Source: Candidatus Nitrospira allomarina
GTDB lineage: Bacteria > Nitrospirota > Nitrospiria > Nitrospirales > UBA8639
Assembly (NCBI RefSeq): GCF_032050975.1
Contig: NZ_CP116967.1
Span: forward strand, 1,361,001 to 1,425,000
Length of the DNA: 64,000 nucleotides
Direction: 5' to 3'
The translations under genes and the position numbers were made by a program. Below are positions 1 to 64,000 of this stretch, one piece after another (the stretch's first letter is position 1; each line of letters starts with the position of its first letter). The notes under the pieces were generated by a model. The model made no database searches, was not told the DNA's origin, and saw only the letters and a list, made by a program, of their open reading frames with translations.

Positions 1-491
1 TCCGAGGAGATGGGTGTGTCGGGAGTCATGCGCTTTAAGGTTTGGCTGACGACCCGTTCGACGTGGTTGAGATTGGATTCCATCTCCAGCGTATCGTAGA
101 CGCGGTTATAGCCCTTTTCATACAGTTCGGTATCCGTCATGGATGGGTGATATTTATAGTGTGTTTTGCCTACGGCTTCACTCAAGCCATGGGCAATTAA
201 AGCCCCCGTGGATACCACGGCCTGCACCATATTTCGGTCGATCATGCTGCAGATAATCTTTCCCATTTTCGCGATGGTCATGGCCCCAGACAAGGTTAAG
301 ATCACGGTACAATCGGGATCCTCGACCATTTTGTCCAAAATCTCAAAGGCATCGCCCAGACGTCGCCCCCCAAAGGCGGTCTTTTTCATGGCTGAGAGCA
401 GGTCGGAAAAAGATTCAATCGTCTCCGGATCCAGAGCCTCCAGGGCTTCCAGGCCGTCGCTTTCGCCATCGTGAAAAGTTCTCGTAGTCAT
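1..491 (-). CDS. Deoxyhypusine synthase-like protein (partial, 3' end outside window)
   Basis: The 163 visible N-terminal residues match the deoxyhypusine/homospermidine synthase family. The segment LTLSGAMTIAKMGKIICSMI followed by VVSTGALIAHGLSEAVG is the typical NAD-binding start of the fold. In eukaryotes and archaea the enzyme transfers the aminobutyl group of spermidine to a lysine of eIF5A. Bacteria lack eIF5A, and many bacterial homologues act in polyamine metabolism (homospermidine synthesis) or have unknown roles. The start is the ATG at 489-491, followed by an acidic leader. The gene runs off the left edge, so the catalytic lysine region cannot be checked. Family assignment is firm; the substrate is open. 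Confidence 0.85.
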   Translation of the reverse strand, partial: MTTRTFHDGESDGLEALEALDPETIESFSDLLSAMKKTAFGGRRLGDAFEILDKMVEDPDCTVILTLSGAMTIAKMGKIICSMIDRNMVQAVVSTGALIAHGLSEAVGKTHYKYHPSMTDTELYEKGYNRVYDTLEMESNLNHVERVVSQTLKRMTPDTPISS

Positions 492-609
492 CACAGATCC
501 TTACGGCATAGATGAAAGAAATAACCAGACGGGAGTACGAAGAGTCTGATTCTAGCGGGAGCGGGTGCGAACAATCAGGAAGGGGCGAACATCAGCTCCT
601 AATAGCGAT

Positions 610-687
610 TGGTGATCCCAACGGGATTTGAACCCGTGTCTGCACCTTGAGAGGGTGCCGTCCTAGACCAGGCTAGACGATGGGACC
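610..687 (-). tRNA. tRNA-Glu (anticodon CTC)
   Basis: Read on the minus strand the sequence folds as a complete tRNA. The acceptor stem GGTCCCA pairs with TGGGATC, the anticodon stem GCACC/GGTGC encloses the loop CTCTCAA with anticodon CTC, and the T arm is ACGGG-TTCAAAT-CCCGT. The 3' CCA is encoded. CTC reads GAG codons, so this is tRNA-Glu. Confidence 0.96.
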
Positions 688-866
688 AGTCTGTGTCTGT
701 TTTAATTGAAAGTCGTACTCTCTGCCCATACCAGGCATGTCAGAAATGTACCATTAGGGACTTGTGGCATGCAACGAAAAAAGGGCAGATGTCAGGGATC
801 ACGGACGTACAATCACCTGTGTTGACAAGGGAGGAAAGTTGCGACCACAAAAATAAGGATTTTGAA

Positions 867-1271
867 TCAGATATCAGAGGACGGAGAGTGCGCGGAATGG
901 ATAGTTAACGAACCCCGCATAAAGGGGTGGAGTCCACAATGGTAAGGGTACTGCCCGGGGGCTAAGCGGGTTAAGACAAACTGTTGATCGGGACGAATGA
1001 CGCCTGAGTCAAATGAGCACTGGGACCGGGACTGACAGTCGTCTGCCACGATCGAATGGGCTTCTCGAGTTTGATTTTTCCACGTGAGGGCGGTATCCAG
1101 GCGGATCGTCAGGTGGGTCGGAGAAAAAAATGGCGGTTCAGCCTGGATGGCAATCTGCGGAGAAGAAGCCCACAGAATTGGTTGCGTGGAAACCGGGAAT
1201 AGGAGAAAAACCGTAAAGCAGAGCAATTGGCTTAGTTGAAGGAATGTCCCGAATGAACACGGTGGCGTCAT
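867..1271 (-). CDS. Exported plastocyanin/azurin-like cupredoxin domain protein
   Basis: A 134-residue protein with an N-terminal hydrophobic segment (about residues 10-35) that looks like a signal peptide, then a single cupredoxin-like beta domain. The type-1 copper ligand pattern is visible: His72 in AHSIV, then Cys112, His115 and Met118 in HCGLHPFM near the C-terminus. Proteins of this type carry electrons or bind copper in the periplasm, and nitrite oxidisers often encode many of them. The distal genes (HtrA protease, rpiA) suggest no pathway partner. No good Shine-Dalgarno precedes the ATG at 1271, so the exact start is uncertain, but the fold assignment is well supported. Confidence 0.8.
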   Translation of the reverse strand: MTPPCSFGTFLQLSQLLCFTVFLLFPVSTQPILWASSPQIAIQAEPPFFSPTHLTIRLDTALTWKNQTREAHSIVADDCQSRSQCSFDSGVIRPDQQFVLTRLAPGQYPYHCGLHPFMRGSLTIHSAHSPSSDI

Positions 1272-1331
1272 GGATGTTCGGCTCTCAGGGTGTCAGGTCT
1301 GGCCAGGGAGAGGCTCTGGTTCTTCCAGTCG

Positions 1332-2888
1332 CTAGGGTTTGATGGTCAGAAAAATGGCGCCCTTTCCGCGCTGCAAGAGCACTAAGACCGAGTCTCCAGC
1401 TTCCAATCGCTTCACAAGCTGTTCGAAATCCTTCACGGATCCAATGGGAGAGCGATTCAATTCCAGTATTACATCACCCGGTTGAACGCCAGCCCGTTCA
1501 GCCGGAGAGTTTGGTGAGATTTGAGTCACGACCACCCCCTGGCCATCTCGTGTTTGTCCCGGTTGGACGGGTTCTACTGAAAGCCCGGAGAGAGCGTGGT
1601 TCCCTGAGACTGAACTAGGAGCCATTTCTGTCAAGGCAGCAGTATCTTTAGGCATTTCAGTGATGGAAACCGAAAGATTGACAATTTTGCCGTTTCGCCA
1701 CACCACAAGAGGGATGGCACTTTTCGGTGTCGTTTCGGCCACCAGCGTGCGCAAATGGTTCGGATCCTTCACGGTGACGCCATTATAGGTGCGGATAATA
1801 TCACCTCGTTTCAATCCGGCCTGCCCCGCCGGGCTTTCGCTAAAAACATCTCCCACTAACGCGCCCTGGGTATCAGGTACCTCGAATTGAGTCGCGAGAT
1901 CCGGCGACAATTCTTGGATAGACACGCCCAGCCACCCACGAATGACTTTTCCATGCCCAATCAGACTTTGCATCACGCTTTTGACCATTTGGCTGGGGAT
2001 GGCAAAGCCAATACCCATGTAGCCACCCGTTCGGGAGAAGATGGCGGTATTTATGCCGATAAGATAGCCTTGTAGATTGACGAGAGCACCTCCGGAATTG
2101 CCTGGGTTAATGGCGGCATCGGTTTGAATGAAATTTTCATAATCGACGATGCCCACATTGGCGCGGCCTACAGCGCTGATAATCCCCATTGTGACCGTTT
2201 GATTCAATCCAAAGGGGTTGCCGACCGCCAACACCAATTCTCCAACTTCCAGTGCCGCAGAATTTCCCCAGGGTAAGGTGGATAATCCGGTGGCTTCAAT
2301 TTTGATCACCGCTAAATCGGTTTTGGGATCCGTGCCAATAAGTGTCGCAGGAAGTTTCCGTTTATCTCCCAAGAGGACCATCAAATCATCGGCCTGTTCT
2401 ACCACGTGATTATTGGTGACGATGTATCCGTCATCACTGACAATCACTCCGGAACCTAAGCCTTGCTCCTGCCGTTCGCGGGGTTGTTTAAACCGCCGTT
2501 CAAATTCCTCTCCAAAAAATCTTCGAAAAAATGGGTCTTCAAACAGGGGATTCGTGCCGGGAGATTGAACTGTGCGCTTGGTCGCCGAAATATTCACAAC
2601 CGAGGCCATGGCCTCTTTGGCGATTTTCACAAAGGTTTCGTTCGAAGCCAGAAGTGGGGTCGAGACGTTAACCCCGGTCGGCGAATCAGCTGCATGGACG
2701 ACAGGTAGGGGCAGCTCGGTCTCCATGGGGGCTGCGGTGATGGCAGGGGCAGTCTCCGGAGGAGGGGAGGATGGTGCCTGGGAGCATTGAATAAAGATAA
2801 ATCCCAGGAGGGCCACCGCGATCGCGACTCTCCCAAAATGGTGTCTGTTTCTTACGGAGGAAATTTGCCCCTGATATCGTCCTCTCAT
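1332..2888 (-). CDS. degP: HtrA/DegP-family periplasmic serine endoprotease (Do-like)
   Basis: A 518-residue HtrA-type protease. Residues 18-35 form an N-terminal membrane or signal segment ending in a cysteine (IQC) that is only a poor lipobox. A trypsin-like domain follows with the catalytic triad His161 (TNNHVV), Asp191 (TDLAVIKI) and Ser265 (NPGNSGGAL). Two PDZ domains lie at about 305-400 and 430-518. Length and order match the Do/DegQ/MucD group, which degrades or refolds misfolded envelope proteins. A low-complexity Pro/Ala linker (about 38-65) separates the membrane segment from the protease. The cupredoxin gene lies 60 bp downstream in the same direction. Which paralogue (DegP, DegQ or MucD) cannot be told from sequence alone. 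Confidence 0.95.
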   Translation of the reverse strand: MRGRYQGQISSVRNRHHFGRVAIAVALLGFIFIQCSQAPSSPPPETAPAITAAPMETELPLPVVHAADSPTGVNVSTPLLASNETFVKIAKEAMASVVNISATKRTVQSPGTNPLFEDPFFRRFFGEEFERRFKQPRERQEQGLGSGVIVSDDGYIVTNNHVVEQADDLMVLLGDKRKLPATLIGTDPKTDLAVIKIEATGLSTLPWGNSAALEVGELVLAVGNPFGLNQTVTMGIISAVGRANVGIVDYENFIQTDAAINPGNSGGALVNLQGYLIGINTAIFSRTGGYMGIGFAIPSQMVKSVMQSLIGHGKVIRGWLGVSIQELSPDLATQFEVPDTQGALVGDVFSESPAGQAGLKRGDIIRTYNGVTVKDPNHLRTLVAETTPKSAIPLVVWRNGKIVNLSVSITEMPKDTAALTEMAPSSVSGNHALSGLSVEPVQPGQTRDGQGVVVTQISPNSPAERAGVQPGDVILELNRSPIGSVKDFEQLVKRLEAGDSVLVLLQRGKGAIFLTIKP

Positions 2889-3051
2889 GCAGAATACCTT
2901 TTTCCTCTGTCGGTTACGGGAGTCTTCTTAGCAGACCCCTAATTTCTTGTTCCTTATCCATGTTTCCCATTTTATCAACTTTGATTGCAAGGGCGGTAGC
3001 ATGCAACGGCAAACAAATCTTCGGTTAATTCTACCAAAGAAGACGCATGAC

Positions 3052-3753
3052 TCAAGATGCGCGGGTGAGCACGGGACCCTCATTCGTGCCGGTAATCAAT
3101 AGGGATGTCATCATCAGGAAGAGCCCGCATTCAACCACGCCCGGAATTTGGCTCAGGGACAATTCGACCGCGGAGGGGTCGGTAATTTCAGGAATATGGA
3201 GATCTGCCACATAATTTCCATTGTCGGTGAGGAATGGCTGGCCGGCTCTATTTCGCAACAGGGAAGGCCATCCCAGATTCTCAAGATGCCGTTGTGTCGT
3301 ACGCCAACCGAATGGCACGATCTCAACGGGTAGGGGGAAGGGAAGTCCAAGACGGTCCACCTGTTTGGCCTGATCCACAATAACAATGAATTGCTGAGCT
3401 GCGTTTGCCACAATTTTTTCCCGCATTAACGCCCCCCCTCCACCTTTAATCAGATTCAGTTGGGGGTCGACCTGATCGGCCCCATCTACCGCCACATCAA
3501 TGTCCCAGGGGTCATCATTGTTCAGTAAAGGAATGCCCAATTGTCTGGCATAAGCTGCTGTGGCTTGTGAGGTTGGCACCCCACGGACTCGTAATCCTTG
3601 TTGTACGCGCTGGCCTAAGGCTGTCAAAAAATGATGGACCGTGGAACCGGTGCCGAGTCCCAAGATCTGGCCATCTTGTATGAACTCGAGGGCTTTGAGG
3701 GCGGCTTGAGCTTTTTGCTGATCGGGTGTCAATGGCGTCGATAAGGATGGCAT
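3052..3753 (-). CDS. rpiA: Ribose-5-phosphate isomerase A
   Basis: A 233-residue RpiA that interconverts ribose-5-phosphate and ribulose-5-phosphate in the pentose phosphate and Calvin-type pathways. Diagnostic motifs are GLGTGSTVHHFL (phosphate loop), DGADQVDPQLNLIKGGGGAL (active-site Asp and Lys region) and the conserved KIVANAAQQFIVIVDQAK segment. Length is normal for the family (about 220-235). The start ATG at 3753 gives a short non-conserved leader before the canonical helix. It lies between htrA and glucokinase on the same strand, but gaps of more than 150 bp on both sides argue against tight operon coupling. Confidence 0.96.
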   Translation of the reverse strand: MPSLSTPLTPDQQKAQAALKALEFIQDGQILGLGTGSTVHHFLTALGQRVQQGLRVRGVPTSQATAAYARQLGIPLLNNDDPWDIDVAVDGADQVDPQLNLIKGGGGALMREKIVANAAQQFIVIVDQAKQVDRLGLPFPLPVEIVPFGWRTTQRHLENLGWPSLLRNRAGQPFLTDNGNYVADLHIPEITDPSAVELSLSQIPGVVECGLFLMMTSLLITGTNEGPVLTRAS

Positions 3754-3985
3754 AGAAGGGTCTCACGCTCGGGATGTATTCGTTGGCAAACGGCCGAAGG
3801 CGTTGGTTTCATTGAAACTAGCAGACATTCTTTCTCAAATCTGTAGCTCTGCGAGTGTTATTGGGAAAAACGGCTGTGACGAGGGGGAATAAAACAGAGG
3901 CAAATGTCTGGCAGTATGATATCGAAGGGAGGATGTGGGGTCTAAGTCCTGAGGAATACCCAGGACAAGTTTTGTTTTCATGGTG

Positions 3986-5047
3986 TTAGCCAGCCATGCC
4001 TGCAGCGACCGACGCCGCTCCGAGCAATGCGGTATGGGGATTCAAAATCACCCGAACGGGAATCTTGGCCAATAATCGTTTGTACCGGCCCTTCGCCAGA
4101 AAGGCTTTCATGAAGGTGTCTTCCCGTAACGCGGATATGATTTTTGGAGCAATGCCCCCACCAAGATAAACGCCACCCATGGCCAGAGTTTTGAGTGCCA
4201 TATTGCCGGCTTCGGCCCCGTAAATAGAGACGAAGATCTGCAGGGCCTCTTTACAAATTTCTGGTTTGCCTGTCAGTCCGGCTTCCGCAATCAATGCGGT
4301 CGGATCCCCGGTTGGGAGCTTTTCGGCAAACCAGGTGGGCTCGTTTTTCTTGGTGTCCCGGAGAAATTGATAAATGCTATGGAGACCGGGGCCGGAAAGA
4401 ACCCGTTCGTAACTGACATGTAAGTAGCTGGTTCGCAAATATCGCAGCAGATCGATTTCCAAATCGTTGGTGGGTGCGAAATCGGCGTGGCCCCCCTCGG
4501 ACGGACAGATGTGGTAGTCCTTCCCTGTCCAGAGGAGGAGCGATTCTCCCAGGCCTGTTCCCGCGGCCAATAAGACCCGCGTGCCATCAAGTGGGGAAGA
4601 AGAGGCGTTGGGGTTGAGATCCTCGATTTCATCCGGTTGAAGGAGCCGTAGCCCGTAGGCAGTAGCCTCCAAATCATTTAATAAACGGACATGTGGAATA
4701 TTCAGAAACTCAGCGAGCTTGTCTCCTTCGATAATCCACGGAATATTTGTGGTTTTGCAGGTATTATTCAAGACCGGTCCCGGTACGCCAAAGCAGGCGG
4801 CGGTCAGGGGTTTCAGTGGAGAAGGAGTGGCGGGTTCAGACGAAAGGGCCTCACTGTCGCCAGAGGCTTCTTCCGATTCGGTGTCGGTAGAAGCCGGCTC
4901 TTCAAGAAATTCGGTCAACACTTCCTCGAAAGACTCGTAATCAGCCGTATAGACCGTGTCCTCACGAATAGGCTTTACCCGTTCCTTATCCCAGTCAAAT
5001 AGGGCCAGATTAATTTTTGTCCCACCAACATCAGCTGCTAAAATCAT
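3986..5047 (-). CDS. glk: Glucokinase (ROK-unrelated Glk family)
   Basis: A 353-residue protein that begins with the ATPase phosphate-1 motif (AADVGGTKINLALFDW). Further motifs of Glk-family glucokinases are CFGVPGPV, LLNDLEATAYGL, LAAGTGLGESLLLW and the C-terminal GGVYLGGGIAPK. It phosphorylates glucose to glucose-6-phosphate in the cytoplasm. An unusual Glu/Ser/Thr-rich insertion of about 30 residues (about 52-82) lies in the first lobe and is absent from typical enzymes. The catalytic core is intact. The neighbour rpiA is also a sugar-phosphate enzyme, but there is no close coupling. Confidence 0.93.
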   Translation of the reverse strand: MILAADVGGTKINLALFDWDKERVKPIREDTVYTADYESFEEVLTEFLEEPASTDTESEEASGDSEALSSEPATPSPLKPLTAACFGVPGPVLNNTCKTTNIPWIIEGDKLAEFLNIPHVRLLNDLEATAYGLRLLQPDEIEDLNPNASSSPLDGTRVLLAAGTGLGESLLLWTGKDYHICPSEGGHADFAPTNDLEIDLLRYLRTSYLHVSYERVLSGPGLHSIYQFLRDTKKNEPTWFAEKLPTGDPTALIAEAGLTGKPEICKEALQIFVSIYGAEAGNMALKTLAMGGVYLGGGIAPKIISALREDTFMKAFLAKGRYKRLLAKIPVRVILNPHTALLGAASVAAGMAG

Positions 5048-5264
5048 GACATGTTTCCCGTAAAAATTACTTGAAGCGTCAATTTTCAGACTTGCGGCAC
5101 CATAGCCCAGCTAAAATACTCAGGGCAAGGGAGAGCCTGGGGAGCCTCTCTTGGAAATTCCGCATCACGGGGGAAAGGTCGAATATACTGTGAGTGTTGA
5201 ATAATACTGTTCTCCATGGGCTAAAACCCCCATGGCAACTTTGAAGGCCAGAGGTTTCGGGGCG

Positions 5265-5380
5265 GTTCAAAAAAGTGCGTACAGCAAGGCCACAGCTATT
5301 TTTGCGCGCGGAGCGTACATGAAGTACGTGAGCACGGAAAAATGGCGAGAACGCAGTTGGCGGCTTTTTTCAACAGACCC
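5265..5380. repeat. MITE-like dispersed repeat with imperfect inverted ends
   Basis: The intergenic block opens with GTTCAAAAAAGTGCG and closes with the near-complement CGGCTTTTTTCAAC. An internal palindrome is centred on GTACATGAAGTAC. I recognise the general form (GTTCAAAAA...TTTTTCAAC, about 115 bp) as a repeat common in Nitrospira genomes; copy number could not be checked. It fills most of the gap between the MEKHLA gene and glk. The rest of that gap (5048-5264) shows nothing recognisable. Confidence 0.6.
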
Positions 5381-5408
5381 ATACTGTGAGGAGGAGACGT
5401 TCGACGAC

Positions 5409-5906
5409 CTATATAAACGTCCAGGTTGAAAAGGTAGCCGCCTGTCCGAGCGGAGTCCCATCCGGATTGCGAATGTTCCATACCGTGGCGTGTTCCACTA
5501 AAAAACGTTTTCCGGATCGGGAAATCCGGACACCACGATAATCGGCAATGAACCCTTTGGTTTTAGCCTGATGCAGCATGCGGGCCCGTTCTTCACGATT
5601 CACAGGTTCGGCTGTTTGCCGGGAGGGCGTTTGAGTCAGTTGGTCCCAATCCATTTCCCACAGGGTTAACGCGGTCCGGTTTCCATAATTGAGGATAGGG
5701 TCATCCTCCAATCCGTGAGAGACGACCACAAATGGTGAGTTAAACAAGCATTCGGCTTGTTCCAGCGCAGTACCCTGACGGGGAATTAGTTCATTTTTTA
5801 ACCAATAGGCATAGCTATCCAGCAGGTATTGGGTCCATTCGATAACCCATGGTCTCCGCCAATGATCGGCAAACTGGTTCATCTGTTTGTCAGTGGAGGG
5901 ATTCAT
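5409..5906 (-). CDS. MEKHLA domain-containing protein
   Basis: A 165-residue protein that matches the MEKHLA domain (PAS-related) over most of its length. It has FNSPFVVVSHGLEDDPILNY in the first half, the TPSRQTAEPVNREERA signature, then GFIADYRGVRISRSGKRFLV and the closing VWNIRNPDGTPLGQAATF. The domain is known from plant HD-ZIP III factors and as stand-alone bacterial proteins; its bacterial function is unknown, and ligand or redox sensing is only a guess from PAS similarity. No signal peptide or membrane segment is seen. It stands alone, followed downstream by the dispersed repeat. Confidence 0.85.
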   Translation of the reverse strand: MNPSTDKQMNQFADHWRRPWVIEWTQYLLDSYAYWLKNELIPRQGTALEQAECLFNSPFVVVSHGLEDDPILNYGNRTALTLWEMDWDQLTQTPSRQTAEPVNREERARMLHQAKTKGFIADYRGVRISRSGKRFLVEHATVWNIRNPDGTPLGQAATFSTWTFI

Positions 5907-6313
5907 CTGGGTTATGATGGTGGGCGTGGAATCAGAAGCAGTGTAATGCTCTTTTGGATTCGTTGAAAAGGACCAAGCATTACTAATTTTCCAAAACAGC
6001 GAAAAGCGAACACATCGGATTCAGTATCCGTAACAACCTGCCATTGCCCACATTTCACACGTCCTATTAGATGATTTTCGTCGAACCAACTGCTTTTTTT
6101 CTATTCTAGAAAACAGGAAAACACCCCAGCCAGGAACTTCCCTTCCTAACTTTAATTAACGCTCTTTCCCAATGCCTAAGGATTGACTCCTTAAATCTGA
6201 ATGCTAAAGTTCGCCCTGTTTACCGCTATGGCAATGCCAATAAGCCGAAATGGTGAAAAGCTATTCGGGCACCATGTTGGTGATCGCTCAAACTGGGGGA
6301 TGGAGACGGGGAC

Positions 6314-9300
6314 ATGACGGAAAAGACAAAGACCCTACAAAAAATTTTACCTACTGAGCTGAATGAATTGATCTCGAAAATGAGAAGCCTGGAGTGCTCC
6401 TCGCTTGCTCTGCTTGGCCCAGGTGCGAGATTAAGCCCATCTTCTGAAGACTGGCCGGACAGGTTGAAAGATTATCCATGTGTGTTTCAGTTGACCGAGA
6501 TTGTGGACAGCCTGGCAGAAAAACTTCTCGCTCTCTCTGCCCTCACGACGCTCCAGCTGGGGGGCAACCAGATTGGGAAGGCCGGGGTGAAGCATCTGGC
6601 GGGGCTGACAAACCTCACGACGCTCGATCTGAGAAACAACGAGATTAGCGACGCCGGGGTGAAGCATCTGGCGGGGCTGACAAACCTCACGACGCTCGAT
6701 CTGAGAAACAACGAGATTAGCGACGCCGGGGTGAAGCATCTGGCGGGGCTGACAAACCTCACGACGCTCAATCTGAGAAACAACGAGATTAGCGACGCCG
6801 GGGTGAAGCATCTGGCGGGGTTGACAAACCTCACGAGGCTCGATCTGCGGAGCAACAAAATTGGGGAGGCTGGGGTGAAGCATCTGGCGGGGCTGACGAA
6901 CCTCACGGCGCTCGAGCTGGGGGACAACCAGGTTGGGAAGGCCGGGGTGAAGTATCTGGCAGGGCTGACAAACCTCACGACGCTTGAGCTGAGGAACAAC
7001 CAGATTGGGGAGGCCGGGGTGAAGTATCTGGCAGGGCTGACAAACCTCACGATGCTCCAGCTGCGGAGCAACCAGATTGGAGAGGCCGGGGTGAAGCATC
7101 TAGCGGGGCTGACAAACCTCACGACGCTTGAGCTGGGGGACAACCGGATCGGCGACGCCGGGATGAAGCATCTGGCGGGGTTGGGGAACCTCACGACGCT
7201 CCAGTTGTGGAACAACCAGATTGGGGAGGCCGGGGTGAAGTATCTGGCGGGGCTGACAAACCTCACGACGCTCGAGCTGCGGAGCAACCAGATTGGGGAG
7301 GCCGGGGTGAAGCATCTGGCGGGGTTGGGGAACCTCACGACGCTCCAGCTGTGGAACAACCAGATTGGAGACGCGGGGCTGAAGTATCTGGCGGGGCTGA
7401 CAAACCTCACGACGCTCGATCTGAGGAACAACGAAATTGGGAACGCGGGGCTGAAGCATCTGGCGGGGCTGAGGAACCTCACGACGCTCCAGCTGTGGAA
7501 CAACCAGATTGGGGAGGCCGGGGTGAAGCATCTGGCGGGGCTGACGAATCTCACGACCCTCGAGTTGAGGAACAATCAGATTGGGGACGCCGGGGTGAAG
7601 CATCTGGCGGGGCTGAGGAACCTCACGACGCTCGAGCTGAGGAACAATCAGATTGGGGACGCCGGGGTGAAGCATCTGGCGGGGCTGAGGAACCTCACGA
7701 CGCTTGAGCTGGGGAGCACACGGATTGGCGACGAGGGGGCCAAGGCCCTGGGGCAGCTGTGCAACCTCAATATCCTTAATCTTAACAAGGCGGAGGTGAC
7801 TGACTTATCGCCCTTCAAGCTTCTGTTTGAGAAGGGCATACCTGCCAGATGGGAGCCGGAGAGTAGATGGGAGGAGGGCATATTTGTGGAGGGTTGTCCG
7901 CTTATCCATCCTCCCCCAGAGGTGATCAAGCAAGGGCACGAGGCGGTCGTGAACTATTTCCGGGAGATCCAGTCACAGGGTGTGGATCGGCTCTTCGAGG
8001 CCAAAATGCTGATCGTGGGAGAAGGACGGGCTGGGAAAACGAGTCTGTTACGTCGTCTCTATCAGCCCGATCAACCATTGCCGGATGAAGAAGAGACCAC
8101 CAAAGGCATCGATATCCATCGGCATGATTTTCAACTGGCCAATGGCCGGACGTTTCGGCTCAATGTGTGGGACTTTGGCGGACAACAGATCTACCATGCC
8201 ACACACCAGTTTTTTCTGACGAAAAATTCCCTCTACATCCTCCTGGACGATACGGCAAAAAATCACAAGTCACTCACTGACGAAGGGTTCAGGTATTGGC
8301 TGGAGGTAATCGAGCTTCTTAGTGCCCGGAGTCCGGTCTTGATTTTTCAGAATGAAAAGGGTGGACGGAGTAAGGCAATTGACGAAGCCGGAATCAAAAG
8401 CCGATTTCCGAATGTGAAGGAGGTGTATCGGGGCAATTTGGATAAACCCGACTCAGTCAAAACCCTCTCTGCGGCGATTGAATTTTCTGTGCAGCGTCTT
8501 CCTCATGTGGGAGAGGAGGTCCCTGCGAAATGGGTTTCCATCCGGGCGGCTCTCGAGGAGGAAGCCACTCACCGGCCCTATATGTCGCAGGAAGACTATT
8601 TCAGCATCTACCGTCGGTATCTTGAGTTCGCCCCCACCAAGGCCCTGCATCTGAGCCGCTACCTGCACGACCTGGGTGTCTTTCTGCATTTCCAGGACGA
8701 CCGCTTATTGCGCCGGACCGTAATATTACAAAACCCCTGGGCGACCGAAGCGGTGTTCCGCATCTTGGACGATCCCACGGTGGTGGAGCGTCTCGGCCGT
8801 TTTACGTTTACGGATTGCGAACGGGTCTGGGCGACCTCGGAATACGCCAACATGCATCCTGAGCTGCTGGCGCTGATGGAAAAATTTGAATTGTGTTATG
8901 CCCTGCGAGATCAGAACGACACTTGGCTGGCCCCTCAACTGCTCTCACCTTCAGTTCATCCGGCGCTGGATGGGTGGGCCAAAGTAGGCGATCTGGTCTT
9001 AAGCTACCGGTATGGGTTCCTACCCAAAGGCCTTGTCAGCCGTCTGATGGTTCGCATGCATCGTTTTGTTCCGCGGCCAGAGATGGCGTGGGTCACGGGC
9101 GTGCTGTTCGAACGAGAGGAGACTCAAGTGCTTGTTCAGATCACACCCAGAGGCAATGAAATTGTCCTCCGGGCAAGAGGACCTGAGCGGCAAGCGCTTT
9201 TGAGCGTCATTTCAAGCGACCTGGACGCGCTCAATGCGGGCTTTCCTGGCCTCGAGGAAAAGCTGAGTAAATGGGTTCCATGTATTTGTTCTAAATGTGT

Positions 9301-10012
9301 GGTCTCAGCTTCACCTGGAATGTTTGAACAGAAACGTCTGCTTAAACGTAAGCAAGACGGTCGTCGGTTCACAATTGATTGTCCAGCTGATAGTTACGAA
9401 GATGTCAGCCTGCTGGAGTTGCTCGATGGCCTGAAATTGGAGAACCTTCCGCGCTGGGCCGACAAGCCGTCAGATGACCGGAATGGTGAATATGACGCTT
9501 TTTCTCCCGAACAGGCCCCAGTCAAAAACATTAAAATCTTCCTGGCCTCTTCTGAGGAGCTACGTGAGGACCGGGATGCGTTCGATCTGTATTTCAGACA
9601 GCAGAATGATCGGTTGCGTCAACACGGCGCGTACTTGGAGATTGTCCGGTGGGAAAATTTTCTGGATGCCATGTCCGACAGTGGGCTTCAGGATGAGTAC
9701 AACCGTGAGGTCCGGTCTTGTAATATTTTTGTGAGCTTATTTAAGACAAAAACCGGCGGGTATACCGAGGATGAGTTTGATGTGGCTCATCGCGCATTTA
9801 AGGAGCAAGGCACACCTCGGATCTATACCTTTTTCCAAGATGCTCAGGTTTCCACAGTTTCGGGAAACAGGAATGATTTGCAATCCCTATGGAAGTTTCA
9901 GGATAAGCTTAGTGAGCTTGGGCACTTTTGGACCAGGTATAAGAACACGGCGGATCTGCATCTGCAGTTTCGAGACCAACTTGACAAATTGTTGGACCAA
10001 GGCCTGGTTTGA
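6314..10012 (+). CDS. LRR-Roco GTPase (ROC-COR) with C-terminal TIR/SEFIR-like domain
   Basis: A 1232-residue multidomain protein. Residues about 75-480 hold 17 nearly identical 24-residue leucine-rich repeats (consensus NLTTLELRNNQIGDAGVKHL). A ROC GTPase domain begins near 560 with P-loop GEGRAGKTSLLRRL, switch II WDFGGQQIYHATHQFF and NEKGG where NKxD is usual. A COR dimerisation region (about 745-990) and a Cys-rich CSKC...DC segment follow. From about 1070 to the end is a compact domain starting KIFLASSEELREDRDAFDL that resembles TIR/SEFIR or DUF4062-type effector domains. Sensor LRR, NTPase switch and possible effector mimic NLR-like immune architecture, so phage defence is a reasonable inference but not shown. 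GGAGACGGGGAC precedes the ATG. There is no operon partner. Confidence 0.9.
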   Translation: MTEKTKTLQKILPTELNELISKMRSLECSSLALLGPGARLSPSSEDWPDRLKDYPCVFQLTEIVDSLAEKLLALSALTTLQLGGNQIGKAGVKHLAGLTNLTTLDLRNNEISDAGVKHLAGLTNLTTLDLRNNEISDAGVKHLAGLTNLTTLNLRNNEISDAGVKHLAGLTNLTRLDLRSNKIGEAGVKHLAGLTNLTALELGDNQVGKAGVKYLAGLTNLTTLELRNNQIGEAGVKYLAGLTNLTMLQLRSNQIGEAGVKHLAGLTNLTTLELGDNRIGDAGMKHLAGLGNLTTLQLWNNQIGEAGVKYLAGLTNLTTLELRSNQIGEAGVKHLAGLGNLTTLQLWNNQIGDAGLKYLAGLTNLTTLDLRNNEIGNAGLKHLAGLRNLTTLQLWNNQIGEAGVKHLAGLTNLTTLELRNNQIGDAGVKHLAGLRNLTTLELRNNQIGDAGVKHLAGLRNLTTLELGSTRIGDEGAKALGQLCNLNILNLNKAEVTDLSPFKLLFEKGIPARWEPESRWEEGIFVEGCPLIHPPPEVIKQGHEAVVNYFREIQSQGVDRLFEAKMLIVGEGRAGKTSLLRRLYQPDQPLPDEEETTKGIDIHRHDFQLANGRTFRLNVWDFGGQQIYHATHQFFLTKNSLYILLDDTAKNHKSLTDEGFRYWLEVIELLSARSPVLIFQNEKGGRSKAIDEAGIKSRFPNVKEVYRGNLDKPDSVKTLSAAIEFSVQRLPHVGEEVPAKWVSIRAALEEEATHRPYMSQEDYFSIYRRYLEFAPTKALHLSRYLHDLGVFLHFQDDRLLRRTVILQNPWATEAVFRILDDPTVVERLGRFTFTDCERVWATSEYANMHPELLALMEKFELCYALRDQNDTWLAPQLLSPSVHPALDGWAKVGDLVLSYRYGFLPKGLVSRLMVRMHRFVPRPEMAWVTGVLFEREETQVLVQITPRGNEIVLRARGPERQALLSVISSDLDALNAGFPGLEEKLSKWVPCICSKCVVSASPGMFEQKRLLKRKQDGRRFTIDCPADSYEDVSLLELLDGLKLENLPRWADKPSDDRNGEYDAFSPEQAPVKNIKIFLASSEELREDRDAFDLYFRQQNDRLRQHGAYLEIVRWENFLDAMSDSGLQDEYNREVRSCNIFVSLFKTKTGGYTEDEFDVAHRAFKEQGTPRIYTFFQDAQVSTVSGNRNDLQSLWKFQDKLSELGHFWTRYKNTADLHLQFRDQLDKLLDQGLV
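6541..7740 (+). repeat. Tandem 72-bp repeats encoding the Roco LRRs
   Basis: About 17 consecutive 72-bp units in one frame. The stretch GGGGTGAAGCATCTGGCGGG recurs almost unchanged in most units, and units 2-4 differ by only one or two bases. Homogeneity at the nucleotide level, including third positions, points to recent unit duplication or conversion. The arrangement invites slippage in whole-unit steps that keep frame. Confidence 0.95.
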
Positions 10013-10544
10013 CCTTGAGAAACCGCTTTAGATATGCGCTCCTTCCCTAGCTGGTATAACCTCATAGCCGATGAAAAAGCCCCAAAGCGCATTTGGGGAC
10101 AGGTCTGGCAATCATGAATCTTTCAAGTCGAGATCATCTGAGCTGGTCCGGCCGTGGTGGATCCCATGGCTGCTTGCCTGGGCAAGGATGGCTTGTATCC
10201 AAAAATGAACCGGCGCCTTCTTGATATCTTTTTGTGCCGGCTATCGTCCGGCGGACGAGGTCCTTTTGTTTCGGCAAAAGGACCCAAAACCAATGTGGCC
10301 GTGGCGTGCCCCTTCGGGTGCCCTGCGCCGTGTTGCCGACTCCGGCGGCGCGCAAACTCGCGGAGCTTGTCCTGAGCGAAGCCGAAGGGCTCAAACAATG
10401 CGCGCCTTCCTCCGAAGTCGGCAACACGACTAGGCCTTGCCACAAGGCCACGGGATTCTAATGATGCTCTGACCTTTCGGTACGAATTGCGGCATCACAA
10501 AAACCGTTCGTGCTGCTTTGGAACGTGGTATTTAATATCCACTT
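10013..10544. repeat. Intergenic region with REP-like palindromes
   Basis: No gene is seen. At 10238-10293 is a ~56-bp block with the hairpin GGTCCTTTTG-TTTCGG-CAAAAGGACC. The same block occurs inverted at about 10697-10752 and 13249-13304 inside the two long direct repeats. At 10363-10395 is a second palindrome of the widespread type (GAGC...TTGTCCTGAGCGAAGC...GCTC). The region looks like a landing zone for dispersed repeats between the Roco gene and the deaminase cassette. Confidence 0.7.
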
Positions 10545-10931
10545 CCCCCTTTTTTGTCTCATCCGACGCCTGCTGACAGGCTCAAGGGACGGACGCTCTG
10601 GGTATTCAGCAGACCTTGTCTGAGCGCAGCGAGTTGGTCTGCTCTCCTAAGGCTCGCGTCTGTCCCATCCAATGAAGCCTGTCTGGGCATTATTGGTTTT
10701 GGGTCCTTTTGCCGAAACAAAAGGACCTCGTTCGCCGGGGCGAATCCGGCATCTCCAAAAACTACATGGATACCATAGTTGGTTACTTGCATGATTAGAC
10801 TGATTTATTCCCCACTCCGTTTGGCGTCTCCTCTTTCCCCAACGGGGCGAGGGTTGAAAGGGAACCTGATCTGTGGCCGTGCCGAAGCCGTATAGCCGAC
10901 ATGGGAGAAAAGAAGGACAGGATGTGAGCCC
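10545..10931 (+). repeat. Long direct repeat, left copy, flanking the avcD cassette
   Basis: About 387 bp that reappears in the same orientation at 13101-13493 with scattered differences. Shared landmarks in order are CGACGCCTGCTGACAGGCTC, the inverted pair AGCAGACC/GGTCTGCT, the hairpin around CCTTTTGCCGAAACAAAAGG, CATGGATACCATAGTTGG and GTATAGCCGACATGGGA. No protein-coding capacity is apparent. The two copies bracket the AT-rich deaminase genes. Confidence 0.9.
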
Positions 10932-11103
10932 CTAGGAATTATTGAAAAAGGTTGGCGTAGGAAAGACTGGCTGAATCAGAGAAAAAACTTTAATAATCGC
11001 GAAAATGCCTCCCATTCAGATTAATAAGCCAAAATCTAAGCAGGATAGAGGATTTACTGTTTTTTAAAAGATGAAAAATTCGCAACTATAAAATATTAAA
11101 TTC

Positions 11104-11286
11104 TTATGTTCTTTGCGGGTCAGAACTAGTCTCTCTTTTTACTGCAGATGAAATTCTTACAGGAAGCTCCTGTTTTTCATGGTAAACAATTATCGTTTCA
11201 GAATCAGTTGTTTTTTTCCACTCCGGCCATTTTTGAATTTCTGCTTCTACTTTCTCCAATCCTTCCCTTAACCAAGACTGCCTCAT
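11104..11286 (-). CDS. Small protein with WLREGLEKV...WPEWKK motif, downstream of avcD
   Basis: A 60-residue predicted cytoplasmic protein. The N-terminal helix WLREGLEKVEAEIQKWPEWK is charged and amphipathic; the remainder is polar. A strong ribosome site AGGAGG lies nine bases before the ATG at 11286, and the gene begins only 18 bp after the stop of the deaminase gene, so the two are probably co-transcribed. I recall short proteins with the same WPEW signature beside accessory or defence genes, but no function is known to me. It could be an accessory factor or antitoxin-like regulator of the deaminase; that is speculation. Confidence 0.65.
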   Translation of the reverse strand: MRQSWLREGLEKVEAEIQKWPEWKKTTDSETIIVYHEKQELPVRISSAVKRETSSDPQRT

Positions 11287-11304
11287 GAGACGAATCCTCC
11301 TATT

Positions 11305-12015
11305 TTAAATTGGTTTAAATCCTGCCTCATTCATTTTCTCAGAAAGTGTTTTAGCCTCCTTCGCCTCGTTATCCATATAAGCTAAAGGTGAGCTATGCAT
11401 TCTTGGAATGGCAATTTCTCTATTCCAAAGCTTAACCCTTCCTTCCTTATCTTTCCTTTGAAGCATTGGAAATAATTCCATGTATACTCTAGGGGCAATA
11501 CCCACAAATGAATGGCATGAAACAAAGCCAGATGTTTCAATATTTTGATCTACCAAAAATGAATCTAAATGAAATTGAGAAGCAAGACTTTTTGCATAGG
11601 GTTCTATGTATACAACTTTTCTTATACCGGAGGCAACAATATGCCTGGCACAATCATGGCAAGGGAAAGTTGTGGTATATAAAGTACAATCTTTAATTGA
11701 AATTCCCCTCCGTGCTGCACTTAACAAAGCTTCCATTTCAGCATGAGTAGCTCTTCCAAATTCAATTAAATTAAATAATCTGGTTCTTTTCAAAAGTGGC
11801 GTGGCTCTCTTGACTAATTCGGGGATTTCTAAATTTTTTAAATTTTCTCCTAACCATTCATTTTCTTTTAGAACTTTAAGTATCTCCGCAAAAGTTTCTT
11901 CCTTTTTCCTATCCCTGGTATCCCAACCACCATGAAACTCTCTAGCATCATCAGAATCTTCCCCCCAATACAATCCTCCACCAAATTTTGGGACATCATT
12001 AGTACCCACTGCCAA
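11305..12015 (-). CDS. avcD: AvcD-type anti-phage deoxycytidylate deaminase, C-terminal part (split gene)
   Basis: A 236-residue segment carrying a zinc-dependent CMP/dCMP deaminase domain. The catalytic set is His91-Ala-Glu93 (HAEMEALLSAARRG) and Cys119/Cys122 (TTTFPCHDCARHIV), followed by KVVYIEPYAKS. In AvcD proteins this domain follows a P-loop-like NTPase domain in one chain of about 520 residues and deaminates dCTP/dCMP to starve replicating phage. Here the NTPase half is a separate reading frame just upstream. Removing one of two tandem TTAA units in ATTAATTAATAAT (about 12027-12039) would rejoin the halves as ...GAAIINNEGDILAVGTND. The TTG start used here has a good ribosome site, AAGGAG five bases upstream, so the deaminase half may still be made on its own. 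Confidence 0.85.
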   Translation of the reverse strand: MAVGTNDVPKFGGGLYWGEDSDDAREFHGGWDTRDRKKEETFAEILKVLKENEWLGENLKNLEIPELVKRATPLLKRTRLFNLIEFGRATHAEMEALLSAARRGISIKDCTLYTTTFPCHDCARHIVASGIRKVVYIEPYAKSLASQFHLDSFLVDQNIETSGFVSCHSFVGIAPRVYMELFPMLQRKDKEGRVKLWNREIAIPRMHSSPLAYMDNEAKEAKTLSEKMNEAGFKPI

Positions 12016-12031
12016 GATATCTCCTTCATTA

Positions 12032-12850
12032 TTAATTAATTATTGCGGCCCCTACTTGGCGTCCCAATTCAGCAGAACGATATTCTGCAGCTTTAGCGTG
12101 AAACATGGCGTATTCCATACGGGTAGGTGTCAAGAACGTATTTCCAAAAAGAATTTCAATAAATCTTAGAATTGAATCTTTTATGTGGCTGGCTTTTTGC
12201 GCATCTACAAAAAAATCAGCCTCTGGGAAAGTGTCCCTAACCTTTTGTCCATAGTCTTTATATAGATCCTCCTCGTCTCGGTTTACCAATGTTTCAGCAT
12301 GTTCACGATACTTTGATACATTGCTGTCATAGTGAGAGGAAGCTAATTCACTGGCTAGGTTTTGAATTCTTGTTTCACGGGGTGTATATGCTGAAATTAG
12401 AAAAAAACTCTTTCCATAAACTTTTCTAAAAAGGGAAACTTCTTCCGGACGCTTAAAAGATCTAAGAATAAAGGCTGTATTAGACAAAGGTTTATAAGGT
12501 TCATTAGGCGTCCTGCAATCTTCATTATTAGGGGCTCTATGTTTTTCACGAATGGACACAATTGCCATACGAGCCAATCCATCTTGAAGTTTTAATTTTT
12601 CACGAAAATCATCCCCTGCATTCATATGCTCTCTATATCGCTGTAATTTGGCGGTTTCTTCCAAAGACCTATATTGGTCGATTTGGTGAATCTCTTCGAT
12701 GATATGAATAATCCTAGAATCATAATTAACAAATTCAAGTGCTTTAATAAGCCCACGACTTACTGCACCGAGATCTGTCCCGATTGCACCTGCCAACCCA
12801 AAAAATAGTTCAGGCCCGACTTTCTTTTGATCAGTTTTTAAAGGATTCAT
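12032..12850 (-). CDS. avcD: AvcD-type anti-phage deaminase, N-terminal P-loop-like domain (split gene)
   Basis: A 272-residue segment that opens with LFFGLAGAIGTDLGAV near residues 16-31, the glycine-rich nucleotide-binding loop found at the start of AvcD/dCTP deaminase fusion proteins. It ends with YAMFHAKAAEYRSAELGRQV, which in intact homologues continues directly into the deaminase domain. Here a TAA stop follows IIN because of a 4-bp tandem duplication. The NTPase half is thought to gate deaminase activity during infection. Known loci carry a small inhibitory RNA (AvcI) next to avcD. The AT-rich 12851-13100 upstream of this gene is the place to look, though I cannot identify an RNA there by eye. 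Base composition is clearly more AT-rich than the flanking core genes, consistent with transfer. Confidence 0.8.
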   Translation of the reverse strand: MNPLKTDQKKVGPELFFGLAGAIGTDLGAVSRGLIKALEFVNYDSRIIHIIEEIHQIDQYRSLEETAKLQRYREHMNAGDDFREKLKLQDGLARMAIVSIREKHRAPNNEDCRTPNEPYKPLSNTAFILRSFKRPEEVSLFRKVYGKSFFLISAYTPRETRIQNLASELASSHYDSNVSKYREHAETLVNRDEEDLYKDYGQKVRDTFPEADFFVDAQKASHIKDSILRFIEILFGNTFLTPTRMEYAMFHAKAAEYRSAELGRQVGAAIIN

Positions 12851-13100
12851 TCTTTATTATTTCAAATATTATTCTGGCTAAGCAAAGAAATTTTGGTTTC
12901 AAGAAAATTATTTTCCCGACCGCTCAGCATTCCTTAAATAGCTGCCGTTGTCTAAGCTCTTTCATGAGTTAAAGGAGGATATTCCTATTATTAAACAAAT
13001 CTTTCGTTATTAGAAGGAATAATTTTACAAATTCCATTGAATAAAGAAAACAGCAAATTCAAATCTTAGATTGCGGCCAACGTCAAACCCAACTTTACCT
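12851..13100. other. AT-rich upstream region of avcD
   Basis: No gene is seen. The region presumably contains the avcD promoter on the minus strand and, by analogy with known AvcID loci, could contain an inhibitory small RNA. No specific hairpin or terminator could be fixed by eye. Confidence 0.4.
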
Positions 13101-13493
13101 TTCCCTCTTTGTTTTATTCGACGCCTGCTGACAGGCTCACGGGACCGACGCTCTGGGCATTCAGCAGACCTTGTCTGAGCGTAGCGAGTTGGTCTGCTCT
13201 CCAAAGGTTCGCGTCGGTCCCATCCAATGAAGCCTGTCTGGGCGTTAATGGTTTTGGGTCCTTTTGCCGAAACAAAAGGACCTCGTTCGCCGGGGCGAAA
13301 CCCGGCATCTCCAAAAACGACATGGATACCATAGTTGGTTACCTGCATTATTAGACTGCTTTAATCTACACTCCTATACTGTTTGGCGACTCCTCTTGCC
13401 CCAATGGGGGGAGGGTGGAAAGGGAACCTGGTCTGTGGCCGTGGCGAAACCGTATAGCCGACATGGGAAAAAATGCGGACAGGATGCAAGCCC
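13101..13493 (+). repeat. Long direct repeat, right copy, flanking the avcD cassette
   Basis: The right-hand partner of the repeat at 10545-10931, in the same orientation. Alignment by eye runs from the CGACGCCTGCTGACAGGCTC block to GCCGACATGGGA and GGACAGGATG, with point differences and small indels, so the duplication is not brand new. Homologous recombination between the copies would delete about 2.56 kb including avcD and the 60-residue gene. Confidence 0.9.
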
Positions 13494-13567
13494 AGCGGAG
13501 TCTCTTACGCACTCTCTTTTCTTTGGCAATGACTGATCCCTGCTGTCCAGTTCCCTGAGTGAACGGT

Positions 13568-13736
13568 CTAGGAGCCTGTCGGACTTAGGATGAATCGGCT
13601 GCAAAAGTGTCTAAGCGGTCCATATTTCGCCGCTTTCTTGGACCATGGTCCCACTATGGGCCAGCGAAATCGTCAAAATCTGCCCTCGCTCAGCCGCTTT
13701 TTCGCTCTCGATCCCCCAAGTCCGACAGGCTCCTAG
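13568..13736. mobile_element. Short inverted-repeat (MITE-like) element with CTAG ends
   Basis: A perfect 19-bp inverted repeat, CTAGGAGCCTGTCGGACTT at 13568-13586 and its complement at 13718-13736, encloses about 131 bp without a convincing gene. The outer CTAG at each end fits a 4-bp target duplication, as made by some IS families (for example IS5-group elements target CTAG-like sites). The right CTAG contains the aroK stop codon. A decayed relative lies at 42344-42439. No transposase is present, so it would be non-autonomous. Confidence 0.75.
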
Positions 13737-14239
13737 GTCGAAATGTGGGAAAGAATGGCATCAGCAATTTGGTCCGGGGAAATTTGGTCCGTTGGAATGA
13801 CATGATCGGCAGCGGCTTGGTAGTGAGGTTTGCGAATCTCAAGAATTTCTTCGATTTCTTCTACGAACGTTTTGGTGCCTGACAGAGAGGGCCGCTGCGT
13901 ATCGCCGGAAATCCGGCTGGCAATCGTTGAAACTTCGGCAGTCAGCCAGAAAATCTTTCCATTCTCTTTAAGCATTTTGACGTTTTCTTCCTTCAGGATG
14001 AGTCCCCCGCCCGTGTCGATAACCAGATTGTCCTGGCCCGTGAGCTTTTGACACATCTGCGTTTCCAGCCCGCGGAAATGATCCCACCCGAAGTGCTCGA
14101 TAAGCTGAGGAATGGTTTGCTTGGCCTCCTTGACGATTTCCTCATCAGTGGAGATGACTCTTCGTCCGAGACGTTGACCCAGGATTGTTGCCACAGTGCT
14201 TTTCCCCGTTCCTCGGTATCCTATGAAGACAATATTCAT
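13733..14239 (-). CDS. aroK: Shikimate kinase
   Basis: A 168-residue shikimate kinase that phosphorylates shikimate in chorismate biosynthesis. The Walker A motif is GYRGTGKSTVA (residues 7-17). STDEEIVKEAKQTIPQLI follows with the substrate-binding Asp, then FRGLETQM and the glycine-rich DTGGGLIL, and the lid/adenine region SGDTQRPSL. The length is typical. The stop codon TAG sits inside the terminal CTAG of the inverted-repeat element that abuts the gene, so the insertion leaves the protein intact. aroE, the preceding pathway step, lies 244 bp upstream on the same strand. Confidence 0.96.
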   Translation of the reverse strand: MNIVFIGYRGTGKSTVATILGQRLGRRVISTDEEIVKEAKQTIPQLIEHFGWDHFRGLETQMCQKLTGQDNLVIDTGGGLILKEENVKMLKENGKIFWLTAEVSTIASRISGDTQRPSLSGTKTFVEEIEEILEIRKPHYQAAADHVIPTDQISPDQIADAILSHIST

Positions 14240-14483
14240 AAATCTCCTGTTTTGAGGTGTTGGTAAGAAACCAGTTTCGGACAGGCTGGAACAGTATCGG
14301 AGAGAAAATTCTTGTGAGAATCGTTGAGAATACCGGAGGGGAGGCAGGGCGAATTTTGTTCCGGCCAGCGGGCAGGTGACACATGGGGAGGAATATCACC
14401 ATGGCCACTTTCTCCTATGGAATTCTCCATCGCAAGGATTCTCGTTGAGGCTGGGAGCAAAATCCGAACCCGATATCCGTCAT

Positions 14484-15338
14484 TCAAGAGAAGTGGCTGG
14501 TGAGCACGTTACGCATCACCTCGATTGGTGCGGATTGGCCGGTCCAGAGTTCAAATTGCCCCACAGCCTGATAGAGAAACATGTTGATCCCTTGGATGGT
14601 GCGGCACCCCGCCGCCTGTGCATCCTGCAATAAACGCGTATTGAGTGGGTTGTAGACAATATCCATCACCGTCAGATCGCGGTGCAGCAGATGCTTGGGG
14701 ACACAGCTTTCCTCGACCTTTGGGTGCATGCCAATGGGGGTGCAATGAATAAGCAATTGGGCCTGTGCCAACGCAGATTGCAAGGTTTCAGGAGTTAAGG
14801 AGTTGTCGTGCAAGAGGATGGATGTTTTGGCTTTGAGGTCGGTCGCCAAGGTCTTTCGTTCCTGATCATCGACGCCTAGGAGAGTCAGATGTTCAATTTT
14901 GCCTTCCACGCCGAGTGCGAAGGCGATGGCGCGAGCGGCTCCTCCGGATCCTAGAATGACAACCCGTTGTCCGGTGGTTTCCACTCCACCGTGTTGCAAG
15001 GCTTTGAGCGCGCCGGATGCATCAGTGTTGGAGCCCACTAACAGGCCACGGTCTTTGACGATGGTATTTACCGAGCCAATGTGTTTGGCGGTCGTTTCGG
15101 CGGAATCTAACAAGGGTAAAATGGTGACTTTATGTGGGATGGTCACGCTGAGTCCCCGAATATGGCCCAACGCCCGGAGGCCCTGAACTGCGCCTTCGAG
15201 ATCCTGGACGGGAAACGCCAGATAGACAAAATTTAATCCCAATTGACGAAAGGCTGCATTGTGAATAGTTGGAGAAAGCGAATGATCGACCGGGTTGCCT
15301 AACAGGCCGCAGAGTTGGGTTTGTGCATTAATGTCCAT
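14484..15338 (-). CDS. aroE: Shikimate dehydrogenase (NADP+)
   Basis: A 284-residue AroE that reduces 3-dehydroshikimate to shikimate. Motifs are GNPVDHSLSPTIHNAAF (substrate-binding Ser pair), LSVTIPHKV (catalytic Lys), SNTDASGAL (catalytic Asp) and the Rossmann loop ILGSGGAARAIAFAL. Length is normal. It sits upstream of aroK in the same direction; pathway adjacency supports joint expression although the 244-bp gap leaves room for a separate promoter. No recognisable feature was seen in that gap. Confidence 0.96.
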   Translation of the reverse strand: MDINAQTQLCGLLGNPVDHSLSPTIHNAAFRQLGLNFVYLAFPVQDLEGAVQGLRALGHIRGLSVTIPHKVTILPLLDSAETTAKHIGSVNTIVKDRGLLVGSNTDASGALKALQHGGVETTGQRVVILGSGGAARAIAFALGVEGKIEHLTLLGVDDQERKTLATDLKAKTSILLHDNSLTPETLQSALAQAQLLIHCTPIGMHPKVEESCVPKHLLHRDLTVMDIVYNPLNTRLLQDAQAAGCRTIQGINMFLYQAVGQFELWTGQSAPIEVMRNVLTSHFS

Positions 15339-15541
15339 AACGGGTGCTCTCGTAATACATGCGGATTAATGATCGGGAGTTATCACATAACCGGACTGCA
15401 AACTCAACTTGTGCGAATGCGAACATGGGTTGTGAGGTTGAGATAAATGAGGAAGCGAGTGTGGGGTTGGAGGAAAGAAATGTGTAAGCCGGGGAATAGA
15501 TTCGTCTCCCCGGCCCTACACAGTGTGATGCCCGAGGGGCG

Positions 15542-15628
15542 TTATCGTGACGCCTTTTTCTTCCCCGGAGACTTTTTCATTCGCACGGCGGCTTTTTTTG
15601 CCGGCTTCTTTTTCGCGACTTTTTTCAT
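15542..15628 (-). CDS. Tiny lysine-rich protein (28 aa, histone H1-tail-like)
   Basis: A short open frame beginning MKKVAKKKPAKKAA and ending KKKASR with about half basic residues. A clear GGAGG ribosome site lies six bases ahead of the ATG, which makes real translation likely despite the size. AK/PAK-type repeats resemble bacterial histone H1-like or nucleoid-associated tails, so nucleic-acid binding is plausible. It lies alone between aroE and the histidine kinase gene. The stop codon at 15542-15544 is clear. It could be a remnant of a longer H1-like gene, but no continuation is visible. Confidence 0.6.
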   Translation of the reverse strand: MKKVAKKKPAKKAAVRMKKSPGKKKASR

Positions 15629-15797
15629 GGTTCCACCTCCCTTCCAATAATGTCGTAGGCAATACTATCCACGTTTATCGGTAGGTCGATGAAAATCCTG
15701 AGGGATTACATGGAATTTTTTGTCGATCTGTGACAAGCCGAACAGAAGAATGGATTCTGAGGGAATGGTATTGAGGTAGGCAGTCTATTGAGCATTC

Positions 15798-18158
15798 CTA
15801 GATTGGAGGTTCATGGCAGGCTTGAGCGGACGGTGAGAGCGTTGAAGGGCAGACTGCCGGGAGACAAAGGTGAAACGTGGCACCTTCTCCAGGCTGACTT
15901 TCTACAGAGATCGTCCCACCGTGCAGTTCCACCAATTGTTTCACAATTGAGAGTCCCAACCCCAGACCCTGCGTGCCGATTTCCGGCATCCGGTGAGCCT
16001 GGAAGAAAGGCTGAAAGAGGCTGGCCTGAGCTTCCCGAGGAATACCCGGACCGGTATCGGAGATCGTGAGGAGGATGTGATCCGGTGGAGCGGGAGAAGC
16101 TCTCACCAGGATGCGTCCCTCTTGTGGAGAAAATTTATGGGCGTTGTGGACGAGATTGGTGACGATTTGATGGAGACGGTCCTGGTCTCCCCAGAGAGTC
16201 AAATGGTCTTCTGTGAGTTCGACCGTCAGGTGTTGGGCCTTGGTTTGGGTGAGTGGCAGCAATTCCTGCGTGACATCCTCAAGGAGATCGGACAATGCCA
16301 CAGATCCATGGGCTAACCGGACGGTCCCTGCCTCGATGCGCGATAAGTCAAGAAGGTCCGCAATCATACGGGTGAGTCGATTGGCGTTCGCACTGATTCG
16401 GGTGAGGTAGAGGTGTTGGCGTTCGGCGAGCGGTCCCACCATCCCATGAAGCAGATTTTCCGTGAATCCCTTAATCGAGGTTAAGGGTGTGCGCAATTCA
16501 TGAGAGCAATGTGAGAGAAACTGGGATTTCATCCGGTCAAGTTCCTTGAGCCGGTGATTGGCGGTTTCCAGGTCTGTGTTAGCCTGTTGTAATGCCAGCG
16601 TTCGCTCCTGCACTTTGTTTTCCAAGCCGATGTTCAAGGCTTCAATCTCGTCATAGGCCATCGCCGTATCAAGGGCAATCGCCATTTCATGGGCGACCGT
16701 AGATAATAAGTTTTGTTCAGAGATGGGGATGGCTTTCTGTTGCATACTCCCAACGATCAACACACCAAGTGGTTGATTCTGACTAATCAGGGGGAGTGAG
16801 AATCCGCTTTTCGTCCCGGCTTCCATCAAAATCTGTCGAGTGGTGGGATGGCACTGACTCAGAATTTCCGTGATGTCCTCTATGAGGATGGGTTCTTGCG
16901 AGTGGAGAGTTCGGTGAAGGAGGTCCTGTGGGGCTGAGGGAATGTTGGTGTCTTGAACCAAAGCCGTCCACTGTTCCGACATGCCTTCTGATTGAATCTT
17001 GTGAAAATGTTGATGCGGTGCGTCCCATACAACTGCCCAGGCATGGTCAAAGGAGAGTGAGCCCACAATGGCTTTGAGGCCTGAGCCGATAATGGTTTCG
17101 CGGTCAAGGGTTGAGCCGATGTGGAGGGTGAGTTGATGCAGCATGGTTAATTCATCGACTCGTCGCCGGATCTCGATCAATGTATGTTCTTGTGCTAAGT
17201 AGGCCTCCCGCAATTCTTCGTGCCGTTGTTCTGCCGCCTCCAATTGTTCTTGAATGATTTTCCCACGCTCTTGAATCTCCAGCCGATCATCCCAAAGCCG
17301 TTTTGCCAAGGGAACAATGAGCAAGGGAAGCAGGGACAGCCCCGCACTGACCCACCAGGGTTGATCGGGAGAAAAAACTCTCAATGTGGTGACCGTGGCC
17401 AGCCACAAGGCGAGTCCGCCCAAAATCCATCCCCGCATGGTCCGTCGCTCGGGTTCCCAGGTAAAGGCCCATTCACAATGGGGGGCACCCTCGGCGATAC
17501 AGCTCCGATCCTGGATCGAGGCAGCCCGTTTTCCAAACATGCGGGCCGGGACTTCTGCAACCGTCGCCTTTGTAGTGTGGCATATTCGTTCGGCACAGCC
17601 CTGGAGATACGGGCCGAACTGCCTGATTGTGGATTCGGACAATTGTAGCCGCATCACGGCATGGCCATTGGTGACCGATACAACCTCCGGCTTGAGCGAA
17701 CCTTTGGTGAATTTTTCGACAAAGTGCGGGAAGAGGCGATATATCTGGGTTATGGAGAAGGGCCGCCCGAGGATTTGAATAATGGGGGAGAGAAATTTTT
17801 CCCGCCCCAGATTGAAGTGAAAGTTCTCCTCGTGCGAGAGCTGAACAGAAAATTCGGCCAGAAACATGGCAAACTCATAAGAATAGCTGTTCCAGTGATT
17901 CTTGAGGAAATCGACGGTCACATGATAGGTCCGGTCGGGGATTCGCTCGTTCAGCAGGGCGACAAGAGTGCGCAAGGCCTCTTCTGCGGCCTCCGGTCCC
18001 TGGTGTTGCTGTATGGCCTCTTCCAGATATTCAAGATTGGCGCGGATGGCGATTCCGCTCACATCCTGGATCGTTGCACCCTGAGTATCCTTCCCGAATG
18101 GACGAAACTCCATGAGTGGACGTTCCACAATGCGATGGGATTTTGGTAAGAGCGACAT
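15798..18158 (-). CDS. Membrane sensor histidine kinase with V4R-like N-terminal and GAF domains
   Basis: A 786-residue protein from ATG 18158 (a TTG eight codons earlier is less likely; AGGGA precedes the ATG). The first ~240 residues end in CIAEGAPHCEWAFTW, the cysteine-containing close of 4-vinyl-reductase (V4R)/heme-NO-binding-like domains that sense small hydrophobic ligands. Two hydrophobic segments (about 245-262 and 270-288) follow, then a coiled coil, a GAF domain (about 335-495), a second coiled coil, a HisKA box FLSHCSHELRTPLTSIKGF with phospho-accepting His553, and an HATPase domain with DTGPGIP and GLGLGLSIV. No response regulator is adjacent, so the partner is unknown. fadL lies about 95 bp upstream on the same strand. 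Confidence 0.9.
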   Translation of the reverse strand: MSLLPKSHRIVERPLMEFRPFGKDTQGATIQDVSGIAIRANLEYLEEAIQQHQGPEAAEEALRTLVALLNERIPDRTYHVTVDFLKNHWNSYSYEFAMFLAEFSVQLSHEENFHFNLGREKFLSPIIQILGRPFSITQIYRLFPHFVEKFTKGSLKPEVVSVTNGHAVMRLQLSESTIRQFGPYLQGCAERICHTTKATVAEVPARMFGKRAASIQDRSCIAEGAPHCEWAFTWEPERRTMRGWILGGLALWLATVTTLRVFSPDQPWWVSAGLSLLPLLIVPLAKRLWDDRLEIQERGKIIQEQLEAAEQRHEELREAYLAQEHTLIEIRRRVDELTMLHQLTLHIGSTLDRETIIGSGLKAIVGSLSFDHAWAVVWDAPHQHFHKIQSEGMSEQWTALVQDTNIPSAPQDLLHRTLHSQEPILIEDITEILSQCHPTTRQILMEAGTKSGFSLPLISQNQPLGVLIVGSMQQKAIPISEQNLLSTVAHEMAIALDTAMAYDEIEALNIGLENKVQERTLALQQANTDLETANHRLKELDRMKSQFLSHCSHELRTPLTSIKGFTENLLHGMVGPLAERQHLYLTRISANANRLTRMIADLLDLSRIEAGTVRLAHGSVALSDLLEDVTQELLPLTQTKAQHLTVELTEDHLTLWGDQDRLHQIVTNLVHNAHKFSPQEGRILVRASPAPPDHILLTISDTGPGIPREAQASLFQPFFQAHRMPEIGTQGLGLGLSIVKQLVELHGGTISVESQPGEGATFHLCLPAVCPSTLSPSAQACHEPPI

Positions 18159-18252
18159 GAATGTCCCTATTGAGAAGGTCAACCGGTAGAGGGACTGTAA
18201 TGGAATCGGCGAAAAGGGTGAAGGGGGGGAGCAAAAAATCAGGGAAGACGCA

Positions 18253-19629
18253 TTAGAAATTCATCCGCACGGATAAGGCTCCGACGTGGAGGGTGGTATC
18301 CCATTTGCCGTTTAAGAGAGGTTGTTGGTTATTCTGAACATTCCGTTCATCATACAGCAACGCTTGATAGGCTAAATCCATCCCGATGCCTTTTGCGCCA
18401 AAAATGTCACAGGGGAGGATCCCCAAAAATTTTCCTGGAGCATGGCAGAGAAAGCCCATCCCGGCTGAAAAGGCATTAAAATCGGAGTCTGGAACCGCTG
18501 GCTCGAATGTCCGGTTGGGAATAGGGCTTTCCGATCTGACGTATCCCGTTCGAAAGGCCACATCCCAATGAGGGAGCGCAGAGGGGGAGAGGGCTTTGAA
18601 TTCCGTTCCCACCATGAGTATCCAGGCATCTCCATAGTTTCGGGGATTTTGGATGACGGCTCCATTAGAGAGTTGCAGGTTGAGGTCCTTGAATCCGGAC
18701 CAATCCGCATAATCGAGATCCACTTCGACCTTCCACTCATGTTGCGCGTTGCGAATAGGCCATCCGGCGATGGCCCACGTGTAGATATCGGGGAGTTGAA
18801 TGTTTGTGGTCGCACCGGCAAGGCGGGTTCCACCGGCTAAAAAATCCCCTTTGAGGTCCAAATTGGGTCCGTTCCGATAGACAAACGCAAGATTGACGAG
18901 TGGATGACCGTCTTGATTGCGGAAAGGTGTCCAGAGGACACTGGCATTAAATCCCAAAGCCGAGTCAGTCCCGTTCGCTTCCAGGCCTGTCCCAGCGGGT
19001 ATACCAAACGGATTGCCTGGAGCCGCATTTTGTTGGAGCTCTGCCTGACCTTCTCCCAGAAAGCTGGCAAAGGTATAAATATCTAGCCCCCCTCCTACAG
19101 AGATATAGTCATTCACCTTGTAGGCGAGCGTGGGCTTGATATCGATAAGGGGAAGAGACGCACTCGTGAGTATGGGAGAAATTAGGCTATCATCGGGGTA
19201 TTCGATATTCAGGGCATACGGGGTGGTAACCCCAATTCCTACGGTCCAATTCGGGAGATTGTCCAGGCCTAAGGCCGGAAGGTTTGCAGTGAGGAATAAT
19301 GAACTGGGTGGGGGAGAGGAGATCGTTCCACCAACACCACCCTTGACGGTTGGTCCGAGGTCGCTTTTGAATCTGACCGTGCCACCGATCAAGAGAGTCC
19401 CTGCATAAAATTGGATGCCTTTTAACTGGGTCATACCCGCTGGATTGTAGTGCAGGGCTGAGGCATCATCGGCTTGGGCTGTAAAGGCCGCGCCTTGGCC
19501 GGTAGCCGAAGCTCCATGATCGAGAATACGAAAACCTTCAGCCCGAACTGTTTGAGGAGTGATAATGGTATTGAAGAGCCCAAGGATGAGGCATAGAGCG
19601 ACCAGGCGGCAGATGATCAATGTCGTCAC
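18253..19629 (-). CDS. FadL/OmpP1/TodX-family outer membrane transporter
   Basis: A 458-residue protein with a cleavable signal peptide (about 1-29) followed by the family hallmark GFRILDHGASATGQGAAFTA and DDASALHYNPAGMTQL, the N-terminal plug of FadL porins. The rest has the alternating pattern of a 14-strand barrel and ends in VRMNF with a terminal aromatic residue as expected for outer membrane insertion. Members import long-chain fatty acids or aromatic hydrocarbons; the substrate here is unknown. The gene precedes the V4R-type histidine kinase, which may be co-transcribed, an interesting pairing if the kinase also senses hydrophobic ligands. Confidence 0.92.
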   Translation of the reverse strand: MTTLIICRLVALCLILGLFNTIITPQTVRAEGFRILDHGASATGQGAAFTAQADDASALHYNPAGMTQLKGIQFYAGTLLIGGTVRFKSDLGPTVKGGVGGTISSPPPSSLFLTANLPALGLDNLPNWTVGIGVTTPYALNIEYPDDSLISPILTSASLPLIDIKPTLAYKVNDYISVGGGLDIYTFASFLGEGQAELQQNAAPGNPFGIPAGTGLEANGTDSALGFNASVLWTPFRNQDGHPLVNLAFVYRNGPNLDLKGDFLAGGTRLAGATTNIQLPDIYTWAIAGWPIRNAQHEWKVEVDLDYADWSGFKDLNLQLSNGAVIQNPRNYGDAWILMVGTEFKALSPSALPHWDVAFRTGYVRSESPIPNRTFEPAVPDSDFNAFSAGMGFLCHAPGKFLGILPCDIFGAKGIGMDLAYQALLYDERNVQNNQQPLLNGKWDTTLHVGALSVRMNF

Positions 19630-19855
19630 GTCTCCTCCTTGAGAGCGGGAACCGATCAGAAATTCCGGGGAAGTCTATGAAAAACAAGAGAAGATAGCAA
19701 TCTTGATCAGGGATGAGCAACGAGTGACAATAGCGAAAGTCATACCTCCAGACCGGAGATTGCGGACTTCCTCTCTGTTTTTCGAAGAAGTTTAATTCAT
19801 GCAGAGGGATTCCGTTCCCGTGGTCGGACAGGTGAATGTTGAAAAGGAGAATGGC

Positions 19856-20254
19856 ATGCGGGTGAAAAAACTGTTGCATACGCGAATGCGAGTGAGTGAC
19901 ATGGAACAGACGCTGGGCTTTTATCGAGAGGTACTCGGGCTGGAAGTCGTGGAGCAAAAGGTATCGCCACGAGGTTCGCATCTGGCATTTTTGGCTGTCC
20001 CCAACAGTGAGGAATTGATTGAGTTGTGCAGTTTTCCGAGTAGCGGGACGGTCAAGGTTCAAGAGGATCTTGTGCATTTGGCTTTTGAAGTGGAGGATTT
20101 GGAACAGACGATTCAGGAACTCCAGGCCAAAGGTGTGCCGATCACGGATGGCCCCACCCAATCTTCCTCCGGCAGCCGGTTTATTTTTATCGATGCGCCG
20201 GATGGCTATGAAATTGAGTTGATACAACGACCAGCGGGAGTCGCCATCGTCTGA
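19856..20254 (+). CDS. VOC-family (glyoxalase I-like) protein
   Basis: A 132-residue single-domain protein from the ATG at 19856, which has GGAG six bases upstream; an in-frame extension to 19799 lacks a ribosome site. It has the beta-alpha-beta-beta-beta vicinal-oxygen-chelate pattern: LLHTRMRVSDMEQTLGFYRE with the first metal-ligand His, then DLVHLAFEVEDLEQTI and FIFIDAPDGYEIELIQ with the final Glu. This closely resembles lactoylglutathione lyase (GloA), which detoxifies methylglyoxal, but VOC proteins vary in substrate. Its stop overlaps the uvrC start (TGATG), so the two are translationally coupled. Confidence 0.85.
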   Translation: MRVKKLLHTRMRVSDMEQTLGFYREVLGLEVVEQKVSPRGSHLAFLAVPNSEELIELCSFPSSGTVKVQEDLVHLAFEVEDLEQTIQELQAKGVPITDGPTQSSSGSRFIFIDAPDGYEIELIQRPAGVAIV

Positions 20255-22020
20255 TGATCAAGGTGACAAAACAAGAGATGAGGGAAACACCCACGAGCAC
20301 TTCTCAGGTCCTCTCGGACCATCCAGGTCGCTTGAGCGGAATATTGAATAATCTTCCCAAGCAACCAGGGGTCTATCTCTTTAAAGATCGACGAGGCGAC
20401 ATTATCTATATTGGAAAAGCCGCCGTGTTATCGGACCGAGTGCGATCGTATTTTCAACATGCGGCCGATCTCACTCCTAAAAACCGGGTGCTGTATTCGC
20501 AGATTGCGGATATGGAAACGATCGTCACCCACTCGGAATTCGAAGCCCTCATTTTAGAAAGTAATCTGATCAAGCGGCATCGCCCACGGTTCAATGTGGT
20601 CCTCCGGGACGACAAACAATACCCCTATCTCCGGTTGCCGATTCACGATGATTTCCCGAGGCTGTCGATAGTCCGCCGGGTCAAACAGGACAAGGCGTTA
20701 TATTTTGGTCCGTATGTCCCTACGGGAGCTATGCGCGACACCCTGAAAGTTATTCGTAAGGTGTTCCCCCTGGCCACCTGCACAATCGATATTAATGGAA
20801 GCGCTGAGCGGGCATGCCTGGAATTTGAAATCAAGCGTTGCATGGCTCCTTGCACGGGAAATCAGACGAAGGAAGCCTACCATCAGATTGTAAAGCAGGT
20901 TCGTTGGTTTTTAGAGGGACGGGATACGGAATTACTCGAGTCCTTACGATCAGCCATGCAGGATGCGGCGGAGCGGGAGGCGTTTGAAGAAGCCGCTCGA
21001 CTGCGTGATCAGATTGGAAACATTGAGCGGATGTTGGCCAAACAACGGGTGGCACAAATAAGCGCCCGGGAGCAGGATATCGTGGGATTGGCCAGAATGG
21101 GAGGGGCAGTGGATGTTCAGATGCTGTTTGTGCGAGGAGGCCTGTTGATTGGCCGTCGGGATTTTTTCTGGTCCGACGCTCACGGCGTCACCGATGAGGA
21201 ACTGGTGAGGTCGACGCTCGAACAGTTTTATGCCAAAACAGTCGTGCCTCCCAAAGAGGTTCTGCTTCCTGTGGGGTTTGACGATCAATCGCTAGTCCAG
21301 CGGTGGTTGTCCGAGAAGAAAGAGGAAACCGTTCGGGTACTGGTTCCTGAGCGAGGGGTTAAATATGAATTACTCCAGCTCGCACAGGAAAATGCTGCGG
21401 TGGCTCTCAACGAACATCTTCGGGTGCAAACCGAATCCAGTGAGTCGGTGGAAGAACTTCAGTCGCTCTTAGCGTTGCCACAAATTCCGACCCGAATTGA
21501 ATGTTTTGATATCTCCAATACCATGGGGACTAATTCCGTGGCGTCCATGGTGGTTTGGGAACAGGGCAGAATGAAAAAGTCAGACTATCGGCGATTCCGG
21601 ATTAAAACGGTAGAAGGAGCCAACGACTTTGCGAGTATGCATGAAGTGGTGAAACGCCGATACGGCGGATCGTTGGCTAATAAACCAGGGAAAACCCTAC
21701 CGGAGCCGGACCTGGTGGTGATTGATGGTGGAGCCGGACAATTAGGCGCGGCCATGGAGGCGATGGCGGCCGTTAATCTCTCACATGTCGCGATTTGTGG
21801 TTTAGCCAAAGCGAAGGGTGACAAAGACGAAAGGATTTTTCTGCCGGGTCGGAAGATGCCCATCATACTGCCCCTGAAATCCCCGGCAACACGGCTGGTC
21901 CAAACCATTCGAGATGAAGCGCATCGCTTTGCTATCACCTTTCACCGCAAACTGCGGGGTGACGCGATGATTCCTCTTTCTCCCCTGCGTTCCGCAAAAA
22001 CTTCGAAGGGGAGTTTCTAG
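20254..22020 (+). CDS. uvrC: Excinuclease ABC subunit C, lacking the C-terminal HhH domain
   Basis: A 588-residue UvrC, the dual-incision nuclease of nucleotide excision repair. The N-terminal GIY-YIG domain opens with PGVYLFKDRRGDIIYIGKA, the Cys-rich ACLEFEIKRCMAPC segment and a UVR motif (EAARLRDQIGNIE) follow, and the RNase H-like domain holds IECFDISN and VVIDGGAGQL. It reads through EAHRFAITFHRKLR, then ends after about 19 residues. In most bacteria that point leads into a tandem helix-hairpin-helix domain (PGIGPKRKKALL-like). No such sequence is visible in any forward frame downstream, so the domain is lost rather than simply frameshifted. Confidence 0.95.
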   Translation: MIKVTKQEMRETPTSTSQVLSDHPGRLSGILNNLPKQPGVYLFKDRRGDIIYIGKAAVLSDRVRSYFQHAADLTPKNRVLYSQIADMETIVTHSEFEALILESNLIKRHRPRFNVVLRDDKQYPYLRLPIHDDFPRLSIVRRVKQDKALYFGPYVPTGAMRDTLKVIRKVFPLATCTIDINGSAERACLEFEIKRCMAPCTGNQTKEAYHQIVKQVRWFLEGRDTELLESLRSAMQDAAEREAFEEAARLRDQIGNIERMLAKQRVAQISAREQDIVGLARMGGAVDVQMLFVRGGLLIGRRDFFWSDAHGVTDEELVRSTLEQFYAKTVVPPKEVLLPVGFDDQSLVQRWLSEKKEETVRVLVPERGVKYELLQLAQENAAVALNEHLRVQTESSESVEELQSLLALPQIPTRIECFDISNTMGTNSVASMVVWEQGRMKKSDYRRFRIKTVEGANDFASMHEVVKRRYGGSLANKPGKTLPEPDLVVIDGGAGQLGAAMEAMAAVNLSHVAICGLAKAKGDKDERIFLPGRKMPIILPLKSPATRLVQTIRDEAHRFAITFHRKLRGDAMIPLSPLRSAKTSKGSF

Positions 22021-22356
22021 TCCTTCACCAAATTATGGTGTTGGTGTCGGCGATGGTTGTGATGCCCACCAATGATCGCAAAATGTGATCTGGGACTTCT
22101 TCGAACACAGGTGTGGGCGGATTTCCGACATGCTGCGTGGGAATTTTGTTAGGAGCAAGTGGGTTTTTCGTTTCCTTGCTAACATTAAGATGGCGGTGAT
22201 GAGATAGGAAGAGAGAGAGTGTTTTTTTGAGGTTGTATCGTCCTGCTGTCCATTGTTCGACAAACACGGGGCTTCCCTTTCTCCTCTTTAAAAGATTTAA
22301 GGTCTCTGAGGGCCTCACCGATGGATACATACATCACTTATAGGGAGGTATGACGG
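22021..22356. other. Intergenic region after uvrC
   Basis: No convincing gene. A 101-codon minus-strand frame spans most of it but shows no recognisable domain or ribosome site. AGGGAGG about ten bases before 22357 serves the next gene. Confidence 0.5.
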
Positions 22357-22605
22357 ATGCAATGCCCTCGATGTCAAGGGACCATGATAGTCGATCACTT
22401 TGTGGATATGGCCACGAGTGGCGAGATTTGGATGCCGGGTTGGCGGTGTCTGATGTGTGGAGAAGTCCTTGATCCGTTAATTGAGCATCATCGTCATCTG
22501 CAGCGTGAACATCAGGAAGTGGTTGGTGCCATTTCCGGATCAGCCGCTCGTCCTCCCTCACCCATTTCCGTGAAGTCGCGCCAGGCGAACAAGCGGTCCT
22601 TTTAG
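22357..22605 (+). CDS. Small zinc-ribbon protein
   Basis: An 82-residue protein whose first 45 residues contain two cysteine pairs, CPRC at 3-6 and CLMC at about 34-37, typical of a zinc ribbon. An acidic/His-rich helix (LIEHHRHLQREHQEV) and a basic disordered tail follow. A good ribosome site (GGGAGG) precedes the ATG. Similar small proteins with MQCPRCQGTM starts are familiar from Nitrospira, but no function is established; nucleic-acid or protein binding is likely. Confidence 0.75.
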   Translation: MQCPRCQGTMIVDHFVDMATSGEIWMPGWRCLMCGEVLDPLIEHHRHLQREHQEVVGAISGSAARPPSPISVKSRQANKRSF

Positions 22606-22917
22606 TCGTTCTGTTTTTCCCCTTTTCCTTGTGCAAATATTCGCGATCCTGTGGTCTGAACGGCCTCCTGGCGATTTGCTTGTGGGGTGGGTTTCTCTAT
22701 GCTAGATTCCTCAGGATGCTGTTGAAAATGCAGCGTTTCCCAACGTCAAATTCAGAGGCAATGACCCTCACGGTTCCGGAATTCCGTATCTAATTTGACG
22801 CGGAACAAGTGTTTACCCATACCGACATTTCTTCACACATGTGACGAGCGAAGTAGGGATGTCTTTGTAACGTATTCATCGAGGCGATCACCGTATTTTC
22901 TTTCATAAGGCATAAGC
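22606..22917. other. leuS upstream region with a repeat fragment
   Basis: No gene is seen. At 22711-22727 the sequence CAGGATGCTGTTGAAAA matches the end of the dispersed GTTGAAAAA-type repeat seen at 5265-5380, but the body is missing. Further on, CGTCAAATT and AATTTGACG form a 9-bp inverted pair about 40 bp apart. No T-box leader structure could be recognised. Confidence 0.4.
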
Positions 22918-25548
22918 ATGGCGCATACGTACGATCATCAGGCTGTTGAAGCAAAGTGGCAGGCATATTGGGCTCAATCCGGGACGTTCCAGGTTCAGGA
23001 AGATTCGGACAAACCCAAATATTATTGTTTGGAGATGTTTCCCTATCCCTCGGGCCGGATACACATGGGCCATGTGCGCGTATATGCCATCGGGGATGTC
23101 GTGGCCCGTTATAAGACGATGCGTGGGTATAACGTGTTGCATCCGATGGGATGGGATGCTTTCGGGTTGCCGGCAGAGAATGCCGCAATTGAGAAAGGGG
23201 TGCACCCCAACGTTTGGACTCAAGAAAATGTGGCCTATATGAAAGGACAACTTCAGCGGATGGGTCTGTCCTATGATTGGGATCGTGAGGTGAATACGTC
23301 TCAGCCTGACTATTACCGCTGGAATCAATGGATCTTTGTGAAAATGGTTGAGCGTGGATTGGCCTATCGAAAACGCTCGGCAGTAAATTGGTGTCTTTCT
23401 TGTGAAACGGTATTGGCAAATGAGCAGGTCTTGGAGAAAGAAGGAAAAGACGGAGGGGTGTGCTGGCGATGCGAGTCGGTCGTCATTCAAAAAGAATTGG
23501 AGCAGTGGTTTTTCCGTATTACGTCCTATGCGCAGGAATTATTGGACGGCTGTGAACGGTTGGGGACCTGGCCGGCTCGTGTGCTGGCCATGCAGCGGCA
23601 TTGGATTGGGCGGAGCGAAGGGGTGGAGCTGGATTTTCCCTTAGCGGAGACCGTAGCCGGGCTACAGGCGATCCGGGTGTTTACCACTAGACCGGATACC
23701 ATTCATGGCGCGACCTTCATGAGCCTTGCACCAGAATCGCCCCTGGTCGAACAATTGATAGCCGGAAGACCTGAGGCCGCCGGGGTTCGAGCGTTTGTGA
23801 CTCGTGTGTCTCGCGTGGATAAAGCGACGCGTACGGCTGCTGATCGGGAGAAAGAAGGTGTGTTTACCGGCGCCTACGCCATCAATCCGTTTACCAAGGA
23901 ACGTATCCCGATTTGGGTGGCGAATTTTGTGTTGTATGAATATGGCACGGGGGCGATTATGGCCGTTCCCGCGCATGACCAACGAGATTTTGAATTCGCG
24001 AAAACCTATCGCATCCCGGCTCGACTGGTGATTCAAGATCCGGAAGGCCGGCTGAGCTCTGAAGCTCTGGAATCGGCTTATGAAGAACAGGATGCCGCCG
24101 GACTCCTGGTGAACTCAGGGAATTTTTCCGGCATGTCCGTGTCGCAAGCCAAACAGGCCATCGGCGAATATGTGGAAACACAGGAATGGGGAAAGCGATC
24201 CATCAATTTCCGTTTAAGAGATTGGGGTATCTCCAGGCAACGCTATTGGGGGACGCCCATTCCGATGTTGTATTGTGATCGCTGTGGCATTGTCCCGGTT
24301 CCCGAAGGCGACCTGCCGGTGTTGCTGCCTGACGATGTGCCATTCACCGGGAAAGGTGGGTCTCCGCTTAAGGAATCTCCGTCGTTTTCACAGGCCACCT
24401 GTCCCATGTGTGGCGGTCCGGCACGCCGCGAAACCGATACCATGGATACCTTTGTAGATTCGTCCTGGTACTTCCTTCGGTATTGCTCGCCCAAAGACGT
24501 CACGCAAGCCGTGAATCCCCAAGCCGCACAACATTGGATGGCGGTGGACCAATATGTCGGCGGAATCGAGCATGCGGTGTTGCATCTGTTGTATGCGCGC
24601 TTTTTTACCAAAGTCTTACGAGACCTGGGTCTCACAATGGCTGATGAACCCTTCATCCATTTGCTCACCCAAGGCATGGTGACCAAGGAAACCTACTGGT
24701 GTGAAGAGCATCGATGGATGCTTCCCACCGAAATAAAAAAAATGGGCGAGCAGCGGGTCTGTATTCACTGTGGGCGGAGTATTGTGACAGGCCGTACGGA
24801 GAAGATGTCCAAGTCTAAAAAAAATATTGCTTCCCCTGAGGACTTGTGCGATCGCTATGGAGCGGACACGGCCAGAATGTTTTCGTTGTTTGCCGCACCA
24901 CCGGAAAAGGATTTGGAATGGAGCGATACCGGGGTTGAAGGGTGCTATCGGTTTCTTAACCGGGTCTGGCGGTTGGTACAGGATCTTCTTCCGGTCTTGA
25001 ATGGGGTAGCTTCCAATCAGGGATCCCGCGAGTCGGTGCTTTTGCCTCAATTGCAGCGGGCGACGCATCAGACGATTAAAAAGGTCACAGAAGATTTTGA
25101 GCGGGGCTTTCAATTTAACACGGCCATTGCGGCTCTTATGGAGTTTGTAAATGAGTTGTATAAGTTCTGGAAAGAATTTCCGGGGGAGGCCTTAACTGCT
25201 GGCGAGCGAGCGGAGTGGCGAACAACGTTGGAAACGTTAGTAGTGTTGCTGGCACCCTTTGCTCCGCACGTGACTGAGGAGTTGTGGGAACTCTTAGGGA
25301 AGCGCCCAGGGATGAGCCGGCAGGCGTGGCCTGACTTTGATCCCGTTCTGGTGGCCAGTGCCGAATGGACGATTCCTCTCCAGGTGAATGGCAAACTTCG
25401 GAGTAAGATCGTGGTTCCAGCCGGTTCGACAAAGGAACAGATCATTGCAGGCGCTCAGGCGGATCCAAAGTTGGTGGAATGGTTGCAAGGGAAGGTCGCT
25501 CGCAAAATTATCTATGTGGAACAAAAGCTGGTGAATTTTGTCATCTAA
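22918..25548 (+). CDS. leuS: Leucyl-tRNA synthetase
   Basis: An 876-residue class I aminoacyl-tRNA synthetase. The HIGH-type motif is in [18 protein letters not shown] (near residue 45), the zinc-binding region contains CLSCE and CWRCE, and the CP1 editing domain has [14 protein letters not shown] and [18 protein letters not shown] lies near residue 630, with the anticodon-binding and C-terminal domains complete to the end. Length is normal. It is the first gene of a run with lptE and holA; the lptE frame overlaps its last codons. Confidence 0.98.
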
Positions 25549-26263
25549 CCCAGGCCGACCGGGTAGGCTTCTTCAGCGGGTGAGATTCCTGATGACCGGA
25601 TGGGGAGTGTGGCTGTGCCTGATTGCCGGATGTGGGTACCAATTCACAGTTGAGGGGCCGGGCCCGGTCATCGGGGGGAGTGCCGGCCATGTGGCGCAAG
25701 GACCGCCGATTCGTATGGTCTTTCCGGTGCTCAAAAATAACAGCTTTGAACCAAACCTGGAATTCAAATACACCAGATACTTTCGCCAGGCGTTCCAATC
25801 TGTCGGAAGCGCAGAATTTGTCGATGATGGCTCCGCCGATTTTGTGATGGAAGGGGCGATTCTATCGGTCGGGCTTTCTTCATTAGCCTTTACTCGCACG
25901 CAGACACAAGAAAGCCGGGTTATGGTGAAAGTGTTGTTGAAGGTGAAGGATCGGAAAACGGGAAAAGTCCGATGGTCTCAAATCGGAACCAGTACAGCCG
26001 AATTTTTTGTGGGTGCCACATCCACCTCAGATGCCGAAACCGGATTGCAGTTTAACCGGGTTTTGCAGGATCGGGCGGTTGAGCAAGCGGGGCAACAGGT
26101 GGCTGCCGATTTAGCCGATCAATTTTTGGGGGCCAGGGAGCAGGGGGTTTTTGACAGGAATAGAAAGGAGACCATCCCGGATCCGGAATCGGGTGGTGGT
26201 GAATCCCCCGAGATCTCAGCGCCTTACGGAGATCTCATTACTCCAGGCTCCCAGATGCCTTGA
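25538..26263 (+). CDS. lptE: LPS-assembly lipoprotein LptE
   Basis: Up to 241 residues with a lipoprotein signal: hydrophobic segment followed by LIAGC-GYQF, the usual LptE N-terminus after lipidation. The body shows the LptE pattern [20 protein letters not shown] and YTRYFRQAF, and a conserved C-terminal helix region ([12 protein letters not shown]). LptE plugs the LptD barrel that places lipopolysaccharide in the outer membrane. The start is uncertain: TTG 25538 overlaps leuS, while GTG 25580 and ATG 25592 give shorter signals; none has a strong ribosome site. The leuS-lptE-holA order is widespread in bacteria. Confidence 0.88.
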
Positions 26264-26312
26264 TTACCTGAATGGGTTAGCAGGATTGTCTGCTTTTTGA
26301 GGCGTATTCACC

Positions 26313-27401
26313 ATGAAAGTTCATGAACTTCAAAGTCAGATCAACCGGCATGGGTTATCCCCTCTGTATTTGGTGATTGGGGAAGAGCCCTATTTCCGGG
26401 ATCAGGCCTTGAGCATTCTTCGTGAGGCAGGTCAGAAAAAGGATGCTTCAAAATCATCGGACCATTTATCGGCCTATGATTCCTCCCAGATGTTTCATGT
26501 CGATGTCGTTTATGGGGATGAAACCGATGCGTCCGAGATATTAGCCATTTCGGAAGAGACCTCGTTTTTTTCATCGAGACGACTCCTCATCATTAAATGG
26601 GCAGAAAAACTCTCTGCTCGAGATGGGGAAGCTCTTATGCCCTATTTTCAGACTCCCAATGAAACGACCACGATGGTCATCACTGCAGCCAAACTGGACG
26701 GCCGGACGAAGTGGGTTCAAGATCTTAAAAAGCGGGGGACGGTGGTGGAATGCGCTCCCTTATTTGAGGGGCAGCGAGCAGGGTGGGTCACGCAGCGAGC
26801 GCGAGAGTTAGGCTTGCAGTTGGAAGACAGTGCCCTCGAGATATTGAAGGATCAGGTTGCCGAAGGGTTGTATGGGACGGCCGGTGAATTAGAGAAATTG
26901 GTGGCGTTTATGCCGGAGGGCCATCGAGTTCGGGCACAAGACGTGGAAACGCTCAGAGGAAAACCCCCTGGAATTTCGGTGTTTGATTGGTCGGAAGCCG
27001 TTGCGCGAGGGGATCAGGGGCGGGCATTGGATATCGTGGCAAAAAATTTAGAAACCGGCGAAGCACCCTTACGAATGTTGGGTGCCTTTTTGTGGCAGAT
27101 GCGGAAGATCTGGAAAACGCACGAGTTGATGCAAGAAGGGTATGATGCCGGACAGGCCGCACGCCAATCAGGCATTCCTCCGTTTCGTGCGCGGGAATTT
27201 ATCCAGCAGGTGCAGCGGTGGAAGCCATCCCACCTCCGTCGAGCATGGGAATTATTCGCTCAAGCGGATTCGGCTCTTAAAGGAGGGCGGGCATCACGTC
27301 CGAAGCTCATCTTGGATGACCTGGTCATCCAACTTTGCCGGGCCACTAAAGCTGATCAAGGCAGCAAGGTCTTCGGTGGCCGCAAATCTCACAAGTTGTG
27401 A
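26313..27401 (+). CDS. holA: DNA polymerase III subunit delta
   Basis: A 362-residue HolA that opens the sliding clamp as part of the clamp loader. Evidence is the family N-terminus (LSPLYLVIGEEPYFRDQALS), the FFSSRRLLIIKWAE segment, the C-terminal collar pattern (LRMLGAFLWQMRKIWKTHEL, FRAREFIQQVQRW, ALKGG) and its position directly after lptE. Length fits. It follows lptE by about 50 bp, so it likely shares its transcript. rpsT lies convergently just beyond. Confidence 0.93.
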   Translation: MKVHELQSQINRHGLSPLYLVIGEEPYFRDQALSILREAGQKKDASKSSDHLSAYDSSQMFHVDVVYGDETDASEILAISEETSFFSSRRLLIIKWAEKLSARDGEALMPYFQTPNETTTMVITAAKLDGRTKWVQDLKKRGTVVECAPLFEGQRAGWVTQRARELGLQLEDSALEILKDQVAEGLYGTAGELEKLVAFMPEGHRVRAQDVETLRGKPPGISVFDWSEAVARGDQGRALDIVAKNLETGEAPLRMLGAFLWQMRKIWKTHELMQEGYDAGQAARQSGIPPFRAREFIQQVQRWKPSHLRRAWELFAQADSALKGGRASRPKLILDDLVIQLCRATKADQGSKVFGGRKSHKL

Positions 27402-27424
27402 GAACCCGTACCTATTTGACCATA

Positions 27425-27697
27425 TTATTTGGGTGAGAGTGCGTTGACGCGGGATGCAAGACGGGAAACCCAACGAGAGGCGGTGTTCCGATGAAGCGTG
27501 CCTTTAGTTACGGCTTTATGCAGCTCAGAGGTCGCTTCTCGCAAAGAAACCTTAGCCTCTTCGCCCTTGTTCTCTTTGACCGCTCCATGAACTTTCTTGA
27601 TAAAAGTCCTGACGCGTCGCATGATAGACCGATTGCGTTCCTGCCGCTTCAGAGTTTGTCGAGCTGCTTTAATTGCGGAATGATGTCGATTAGCCAT
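27425..27697 (-). CDS. rpsT: 30S ribosomal protein S20
   Basis: A 90-residue S20 starting MANRHHSAIKAARQTLKRQE, the canonical N-terminus, with the characteristic helical and basic composition and the ending ASRWVSRLASRVNAL. The ATG at 27697 is chosen because TGGAGG lies six to eight bases upstream and family members begin with MAN; the longer frame to 27736 adds non-family residues. It binds 16S rRNA early in 30S assembly. It is convergent with holA, about 23 bp from its stop. Confidence 0.97.
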   Translation of the reverse strand: MANRHHSAIKAARQTLKRQERNRSIMRRVRTFIKKVHGAVKENKGEEAKVSLREATSELHKAVTKGTLHRNTASRWVSRLASRVNALSPK

Positions 27698-27932
27698 AAT
27701 TTCCTCCAGAAAAAATCGAAGTGTGATTTTTAACACAATACCATGAAAGTGGTCAATTGAACGGGGGGTAAATTTTCGGGGTGTTTAAATGCCTATTTGG
27801 CCCTTCAAATATGAGGTTTTCTCGAAAAATTAGTCAACTATTCTCTTTGGTCGCGATCGTTATGTGCCTTGCGACACCTATGGTCCTCTGATAAGATCGC
27901 TCTCTTCATTCCGCTCGAAACTTCCATGTGAT

Positions 27933-28010
27933 GGTGGGTGTAGCTCAGTTGGTTAGAGCGCCGGATTGTGGATCCGGAGGTCGCGGGTTCAATTCCCGTC
28001 ACTCACCCCA
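27933..28010 (+). tRNA. tRNA-His (anticodon GTG)
   Basis: A full cloverleaf. The acceptor stem GTGGGTG pairs with CACTCAC, with the extra 5' G(-1) opposite C73 that marks tRNA-His. The anticodon stem CCGGA/TCCGG encloses TTGTGGA with anticodon GTG. The T arm is CGGG-TTCAATT-CCCG and CCA is encoded. Confidence 0.97.
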
Positions 28011-28531
28011 TTTTTCCACTTTAACTGCACAAATTGAAGAATAATCAGAAGGACAGGTCTCCGCGTAAAGCGTTTGGGGCGAACCTCTTCACTAGTTAGA
28101 TCGGCCTCAGGTTTAGTTTGTTTTTCGGTTAGGGACGGGAGCTGCCCTGTTCTGGTGTATGGAAGCTTTGGTCGATTCCAGACGGTAGAAGGCCAGTTTA
28201 TCCGTCCTATCTTGGTAATCGATCGGTCAGGTACGTCTCGTCTAAAAAAAGATTCGGGATTTAATTTTCTGTCCCATTGATCTGAGATATGGGCCGCGGG
28301 TTTCAGCGGGCATGATTTTCTCTCCCCAATGGCACCAAGATATGAGAACCCGAAAGGCCCATGAGTTGGGTCTAACACATTATTGCTTATCGCCACATCA
28401 AACGTTAAGTAAAGGGATTATGCTTGATTGGAACGGAACACGATATTAATTACAGGGATTTCCGTCTCGGGGAATGCGCTATCGGGATGTTCCCGATGCC
28501 GCCTCGCTTCTGAGACTGTGGTTGGTTTCCT
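28011..28531. other. Intergenic region before the carbon-uptake operon
   Basis: A 521-bp stretch after tRNA-His. Frames on both strands show no recognisable domain, and no hairpin-plus-T-run terminator was found. It must hold the promoter of the dabB operon, but no specific site could be fixed. Confidence 0.5.
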
Positions 28532-30226
28532 ATGACTACAGCCGTTTTCATTCCTCTCCTTCCGCTGCTGGCCGCCATGCTGATTGGTTGGCAGGGTAAA
28601 CGTCTGGCGTCCCGCGTGGCGTTGATCGGGATCGTTGCCACTGCCGGGTCCAGCGTTTTTTCGTTTCTGGCCCTGTACCACGTCAGTACCGAAGGCCCGT
28701 TTCAGCTCACCTTCTGGTCGTGGGGGCACGGACCCTCGCCTTCACTGACATTCGGGATGTTGGTCGACCGACTGACGGCCGTGATGATGGTGCTCATCTC
28801 CAGTGTCAGTACCATCATTCATCTGTATTCCCGCCGCTATTTACAGGGTGATCCGGGGTACCAGCGATTTTTCGGGTTACTCGGGTTGATGACCTTCACC
28901 ATCCTCTCCTTAGTCGCCAGCGCAAACTTTTTGATGTTGTTTCTATTCTGGCAACTCCTGAGCTGGGTATTGTATCTCCTATTGGCTTTCAATTTCTCTT
29001 ATCCCACGGCATGTGAGTATGCGCGAAAAACGTTATTGGTGCATCGAATCGGGGATATCAGTTTTCTCTGTGGCCTCCTGCTTATTTATGCGTATTTCGG
29101 CACGTTCGAATTTTTGGACGTATTTCAACGGGCGGCTGCAGATCCTCCGATGATCCGGTTATGGGCTGGGTCTACTTTTGAAATCAGCATCGTGCCGGTC
29201 ATCGCACTGCTGATTTTTGTCGGCGCAATGGCCAAATCCGCACAATTTCCTCTCCACGTCTGGCTTCCGGACACAATGGACTCTCCAACCCCGGTCTCCG
29301 CCCTGATGCATGCCGGGATCATCAACGCCGGCGGGTTCCTGCTGAACCGGTTGGCCCCATTGTACGCCCTGTCTCCCTCGACCCTCCATCTGGTGTTCCT
29401 CGTGGGAGTCCTCACCGTCCTGCTCGGAGCCTCGATGATGTTGGTTCAGAATGACATCAAGAAAACTTTGGGTTTTTCTACCATGGGACAAATGGGGTAC
29501 ATGATCATGGAATGCGGCCTTGGCGCTTTTGCCTTGGCCATTTTTCACCTCATCGCCCATGGATTTTTCAAAGCCTCCCTCTTTCTGGCCTCAGGCAGTA
29601 TTATTCAGGATGCGCGGCATGAACCGAAATTTCCTCCGGCCTCGGGCCATCAGCCGACCCGGCTGCCGAATAAACTGACGTGGACGACAGGATTGCTCGT
29701 CACGCTGTTCATGCCGCTGATTATTCTATTGGTAGCCCATGGGGTCCTGGACGTGCCTCTTCAAGATGATCACGGGGCGGTGATCTTTCTCTTTTTCGGA
29801 TGGGTCACGGCCTCACAAGCCATTTTCAGCATTTACCGCCTGCATGCCGTGGCTTCCTGGAAGGTCGCCGGTGCCATGATCGTGACGCTGTTTTTCATCG
29901 GATTCGTCTATTTATGGGCGGGCGAAGCCTTTACGCATTTTCTCTATCCGGAGCCGGGCGTCGCCGATGGGTTTTTCAAGGCTGCGGCCTTCCCGCCGCA
30001 AGTGTTCGATGCGGTGATCATTTTTTCTACGCTGGTGGTGCTGTTCGGCTGGCTGGTTCTGTACACCACGGCCCGTGGCCAAAAAATACTCAATCCGAAT
30101 TGGGTGCTCGCGATACGGCAAGCCGGCTGGGTCCTATTAATCAACCGGTGTTATGTGGACGGCATCTATAAAAAAACCGGCAGTGCCCTGCTCCGTTTGG
30201 CGCAGAAAGTCGCGTACCGGTATTAA
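28532..30226 (+). CDS. dabB: DabB-type proton-conducting subunit (NuoL/MrpA-like)
   Basis: A 564-residue polytopic membrane protein of the proton-conducting transporter family. Key segments are LLVHRIGDISFLCGLLLIY, VGAMAKSAQFPLHVWLPDTM, the PTPVSALMHAGIINAGGFLL helix and DIKKTLGFSTMGQMGYMI. These contain the lysines and histidines of complex I antiporter-like subunits. It heads a tight run with dabA and a PII-like gene, which identifies it as DabB, the ion-coupling membrane partner of the DabA bicarbonate/CO2 uptake complex, rather than respiratory NuoL. The following gene starts 16 bp after its stop. Confidence 0.9.
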   Translation: MTTAVFIPLLPLLAAMLIGWQGKRLASRVALIGIVATAGSSVFSFLALYHVSTEGPFQLTFWSWGHGPSPSLTFGMLVDRLTAVMMVLISSVSTIIHLYSRRYLQGDPGYQRFFGLLGLMTFTILSLVASANFLMLFLFWQLLSWVLYLLLAFNFSYPTACEYARKTLLVHRIGDISFLCGLLLIYAYFGTFEFLDVFQRAAADPPMIRLWAGSTFEISIVPVIALLIFVGAMAKSAQFPLHVWLPDTMDSPTPVSALMHAGIINAGGFLLNRLAPLYALSPSTLHLVFLVGVLTVLLGASMMLVQNDIKKTLGFSTMGQMGYMIMECGLGAFALAIFHLIAHGFFKASLFLASGSIIQDARHEPKFPPASGHQPTRLPNKLTWTTGLLVTLFMPLIILLVAHGVLDVPLQDDHGAVIFLFFGWVTASQAIFSIYRLHAVASWKVAGAMIVTLFFIGFVYLWAGEAFTHFLYPEPGVADGFFKAAAFPPQVFDAVIIFSTLVVLFGWLVLYTTARGQKILNPNWVLAIRQAGWVLLINRCYVDGIYKKTGSALLRLAQKVAYRY

Positions 30227-30241
30227 CCGTCATCAGGTGAG

Positions 30242-31144
30242 TTGTCGATTGATCATGATCTGTTGCTACTGTTCTCTCTTGTCCCGGTCTTTTTCATGGC
30301 GGGAAACATCATGAAACGGACCTCCCCCTCAGCATGGTGGGGTGTGGGATTAGCCTCTGTCCTGATAGCCGGGGGGGCCTTCGTCGCGTTTAGTTGGGAA
30401 GCGGAGATCTCTTCCTTTGTCAGTCTTCCGGCCGGCGCCATACTTCTTTCCTGTTTTTGTGCCATCCTGTGGCAAAAGGACACCTCCCGTATATCTGATG
30501 ACGCGGTACCTATCATCCTGCTTGCCGGCCTGGGTCTGGGTGGAGTGATCGCGGTGGAGCCGATCAACCGGCTATTCATGATCGGCCTGCTCGGCTATGG
30601 GGGTTTCTTTCTGTCCCGGCACATGGCTGCCTCTCTGCAAAAGACCCTGGCTCTGGTGCATCTCGGATTAGCCGTGGTGTTTGGCATCGTGACGCTCTTC
30701 CTGGATGAAACCGGTCTCATGGTCGCCGGGCTTTTTCTGTTAGTCACCTTTTTGCCACTGGTTCCGTTTCATCTGCCATTTTTGGGAGTCGTGCGGTCTT
30801 CCCGGGAGTCCCTCGCCGGGGTGTGGGTCGTGGTCTGGCTGGCAACAGGTCTATCCCAACTCAAGAACGTCGAGGAATTTTTTCATCTGGAAGGGCTGTG
30901 GATCATTCCGGTGTTTGCGCTGGTGAGTGCCGGGTACGCTTCCTTGAAAGCCGCGGGACATCTTCTCCCTCGTGAAGGCATTGCCTATGCTGCCATCACC
31001 CTCCTCGCCTTACTGTGGGGTTTGCTCGCCACGTTTTTCCCATGTGGGGGTATGGGGAGTTCCCTATGGAATCGCGGTCGCATTGCTGATGAGTGGGATG
31101 TTGCAGTCCTTTGCCTTTTTACGCGAACGGTATGGGACACATAA
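30242..31144 (+). CDS. Membrane subunit of the dab operon, N-terminal part (frameshifted gene)
   Basis: A 300-codon frame from TTG 30242, with AGGTG just upstream. Residues 1 to about 262 are a series of hydrophobic helices (for example GLFLLVTFLPLVPFHLPFLG, echoing the NuoM/NuoL-type PFHLPFL loop). After about 31038 this frame turns polar (NRGRIADEWDVAV) and loses membrane character, while the +1 frame carries on with helices to 31478. The join sits at ACGTTTTTCCC; removing one T restores a single protein of about 412 residues. The gene is either a true frameshift, a sequencing error in a homopolymer, or subject to slippage. It probably encodes a third membrane subunit working with DabB and DabA; I do not recognise a named family. 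Confidence 0.7.
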   Translation: MSIDHDLLLLFSLVPVFFMAGNIMKRTSPSAWWGVGLASVLIAGGAFVAFSWEAEISSFVSLPAGAILLSCFCAILWQKDTSRISDDAVPIILLAGLGLGGVIAVEPINRLFMIGLLGYGGFFLSRHMAASLQKTLALVHLGLAVVFGIVTLFLDETGLMVAGLFLLVTFLPLVPFHLPFLGVVRSSRESLAGVWVVVWLATGLSQLKNVEEFFHLEGLWIIPVFALVSAGYASLKAAGHLLPREGIAYAAITLLALLWGLLATFFPCGGMGSSLWNRGRIADEWDVAVLCLFTRTVWDT

Positions 31145-31478
31145 TCTGGTATCGTTGCAAGGGTTGGGTTCCGGGTTGCCGCGCTTTCGGGGGGCCTTCA
31201 CGTTCATGATTTCACTGGTCATGCTGCTACCGCTTCTGCCGGTGGTAGCCGGATTTTTGACCATCCCGCTTAACGGCCCCGAGGCCTCACTGTTCCCCGT
31301 GTTGCTGTTGTTATTTATCGTGTGGTTCTCAGTCAGCTGGGTCTTTACCACCATGCTGCATCAGACCGCATTTGGAAAGGCCCGATCCGACGTACCCTAT
31401 CGCGATTTGTCGCTGTATGAAATGTGGACACTCATCCTGTTAATGGGCACAGCAGGCTTTTTCGGAATACCCGCTTAA
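30972..31478 (+). CDS. Membrane subunit of the dab operon, C-terminal part (frameshifted gene)
   Basis: The continuation of the upstream frame after the +1 shift. Meaningful sequence starts near 31040 (SHVGVWGVPYGIAVALLMSG) and holds several transmembrane segments (FMISLVMLLPLLPVVAGFL, LFPVLLLLFIVWFSVSWVF) before ending GTAGFFGIPA. The first ~22 codons of this frame are out-of-frame noise overlapping the N-terminal part. SVSWVFTTMLHQTAFGKAR resembles the last helices of NuoM/L-type subunits. It ends 40 bp before dabA. Confidence 0.65.
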   Translation: MKALPMLPSPSSPYCGVCSPRFSHVGVWGVPYGIAVALLMSGMLQSFAFLRERYGTHNLVSLQGLGSGLPRFRGAFTFMISLVMLLPLLPVVAGFLTIPLNGPEASLFPVLLLLFIVWFSVSWVFTTMLHQTAFGKARSDVPYRDLSLYEMWTLILLMGTAGFFGIPA

Positions 31479-31517
31479 TCTTATAACTCCTATGCAGAAC
31501 ACCAGAGGATACAGAAG

Positions 31518-34500
31518 ATGACGGTTTCCACGGCACGTGAAGTCGAATCTCATAAAGAATTAGAACGCATCGAGGTCAGATCGCTGATTCATTTGGCGGG
31601 GGAAACCATTTCCCAATTTTGGCCCATGCAGACCTTCATTCACCACAATCCGCTGCATGGCCTGGAACACTTGAATATCCACCAGGCGATTGCCCAAGCC
31701 GAAAAATTTCTGGGAGGCCGCGGGTATCTTCCCAATGAGGAATATCGAAACCTATACCGGCAGGGCCGGATCCTGGATGAGGCGATTACCGATGCCGTCA
31801 TGCCCTTCTCAGAGAACCGGTATGTCACCATCGGCACGCGAAACATTTCTCACATCGAAGTCTTGCGGACGATCCTGATTCATGGGAGCGGGACGATCCC
31901 TCATGATATCAGTGATGCCGTATTCGACAGTCTGCCTCGAGACTCCCAGGTAGTGGAATTGTTCACCCGCCTGCAATCCGGCGGCATCCTCAAGGATACC
32001 GATCTGTCGTTGCGCCAAAAGACAGACCACGCACGCCAGGATGTCGCCAATCAATATACACTTGCTGCATGGTGCGACCAGACATTTGAAACCTCTCTTC
32101 AGCAGCAGATCAATGAGGAACTCATCAAATGGTGTGCCGGATTTCTGGACGAAGGCCACGCTCCCTGGTCCATGCCTATGCGGGAAAAGACCTTCTATGG
32201 GAGTTGGAAAGCCCTGGCTCAGAAGGAGGTCACGGGTATTCTTCTGGGCATCCCGGACTGGAAGCTGAAACTTCAGCAACTTCCTGACCGGCCGGAAGAT
32301 GCCGTGCTGGCCTGCCTCCAGGATTTGGATCTGCCTCAGAATCTCTGGAGCAACGTGTTTACCCTGCATTTGGCCCAATTGCCGGGATGGACGGGATTTC
32401 TCAAGTGGCGTGCCGATCAGGTGAACCATGAGTGGCAGAAGGCGTTTCCCGTCGATCTGGTTCAGTATATGGCGGTACGGCTCTTCTATGAGCGTGAGTT
32501 GGTGAGCAGGTTGTGCCACCAACAACTCGGGATACCCGGCACCTATTCGGCCATTACGTCCGCCCTGGAGCGGTTCCCGTTTGGATTCAGTCTCTACAAG
32601 GTTTTTCGTACCGGAAACCTAGATCCGGAGATGCTACCGGCTTTGGACGAAGGGATGTTTACCGTGGACCCCCTTCCTTTGCAAACTCTTGATGCATGGG
32701 GACGGGAAGCGGACGGTACATGGGGAAGGATTCAACGTGAAAGAACGGCAAAGGGGCACGCCTTGATCCTTCATCATCTGGCCGATTCCCTCGGCATTGC
32801 CCTGAAGGACGTGACGGAATGTCCGCCTGACACTGTGGATACCTTGGTGGGATGGATCACGAATTTTCCCGAATCCAACCATGGACCCTTGTGGCTTCAG
32901 GCATTCGAGATGAGCTACATGAAACGTTTCGTCACCAATCTGGCCCCCAATCTGGCTCTCGTTCGTGAATGGGATTCCAAACAGGAAAAGCCCGAATTTT
33001 CCAGACCGCCGGCCCAGGCCATGTTCTGCATCGATGTGCGATCTGAGGGCTTCCGGCGGCATCTGGAGGAAGTGGGTGGAAATGAAACGTTCGGATTCGC
33101 CGGATTTTTCGGAGTCCCCATCTGCTTTCAGAGGTTCGGCAGCGAACGGGAAACGGATCAATGTCCAGTCCTGCTCAAACCCAAACACCGGGTCAGGGAA
33201 ATTCCCAGGGCCTATCAGGGCAAAGCGGCTGAACAATACCTCCAACGTCAGAATCTGGCGAAAACCGGACATGCGCTACTTCATGATCTGAAAGAAAATG
33301 TGATTACACCCTATGTCATGGTCGAAGCGATCGGCTGGTTTTTCGGGTTCCGGCTCTTCGGTCAGACTATTGCGCCTGCCTGGTACCGGACATTCACGTC
33401 GTGGGTGAAAGAATGGTTTGCGATTCCGATTGGGACCACGTTAACGGTCGACAAGCTGTCCCATGAGGAAGCGGAAGAAATGGTGGCGGCCGAACATCGG
33501 GCGACCATTCATCGTCTTTTAATTGAACGGTACGGCCGCATGGGCCTAGCCGTTTTACATGATCAAGTGGATCGTCTTCGCAAACAGGCTCTTTATCAAG
33601 CTGAAACGGACAGTGAGGACGAAGAAACCTTAAGCCGGTTGTTAGGATGGAATACCGCCACCCATGACCAATTTCTCGCGGAATTACGTCAGAATCACGG
33701 GATTCATCAACGGGCGGTGAGCCGGCGCATGCACCGGATCACGCAGGTAGGATTTACTCCTAAAGAACAGGCCTATTTCGTAGAAACCGCCCTGCGGATC
33801 CTCGGCTTTACACATGGCTTTTCCAGGTTGATATTGATTTGCGCCCATGGAAGTGTCTCGGAAAACAATCCCTATGAGTCGGCGCTGGACTGCGGCGCCT
33901 GCGGAGGCAACGAGGGGTATTCCAACGCCCGGGCCTTTGTGGAAATGGCGAATAAACCCTACGTCCGGGAGCTTCTCGCCCAGAAAGGCATTCACATTCC
34001 CGCAGACACATATTTTTTACCGGGGCAGCATAATACCACCACGGACGAGGTAGAGTTGTTCGATTTGGAGGATGTTCCGGCCACTCACCGGAAAGACCTC
34101 CTGCGCCTTGAACGCGATCTGGAAGAGGCGGGACGCAGAAATAGTCAGGAACGATTGTCCCGCTTTCCGGATGAACATGGCATGCCGTCGCTGAACAGAA
34201 GTCTGCGTCTGGCCAAACGGCGAAGTATGGATTGGTCTCAAGTGAGGCCCGAATGGGGCTTGTCGAGACACACGGCATTCATTGTCGGGCGGCGGCTATT
34301 GACGAGAGGCATCAATCTGGAAGGACGGACATTCTTACATTCCTATGATTACCTGCAGGACACCACGGGAAAATATCTGGAAATTATCATGACCGCGCCG
34401 TTGATTGTGGGCAATTGGATCAACATGGAACATTATTTTTCAACGGTGGACCCGGAGGTATACGGAGCCGGGAGCAAAGTGTACCATAACGTCGTCGGCC

Positions 34501-34769
34501 GGATCGGGGTGATGTATGGCTCGCAAAGTGACATGCGCATCGGACTGCCCGTGCAGACCGTCTATGATGGTTCCACGCCCTACCATGAACCGATGCGGCT
34601 GATGGCCATCATCGAGGCGCCCTTGGAGCGCATATCCGCCATCATTGCGAGGCATGATCTTTTGCAGAAGCTGATGGGTAATCAATGGGTCAATCTGGTG
34701 GCCCTTGATCCGATCACCATGGAGTTTTTTCTATACCATTCATCCGACGATTGGCGGATCATTCTTTAA
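31518..34769 (+). CDS. dabA: DabA-type inorganic carbon transporter subunit (DUF2309)
   Basis: A 1083-residue cytoplasmic protein of the UPF0753/DUF2309 family, now known as DabA. It forms a beta-carbonic-anhydrase-like zinc site coupled to DabB for energised CO2 hydration. Predicted zinc/active-site residues are Cys504 and Asp506 in MFCIDVRSEGFRRHLE and His777 and Cys792 in ICAHGSVSEN...DCGACGG, matching the family pattern. The N-terminus has the typical FIHHNPLHGLEHLNIHQA. The 40-bp gap to the upstream gene and 27-bp gap to the PII-like gene place all four in one operon. In an autotroph it would raise cytoplasmic bicarbonate for carbon fixation. Length is at the upper end of the family. Confidence 0.95.
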   Translation: MTVSTAREVESHKELERIEVRSLIHLAGETISQFWPMQTFIHHNPLHGLEHLNIHQAIAQAEKFLGGRGYLPNEEYRNLYRQGRILDEAITDAVMPFSENRYVTIGTRNISHIEVLRTILIHGSGTIPHDISDAVFDSLPRDSQVVELFTRLQSGGILKDTDLSLRQKTDHARQDVANQYTLAAWCDQTFETSLQQQINEELIKWCAGFLDEGHAPWSMPMREKTFYGSWKALAQKEVTGILLGIPDWKLKLQQLPDRPEDAVLACLQDLDLPQNLWSNVFTLHLAQLPGWTGFLKWRADQVNHEWQKAFPVDLVQYMAVRLFYERELVSRLCHQQLGIPGTYSAITSALERFPFGFSLYKVFRTGNLDPEMLPALDEGMFTVDPLPLQTLDAWGREADGTWGRIQRERTAKGHALILHHLADSLGIALKDVTECPPDTVDTLVGWITNFPESNHGPLWLQAFEMSYMKRFVTNLAPNLALVREWDSKQEKPEFSRPPAQAMFCIDVRSEGFRRHLEEVGGNETFGFAGFFGVPICFQRFGSERETDQCPVLLKPKHRVREIPRAYQGKAAEQYLQRQNLAKTGHALLHDLKENVITPYVMVEAIGWFFGFRLFGQTIAPAWYRTFTSWVKEWFAIPIGTTLTVDKLSHEEAEEMVAAEHRATIHRLLIERYGRMGLAVLHDQVDRLRKQALYQAETDSEDEETLSRLLGWNTATHDQFLAELRQNHGIHQRAVSRRMHRITQVGFTPKEQAYFVETALRILGFTHGFSRLILICAHGSVSENNPYESALDCGACGGNEGYSNARAFVEMANKPYVRELLAQKGIHIPADTYFLPGQHNTTTDEVELFDLEDVPATHRKDLLRLERDLEEAGRRNSQERLSRFPDEHGMPSLNRSLRLAKRRSMDWSQVRPEWGLSRHTAFIVGRRLLTRGINLEGRTFLHSYDYLQDTTGKYLEIIMTAPLIVGNWINMEHYFSTVDPEVYGAGSKVYHNVVGRIGVMYGSQSDMRIGLPVQTVYDGSTPYHEPMRLMAIIEAPLERISAIIARHDLLQKLMGNQWVNLVALDPITMEFFLYHSSDDWRIIL

Positions 34770-34796
34770 TATCATTGCGAGGAGGCAGGACAGGCC

Positions 34797-35129
34797 ATGA
34801 GCATCAGGCTATTTCCCATGAAAGAGATCAAGATCATTATTGAAGGAGAACATATCCGTTTTGTCACGGATGTCCTGGATAGAATCAAAGCGAGCGGGTA
34901 TACCGTCTTCAGTAATATTTCGGGAAAAGGCCACAGCGGATACCATGAGGGTCACCTCATGTTTAATGATACGAGCAGTTTGCAAATGGTCCTGACCGTC
35001 GTTCCTGAGGAAAAGGTTGAGCCCATTCTTTTTGCGCTGAAACCTTTCCTCGAGCGGCATTCGGGAAGCGTGTTTGTCCTGGATGCCAGTGTTTTGAGGC
35101 CCGATCATTTTCTAACTACCGATTCCTAA
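34797..35129 (+). CDS. PII-like signalling protein of the dab operon
   Basis: A 110-residue protein with the ferredoxin-like pattern of PII/GlnB relatives: KEIKIIIEGEHIRFVTDVLDRIKASGYTVF, then GKGHSGYHEGH in place of the T-loop, MVLTVVPEEKVEPILFALK, and the C-terminal SGSVFVLDASVLRP. It lacks the classical T-loop tyrosine context, so ordinary nitrogen signalling is unlikely. PII-like proteins encoded beside DabA/DabB or SbtA are thought to sense carbon state through nucleotides or bicarbonate. GAGGAGG-like sequence precedes the ATG. A hairpin directly after the stop suggests the operon ends here. Confidence 0.85.
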   Translation: MSIRLFPMKEIKIIIEGEHIRFVTDVLDRIKASGYTVFSNISGKGHSGYHEGHLMFNDTSSLQMVLTVVPEEKVEPILFALKPFLERHSGSVFVLDASVLRPDHFLTTDS

Positions 35130-35131
35130 TC

Positions 35132-35163
35132 CCCTAGTTTTGTAGGCAAACACACTAGGGTTT
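35132..35163 (+). terminator. Probable terminator of the dab operon
   Basis: The inverted pair CCCTAGT/ACTAGGG with an inner TTTG/CAAA pair, starting two bases after the PII-like stop, followed by only three Ts. The short T run makes it a weak intrinsic terminator. Confidence 0.5.
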
Positions 35164-35204
35164 CCATCTGCTGTTAATATGCGGTTAGGCTGAAATGGCT
35201 AAGG

Positions 35205-35475
35205 TGCTGATGGCGTCTGGCAGAATCGATTTTTTTCTTCGCTACTGCACTGCGACCCCTGACCCCTGTTAATCACGTCCTGCTCGTGCTTGCCTCGCCA
35301 CACACGGTCATCAGTAAGGCGTCCAGCACGATCTATTTGACCAAAGTCCCCTTTATTGACCAACCAACAATTCTCCGCGAGTAGAGATCCATCACCACTG
35401 CCAAGTAGAGCCACTCTCATAGGTCAGAAAGTTGATATCGGCCACCCACAACGATCCGGTCTGTCGTATAAACCT
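35205..35475 (-). pseudogene. IS3-family transposase (OrfB) remnant
   Basis: On the minus strand, pieces of an rve integrase core appear in shifting frames: SLWVADINFLTYE, then LAVVMDLYSRRIVGWS, IVLDALL and finally GQGSQCSSEE (from the usual HSDRGSQYSSEEF). The first pieces cover the region around the first two catalytic acidic residues. Frameshifts and an internal deletion between the last two pieces make it inactive. No inverted-repeat ends could be located. It marks past IS activity between the carbon-uptake operon and the secreted-protein cluster. Confidence 0.75.
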
Positions 35476-35618
35476 TCAGAATCCCAAGCTCTATGAAACA
35501 GTTTTTTTAATTTACGAATCTTGTGAAAGCTAAGTTGGAAAATTGTATTCATTTTGGACCTCCGCCATAGATCTCCGTAAGATTCGACTGTCGTGGCCCA
35601 TCGCTGTCATTTTTCTCC

Positions 35619-35819
35619 GTGGCTGCGACTTGTCTGAACCTTATGAAAGGTGGAAAGACATTCTATGATCAAATTGATTCAGCCATCCGAGTTCATGACA
35701 AACTCTTACTGGTCCCTTCTGATCATAGCTTAAATAGTGAATGGATCCTGACAGAAATTCGGCGATGTCGAAAAGCGGAAAGCCAGCCAGGAAATGGAAA
35801 CTGTTTCGTGATTGGTTAG
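35619..35819 (+). pseudogene. TIR-domain gene fragment
   Basis: A 66-codon frame whose core GGKTFYDQIDSAIRVHDKLL followed by LVPSDHSLNSEWILTEIRRC matches the middle of bacterial TIR domains (usual form: SEHSMxSEWVxxEIRRA). The first strand of the domain is missing and the end stops after a few residues, and no ribosome site is visible, so this is a decayed fragment. TIR proteins of this kind often act in NADase-based defence or signalling. Confidence 0.65.
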
Positions 35820-36107
35820 TGAATATGAGCATCACCCCAGTAGGTATTTACTGCTCACTCATACTTTAAAAAACCACCGGAGGGATACAGTTTTTTACGG
35901 GATAGATATAGGTACTTAGTTTTTATACGTATATCCTATATGTTCCCCAACCATCCACCACCCCTCCGTTTTTCGTTGCTTATTAAGCTGAAAAGTGTAA
36001 AGTAGTGAAACGTTTTCCCTGCTATTTAAGAAACCAATTTTGGCTTTTTGAATGGATCATTCCGCATTTCCAGGCCTAGTTTTATATATAAACAGAGGGG
36101 ATGATTA

Positions 36108-39100
36108 ATGATGAGATTCCTCCAATATTTATTCCTAGTCCTCGCTTCCGGAAGTTTTTTAATTCTTCCAAGCTGCACAACCAATGAACCCGATTTCTAT
36201 AAGGCTCTTAATCCTTCCTTTCCTTCCCCCCATTCCACTTTTTCCCATACACCATTAAGTTTTGAAGCCAACCAAGGACAGACGGATTCCCATGTTCAAT
36301 ATCTCTCACGTGGAAACGGCTATAATCTCTTTCTTACGTCAAATGAAGCGGTATTAACCTTAACTAAAGCTGACCAAACAAACACAGGAACAGCTGAATC
36401 TGCAAACAAATCCGAGCCGAGGAGGACCGCCACAGTACGGATGCAGCTGGTGACTAGTAATCCTTTTCCAACCATTGCTGGAGAAAGGAAGCTTTCGGGA
36501 AAGGCGCATTACTTCAAAGGAAACGATCCCAATAAATGGCAGAAGAATGTATCGACTTATGCTCAAGTACGGTACGCAGAAATTTATCCGGGAATTGATT
36601 TAGTGTACTACGGCAATCAGCAGCAATTGGAATATGATTTCATAATAGCCCCTGGAAAAGATCCAGCAAGCATTACGATTAACTTCCAAGGTGTGGATAC
36701 CCTCAACATTGACCCCAATGGTGATTTGTTATTGCAGACTCCAGGTGGAACTATTCGCCAACGGAAGCCTGTCATCTATCAGAAAATTAATGAGAAAAAA
36801 CAAATTATCCGAGGACACTATCTTGTAAAAAGTTCACATCAGGTTGGGTTTCAGGTGGAAAAATATGATCCCACAAAAGCCCTAATAATAGATCCAGTCA
36901 TAAGTTTCTCCACTTATTTGGGTGGGAGCAAAACCGAAAGGCTTCAAGCAATTGCAGTAGATTCTAAAAAGCAGGTGTACATCACCGGACATACCCTTTC
37001 CACAAATTTCCCTACTGCCAATCCAATCCAGGCATCCAATATGGGGGGCTCTCCCTCCGCACCTGATAGTTCTCAAAGCGATGTTTTTATAGCAAAGTTT
37101 ACAGCGGATGGTTCGGAACTAATCTATTCCACCTATTTAGGCGGTAGCAATATCGACGAAGGGCGAGATATTGCAGTAGACGCGGATGGAAATGCTTATG
37201 TGACGGGAAGGACTTCATCCGACAATTTTCCAATTATGAATCCCTTTCAGGGTACAAAAGCCGAAAGTGCAGACGCCTTTGTAACCAAATTAGCCTCCGA
37301 TGGATCGTCTCTCATTTATTCAACATTTTTAGGGGGTAGTAGTCATGAAGAACTTTTTCTTTTCGGACACGATGCGGCCACCGGGATAGCAGTTGATGCT
37401 GCCGGAAGCGCGTACATAACAGGCTTTACGGGGTCTGATGATTTTCCATTAAAAAATGCTATTCAGCCTCAGAATGCAGGTGGGTTTCTCGCTTCGGGTC
37501 CTGGCGGAGATGCCTTTGTGACCAAGTTATCTCCAGACGGAACCGCGCTGATCTACTCCACTTATTTGGGCGGAGGGGTTAATCCAGAGGGATTGGTGGA
37601 TCAGGGGTATGATGCTGGTATGGCTATAGCCGTAGATCGAACAGGCCATGCCTATATAACGGGGGTGACAGTTTCCGATTTCTTTCCAACTGTCAACGCA
37701 TTCCAGGAAAATTTGTTGGGTTATAGTGATATCTTTTTAACAAAATTGAGTCCGGATGGGTCCGCATTTATCTATTCCACATATTTGGGTGGGAGTATTG
37801 GTCCCATTGACGGCTTAGAATCCCACCTGGAACAGGCAACAGGAATAGCCGTCGACGATGCCGGACATGCCTATTTGGCCGGATGGACCAATTCAAATGA
37901 TTTTCCAACTGCCAATGCTTTGCAGTCCGATGCCCTGGAATCTAATACAAACTTCACACAGCAGGCTGGTTTTGTTACTAAATTCACCATTAATGGATCA
38001 GGTCTAATTTACTCGACCTACCTGTCGGGTTCGGAGCCATTTAGGGATCAAGCCAACGCCATAGCGGTTGACGCTGCCGGAAACGCCTATGTAACGGGAC
38101 AAGCTGCATCTTCTGACTTTCCGACCACTCCAGACGCAATTCAAAAAACCAAATCTGGTTTTCAAGCCGCTTTTGTGACTGTAATCACTCCTGATGGTTC
38201 GGCGCTCAGCTATTCCAGTTACCTTGGAGGATCAGATAATGATAGCGGGATAGATATTGCACTAGATTCTTCGAGAAATATTTATGTGGCAGGACAAACG
38301 GAGTCAACGGATTTCCCAATCATGAATCCATTTCAAGCCTTTAATGCTGGTGTAATTGACGGATTTGTAATGAAAATAGCCACAGATAATATTGCTCCAA
38401 CAGTAGAAGCAGGACCTGCGCAAACAATAATTTTGCCCAATATAGCCAATCTTAATGGCTCTGTCTCGGATGATGGGTTACCGGACCCTCCAGGCACTGT
38501 TCTTACTATCTGGGAAAAGGTTAGTGGTCCTGGAACAGTGACATTTGCTGATCCCTCAGCAGTCAAAACCACCGCCAGATTTAGTCTCCCTGGCACCTAT
38601 GTGGTGCGTCTTACGGCTGATGATGGAGATTTAACCGCTAGTGATGAAATATCCATAACCGTTAATCCTCCGCCTCCGCTTATAAACCAAGCGCCAATGG
38701 TGGATGCGGGTCCAATGCAAACGATTTTCCTTCCTGGCCAGGCCCTGCTTAATGGAACAGTGACGGATGACGGCCTACCGAATCCCCCAGGTACTGTAAT
38801 GACGACTTGGAGTAAGGTCAGTGGCCCCAACGTTGTGGCATTTGGCAATCCAAATGCCGTAGATACCACCGTTTTGTTTTTCAGCGCGGGAACGTATGTG
38901 TTGCGGCTGACTGCATCGGATGGTGCACTCTCCAGGAGTTCGGATGTCACCATCACAGCCAGAGATCAGGGAACCAGTTCACCGAGCAGTGATGTGAATG
39001 GGGATGGCAAGGCAGATATCGTGTGGCGCAATACCAATGGCATGGTCGCGATCTGGCTGATGAATGGGGTGACAATCACCTCAACTGGTTTCCCAGGAGG

Positions 39101-39860
39101 AGTCGCAACCGAATGGCAGATTAAGGGTGTGGGTGATGTGGATGGGGATGGCAAGGCGGATGTCATTTGGCGCCATGGCACCAGTGGCGCCACCGCGATC
39201 TGGTTGATGAATGGGGTGACCAGGAGGTCCGTAGGTTTTCCGGGCAGCCCGTCGACGGATTGGGAAATTCAAGCCGTCGGTGATGTCAATGGTGATGGCA
39301 AAGCGGACATCGTGTGGCGCAACAGTCGTGGGGCCACAGCAATCTGGTTCATGAACGGGCCAACGATTGCCTCCGCTGGCTTCCCCGGTGGAGTGCCCTT
39401 GGCTTGGCAGATTAAGGGCGTAGGTGATGTGAATGGGGATGGCAAGGCGGATGTCATTTGGCGCCATGGCACTAGTGGGACAGTGGCGATATGGCTAATG
39501 AATGGGCTGACGATCACTTCAGTTGGTTTTCCGGGGAGCGCGCCCAACATTTGGACTGTCAATGAGGTAGATGATGTGGATGGGGATGGCAAGGCGGATG
39601 TCATTTGGCGCCATGGCACCAGTGGCGCCACCGCGATCTGGTTGATGAATGGGGCAACGATTGCGTCCTCCGGCTTCCCTGGTGCCATGCCCTCGGAATG
39701 GAAGATTGAACAGGTTGGAGATGTCGATGGGGACGGCAAAGCGGACATCGTGTGGCGGAATAGCCGTCCAGGTGAAGTAGAGGTGTGGATCATGAATGGC
39801 TTGACCATCACCACCAAGGGTTCCCCAGGGACCGCCTCCACAGGCTGGGAGATACAATAG
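36108..39860 (+). CDS. Large lipoprotein: SBBP beta-propeller repeats, two PKD-like domains, FG-GAP/VCBS-type repeats
   Basis: A 1250-residue exported protein. The lipoprotein signal ends LILPSC-TTN. After an N-terminal region containing LSFEANQGQTDSHVQYLSRG (DUF7948/SBBP-type leader), residues about 270-770 hold SBBP repeats (YSTYLGGS...DIAVDADGNAYVTG) expected to form a seven-bladed propeller. Two Ig/PKD-like domains follow (about 770-955). The C-terminus (about 960-1250) has six to seven repeats of the type DVNGDGKADIVWRN...VAIWLMNG, with Asp-rich loops that probably bind calcium. It shares this last module with the proteins at 44.9 and 48.6 kb. A surface or extracellular matrix role is likely; no enzyme motif is seen. 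AGAGGGGATGATTA precedes the ATG pair. The first two thirds look more AT-rich than the C-terminal module. Confidence 0.85.
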   Translation: MMRFLQYLFLVLASGSFLILPSCTTNEPDFYKALNPSFPSPHSTFSHTPLSFEANQGQTDSHVQYLSRGNGYNLFLTSNEAVLTLTKADQTNTGTAESANKSEPRRTATVRMQLVTSNPFPTIAGERKLSGKAHYFKGNDPNKWQKNVSTYAQVRYAEIYPGIDLVYYGNQQQLEYDFIIAPGKDPASITINFQGVDTLNIDPNGDLLLQTPGGTIRQRKPVIYQKINEKKQIIRGHYLVKSSHQVGFQVEKYDPTKALIIDPVISFSTYLGGSKTERLQAIAVDSKKQVYITGHTLSTNFPTANPIQASNMGGSPSAPDSSQSDVFIAKFTADGSELIYSTYLGGSNIDEGRDIAVDADGNAYVTGRTSSDNFPIMNPFQGTKAESADAFVTKLASDGSSLIYSTFLGGSSHEELFLFGHDAATGIAVDAAGSAYITGFTGSDDFPLKNAIQPQNAGGFLASGPGGDAFVTKLSPDGTALIYSTYLGGGVNPEGLVDQGYDAGMAIAVDRTGHAYITGVTVSDFFPTVNAFQENLLGYSDIFLTKLSPDGSAFIYSTYLGGSIGPIDGLESHLEQATGIAVDDAGHAYLAGWTNSNDFPTANALQSDALESNTNFTQQAGFVTKFTINGSGLIYSTYLSGSEPFRDQANAIAVDAAGNAYVTGQAASSDFPTTPDAIQKTKSGFQAAFVTVITPDGSALSYSSYLGGSDNDSGIDIALDSSRNIYVAGQTESTDFPIMNPFQAFNAGVIDGFVMKIATDNIAPTVEAGPAQTIILPNIANLNGSVSDDGLPDPPGTVLTIWEKVSGPGTVTFADPSAVKTTARFSLPGTYVVRLTADDGDLTASDEISITVNPPPPLINQAPMVDAGPMQTIFLPGQALLNGTVTDDGLPNPPGTVMTTWSKVSGPNVVAFGNPNAVDTTVLFFSAGTYVLRLTASDGALSRSSDVTITARDQGTSSPSSDVNGDGKADIVWRNTNGMVAIWLMNGVTITSTGFPGGVATEWQIKGVGDVDGDGKADVIWRHGTSGATAIWLMNGVTRRSVGFPGSPSTDWEIQAVGDVNGDGKADIVWRNSRGATAIWFMNGPTIASAGFPGGVPLAWQIKGVGDVNGDGKADVIWRHGTSGTVAIWLMNGLTITSVGFPGSAPNIWTVNEVDDVDGDGKADVIWRHGTSGATAIWLMNGATIASSGFPGAMPSEWKIEQVGDVDGDGKADIVWRNSRPGEVEVWIMNGLTITTKGSPGTASTGWEIQ

Positions 39861-40208
39861 GGCGAAAGAATCATATCTTTCCGTATACGTTTCCAAGAGC
39901 CTGGCTCCTCACCGTGCTGGGCTTTTTTGTTTGCGGCAACGTTGAATCGAGCGCATTCTGTTTCCCCGTGGTGAGGACGTGCGTCAACATCTGAGTACGA
40001 GGGCCTCTTTTGGAGTCCGGTTGTGAGAATGGAGGTTCCATCGCTCAAGCAGACCGGGGGGTAAGCCCATTTCTGTTTTTGATATTTCCTTCGGTCAGTA
40101 TGTGAAATTCACTGGAGAGCCACCTTATAGCTGATTAGAGGTGACCCGTCAGGGTAAAATGGAAAGTGAGGGTGGTCATCGACCGGATCTTTTTTTTTCA
40201 GGGCACCT
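39861..40208. other. Intergenic region
   Basis: No gene, clear terminator or repeat was recognised in the 348 bp between the SBBP lipoprotein and the DUF6279 lipoprotein. Confidence 0.4.
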
Positions 40209-41075
40209 ATGAAAGATTTGGGTTTCCTCCATCGGTCATATTGGCGGGGGTTGTGTAGAATTCTGCTTTTGTGCCCCTTGTTGGTTTCCTGTAACACTCT
40301 CCACATCACGTATTCGACGGCTGATTGGATCCTCTTATGGAAACTGGATAGGTATTTTGATCTGTCTGCCTCTCAAGAAAATTATTTGGATCTCCAGGTC
40401 GAGGCATTTCATGTCTGGCATCGACACCATCAACTTCCCCTGTACGCCCAATTTCTGGCTCAAATAGATGAATTTTCAAAAAATGAACTGAGTCAGGCAG
40501 AGCTGGAGAACATCTTTGCGTCTGTTGAATACTTTCGTGTTCATCTTGCCAGGCGAGCCTCTCCACCGGGTGCGGAATTTTTAGCCACTGTCACGCCTGC
40601 CCAAATACGTCATTTCGAAGAAATGTTGGATCAAGACTATCGACGGCTTGTGTCCGATATCGGAGACGACCCGGAGATGCGTTTGGATAAACGCATGGCA
40701 ACCACATCGGAAACCCTAACCATATGGGTGGGAGAGTTGTCGGTGGACCAAGAGACATATATTCGTGAGAGAATGAGGAAAATCCCTGATACCACGGATG
40801 TGTGGCTGGCCCATCGCAAAAGGCGGCAGGAAAAATTGCTTGACCTTCTTCGTTCCGCTCATGATCCGTTTAGCTTGGAACAGGGTCTCTTTCAGTGGCT
40901 GGCCGACTCCAAGACCGGTGCCACGGAGGAATATCTCGTGGTCTCCAGGGAATGGCGTGAAGGAGTTCAACGGGCCGTCTTGGACATTGACCGGATTCTG
41001 ACCGGGGATCAGCGGGCACATTTCTCCAGGAAGCTGCAAGGGTTGATCCACGATATACATGGATTGATCGGGTAG
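40209..41075 (+). CDS. DUF6279-type lipoprotein
   Basis: A 288-residue protein with a lipoprotein signal (basic start, hydrophobic ILLLCPLLVSC, Cys28) followed by the DUF6279 pattern: ITYSTADWILLWKLDRYFDL, SQENYLDLQVEAFHVWHRHH and QLPLYAQFLAQI. The remainder is helical. These lipoproteins occur in many Gram-negative bacteria and have no known function. The start ATG at 40209 puts the basic residues in the expected place. It is followed closely by a small membrane frame and the DUF427 gene, possibly co-transcribed. Confidence 0.85.
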   Translation: MKDLGFLHRSYWRGLCRILLLCPLLVSCNTLHITYSTADWILLWKLDRYFDLSASQENYLDLQVEAFHVWHRHHQLPLYAQFLAQIDEFSKNELSQAELENIFASVEYFRVHLARRASPPGAEFLATVTPAQIRHFEEMLDQDYRRLVSDIGDDPEMRLDKRMATTSETLTIWVGELSVDQETYIRERMRKIPDTTDVWLAHRKRRQEKLLDLLRSAHDPFSLEQGLFQWLADSKTGATEEYLVVSREWREGVQRAVLDIDRILTGDQRAHFSRKLQGLIHDIHGLIG

Positions 41076-41199
41076 GCAAACAAGACACACCTGGGAGTTT
41101 GATCGACCCGCCCGCGTGCCGGTCATGAATGATCCTTCGAAATTGAGGAAGCCAGGGGCGTTGAGATATTCCAATCACAGAGGGTCTTTCGAACAACTT

Positions 41200-41307
41200 A
41201 TGGCTCCCATGTGGTACAAAATTGTTCTTGCAGTTTTGGGCTGTCTTCTCCTCGGTGAATTGTTGATAATTCTGTGGGCATCTTGGGCCATTCTGACCTT
41301 TAAATAA
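41200..41307 (+). CDS. Possible single-pass membrane miniprotein
   Basis: A 35-residue frame, MAPMWYKIVLAVLGCLLLGE and then a hydrophobic stretch, forming one clear transmembrane helix with a short polar end. An in-frame extension to 41116 adds a basic leader. No good ribosome site is visible for either start, so the case rests on hydrophobicity and position between two like-oriented genes. No family recognised. Confidence 0.35.
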   Translation: MAPMWYKIVLAVLGCLLLGELLIILWASWAILTFK

Positions 41308-41361
41308 CCGGATGAGAACGATGATGCCCCAATCACTTTTCCGGAAAACCTTGGGAACCTT

Positions 41362-41919
41362 ATGACCCAACATGTGCCTGAATGGTTACGGGCGGCTCGT
41401 TCCAAATGGCAATATCGTGGACAGGAAAGACCGCCATTTGCGGAAAAGCCGTCTCCTGGCCAGGAATCCGTTTGGGATTATCCGAGGCCACCTCGTCTGA
41501 TACCTGATCATCGCCGAGTGGTGGTCCGTATTCGGGAGAGGGTTCTGGCTGATTCCAGCTCCACGTTTCGATTTTTGGAGACGGCGAGCCCTCCGACTTT
41601 TTATCTTTCCCCCGCAGATGTGGATGTGTCCGGTCTGGTTCTTACGTGCGCTTCATCTCTCTGTGAATGGAAAGGAACCGCTCAGTATTGGATACTGGCA
41701 GAAGGTCAGAATGAGGGGGATCCGGTTGCCTGGATATATCCTCATCCTTATCCGGGATTTGAATCCATCGCCGGATATTTTTCCTTCTACCCCGGTCGCG
41801 TGGAATGCTACGTCAATGATGAGCGTGTGCTGCCCCAACCGGGCGGGTTTTATGGAGGATGGGTGACCAGGGAAATTGTTGGCCCGTTTAAAGGCCTAAC
41901 GGGTACGGGGGGATGGTAG
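41362..41919 (+). CDS. DUF427 domain-containing protein
   Basis: A 185-residue cytoplasmic protein. Its C-terminal ~130 residues match DUF427: RRVVVRIRERVLADSSSTFR, then PPTFYLSPADVDV, CEWKGTAQYW and WIYPHPYPGFESIAGYFSFY, ending GGFYGGWVT. The aromatic-rich barrel is conserved but its ligand and role are unknown. The N-terminal ~45 residues are Pro-rich and variable. No catalytic motif is evident. Confidence 0.9.
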   Translation: MTQHVPEWLRAARSKWQYRGQERPPFAEKPSPGQESVWDYPRPPRLIPDHRRVVVRIRERVLADSSSTFRFLETASPPTFYLSPADVDVSGLVLTCASSLCEWKGTAQYWILAEGQNEGDPVAWIYPHPYPGFESIAGYFSFYPGRVECYVNDERVLPQPGGFYGGWVTREIVGPFKGLTGTGGW

Positions 41920-42343
41920 GGGCGGCACGTTTCCATAACAAATTTTCTCAACAGAGTTGACCGAACAGGCAAAAGAGTTTGAAAATTTAGAAGAGAGTAG
42001 ATCGAGAGGAAGGCAAGGAATTGGTTCCCATCGATCACCTCAAAAATTAGTCCGACGACAAAGTCTTTTAAGGTTACCGTGAGGTTTCGGGTTAGCGGAC
42101 AGGAGATCTCATGTCTCCTTTCCTGTCAGACCATGCTGGCGAACCAGTTGTGATGCGTGATCTCCACTGTACATTCGAAACCCGTCACCCGTCACATTCA
42201 TTTTTACAACGCAGGCGAATCTGTTTGTGTGGGTACGTTTTCTAGGCCACACACTTTCATCGCGTGGCTAAGGCTACGTAAGATATGTTTTTGGTAAAAA
42301 AAGACCTCCAGCAGGAAACTTCTAATTATAAAAACTTTACCTG
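41920..42343. other. Intergenic region
   Basis: The 424 bp between the convergent DUF427 and opgD genes show no recognisable gene. The inverted-repeat element described next occupies the opgD end. Confidence 0.4.
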
Positions 42344-42439
42344 TTGGGAGTCTGTCGGACTTTGGGAATCGATAACGAAAATTTCCCCTCGCTTAGGCAC
42401 TTTTGGAGCCTATTCATCAGAAGTTCGACAGGCTTCTAG
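42344..42439. mobile_element. Decayed copy of the CTAG-ended inverted-repeat element
   Basis: The ends GAGTCTGTCGGACTT and AAGTTCGACAGGCTTCTAG are imperfect complements and match the 19-bp ends of the element at 13568-13736 with a few changes. The interior is shorter and different. Its right CTAG contains the opgD stop codon, exactly as the other copy does for aroK. Confidence 0.65.
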
Positions 42440-44040
42440 TCATAGCTAAAGGGCAGGTATTGGTAGAGCCAGGTTTCGGTCAGTGTTCGATCTCCAAGTT
42501 TGAGAAAGAGGCGGAGATTGACCGGCTCCTTGCCTTCCACATAGAGATCGAAAAACGCTCGCCAGCTCCTCGTGCCGACTATCTGCAGCGCGTATTCGTT
42601 GTCGATTCGGCCCTTGGACGTGCTGATGACCGGTTGAACCTTGTCCAGCTTTTCGACCTCATTGAGCGGCCCACCCTCGAAGTCGATCACGAATTTCCGG
42701 CCGCCTTTCGGGCGCGGCTGCCCGGGAATACCTGCATTGCCGAGTCGGGTATGGTTGACCCGTGCGACGGCTTCTGACAGATAGGGCTCGGTTGCCACCC
42801 AATGGAGCCGGTAGGCGTAGTGCCACTCGGAGCCTGCCTGCACCGGTTCCTTCGGCAACCAATAGATGACGATGTTGTCATGGATTTCGTCGTCAGTCGG
42901 AATTTCGATCAATTGGATTTCGCCTTCGTTCCACTCACCTATTGGCTCGATCCAGACACTCGGTCTCCGGTCATAGAATACACCGTCATCCTCATAGTGA
43001 TAGAAGGCGCGATCCCTCTGCAGCAGCCCAAAACCCTTGGGGTTCGTGTCGACGAAGCTGTTGGTCATGACGGATGTCGGGTTATTGAGTGGGCGCCAAA
43101 TACGTTCGCCTGCGCCCGTCCACATCGCCAGACCGTCGTTGTCATGAATTTCCGGCCTCCAGTCCCTGATCTGATGGCGATTGTTCTCGGCATACCAGAA
43201 CATACTGGTCAGCGGAGCGACCCCCAGGCGTTTGATGTCCTGGCGTGGATAGAGGTTGGCGTCGATATCCATGACAATCTGCTGGTTTTTAATACAGACC
43301 ATGCGAAAAGCCCCAGTCACACTCGGCCCATCCAGCAGGGCATAGATCACATATTCCTTGCTGTCCGGGGCTCCTGGTTCCAACCAAAATTCGGTGAATC
43401 GTGGAAATTCCTCCGGAGTGGGGAGGGCCGGGTCGATCGCCACACCCCTTGCCGAAAGGCCGTATTGATTGAGTTCCCCGGAGCTGCGGAAATAAGAGGC
43501 GCCAAGAAACGCCATCCAATCAGTGGTCGCTCCTGGTCCATCTTGGAGGCGAAAGCCGGAGAAGCCAAGATCATCTGGGAAGATTTGGCCGAGACTGGTT
43601 CCGCTGAAGGTGTAGTACTCGGAACGGTAGAGAATTTCTCTGGATTGACCATCCTCAAGCGCATGAATCTTTACAGGCACTTTGAAATACCGGCCAAGAT
43701 GGAAGAATTGAGCAGGAAAATTCACGCTACCGTCCTCGCCCAGGCCCCGCTCGCGTTTAAAGACGATCTGCTGAAAGGCGTCGTAGTCGATCGATTCCAA
43801 GACTTCGTCATGACGGACCAGCGGCTCCTCATAGGGCCTGGTGGCCATCGTCTTGGCGTGTTGCTTCAGCTCATCAAATGAGAAAGGTTTGGCCGTACCA
43901 AACTGGATTCCGTAAGTCCCGGCTCTACTTCGCGCCTGCGGGAGTCCAGCCAAGGCACCAAGAGCGCCCATCACCAAGAGGAACTGTCGGCGATTCAGCA
44001 TATCCGGGCCACCGGATATGCTAGGAGATTCGAGGGGCAA
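42436..44040 (-). CDS. opgD: Periplasmic glucan biosynthesis protein (OpgD/MdoD-like)
   Basis: A 534-residue exported protein with a twin-arginine-type signal (NRRQFLLVMGALGALAGLP). The body matches the OpgG/OpgD family: FSFDELKQHAKTMATRPYEE, YRSEYYTFSGTSLGQIFPDD, GVAIDPALPTPEEFPRFTEF, DDGVFYDRRPSVWIEP and the C-terminal Ig-like domain. The Tat-type signal favours OpgD over OpgG. OpgD trims or shapes osmoregulated periplasmic glucans after OpgH synthesis; no opgH is in the window. The TTG at 44040 is preferred because GGAG lies five bases upstream; an ATG 13 codons later lacks a ribosome site. The stop TAG is part of the inverted-repeat element's terminal CTAG. Confidence 0.92.
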   Translation of the reverse strand: MPLESPSISGGPDMLNRRQFLLVMGALGALAGLPQARSRAGTYGIQFGTAKPFSFDELKQHAKTMATRPYEEPLVRHDEVLESIDYDAFQQIVFKRERGLGEDGSVNFPAQFFHLGRYFKVPVKIHALEDGQSREILYRSEYYTFSGTSLGQIFPDDLGFSGFRLQDGPGATTDWMAFLGASYFRSSGELNQYGLSARGVAIDPALPTPEEFPRFTEFWLEPGAPDSKEYVIYALLDGPSVTGAFRMVCIKNQQIVMDIDANLYPRQDIKRLGVAPLTSMFWYAENNRHQIRDWRPEIHDNDGLAMWTGAGERIWRPLNNPTSVMTNSFVDTNPKGFGLLQRDRAFYHYEDDGVFYDRRPSVWIEPIGEWNEGEIQLIEIPTDDEIHDNIVIYWLPKEPVQAGSEWHYAYRLHWVATEPYLSEAVARVNHTRLGNAGIPGQPRPKGGRKFVIDFEGGPLNEVEKLDKVQPVISTSKGRIDNEYALQIVGTRSWRAFFDLYVEGKEPVNLRLFLKLGDRTLTETWLYQYLPFSYD

Positions 44041-44918
44041 GTGTTCTCCAGGAGCTGTTTTCTGTGCGAGAGAGGAGATACCGGTGCCGACACCACAGAA
44101 TATTCCTCCAAAGTTTGCGGAGCACGAACAGGCAAACCCAAAATAGGGGGACTTTTAAGAAAACAGATACCCACAGTCATTTTTTGAACTCCGTTGAGGG
44201 TTCCGTTTCCGACCCTCGGTTGGACATTTGATGATAGAATATAACCGGATTTTGGGAGGATCAGATAAATACCAAAGAACTCATCGGAGGGTCAATCGGC
44301 GCGGGACGAGGATCGGAGGGGAAAATGCGAAAAGAACTCATGTGTGTGTGCGAATTTTGAAGATATTTTTAAGGAGGACTGAAAAACGCTATTCAGGATG
44401 GTCACACGAGGCACCATGGGAAGCATTCGAATGGCATTCTTCATGGCATCCCGTTCTCTCTTTACTCTTTTGGATTGATTTATCTGCATGACTCGCCTGG
44501 GTCGGTGGTTTTCCCATGAATAGAGAGAAACGCGGTTCAGAAAATTATCGGAATGGCGTTTGGAGATGATCATGAACAAATTGGTCAACAGGTCAATAGA
44601 ATGTTCCCTCAAAGCATATTTTTTAGTTCCATTAATATGTAGAATGATGTAGACTACGACATCTTACTTCATAATTAAGCTGAGTTATCGTGTACCAGGA
44701 TAGTGTCATGCCCCCAACGTCCTTTCCTGACATGCCTACCTGCCTGATTCAGGCAATTCCCAAACTATTTTTATATATTCCTCAGGATCAAGGCTTCCCT
44801 GATCCGAATCACGACGCCTTGAATATTAATTGAAATGCCATATACGGTGGATAGGAATGCCTTTTTGTTAAACAGATAGCCTGAAGATATGTAGAAGCCT
44901 TAGGCGCTCTAGAGAATA
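44041..44918. other. Long intergenic region
   Basis: About 880 bp between divergent opgD and the repeat-protein gene. Short frames on both strands (for example 44292-44612 minus) show no domain or good ribosome site. The stretch 44600-44900 is AT-rich and presumably holds the promoter of the downstream gene. Confidence 0.45.
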
Positions 44919-44921
44919 TTG

Positions 44922-47810
44922 ATGAAACAAAATGAGAAAGGACGCACAATGCGGAAAGCTCACATGAAGGTATTGCCTTTGGGGGCTATCGTTTTTGTCC
45001 TGGTATTGTTAGGTGGAGTGTTTCCGTCCATGGCTCAGGCCGTGGACCTTACCATTAACTTTATGGGTTCAGGGCCCGGAGGAAGGGTTGAAGGAAGTCC
45101 GGGGCCGCCGGATACAGATCCATTTAGTGTTTTCAACACCTCTTCCAAAACTGTTACCATAGCTTATGATACACCACCATCCTCCCCTGTTATCCTTACG
45201 GCAATAGGTACGGGACAAGGTGCAGATCGGTCCACATTTGCTGGTTGGCCCAGTTGCCCATCATCGTCTGGCAATACGTGCACGGTGGTGCTAAATACTA
45301 ACCAGACAGTGACCGTGACCTTTGATCTGGTTTCGGTCACTCCCCCGGTCACTCCCCCTGTCAATCTTACTGTCAATTTTGCGGGAACGGGAACGGGACA
45401 GGTCAATGGAAGTGGGACAGGAACCGCTACATTCAATATATTTAGGAGTGGAACCATACCCTACGACCTTGTTCAACCACCTTCTTCCGTCACTCTTACC
45501 GCCACTCCGACTAGTTTCGGGGCATCCCTGTCAACCTTTGCTGGGTGGAGCGGTTCCGGGTGCTCAGGCACAGGCACGTGCACAGTGAGTATGTCGGCTG
45601 CGCGGACGGTGACCGCCACATTTACGCTCGTGCAACGGATATTGACGGTCACAAAGGCCGGGACGGGCAGTGGGACGGTGACTAGTGTGCCCGCGGGCAT
45701 CTCCTGCGGGAACGACTGTACGGAGAGTTATGCCAATGGGACGTCGGTAACGCTGACGGCGGTGGAGAGTGCAGGCTCGACGTTTGGGGGCTGGAGCGGG
45801 GGCGGCTGTTCGGGCACGGGGACGTGTACGGTGAGTATGACGGCGGCGCAGGCGGTGACCGCGACGTTTACGCCCGTGCAACGGACCCTGAGGGTTACGA
45901 AGGCCGGGACGGGCAGTGGAACCGTGACCAGTGTGCCCGGAGGCATCTCCTGCGGGAACGACTGTTCGGGGAGTTATGCCAATGGGACGTCGGTAACGCT
46001 GACGGCGGTGGCGAGTACAGGCTCGACGTTTGGGGGCTGGAGCGGCGGCGGGTGTACGGGCACAGGCACGTGCGTCGTGACCATGACGGCGGCGCAGACG
46101 GTGACCGCGACGTTTGCGCCCGTGCAACAGACCCTGACAGTGACCAAGGCCGGGACGGGCAGTGGGACGGTGACCAGTGTGCCCGAGGGCATTTCTTGCG
46201 GGAACGATTGTATGGAGGGCTATGCCAACGGGACGTCGGTGACGCTGACGGCGGTGGCGAGTACAGGCTCGACGTTTGGGGGCTGGAGCGGCGGCGGGTG
46301 TACGGGCACAGGCACGTGCGTCGTGACCATGTCGGCGGCGCAGACGGTGACCGCGACGTTTGCGCCCGTGCAACGGACCCTGTCAATCACGAAAGCCGGG
46401 ACGGGCAGTGGGACGGTGACTAGTGTGCCCGCGGGCATCTCTTGCGGGAGCGACTGTACGGAGGGCTATGCCAATGGAACGTCGGTGACGCTGACGGCGG
46501 TGGCGAGTGCAGGCTCGACGTTCATAGGCTGGAGTGGCAGCGGATGTGAGGCCACGGGCACGGGCACCTGCACGGTGAGTATGACGGCCGCACGGACGGT
46601 GACGGCTACCTTTACCCAGAATCCCGGAAATCAACCGCCGTCGGTAAGTGCAGGACCCTCCATCACAGTTGCACTGCCGAATACGGCTTCGCTGAACGGG
46701 ACGGTGACGGATGATGGTCTGCCGGCTACCCCAGGGACGGTATCCAGTACCTGGAGTAAAGTGAGCGGACCGGGAACGGTGACCTTTGGTAATGCGTCGG
46801 CCCTGAATACAACCGCCAGTTTCAGCCAAGCGGGAACCTATGTGTTGCGGTTGTCTGTGACGGATGGTGAGTTCTTACGTAGTTCAGATTTGACTATTAC
46901 CGCGAACAATCAGGGCGCAAGGAAGTTATCTAACGACTTGAACGCTGACGGAACGGCAGACCTCCTTTGGCGAAATAGCCTCAATGGGCTTGTGGTGGGC
47001 TGGCTCATGAATGATGCTGCGGTGACCACCACCGGTGTGTTGGGTGGTGTTTCATCGAATTGGCAGATCATGGGTACGGGCGATGTGAATGCCGACGGCC
47101 AGGCCGACGTGATTTGGAGAAATACGACGACCGGTGTCGTGGCGGTGTGGTTTATGAATGGGTTGACCCATACGTCGACGGGATTTCCCGGGAGCGCGTC
47201 CCTCAAATATGTAATCAAAGGAATCGGTGATGTGGATGGCAACGGGACCGCGGATCTTATCTGGCACAATAGCGTCAGCGGGGGTTTGGCTATCTGGCTT
47301 ATGAACGGGTCGACCATTACCAAATTTGGGTTCCCTGGCAGTGCGCCTGTGCAATGGGAAGTCACCGGTGTCGGTGATGTGAATGCCGATGAAAAAGCCG
47401 ATGTGATTTGGCGGAACACGACGACCGGGGCGGTGGCGGTGTGGTTCATGAACGGCTTGACCCATACGTCGACGGGATTTCCCGGGAGTGCGCCTCTCAG
47501 TTATGTCATTAAGGAAATCGGGGATGTGGATGGCAACGGAACCGCCGATATCGTTTGGCACAATAAGTTAAATGGTTCGGTGGCCATTTGGATTATGAAC
47601 GGGCCCACTGTGGCCTTTGTCGGATTTCCTGGTGGAGTGCCCCTGGACTGGCAGATCACGGGAATGGGTGATGTGAATGCGGATGGTCAGGATGACGTCA
47701 TTTGGCAAAACCGCACTAGTGGGGCGGTGGCGCTGTGGTTAATGAACGGGAAAGACGTCATGGATACCAAATTTCCGCGCGGCACCTCTACCGACTGGGA
47801 GATTCAATAA
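44922..47810 (+). CDS. Secreted repeat protein: InlB-B-like repeats, PKD-like domain, FG-GAP/VCBS-type repeats
   Basis: A 962-residue exported protein from ATG 44922 (ATG 44949 is an alternative giving a shorter leader). The signal peptide ends SMAQA-VD. Residues about 40-240 hold two divergent repeats, and about 240-570 four repeats of ~82 residues containing GISCGNDC...GTSVTLTA...STFGGWSG...GTCTV, the bacterial divergent InlB-B/Listeria-type repeat with paired cysteines. One PKD-like domain (PPSVSAGPSITVALPN...) follows, then about seven FG-GAP/VCBS-type repeats (DVNADGQADVIWRN...VAVWFMNG). The last two modules are homologous to the ends of the proteins at 36.1 and 48.6 kb. Likely an extracellular adhesive or matrix protein; no enzymatic motif was found. 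Confidence 0.85.
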   Translation: MKQNEKGRTMRKAHMKVLPLGAIVFVLVLLGGVFPSMAQAVDLTINFMGSGPGGRVEGSPGPPDTDPFSVFNTSSKTVTIAYDTPPSSPVILTAIGTGQGADRSTFAGWPSCPSSSGNTCTVVLNTNQTVTVTFDLVSVTPPVTPPVNLTVNFAGTGTGQVNGSGTGTATFNIFRSGTIPYDLVQPPSSVTLTATPTSFGASLSTFAGWSGSGCSGTGTCTVSMSAARTVTATFTLVQRILTVTKAGTGSGTVTSVPAGISCGNDCTESYANGTSVTLTAVESAGSTFGGWSGGGCSGTGTCTVSMTAAQAVTATFTPVQRTLRVTKAGTGSGTVTSVPGGISCGNDCSGSYANGTSVTLTAVASTGSTFGGWSGGGCTGTGTCVVTMTAAQTVTATFAPVQQTLTVTKAGTGSGTVTSVPEGISCGNDCMEGYANGTSVTLTAVASTGSTFGGWSGGGCTGTGTCVVTMSAAQTVTATFAPVQRTLSITKAGTGSGTVTSVPAGISCGSDCTEGYANGTSVTLTAVASAGSTFIGWSGSGCEATGTGTCTVSMTAARTVTATFTQNPGNQPPSVSAGPSITVALPNTASLNGTVTDDGLPATPGTVSSTWSKVSGPGTVTFGNASALNTTASFSQAGTYVLRLSVTDGEFLRSSDLTITANNQGARKLSNDLNADGTADLLWRNSLNGLVVGWLMNDAAVTTTGVLGGVSSNWQIMGTGDVNADGQADVIWRNTTTGVVAVWFMNGLTHTSTGFPGSASLKYVIKGIGDVDGNGTADLIWHNSVSGGLAIWLMNGSTITKFGFPGSAPVQWEVTGVGDVNADEKADVIWRNTTTGAVAVWFMNGLTHTSTGFPGSAPLSYVIKEIGDVDGNGTADIVWHNKLNGSVAIWIMNGPTVAFVGFPGGVPLDWQITGMGDVNADGQDDVIWQNRTSGAVALWLMNGKDVMDTKFPRGTSTDWEIQ
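45642..46625 (+). repeat. Four tandem 246-bp coding repeats
   Basis: Units begin near 45642, 45888, 46134 and 46380. Long identical runs (for example GGGACGTCGGTAACGCTGAC and GCTCGACGTTTGGGGGCTGG) recur in each, showing recent duplication. The repeats are GC-rich, which opens long spurious frames on the opposite strand. Confidence 0.93.
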
Positions 47811-48565
47811 GGATGATCTCGTAATTTGGCACGGCTAAATGTTCAAGGCCAAACCGCAAACCCAAACATGGGCATGCTGGTTTCATTATAGCTCTACGGC
47901 GGAACTCGTGTTACTAAGCGCAGAGGGAGCCGGACTGTCAATCCCGCTGTTTCGACAGAATGCGAAAATTTAAGATATAAGCGGTAGGACAATATTTTGT
48001 TTTTTGTGGAAACCTCACATCTTCGGGTGTGAGGCTTTTTGCATGGAAAACCTTACCTCACTTTTCATTTTGCTCTCTTGAGGTTACGGGAAGAGACTTT
48101 CCCTGCGTATAAATGGGGAGGGTCTCTCATTGTAATTCTGTCGCAGGTTAACGCATCTCGCCGATATTGTTTTCGGGACAAATCCCTTGTTCCATTGCTG
48201 TTTGGTTTTCTCTTCCACGATGGTTTGCTCCCTCCTGCTAATTAATAAAAACGTGCTCGTCCGGTTCATGTGCCCTGCTTCCTGATCAAACCATTCCGAG
48301 TAGGATAAGGTCCGACTTTTTCACTCAAACCTGGTACCTTTTCTTCGGATCAAAGAAACGAATAGCCATTCGGTTCCTTCTGTTTTCAACCCATAATCTC
48401 CGTAATTTCCGGTTGAGTTTTAATAGAAAGGATGACGTTTTCGAAGAGTCTGGTAAGAAAATAAAGAAATGGCGAGGGAGGGAAAATCTGGAATGTGGTG
48501 CATGATTTTTAAGAATGGAATTGTCTATCCGATAAGGTTAGTCAACCTTGCTCATGTAATCTTTT
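47811..48565. other. Intergenic region
   Basis: About 755 bp holding an intrinsic terminator (next entry) but no credible gene; short frames lack domains and ribosome sites. The 48250-48565 part is presumably the promoter region of the next gene. Confidence 0.45.
48013..48040 (+). terminator. Intrinsic terminator
   Basis: A nine-pair stem CCTCACATC/GGTGTGAGG (one G-U) closed by a stable TTCG tetraloop and followed by CTTTTT. It lies about 200 bp after the 962-residue repeat protein gene and probably ends its transcript. Confidence 0.75.
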
Positions 48566-50170
48566 ATGTCAAATCAACTGATGTCGAAACAGATAATACC
48601 CTACCTACCCGGTCTGAGCCAGACTATCATATCCCTAATTCTGGTGGGGATGGTGGGTCTGTCTGTCCCGTCACAGAGCCATGCGTATAAAATCCAAATT
48701 GGTGTTTCAGGGCCGATTGGGGGAAATTCAGTTGTCGAGGAAAATGGACGTACTGAAATCCAATTGGACACGGGTCCGGTAATCGGACCAGACGGTGAAG
48801 CCGGCTCTGCCTATGCCACAGCTAATTTAGCCACTGGAACCCTCGCGCTTAAAGTGACCTCGACGACTCCAGATCAAAGTTCGCAAGAGGGCATGGGATT
48901 GGCCTCCATTCAAATCAATGATCGGTTGAGGTTTAGGTTGGATCCGGGCGTGGCCATTGCAAACATCAGATTTTCTATGAGGGTCGACGGGTTTCCCTCT
49001 TGTCGGGATTTGTCTTCCAATTGTTTTACCAATGCGATCATTCGTTTGGGAGAGATGAGTGACCAGGCTCTTGGGCTTCCTCTACCGGATCCAAAGGAAT
49101 TGGAGGTTAGAGTCACAGTTGTTGATGGGCAGGAGCTACCCATTGAGGCGTTTTTATCGGCCAGGGTTGAGATGAATAACCTCATTGATGTCAGCGATCC
49201 AAGTGCGACTATCCGATTAATTCTGCCAAAGGGGGTAAGCTTTACCTCAGAATCTGGGGTATTCCTTGGCCTTCAGCCTCCTTTAGAGGAACCCTCTCCT
49301 CGTGCCCCTGTCAGTTCTGATCTCAATGGAGATGGCAAGGCGGATATTGTCTGGCGCAATGTGAGAACCGGTGAAGTGGCGGTGTGGTTAATGAATGGTG
49401 GTTTGATTGGTTCTTCTGGATTCTTGGGTGGGGTCTCATCCGATTGGCAGATCGTTGGAGTGGGTGATGTGAGTAATGACGGAATGGCTGATATTGTCTG
49501 GCGCAACACTCTAAGTGGCGCGGTGGCTGTATGGTTTTTGAACGGGTTGACGATCACGTCGGCCAGTTTCCCCGGGAGCGCTTCCTTGGATTGGGTAATT
49601 AAGGGAGTGGGCGATATGGACGGCAATGGAAGTGCCGATCTCATCTGGCACAATATGCAAAACGGAGCTGTTGCGGTCTGGCTCATGGATGGGCCCTCAA
49701 TTAGCAGATTCCGTTCACTGCCCGGTGTGCCCTTAGCGTGGCAGATCGTTGGGATAGGTGATGTGAATGCGGATGGTCTGGCGGATATCATTTGGCGCCA
49801 TAGCGGAGGGGTATCTGCTGTGTGGATAATGGATGAGGCGACGATCACCTCGGTGGGATTCCTCGGAGGGACCACACCAGCGTGGGAGAAAGCTGGCTTT
49901 GGTGATTTAAACGGAGATGGGACGACTGATATGGTCTGGCGTCATACTAGCACCGGGAAGGTGGGGATCTGGTTGATGGACGGAGGGGCAATTGAGGTAT
50001 CCGGTTTTTTACCGGGTATGCCCTCGGGGTGGCGTATTGCGCAGGTTGGTGACGCAGATGGAGATGGAAAGGCCGATGTGATCTGGCATAATCGCAGTAC
50101 AGGACAGGTGGCGGTCTGGCTCATGGATGGCCTGACCTTGTCCTCGACAGAATTTCCCGGTAGCACGTAG
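48566..50170 (+). CDS. Secreted protein with FG-GAP/VCBS-type C-terminal repeats
   Basis: A 534-residue protein with a long signal peptide (about 1-40, ending SQSHA-YK). The N-terminal domain (about 41-245) has no recognised family; it is beta-rich with a Cys pair in FPSCRDLSSNCF. From about 250 to the end are seven repeats of the DLNGDGKADIVWRN...VAVWLMNG type shared with the two large neighbours. No ribosome site is clear at the ATG at 48566, and a second ATG five codons on is possible. It is the third member of the local family and has no PKD-like spacer. Role unknown; surface location likely. Confidence 0.82.
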   Translation: MSNQLMSKQIIPYLPGLSQTIISLILVGMVGLSVPSQSHAYKIQIGVSGPIGGNSVVEENGRTEIQLDTGPVIGPDGEAGSAYATANLATGTLALKVTSTTPDQSSQEGMGLASIQINDRLRFRLDPGVAIANIRFSMRVDGFPSCRDLSSNCFTNAIIRLGEMSDQALGLPLPDPKELEVRVTVVDGQELPIEAFLSARVEMNNLIDVSDPSATIRLILPKGVSFTSESGVFLGLQPPLEEPSPRAPVSSDLNGDGKADIVWRNVRTGEVAVWLMNGGLIGSSGFLGGVSSDWQIVGVGDVSNDGMADIVWRNTLSGAVAVWFLNGLTITSASFPGSASLDWVIKGVGDMDGNGSADLIWHNMQNGAVAVWLMDGPSISRFRSLPGVPLAWQIVGIGDVNADGLADIIWRHSGGVSAVWIMDEATITSVGFLGGTTPAWEKAGFGDLNGDGTTDMVWRHTSTGKVGIWLMDGGAIEVSGFLPGMPSGWRIAQVGDADGDGKADVIWHNRSTGQVAVWLMDGLTLSSTEFPGST

Positions 50171-50534
50171 GTGATTGGTGCAAGGTTGGTGAGCGTAGAA
50201 CTTTCGTTCGGTAAGCTTCTCTATCAAAGATCGTTACCTTGTCCCAACTTTTAATTCGCCCATTGAAAATGGGCAAATCCGATTCTTTGAAGCCTGCTCT
50301 AAATATCGTGGTTATTCAAATCCTTGTTGGGGAAAGAAATCCATTATAGTAGCGTTTTTCCCGTCTAAGAAGTTGATTCCCCTTTCCCCGGTTTGTCCTC
50401 CCTTTTGTGTGTTCAAAAACTTTCTGAATTGCTCGAGAGACGACAACCACGGGAAGGGTTGAGACAGATTTTTTCAGAGTGTGGGCACGAGCAGGCGAGT
50501 ATCCAAGAATTGCGGGTTCTCGAACGACCATATT
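50171..50534. other. Intergenic region
   Basis: 364 bp between the convergent repeat protein and pagL-like genes. Nothing recognisable; a 71-codon minus-strand frame has no domain. Confidence 0.4.
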
Positions 50535-51164
50535 TCACGGGGAAAAAAAAGAAATGCCGACATTGAAGAGGCAGCCATTCAACCCAATATTCCGTTCCCC
50601 AATCCCTGCGTTGGAAATATGATGGAAGCGAATACCGAGGGTCACCGCCGTATTTTCTGTCACAAAATACGAGACACCCGGACCCGTTTGGAGGACAAAA
50701 TTAAATTGCGTGCTTTGTTCGGGAATCCGGGGTCCCAGGTCCGTCCACAACATGCCTGCTCCACCATCCCAAAATGGCATCCACCGTCCAAAGTTGAGAA
50801 AATTATATTTCACCATTAACGAGCCTCCGAACGCTGAGGCGCTAAACGGTTGGTAATAGTGCGCAGCCAACGGTTCAATTAACACTTCGACATTACCGGA
50901 GGTCCAACCTGAGCTAATTTCATCCGTCAACACCAGACCCAATTGAGGTAGGAAATAGACGGCGCTGCGATTAGCTGACGGTTCATTACCAAAGGCGTTA
51001 TTCCCTTGCCAATAGCCGGTGAGAAATCCGAACTCGAGGGTGCCCTTGGTCACACGATCTCTGGCATCAAAATCCACACCCCACGCGGTTTCAACCATAC
51101 AAAGCATAAAAAGTATGCCAGTCATTTCGATGATGAATTGTTCCCTTTTGAATCCCTTAAACAT
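50535..51164 (-). CDS. PagL-like lipid A 3-O-deacylase (acyloxyacyl hydrolase family)
   Basis: A 209-residue outer membrane barrel protein with a signal peptide (cleavage near ETAWG-VD). It matches the PagL/acyloxyacyl hydrolase family: GTLEFGFLTGYWQG at the first strand, and the catalytic segment IRFHHISNAGIGERNIGLNG near the C-terminus with the His-x-Ser pair of the PagL triad. It ends in an aromatic-containing strand. PagL removes the 3-O acyl chain of lipid A and so alters LPS. The gene is monocistronic and convergent with the preceding repeat protein gene. Confidence 0.82.
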   Translation of the reverse strand: MFKGFKREQFIIEMTGILFMLCMVETAWGVDFDARDRVTKGTLEFGFLTGYWQGNNAFGNEPSANRSAVYFLPQLGLVLTDEISSGWTSGNVEVLIEPLAAHYYQPFSASAFGGSLMVKYNFLNFGRWMPFWDGGAGMLWTDLGPRIPEQSTQFNFVLQTGPGVSYFVTENTAVTLGIRFHHISNAGIGERNIGLNGCLFNVGISFFSP

Positions 51165-51378
51165 TAAAATTCCTTTTTGTTTGTCTGAAAATCATTCCCA
51201 TGAGTTAGTCAGAGAATTTGCAATTTAAGCCTCATTCAGCTTCCGGTTTCCGCAACTTCCTCGGGAGCATTGCAAGAAATTCTATTATCGAGCAGGAATT
51301 TCCCATAATTGGAACCAACAATTCAATGAACTTTTTAATCTAAAGGGTTACAATCTTTAGATTATTGAGGTCAAAAAA

Positions 51379-51591
51379 ATGGAATCTTCCCCTTTATCCT
51401 TGAACTCGCCATCCAAGAAAGCAATGAAAGATCCCCTTGCGCGACTGTCCTTGGCCGTCCGCGAGTTAGATAAACTCATCAACCGGGCCAATCAACTGGC
51501 TCATCTTTCAGAACAAGCCCTCCCCATGGATCACTCAATCCAGCCTGAGCAGTGCATTCCACCCCAAAAGCCCTGCCGCCGATCGATTTAG
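51379..51591 (+). CDS. Small hypothetical protein
   Basis: A 70-residue predicted cytoplasmic protein. The middle forms a helix (KDPLARLSLAVRELDKLINR) with heptad-like leucines; both ends are polar and Pro-rich. GAGG lies about nine bases before the ATG. No family recognised. A coding function is plausible but unproven. Confidence 0.45.
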   Translation: MESSPLSLNSPSKKAMKDPLARLSLAVRELDKLINRANQLAHLSEQALPMDHSIQPEQCIPPQKPCRRSI

Positions 51592-52089
51592 TCACAGCAA
51601 TTTTCCTCAATCCTCTTAAAATTCATTTCTTTCCTCTACCAAAAAGAATTCCCATTTTTTCCGTGATCAGGCCGTGAAAGTTCTCAACAAAATTCTAAGC
51701 AACTCAAACGGTCTCCCGAGAAACCTGGCAAGTGATCGCGCGGACAATGAGGGAGCCCTGCTTTAGATTAATTCCCAGGGCTTGTGAGTCTTGAGATTCT
51801 TGAGTCAGGTGAACTCAGAGGGAATTTGGCCGTGTTGCCGAATAGATGTTTGAGCCCCCGCTGCAGACAGGGATTCGACCCGGCTTCACTCAAGTGGATG
51901 GCACGTTTTCTGAAATTGAATCGCGTTTGTAATGTGGTGAGATGAATGACAGAGTTGAACGATGCTTGCTAAAGATTCCCCGGAATTACCAGACTAGGAG
52001 TATGAAGGGATTAATGAGGACAGTTGAAATGATCGATGCTGTCCCCTGGTTTACAATTATGGTTGCCTTGGCCAGCGTTCAGGTTGAGA
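51592..52089. other. Intergenic region
   Basis: About 500 bp with no recognisable gene. A plus-strand frame (51942-52202) overlaps the small minus-strand gene below and has no domain or ribosome site. Confidence 0.4.
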
Positions 52090-52260
52090 CTACCTGTGGT
52101 TGGCGTGCAGGGCTTTGGCTTCCAATGAAAGCGATACCGTGTCTTGGGTGGAAGAAGATGACGGATTTCCTTGGGGTTGGGGAACCACAGCTGCTTGGAT
52201 GAGCGGAAGCGAAGCTTGGGTGAGAAAATTGGCGGCCGCTAACGCAAAAATTTCACTCAT
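52090..52260 (-). CDS. Small Ala/Ser-rich protein with strong ribosome site
   Basis: A 56-residue frame, MSEIFALAAANFLTQASLPL at the start and TQDTVSLSLEAKALHANHR at the end. It is supported by AAAGGAG about nine bases ahead of the ATG, one of the best ribosome sites in the window. The N-terminal half is a hydrophobic helix but not long enough for a certain membrane span; the end resembles the DTVSLS-EAKAL motif seen in some small bacterial proteins of unknown role. No partner genes nearby. Confidence 0.6.
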   Translation of the reverse strand: MSEIFALAAANFLTQASLPLIQAAVVPQPQGNPSSSSTQDTVSLSLEAKALHANHR

Positions 52261-52399
52261 AAAGGTGTCTCCTTTCCTATCCTATAAGGTCTTGTCGGTT
52301 CAGTTTCCGGAATTCTTGACCGATTTTGGGCGGAAATTTCAGGAGCTCTGCCTCATATCATGCATGCGGGAATGATCAGGGAAGGCTGTCCTCTGCTGG

Positions 52400-53764
52400 C
52401 TATAAAATGCCGATGGCGTTCAATAGGACAATAAATACAGCAATTGGGGCGATGTAACGTACGAGGGACTGCCAGGCAAAGTAGAGGCTGGGATGATGAA
52501 TGTTGAGTTCGGACTGGGTGCTTTCGGCCTTCATGAGCCACCCGGCAAAGAGGGCAATGAGAATCCCACCCAGGGGGAGCATGAGATTGGATGTCACAAA
52601 ATCTAACAGGTCAAAAAAGGTTAAACCAAAAAACTTGATTTCTGCCCACCAATTGAATGACCAGACTGTACCGAGGCCAATCAGCCAGGTGATGACCCCT
52701 GAATACAAGGAAGCCTTGATTCGTGATAATCCAAACGTTTCAATGAGCCATGTGACCAGGGGCTCGATCAAAGAAATCGACGACGTCCAGGCGGCCACAA
52801 GCAGGAGAATGAAAAAGAGCGAACCGAAGGCAAGGCCGCCGGGCATGTTGCCGAACGCGACGGGCAGTGTTTGAAAAATGAGACCTGGACCGGAGCCTGG
52901 CTCCATATTGTTTGCAAATACGATTGGAAAAATGGCCATCCCGGCTAATAAGGCAACAAGGGTGTCAGCTAGGCCAATGATTATTGAGGTGGAGGCAATT
53001 GAGGTGTCCTTGGGAACATACGAGCCGTAGATCATGATGGTGCCCATGCCCAGGCTGAGGCTAAAGAAGGCTTGACCCATGGCTGTCAACATGCTTGCGC
53101 CGGTCAATTTGCTGAAGTCCGGGGTAAAGAGAAATTCCAGACCTTTTCCAAAAAACCCCGTGGTCATGCTGTAGGCGACCATAAGCAGCAAAAGGAGGAA
53201 AAGAGTCGGCATGAGAAATTGAATCGCTCTTTCCAATCCCCCTTTGACCCCACCTGCCACGACGGTCATGGTCAGGATCATAAATACCGTGTGCCAAATG
53301 AAGAGCGTCGTTCCGTTCCCTACAAAATTGCTAAAGGTGTCTGCAGCAAATTGGCCCGTCGTCCCGCTGAAAGTCCCGGCGCCTGATTTGAAAATATAGG
53401 CCAGCGTCCAGCCGCCAATGACACTGTAGTAGGAAAGGATCAACATGCCTGCCAAAGTGCCGGACCAGCCAACAATTTGCCACCATTGAGTGGTGTTGGT
53501 TTCTTCCGACAGCACTTGCATGGAACGAATTGGCGTGGAACGTCCTCTCCGGCCCAACAAAATTTCGGCCATCATCAAGGGGATTCCCAGGGCTGCCACG
53601 CAGAGGATATACACCAGGACAAACGCACTTCCTCCATTTTGTCCCGTGAGGTAGGGGAATTTCCAAATATTACCCAACCCCACGGCCGCACCCGTGGCCG
53701 CAAGGATGAAGGTCCATCGGGAGGACCATTGGCCATGCATGGATTGTCGATCGGAAATATTCAT
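52400..53764 (-). CDS. Sodium-dependent transporter, NSS/SNF family
   Basis: A 454-residue polytopic membrane protein of the neurotransmitter:sodium symporter family (LeuT-like). The first helix has the signature FILAATGAAVGLGNIWKFPY with the unwound substrate/Na+ site, then GGSAFVLVYILCVAALGIPL and MMAEILLGRRG. Hydrophobic segments are consistent with 11-12 helices. Bacterial members carry amino acids with Na+; the substrate cannot be inferred. There is no regulator or enzyme partner beside it; the ThyX-type gene is divergent. Confidence 0.93.
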   Translation of the reverse strand: MNISDRQSMHGQWSSRWTFILAATGAAVGLGNIWKFPYLTGQNGGSAFVLVYILCVAALGIPLMMAEILLGRRGRSTPIRSMQVLSEETNTTQWWQIVGWSGTLAGMLILSYYSVIGGWTLAYIFKSGAGTFSGTTGQFAADTFSNFVGNGTTLFIWHTVFMILTMTVVAGGVKGGLERAIQFLMPTLFLLLLLMVAYSMTTGFFGKGLEFLFTPDFSKLTGASMLTAMGQAFFSLSLGMGTIMIYGSYVPKDTSIASTSIIIGLADTLVALLAGMAIFPIVFANNMEPGSGPGLIFQTLPVAFGNMPGGLAFGSLFFILLLVAAWTSSISLIEPLVTWLIETFGLSRIKASLYSGVITWLIGLGTVWSFNWWAEIKFFGLTFFDLLDFVTSNLMLPLGGILIALFAGWLMKAESTQSELNIHHPSLYFAWQSLVRYIAPIAVFIVLLNAIGIL

Positions 53765-53951
53765 TGAGGATTGGAATTCTACCTGGAGATCCGGTGGAGT
53801 GTAGTGAAGGTGTCAGGCACTTTCAAGGTCCTTGGAGCATGTTTGGCGGAGAGATAATGCCTGACTTGAGATGTCACTCCTGTCTGACTATAGTGTCGTC
53901 TCCTCTGTCTCGATTGTGTTTTCTTTGGGATAAGTTGGAAGGATTGAATTG

Positions 53952-55442
53952 ATGAGTGACGAGCAACGAAATCGGAAAGTGATTGCTCTGGCCCCCATGC
54001 CGCCGGAAAAATCTGCCTATGCCCTAGCTCGATATAGTCGTTCACCGGATTCTATTGAGGAAAGTCTGCGATGGGTCCATTCCCATTCTTCCGAAAAGTT
54101 TTGGGAGCAGTTTTATTTTGCCTATGGGCACGGTTCGATTGCCGATCTTGGGCATGCGACGGTGTGTTTCGAACATATTTCTGAACTGGCGGCTATTCGT
54201 CTTGAGGATGAACCTCTGTGGGATGGGCAAGCCAAATCCAGCCGCTATCAAAACTTTGCGGCAGCCGGCTGTTACGTGCCTAGCGAGATTGCTAATACGG
54301 AAATCGAAGGGGAATATCGCGGCATCCTGGGCAGCCTCTATAACATTTATCGGTTGTTGAAAGATCCGATCCAAACCCATTTGGGGAAGCGATATCCCAG
54401 GCCGGAGAGTATGAAATCCGCAGATTACGATCGAACCCTCAGTGCTCGAACCTATGATGTCATTCGCTATCTGCTTCCACTGGCGGCGATGACGAATGTG
54501 GGGCAGGTGGTCAGTATTCGCACATTGGAAAAGCAAATCACGCGGTTGCTGTCTGCTCAATTGCCGGAATTAAAGGGAATTGGAGAAGATCTGAAGGCTG
54601 CATGTGCCAAATCACCCTCAACGGTATGGGCCGAGTTGCAGCAAGAAGAGACCAAAGGGTTAGAGGCCTTGGCGCCGACCTTAGCCCGGTATGCAGGGGC
54701 TAACGAATATCAAGGTTCGGTATATAAGGACGTACTTCGCCAGGTGAAAGGGCGACTCAAACAGGCTGGCTATGATGATCCGCAATCCTGGAAAGGAAGG
54801 GATCAGCCGGTTGATTTGCTGGAACCGCATGCGCCATTAGATGAATTAGTGACGACGCTGGTATACCGAGTGAGCCATGCCCCTTACCGGTTTCTCCTTG
54901 AGTGGGTACAAGAGTGGTCGGAAAAAGAGAAACAGGAAGTGGTCGATGCCGCGCTACGCGGTCGTGGTCCTCATGACGATTTGATAAAGGAATTCCGCTC
55001 CGGATATGCCTTTATCTTTGACATTCTGATGGATATCGGTGGGTGGAGGGATATGCACCGGCACCGGCGTTGTCAGCAGATTCAGCAAAATTTTACGACG
55101 ATTCATGGGTACGAGGTACCGTCCGTTTTATCGGAGGCAGGAGTGGAGAGAGAATATCGGCAAGCCATGGATGCCGTGCGAATGGATATAGAGCGGTTGC
55201 GTGTCAGTAATCAGGAGGCGGCTCTCTATGCCATTCCATTTGGTTTTCGTGTTCGGTGTTTGTTTAAAATGGATTTTGCTGAAGTTGAGTATATTGCCAA
55301 ATTGCGGTCCGGGGTAAAGGGCCATTGGTCGTATCGAACCGTGGCCTGGCTTATGAAACAAAAGATGCTTGAGCGACATCCGTATCTAGGCAGCCTCATG
55401 GAGGCCACGTCGCCAGATATTGAAGATTCGCTGACACGGTAG
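53952..55442 (+). CDS. Double-domain ThyX-type (FAD-dependent thymidylate synthase-like) protein
   Basis: About 496 residues, twice the usual ThyX length, with two related halves. The N-half has FAYGHGSIADLGHATVCFEHIS and DGQAKSSRYQNF, echoing the ThyX (RHR)-xx-S-x-R signature; the C-half has WRDMHRHRRCQQIQQNF. ThyX makes dTMP from dUMP using FAD and methylene-tetrahydrofolate. In the double-domain form the catalytic and binding residues are divided, and true dTMP synthase activity is unproven. The ATG at 53952 follows AAGGA; a TTG one codon earlier is less likely. The TPR gene follows 50 bp downstream. Confidence 0.83.
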   Translation: MSDEQRNRKVIALAPMPPEKSAYALARYSRSPDSIEESLRWVHSHSSEKFWEQFYFAYGHGSIADLGHATVCFEHISELAAIRLEDEPLWDGQAKSSRYQNFAAAGCYVPSEIANTEIEGEYRGILGSLYNIYRLLKDPIQTHLGKRYPRPESMKSADYDRTLSARTYDVIRYLLPLAAMTNVGQVVSIRTLEKQITRLLSAQLPELKGIGEDLKAACAKSPSTVWAELQQEETKGLEALAPTLARYAGANEYQGSVYKDVLRQVKGRLKQAGYDDPQSWKGRDQPVDLLEPHAPLDELVTTLVYRVSHAPYRFLLEWVQEWSEKEKQEVVDAALRGRGPHDDLIKEFRSGYAFIFDILMDIGGWRDMHRHRRCQQIQQNFTTIHGYEVPSVLSEAGVEREYRQAMDAVRMDIERLRVSNQEAALYAIPFGFRVRCLFKMDFAEVEYIAKLRSGVKGHWSYRTVAWLMKQKMLERHPYLGSLMEATSPDIEDSLTR

Positions 55443-55491
55443 CGAATGAATAAGCATTATTGAACTCGATTAGGATTAAAAGGATGTGGGC

Positions 55492-56511
55492 ATGAGTATA
55501 GATTTTGAGCATGTAATTAATGACGCCATTTGCCAGGGAGCATGGGATGTGGTCTACGCAGAGGCACGAAAGTGGTCTGGACAGGCTGATTGCGGGCCGT
55601 TGCCCTATTTCGCGCTGAATGTCGTGTGCATGTTGCGGGGAGATTTTGCCGAAGCGTGGAAGATCTATCCTCGGGCTTTTGGAGAAGAGGCCGATGTGCA
55701 ACTGCTTCAGGAATGGATGGCACGCTTGCGGGTTCAGGGGTCAGATGCGCCGAATTTTTTGTTATTTGAAGGAGTGTTTTATACACAATCCGGAAGGTTG
55801 GAGGAGGCGGTGGCCAGTTATGAACAAGTAGGAGCGTTGGCTCCCGACTCTCCCTATCCATACTTTTTCCTGGCGCAAATTTATCAGGCCAAAGATCGCA
55901 TCGATCAGGCCGTTAAAGCCTACCGCGAAGCAATTAAGCGGGACCCCTCTTATGTGGCCGCTCGCCTCAAACTCGGGGTGGCCTATCAGGATCAAGGGCA
56001 GTTGGAGATGGCCATTCCACAATATCGGGAAGTCCTGAAGCTCCGTCCCGATGATGCCTTTGGGCATACCAATCTGGCCTGTGCCTTAGCGGAACAAGGT
56101 AAAATTGAGCCGGCGATTGAAGAATATAAAAAGGCGTTGCAGATTGATCCTCATGATGCTGAAGTTCATTTCGCCTTGGGAGGCCTTTACGAAAACAAGG
56201 GGAGACTGGATTTGGCGAAACGACAGTACGAAGAAGCCCTTCGGCTGGAACCAAACTTTGCGCCGGCCGCGACCGCGATTGGCTGGTTTTTATATGATAA
56301 GGGGCAAGACGATTTTGCCATGGATTATTTCAGTCGAGCGCTCAAAGCAAACCCAGATGATGCCCAAGCGACATTCGGGGTTGGCCGTATCTATGAAGAA
56401 AAGCGCAAGCCGGAATTGGCGGTGCAGCATTATCAGCGGGCACTGACTTTAGAAAAAGACCCGGATAAGAAGATGCGCATTCTCAATTTTATGGATAAAT
56501 TGCTTGGATAA
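55492..56511 (+). CDS. TPR repeat protein
   Basis: A 339-residue protein from the ATG at 55492 (AAGGA upstream). After a non-repeat N-terminal ~80 residues it contains about seven tetratricopeptide repeats from near residue 85 to the end, for example RIDQAVKAYREAIKRDPSYV, QLEMAIPQYREVLKLRPDDA, KIEPAIEEYKKALQIDPHDA and RLDLAKRQYEEALRLEPNFA. No signal peptide, so cytoplasmic scaffolding is likely. It starts 50 bp after the ThyX-type gene and may be co-transcribed. Partner proteins unknown. Confidence 0.9.
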   Translation: MSIDFEHVINDAICQGAWDVVYAEARKWSGQADCGPLPYFALNVVCMLRGDFAEAWKIYPRAFGEEADVQLLQEWMARLRVQGSDAPNFLLFEGVFYTQSGRLEEAVASYEQVGALAPDSPYPYFFLAQIYQAKDRIDQAVKAYREAIKRDPSYVAARLKLGVAYQDQGQLEMAIPQYREVLKLRPDDAFGHTNLACALAEQGKIEPAIEEYKKALQIDPHDAEVHFALGGLYENKGRLDLAKRQYEEALRLEPNFAPAATAIGWFLYDKGQDDFAMDYFSRALKANPDDAQATFGVGRIYEEKRKPELAVQHYQRALTLEKDPDKKMRILNFMDKLLG

Positions 56512-56565
56512 ATTAGATAAAAGGGGACGGACAGGCATCAGGCATTCTTCGAAAGCGATGTGAAG

Positions 56566-56844
56566 TTATCCCTGCCGAAAAAACTCTTGAATGGCTGATA
56601 TTTGAGGATTGAGGTCTCCGGTGTTTCGTACTTCCCGGCGTAACTGCTCTTGTAGGTAGGACGAGTATCCCACCTTGTTGAGGAAAAAGGCGAAAAATTG
56701 ATCAGGTGGAAGCGCAGTCTGGGTTCGCAATTCCTCAACAATGTCATCACTGATGGGGATCAAAGTACTCCCGATGTGGAGGATGACTTTATAATAATTC
56801 CCGTCCCCCCGTTGTTCTAATCTCAGACCCGTTTGTGTTCCCAA
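56566..56844 (-). CDS. Conserved-looking hypothetical protein
   Basis: A 92-residue predicted cytoplasmic protein (GTQTGLRLEQRGDGNYYKVI...). The TTG at 56844 is preferred as start because GGAG lies six bases upstream; the TTG four codons earlier has the purine run directly against it. Mixed strand/helix character; the segment LPPDQFFAFFLNKVGYSSYL is the most distinctive. No family recognised. It lies convergently after the TPR gene and is divergent from serC. Confidence 0.6.
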   Translation of the reverse strand: MGTQTGLRLEQRGDGNYYKVILHIGSTLIPISDDIVEELRTQTALPPDQFFAFFLNKVGYSSYLQEQLRREVRNTGDLNPQISAIQEFFRQG

Positions 56845-57048
56845 GTTGTTCTCCAACCTTCTTGAAAATCTATGAAAGCCGTCTCCAATCGCCGGTCATT
56901 GTAGGGTATCCAAAATTGGAATAACAAGGTTGCGTCCTCTTCTTGACTGGTTTAGGACCCTGTGCTAGCGTAACCTCTTTTTCACCCTGGTGAGGATTGT
57001 AATTCAATAGGTATGACGCCAGTTTAGGCATGGAGGACAAGTCAGATA

Positions 57049-58131
57049 ATGTCGCGGATATTCAACTTTAGTGCGGGTCCGGCGATCTTGCCGGAAGAAG
57101 TGTTAAAGCAGGCTCAGACCGAATTGCCGGATTGGCGTGGGTCTGGTGCATCAATCATGGAAATGAGCCATCGTGGGAAAGAGTTTGTCTCGGTGGCTGC
57201 AGAAGCCGAGCAAGATGTCCGCGATTTATTGGGAGTACCTGCTAATTATAAAGTGCTTTTTTTGCAAGGCGGGGCGTCCACGCAATTTGCCACCATTCCC
57301 ATGAATATTTTACGTGGGAAAAGTAAAGCTGATTACATTTTAACCGGTGCGTGGGGCAAAAAAGCTGTAAGCGATGCAAAAAAATACTGTGTGGTCAATG
57401 TTGCAGCATCTTCCGAAAGCGATAAATTTACGAGTATTCCGCCATTTGAAGGTTGGGCATTAAGTCAGGATGCCGCCTATGTGCATTACACGCCCAACGA
57501 AACGATCGGTGGGGTTGAATTTCACTGGGTCCCAGATACCGGCGAGGTGCCGTTAGTTGCCGATTTTTCATCCACTATTTTATCGCGTCCCATTGACGTC
57601 AGTCGCTTCGGAATCATTTATGCTGGCGCACAAAAAAATATTGGCCCGGCCGGATTGACATTAGTGATTGTGCGGGACGACCTCATTGGGAATGCGTTGC
57701 CGATTACCCCAAGCGTGTACGATTATGCCAAACAAGCAGAAGCGGATTCTATGTTGAATACACCGCCAACTTATGCCGTGTATATTGCCGGATTGGTGTT
57801 TAAATGGTTAAAAAAACAAGGTGGGCTTTCGGCGATGAGTGCCATTAATCAACGGAAGGCTGGCAAACTCTATGCAGCAATTGATGGGTCTAGATTTTAC
57901 CGGAATCCCGTAGAAAAGGCCTCTCGATCCTGGATGAACGTCCCCTTCGTCTTGGCCAATCCGGATTTGGATAAGGCCTTTCTTGCAGGAGCGACAGAGG
58001 CAGGATTAACCACACTTGAAGGCCATCGATCTGTTGGCGGAATGCGGGCCAGTATTTATAACGCGATGCCTGAAGCTGGCGTTGATGCGTTGATTGATTT
58101 TATGGCGGATTTTGAGAAACGCAAAGCCTAA
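57049..58131 (+). CDS. serC: Phosphoserine aminotransferase
   Basis: A 360-residue class V PLP aminotransferase that converts 3-phosphohydroxypyruvate to phosphoserine. It starts [20 protein letters not shown], then [28 protein letters not shown], and the PLP-lysine segment [16 protein letters not shown] (Lys near residue 198), with the C-terminal [12 protein letters not shown]. Length is canonical. serA follows 183 bp downstream on the same strand, giving the two-gene serine branch. Confidence 0.98.
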
Positions 58132-58314
58132 CGTCTCCTCGGAAATCCGGTTGCGAATGACTCGCCAACATACAAAATAAATATACAAGACAGATAATAG
58201 TCCGGATATGTTTGCGACAACCCTGCGTGTGGGAGATGCCACAAAAAATGGCATGACTGCTAAAGATTTCCCTGTGAAAACTAAAGTGGGGCCTCCCCTA
58301 TATTTGGAGATACT

Positions 58315-59898
58315 ATGAATATTTTAGTGAGTGACAGCCTTTCCCCTAAAGGAGTTGAAGTCTTAGAGCGGGCCGGATTTTCGGTGGATGTGAAAACTAA
58401 GCTCACGAAAGAGGAATTGCTTCAAGAAATACCCAAATATGAAGGTTTAGTTGTTCGGTCTGCAACCAAAGTCACTAAAGACGTGATTGAGGCGGGCAGT
58501 CGTCTTCGTATTGTGGGACGTGCCGGAACCGGTTTGGATAATGTTGACAGTGAGGCGGCAACCCGGCGCGGCATTGTGGTCATGAATACTCCAGGTGGAA
58601 ATACAATTACCACTGCGGAGCACACAATGTCGATGATTGCGTCGATGAGTCGAAAAATTCCACAGGCGACCATGTCCATGAAGGCAGGAAAGTGGGAAAA
58701 AACCCGGTTCATGGGAACGGAACTCTATAATAAAACGTTGGGGTTGGTGGGGTTAGGCCAGATTGGGTCGTATGTTGCAAAACTGGCCCAGGGGTGGTCA
58801 ATGAATGTCATTGGCTATGATCCCTATTTAGCCGTGGAGCGGGCCAAACAAATGGGGATTGAGGTTGTAGACTTAAATGAATTGTTCCATCGTTCTGATG
58901 TGATCTCGGTTCATACGCCCTTGACCAATGAAACGAGGGGCCTCATTAATACCGAGACCCTAGCAAAGATGAAAGATGGGGTCATGATCGTGAATTGTGC
59001 CAGAGGCGGTATCATTAATGAACTGGATTTATGCGAAGCGTTGAAATCTCAGAAAGTGGCCGCGGCGGCCTTTGATGTGTTTGAAAATGAGCCAGTGGAT
59101 CCCAAGCATCCTCTCATGGATCTTGATAACTTCATCTGCACCCCTCATATAGGTGCTTCTACCGAAGAAGCTCAAGAGAATGTGGCAATTGGAATTGCTG
59201 AACAATTCGTTGATTATTTCAAGCGAGGTATTGCCAGAGGGGCTGTGAACGTTCCCTCTGTGGCCCCTGAAGTGCTTCCCCAACTGCAGCCCTATTTGGT
59301 CTTGGCCGAACGTATGGGTCGATTTCAGGCCCAATTATTAGATGGAGGGATTAAATCCGTTACCGTTGAATACTTTGGTGAAGTAGCTCAACTGACCGTG
59401 GCACCCGTGACCGTCGCTGTGTTAAAGGGCCTTCTCTCTCCTATTTTGGAAGATGTCATCAATTACGTGAATGCCCCTATCGTGGCAAAAGAACGTGGTA
59501 TTGAAGTTAAGGAAGTGAAGAGTAGTGATGCCGGAGACTTCTCCAGTTTAATCCGGATCAAAGTCGAAGCTGGTTCTCAAACGTATTCCCTGGGTGGAAC
59601 TCTTTTTCATCGTCAAGAACCGCGTTTTGTCGAAATAAACCAATTTCAGGTTGAGGTGGTGTCGGAAGGCCAAATGATTTTGATCGATAACGTGGATCGC
59701 CCCGGGGTAATTGGTATGGTTGGTCAGATTTTAGGCCAGCATGATGTCAACATTGCCAGGATGCAATGCGCCAGAGTCGAGCGTGGTGCATCAGCACTGC
59801 TGATTATTGGTCTGGATGCCCCGCTTGCTTCCGCCGTGTTGGATCTTCTCAAGAAAGAAAAAGATATTCTGTCCGTCCGCATGGTTGATCTCAGCTAG
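58315..59898 (+). CDS. serA: D-3-phosphoglycerate dehydrogenase
   Basis: A 527-residue long-form SerA. The substrate/NAD domain has VGRAGTGLDNVD, the Rossmann loop LGLVGLGQIGSYVA, CARGGIINE with the catalytic Arg, and the Glu/His pair in VFENEPV and CTPHIGAST. An intervening ASB domain and a C-terminal ACT domain (MILIDNVDRPGVIGMVGQIL) complete it. The ACT domain usually allows serine feedback control. It catalyses the first step of serine synthesis from 3-phosphoglycerate and is positioned after serC. Confidence 0.98.
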   Translation: MNILVSDSLSPKGVEVLERAGFSVDVKTKLTKEELLQEIPKYEGLVVRSATKVTKDVIEAGSRLRIVGRAGTGLDNVDSEAATRRGIVVMNTPGGNTITTAEHTMSMIASMSRKIPQATMSMKAGKWEKTRFMGTELYNKTLGLVGLGQIGSYVAKLAQGWSMNVIGYDPYLAVERAKQMGIEVVDLNELFHRSDVISVHTPLTNETRGLINTETLAKMKDGVMIVNCARGGIINELDLCEALKSQKVAAAAFDVFENEPVDPKHPLMDLDNFICTPHIGASTEEAQENVAIGIAEQFVDYFKRGIARGAVNVPSVAPEVLPQLQPYLVLAERMGRFQAQLLDGGIKSVTVEYFGEVAQLTVAPVTVAVLKGLLSPILEDVINYVNAPIVAKERGIEVKEVKSSDAGDFSSLIRIKVEAGSQTYSLGGTLFHRQEPRFVEINQFQVEVVSEGQMILIDNVDRPGVIGMVGQILGQHDVNIARMQCARVERGASALLIIGLDAPLASAVLDLLKKEKDILSVRMVDLS

Positions 59899-59969
59899 CT
59901 TGACGGCTTCTTTCTGCAGACTATCTTAGCCAAACTTTTCGAGTTGGCAGGTTCGCTTCCATACGCCTC

Positions 59970-61295
59970 ATGAAACCACTCCGCTCGCTTATTCCCATTG
60001 GTACAGCTACATTACTTCCCCATACGGCGCAAAGCGTCCGGTGGTTGGAAGAGCAATTGTTGGCTCATTGTTCCACCTGGGGCTATCAGGAAATCATTCT
60101 CCCCACCTTTGAGTATCTTGATGTATTAGCCGTGGGCTTGGCTCCTGAAATCCTGGAGAAATGCTATAAATTTGCGGATTGGGGGTCAGGCCGAATTCTG
60201 GTCTTGCGACCTGATGCGACCGCTCAGATTGCTCGGATGGTGGCCATGGGCCTCGGAGGAAATGCTCTTCCCTTGCGGTTTTCCTATCGGACCACAGTTT
60301 TTCGGTATGAACCGGAACATCGTGGACGGGACCGTGAAGTATTTCAGGTCGGATTTGAACTGCTTGGCAAGGATACTTCTCAAAGTGATGCTGAAGTCGT
60401 GACTTTATTGGCGGGGCTTCTGGGACGAATTGGGTTGCCAGAATGGAAAATTTCTCTTGGTCATGTCGGATTTTTTAAGGCGTTGTTGGCCCAATCCGGT
60501 TTGTCTCTCAGTGGGCGAAAGCAGGCAGAAATTGCGGCAGCCCATAAAGACCTTCCTCAGCTTGAAAAAATTTTAGAGACTGAACGGTTATCTCGTTCCA
60601 AGGTAAAGGACATATTGCAGGTGCCCGAACGGTACGGCCGTGACGAAGTGCTGGAATGGGGAATGCGAATTGCCGGGAAGGATGCGCAATTGCTTAAGCC
60701 CTTACAACGTCTGATGCAGGTGTACCGGCAATTAATCGCAAACGGCGTGCAAGATCATATTCTTTTGGACCTTGGGGAGTTTCGTGGTTTTGACTATTAC
60801 GATGGTGTCGTGTTTGATGTTTTTACCTCTACGTTCGGCAGTGAAATCGGTGGAGGAGGGCGTTACAATCATTTGGTTGGGCGGTTTGGCCGGAACCTTT
60901 CTGCCATTGGATTAGGGTTGGATTTGGACCGCGTGTTTTCCGCCTTGGAGCGGGGAGGAAAGGTGGGCGGCAATGGATTGAAGTCTGTCAGAATTTTTAC
61001 TTCTCCTCTTCAGTCCGAGGCATCCTTTGCTCTTGCTCAGCGATTACGGGGGGCTGGGATTTGTGTGATTGAAGAAATGATAGAAGGTTCTCCAAAATCG
61101 GCTTTGAGCTGGGTTACCAAAGCTGTTCGGCGTCGAGGGGTGCCGTGTGCAATGATTTTTGAAGAAAAGACATCCACCCCGCAATCGGTGCTCTTATTAG
61201 AATTCACCTCTTTTTCTCAAAGGCCCCGGCAAACCCGGATGCTAGTTCAAGAACTTCCTCAACGGTTACAAGCATTCAGCCATGGCAATATCTGA
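59970..61295 (+). CDS. hisZ: ATP phosphoribosyltransferase regulatory subunit
   Basis: A 441-residue HisRS-like protein. It has class II synthetase-like motifs (LRPDATAQIARMVA; FRYEPEHRGRDREVFQVGFE) but lacks the histidyl-tRNA synthetase anticodon domain pattern and diverges at the histidine-binding motif, which marks HisZ, the regulatory partner of short-form HisG in histidine synthesis. HisRS is the main alternative. No hisG is in the window. Its last codons overlap the dnaB start by 14 bp. Confidence 0.87.
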   Translation: MKPLRSLIPIGTATLLPHTAQSVRWLEEQLLAHCSTWGYQEIILPTFEYLDVLAVGLAPEILEKCYKFADWGSGRILVLRPDATAQIARMVAMGLGGNALPLRFSYRTTVFRYEPEHRGRDREVFQVGFELLGKDTSQSDAEVVTLLAGLLGRIGLPEWKISLGHVGFFKALLAQSGLSLSGRKQAEIAAAHKDLPQLEKILETERLSRSKVKDILQVPERYGRDEVLEWGMRIAGKDAQLLKPLQRLMQVYRQLIANGVQDHILLDLGEFRGFDYYDGVVFDVFTSTFGSEIGGGGRYNHLVGRFGRNLSAIGLGLDLDRVFSALERGGKVGGNGLKSVRIFTSPLQSEASFALAQRLRGAGICVIEEMIEGSPKSALSWVTKAVRRRGVPCAMIFEEKTSTPQSVLLLEFTSFSQRPRQTRMLVQELPQRLQAFSHGNI

Positions 61296-62637
61296 AGCGC
61301 CAGAGATTCGAGTCCCTCCCCAAAATCTCGAAGCGGAACAATCCGTTCTTGGCGCCATTCTTCTTGATAATGCGGCGCTTAATCGAGCGATGGAAATCTT
61401 GTCGGAGGATGACTTTTATCGAACGGGCAACCGGATCGTGTACCGTGGCATGGTGGCATTGTCAGAGAGGAATCAACCTGTTGATCAAATTACTCTGACA
61501 GACTATTTGCGAGGGACCGGCGAACTCGACCAGATCGGGGGCGCTTCGTATATTGCAGAAATCGTACAGGTGGTTCCCAGTGCCGCCAATATCCGTTATC
61601 ACAGTAATATTGTTCGAGATAAATCCTTGCTTCGTGGCCTTGTTCAAACTGCCACCGAGGTGGCCATGCGAGGCTATGAGGGGACGACGGGGACGAATGA
61701 ACTCCTTGAATTTGCCGAACGGGAAATTTTTCGATTGGCCCAGGGGCATTTGGGAGGAACTTTTGCGCCTGTCAGTAGTATCATTAAGGATAGTGTTGAG
61801 ATTGTTGACCGGTTGTATAGCCGAAAAGAACGGATCACCGGAGTGCCCACCGGCTTTTCGGACTTGGATAATATGCTGGCTGGGCTTCAACCATCTGATT
61901 TAATTATCGTGGCGGGTAGGCCGAGTATGGGGAAGACCAGTTTGGCCTTGGGGATGGTCGAGTATGCTTCTCTTCGATCCAATGCCGTAGTCGGAATCTT
62001 TAGTTTAGAGATGTCTCGTGCGCAGCTGGTTTTGCGTATGTTGAGTTCCCAGGCGTTGTTAGACTCTCATGCTCTCCGGACTGGACAGTTAACCAAACAT
62101 GATTGGGTAGCCTTAACTGAGGCAGCGAGTCGGCTGGAGCAGGCCAGGATTTTCATAGACGATTCTGGAAATTTAACTCTTCAGCAAATGCGAGGGAAGG
62201 CTCGACGGTTGAAAGCCGAGCATGGGTTGGACCTCCTCGTGGTCGATTATTTGCAATTGATGGAAGGGCGTGGAGATTCAGAATCTCGTCAACAAGAAAT
62301 TTCGGATATTTCCCGGGCCTTGAAAGGATTGGCAAAAGAATTGAATATTCCTGTGATTGCCCTTTCTCAGTTAAGCCGGGCGGTGGAAAATCGAAAACCG
62401 CCCATCCCCGTGCTGGCTGATTTGCGCGAGTCGGGTGCGATTGAGCAAGATGCCGATGTGGTGATGTTTATCTATCGCGAGGAGGTCTATGAGCCTGATA
62501 CTGAGCAGAAAGGCATTGCGCAAATCCTGGTGAGAAAACATCGGAATGGACCGATTGGAGAAGTGGATCTGCAATTTCATGACCGGTATGCCAAATTTAA
62601 TAACTTAACGAGAGAGAGACAGGCTGGTATAGTATAA
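61282..62637 (+). CDS. dnaB: Replicative DNA helicase
   Basis: A 451-residue DnaB, the hexameric replication fork helicase. The N-terminal domain begins VPPQNLEAEQSVLGAILLD. The RecA-like domain has Walker A GRPSMGKTSLALGM, the IFSLEMSRAQLVLRML segment, Walker B LLVVDYLQLMEG, and ALSQLSRAVENR with the arginine finger region and DLRESGAIEQDADVV. Complete, with no intein. It overlaps hisZ and is followed 22 bp on by a TPR lipoprotein gene, likely one transcript. Confidence 0.98.
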   Translation: MAISEAPEIRVPPQNLEAEQSVLGAILLDNAALNRAMEILSEDDFYRTGNRIVYRGMVALSERNQPVDQITLTDYLRGTGELDQIGGASYIAEIVQVVPSAANIRYHSNIVRDKSLLRGLVQTATEVAMRGYEGTTGTNELLEFAEREIFRLAQGHLGGTFAPVSSIIKDSVEIVDRLYSRKERITGVPTGFSDLDNMLAGLQPSDLIIVAGRPSMGKTSLALGMVEYASLRSNAVVGIFSLEMSRAQLVLRMLSSQALLDSHALRTGQLTKHDWVALTEAASRLEQARIFIDDSGNLTLQQMRGKARRLKAEHGLDLLVVDYLQLMEGRGDSESRQQEISDISRALKGLAKELNIPVIALSQLSRAVENRKPPIPVLADLRESGAIEQDADVVMFIYREEVYEPDTEQKGIAQILVRKHRNGPIGEVDLQFHDRYAKFNNLTRERQAGIV

Positions 62638-62659
62638 AGAAATTGTTGAGGGACGGTAT

Positions 62660-64000
62660 ATGAATTCTACAACTGTGCAAGCTATGGCGAAGAAGGTTAG
62701 GTCAGGACGGACATTCCCAATGTGGTTGGGTCGTCTGAGAACCCTTTTGTGGGGAATTCCACTGCTGGTGGTGTCCTGCGGGACAGCTCCCCCTCCCACT
62801 TTGAATGGACAGGAAGCGTCCATGGCGACGCGGGAAACTGTCCACCCTCAGGCCTACTATCACTTCCTTCGAGGTTCCCTTGCCGAGTTGAATAACAATG
62901 CCACAACAGCTTTAGAGGAATACCAGGCAGGTATGGCATTTGACGGGAATTCGAATTTTTTGAAATTTCGCCTTGCCAAACTGCACTTCTCGATGTCGCA
63001 TCTGACTGAAGCCGTGGACCTAGCAAAACAAATCCCTGTGTCGGAAATTTCTCAGGCGGCAATGTTTTTCGATTTGGCGAAAATTTTTGCCGGGGGAGGG
63101 GATATCGGACGGGCCGTGGAAATTTTGTCTGAAGGGGAACGACACTTTCCTCAGGATGAACGGATATACATTTCTCATGGGACTCTTTTGTTAAATATCA
63201 AAGAGCTTCAAATGGCTGAAAATGTATTCCATGATTTATTGGTTCATGTCCCGGGCTCCGCTGAAGCCCATTATTATTTGGGGGTGATTGCTCTGGAGGC
63301 GAAAACGAAACAAGAAGCCAAGGAACATTTTCAGGACGCCATTGCTCTTCATCCCACCTTTGAAAGGGCGTACCTGAAGTTAGTGGCCATTTCCGAAGAA
63401 GCAGAGGAGCCCCAGGTGGCTATTGACCTTTTGGAGCGCTACTTGATTGAAGTAAATCCGCATCACCGGGAATTCCGGTTGCGTGTTATTCGGCTGTATA
63501 TTGGCCAACATAACACGGACAAGGCTTTGGACCATTTGGATTATTTTCTTCAGCAAAACCCAGATGATTTGCATGCGCAGATTCTTAAGGCTCAAATTTA
63601 TGGTGAAATGGGGAATTTCCCAGCTGCAATTGAGCAGTTGAACGCCATCTTGCGCGTGAGACCTAACGAATTGCGCGTTCGCGACTTTCTGGGATTGTTA
63701 TATGAGGAAGTGAAGGATTATGAGCGCGCGATTCAGGCCTATCGAACGAATGTCCAAATGGACGACACTTTTTTTGATAGTATTCTGCATTTAGGCTTTG
63801 TGTCCTATCGGTTAAAACGCAACCAGGAAGCTCTCTCGTATTTGGATCAGGCCGTTAGCCTCAATCCTAAGCGGCCGGAGCCATATTTATTACTGGGGCT
63901 GACCCATTTTCAAATGGAAGAATATCACAAGGCCAAGGCCAGATTAGAGGAGGGTATTCACCATGACCCCTCAAATGCCGAACTCCATTTTAATTTAGGC
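62660..64000 (+). CDS. TPR-repeat lipoprotein (partial, runs off right edge)
   Basis: The frame is open from the ATG at 62660 (GAGGGA upstream) to the window end, 447 codons. A basic leader is followed by a hydrophobic segment ending LLVVSC-GT, a good lipobox. The mature part is a chain of TPR units (for example YYHFLRGSLAELNNNATTAL, AHYYLGVIALEAKTKQEAKE and DYERAIQAYRTNVQMDDTFF). Proteins of this type often act as outer membrane or periplasmic scaffolds, for instance in polysaccharide export; the specific role is unknown. It starts 22 bp after dnaB. Confidence 0.88.
   Translation, partial: MNSTTVQAMAKKVRSGRTFPMWLGRLRTLLWGIPLLVVSCGTAPPPTLNGQEASMATRETVHPQAYYHFLRGSLAELNNNATTALEEYQAGMAFDGNSNFLKFRLAKLHFSMSHLTEAVDLAKQIPVSEISQAAMFFDLAKIFAGGGDIGRAVEILSEGERHFPQDERIYISHGTLLLNIKELQMAENVFHDLLVHVPGSAEAHYYLGVIALEAKTKQEAKEHFQDAIALHPTFERAYLKLVAISEEAEEPQVAIDLLERYLIEVNPHHREFRLRVIRLYIGQHNTDKALDHLDYFLQQNPDDLHAQILKAQIYGEMGNFPAAIEQLNAILRVRPNELRVRDFLGLLYEEVKDYERAIQAYRTNVQMDDTFFDSILHLGFVSYRLKRNQEALSYLDQAVSLNPKRPEPYLLLGLTHFQMEEYHKAKARLEEGIHHDPSNAELHFNLG

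Follow-up and report, generated by a model that had tools for sequence, protein, structure and literature searches.

MITEs are commonly seen as empty remnants that insertion sequences leave behind. The ERIC, RUP and Correia-type MITEs are similar in size to the element described here, with TA duplication, a hairpin fold and intergenic spread, and are to our knowledge limited to narrow host groups. MITEPsy1 of Pseudomonas syringae is a 100-bp element inserted at CTAG or YTAA sites, with a reported 4-nt duplication and the ends GGAAGGTCTGAAAAAGCC, and is related to ISPsy2 (PMC3189936). The insertion sequence IS1272 is reported to replace inverted repeats without producing a target duplication (PMC5678879), and REPs are 20-40 bp long and carry GTAG or CGTC tags (PMC3733652).

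The 64-kb window, i.e. the whole stretch of DNA that was analysed, carries a 163-bp MITE-like hairpin element at 13571-13733, assigned to the minus strand, on which its fold is favoured, and recognised by its inverted repeat, copies in the host genome, folding and a covariance model. Its left (13571-13586, plus strand) and right (13718-13733, minus strand) terminal inverted repeats, GGAGCCTGTCGGACTT, are perfect 16-bp ends lying within a perfect 19-bp inverted repeat (13568-13586 and 13718-13736) that starts and ends with CTAG, as a sequence-only reading of this DNA had reported and as the coordinates confirm. That reading had also taken the right CTAG as the stop of aroK (shikimate kinase; 13733-14239, minus strand; identified by its ORF and orthologs in 15 relatives), correctly, since the gene ends in ACC TAG on the minus strand, with CTA at 13733-13735 on the plus strand. 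Flank statistics and empty-site orthologs identified the two copies of the TA target duplication at 13569-13570 and 13734-13735 (no strand assigned), the right of which, together with element base 13733, forms the aroK TAG on the minus strand. The element matches its own reverse over its full length, folds with z-scores of -8.9 and -8.5, and on the minus strand matches the covariance model with 156 bits. Exact element ends occur at only two places in the window, both in this element, while five matches with up to three mismatches were found compared to 1.55 expected. The 163-bp element has the features of a MITE, being short, non-coding and multicopy, with terminal inverted repeats and a target duplication.

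A second, internally deleted copy of 90 bp lies at 42347-42436 on the plus strand (covariance-model match, E 1.1e-6), and its right end supplies the TAG stop of an opgD-like gene (42436-44040, minus strand; ORF and orthologs). The claim that this decayed copy repeats the arrangement at aroK therefore stands for the stop codon but not for the other side, where the flank is TTGG, indicating that the left CTAG has been lost. Elsewhere in the window, two adjacent ORFs of 272 and 236 aa (11305-12850, minus strand) align with consecutive segments of a single PADLOC dCTPase model (148-371 and 377-552, respectively), a frame change separating them; the pair is a broken or frameshifted anti-phage gene of the dCTP/dCMP deaminase type, split in two.

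The 4.55-Mb host genome carries full 169-bp copies at four places, two short copies and one remnant, and 17 of the 60 relatives, almost all from the same genus, carry copies, with up to 27 matches per genome, showing that the inverted repeat is not a chance occurrence. The covariance model added three decayed hairpin cousins with other ends in the host genome (G000; 2451917-2452073, 631610-631769 and 812750-812906), whose terminal sequences differ, e.g., GGAGGCTGTCTAATATT. At one further locus (L132, 2004-2465) a hairpin copy is split by a second, unrelated insert of approximately 300 bp. A plasmid search with the window copy gave no match, and the same search with a gammaproteobacterial copy identified two Pseudomonas plasmids.

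Flanks could be compared for 75 usable copies, in which the left/right tetramers were CTAG/CTAG in 39, TTAG/CTAG in nine and CTAG/CTAA in seven, with GTAG/CTAG, CTAG/CTAC and GTAG/CTAA observed once each and the remainder decayed, whereas TTAG/TTAG and CTAA/CTAA never occurred. Since the variation is confined to the outer base, the inner G and C are part of the element ends, which leaves TA as the duplicated target in place of CTAG. CTAG had been proposed as both target and duplication; it holds as the target, while the mismatched TTAG/CTAG and CTAG/CTAA flanks reduce the duplicated part to TA. The pooled targets read YTAR, with CTAG in 43 of 61, and no consensus beyond YTAR was found in them.

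In most aroK orthologs that lack the element, the stop codon occupies the same position, usually as TAG and sometimes as TAA, and is followed directly by the downstream sequence. In close relatives the empty site is a single CTAG followed by the sequence that here follows the element, as in G018, which has TCGATCTAGAGCGTTCACTC where the host has TCGACCTA-element-TAGACCGTTCACTC. The insertion was missing from the relatives in which the aroK 3' end was recovered, and no inverted repeat lost on insertion was found at the empty aroK sites. Orthologs of opgD have a native TAG stop; the stop codons of both genes thus predate insertion. Because the element begins with G, insertion at the TA of a stop restores TAG, and insertion into the aroK stop codon leaves the protein unchanged. 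The opgD-like gene of one relative (L381 in G011) contains in-frame TGA and TAG codons.

Scanning one genome per species for an exact 18-mer recovered at least 119 stretches. The matches listed, which include several isolates, come from Gamma-, Beta- and Deltaproteobacteria, Verrucomicrobia, Bacteroidota, Spirochaetes and others. Of the 58 paired cross-phylum copies, 45 are 161-163 bp long. The covariance model gave dozens of matches per genome and more than 100 in several, as rough counts in which both strands can score and candidates were limited to about 147. The interiors differ in sequence, and most share loop motifs separated by variable stems; on the minus strand these are AGCGA / GCAG, CGAGGNCAG / ATGGNCCG and GAGGCGAATAG / CTATTTAACGAG. 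A 182-183 bp cousin (L413-L416) from a related family in the same order carries the ends GGAGCCTGTCCGACATT and shares its first loop, adjoining the ends, with the 161-163 bp hairpin.

In the cross-phylum alignment, 93% of cells pair on the favoured (minus) strand, with compensatory change in 40 of 56 pairs and a covariation score of 0.519; shuffles scored 0.188 ± 0.008 and slid structures no more than 0.142. The end helix has to be discounted, as the search fixed the ends, and the signal is carried by the inner helices. The plus-strand fold, which was analysed first, was set aside on its consensus energy (-46 against -68 kcal/mol for the favoured strand, from slightly different sequence sets) and on wobble counts, the stem mismatches read on that other strand being A.C in 105 cases and G.T in 37 (27 of 34 unequal columns, p 8e-4, an optimistic value since the sequences are related). 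On the favoured strand, single transitions within the genus gave 126 wobbles compared to 57, and compensatory double changes within the genus numbered only 15. The mismatch asymmetry suggests selection on one folded strand, either RNA or single-stranded DNA.

Covariation of this kind might also arise neutrally, if template switching during replication kept the arms of an imperfect hairpin complementary without any function. Such correction is known to act on long quasi-palindromes, and the element matches its own reverse from end to end. Neutral correction should, however, erase mismatches, whereas here the unpaired loop motifs recur in different phyla with higher conservation than the stems (0.75 compared to 0.66), the length stays at 161-163 bp and the mismatches favour one strand. 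Hence, we regard a purely neutral origin as somewhat improbable, although it is the most serious of the alternatives; hairpin-templated repair could be part of the source of the covariation but should not preserve mismatched loops. Selection probably acts on a folded single strand, either a transcript or single-stranded DNA, for spread of the element or for its tolerance by the host.

Based on reconstructed empty sites, stop codons were the site of 20 of 71 independent insertions in the genus, and most copies are intergenic. When only CTAG targets were considered, 14 of 43 insertions lay at stops compared to 20 of 560 background CTAGs from about 0.8 Mb (odds ratio 13, p 5e-9), and two of the 43 compared to 303 of the 560 lay inside genes; with in-gene sites left out, the proportions were 14 of 41 and 20 of 257 (odds ratio approximately 6, p 2e-5). 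Gene calls in this comparison came from a simple codon-usage caller, which makes the numbers approximate, and three thresholds agreed. A mixed-phylum sample showed the same pattern, with 13 of 44 insertions at stops compared to 10 of 150 CTAGs from the same loci (odds ratio 5.9, p 1.7e-4; p 0.011 without in-gene sites). In contrast, four high-copy genomes showed no enrichment, stops accounting for six of 38 insertions and seven of 35 background sites. The expectation that copies lie at stop-codon CTAGs above chance was thus borne out in the genus and the mixed-phylum sample and failed in the high-copy genomes, and the idea of a CTAG-targeting element landing at gene ends captures the genus enrichment but only a minority of its insertions.

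As the share at stops equals the local CTAG background in the high-copy genomes, selection and CTAG availability account for much of the distribution. CTAG scarcity in genes combined with purifying selection explains the general pattern, and the extra enrichment in the genus goes beyond that account. The insertion machinery itself could prefer stop codons or gene ends, such as terminator hairpins, in place of copies merely surviving there. The sixfold odds ratio over non-coding CTAGs in the genus would fit such a preference, as would IS1272, a member of the IS1182 family that targets inverted repeats (PMC5678879). Yet intergenic copies in the genus favoured 3' no more than 5' gene neighbourhoods, the targets have no sequence preference apart from YTAR, the high-copy genomes lack the enrichment and the empty aroK sites had no inverted repeat to lose, making a built-in preference unlikely. 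In an Extensimonas genome (G066; L403 and L419-L435), 18 loci of 3 kb retain only 10 CTAGs besides the 18 insertion sites, and CTAG availability may therefore limit copy number.

The closest candidate autonomous partners, judged by matching ends and CTAG sites, are IS1182-family insertion sequences. One of 1497 bp (L262) carries an IS1182 transposase (PF13751, E 4e-15) between GGAGCCTGTCGGA ends inserted in CTAG, the junction reading CTA-GGAGCCTGTCGGA, and an Endozoicomonas element of 1552 bp (L267), assigned to IS1182 from its ends and the N-terminal part of its transposase, has the same GGAGCCTGTCGGA ends and a TA duplication in CTAG. A more distant match is an IS1182 element of the same genus as the host (L360), which is flanked by TA and has the related ends GAGCCTGTTG / TGAGCCTGTTGCACAAAC. 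No IS1182 transposase turned up in the host genome by protein or PF13751 searches, which makes present-day mobility there unlikely or dependent on a lost partner. Autonomous insertion sequences with the same ends, as anticipated, exist in the form of L262 and L267, but none was found in the host. All solo ends that were checked in the genus for an autonomous copy turned out to be truncated, deleted or interrupted hairpins. From the shared ends we infer that an IS1182 transposase mobilises the hairpin element.

Mobilisation by a transposase of IS630/Tc1-mariner, the classic TA-duplicating family, would also fit a TA duplicated within CTAG, as IS630 itself is known to prefer CTAG, and DDE_3 genes of the IS630 type are present in 11 of 21 genomes of the genus. 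However, none of the 24 DDE_3 loci is enclosed by paired ends of the element, their own TA-flanked repeats differ, the host genome has no DDE_3 gene and the ends match IS1182 elements instead, and we therefore consider this family an improbable source. One DDE_3 remnant (L164) is located between two stray hairpin ends, which are separated by 2.8 kb and also enclose unrelated genes.

Least convincing is the idea of a domesticated 3' hairpin acting to terminate or stabilise transcripts of the preceding genes, which the very stable fold directly after a stop codon might suggest. It is highly improbable: the orientation relative to genes is unbiased (seven same, 12 opposite), implying that selection does not act on the fold as a host-gene 3' UTR; the hairpin is followed by TAGACCGTT and not by the T run of an intrinsic terminator; and the aroK insertion is missing from relatives with a recovered aroK 3' end. 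The simplest account would be a selfish element whose fold aids its own mobility or host tolerance.

Taken together, we favour with reasonable confidence a MITE mobilised by IS1182 at the TA of CTAG, with an interior kept by selection on a single-stranded fold. Such a non-autonomous element would be moved in trans by an IS1182-family transposase recognising GGAGCCTGTCGGA-type ends and inserting at the TA of CTAG, which it would duplicate. With G as the first base of the ends, TA followed by G would remake TAG at both junctions, so that insertion into a C-TAG or T-TAG stop keeps the protein unchanged. Copies would then build up between genes and at stop codons, because CTAG is rare inside genes and copies that break genes are lost. 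The interior is a conserved 161-163 bp hairpin and not a leftover of an insertion sequence; its loops, kept across phyla, and its covarying stems are the reason why a folded single strand is probably under selection. We more tentatively suggest an undescribed mobile structured family, present in many bacterial phyla, that conserves a strand-specific 162-nt fold of RNA or single-stranded DNA, with ends adapting to different IS1182-type transposases; the balance at present lies somewhat against this broader proposal, under which the element would be a selfish one carrying a functional fold in place of a gene. Length, loops and covarying stems kept across phyla at high copy number suggest selection on a folded product. 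Moreover, the TA-plus-G design offers a simple account of a harmless transposon inside a stop codon and turns the scarcity of CTAG into a limit on copy number that can be measured.

As a MITE the element is of an ordinary kind, but its combination of IS1182-like ends, a TA target within CTAG, fixed length and strand-specific cross-phylum fold was not found in Rfam or the papers searched. The window copy had no Rfam match up to E 10, and for eight loci from elsewhere the only hit overlapping the element was a sub-threshold microRNA hairpin (28 bits, cut-off 100). A literature search by topic found no match to this combination, and a 12-nt part of the end sequence occurs in three papers that, in their accessible parts, do not appear to describe such an element. 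ERIC, RUP and Correia-type elements appear from their descriptions to differ in sequence and are known from narrow host groups, compared to the many phyla observed here. IS630-family elements with a CTAG preference likewise duplicate TA in CTAG, whereas none of the IS630 transposases found was bounded by the element's ends. REP/BIME sequences with RAYT transposases are palindromic, extragenic and present in high copy, like the hairpin element, which differs from them in its long terminal repeats and TA duplication. MITEPsy1 is similarly short, non-autonomous and inserted at CTAG but differs in size, duplication and ends (PMC3189936), and IS1272 reportedly makes no target duplication, in contrast to the duplicated TA of the hairpin element (PMC5678879). 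The IS1182 insertion sequences differ from the element in that it has no transposase and no visible homology to their interior, yet L262 and L267 share with it the GGAGCCTGTCGGA terminus and the TA duplication in CTAG, and L360 has related ends and TA flanks, as in the element.
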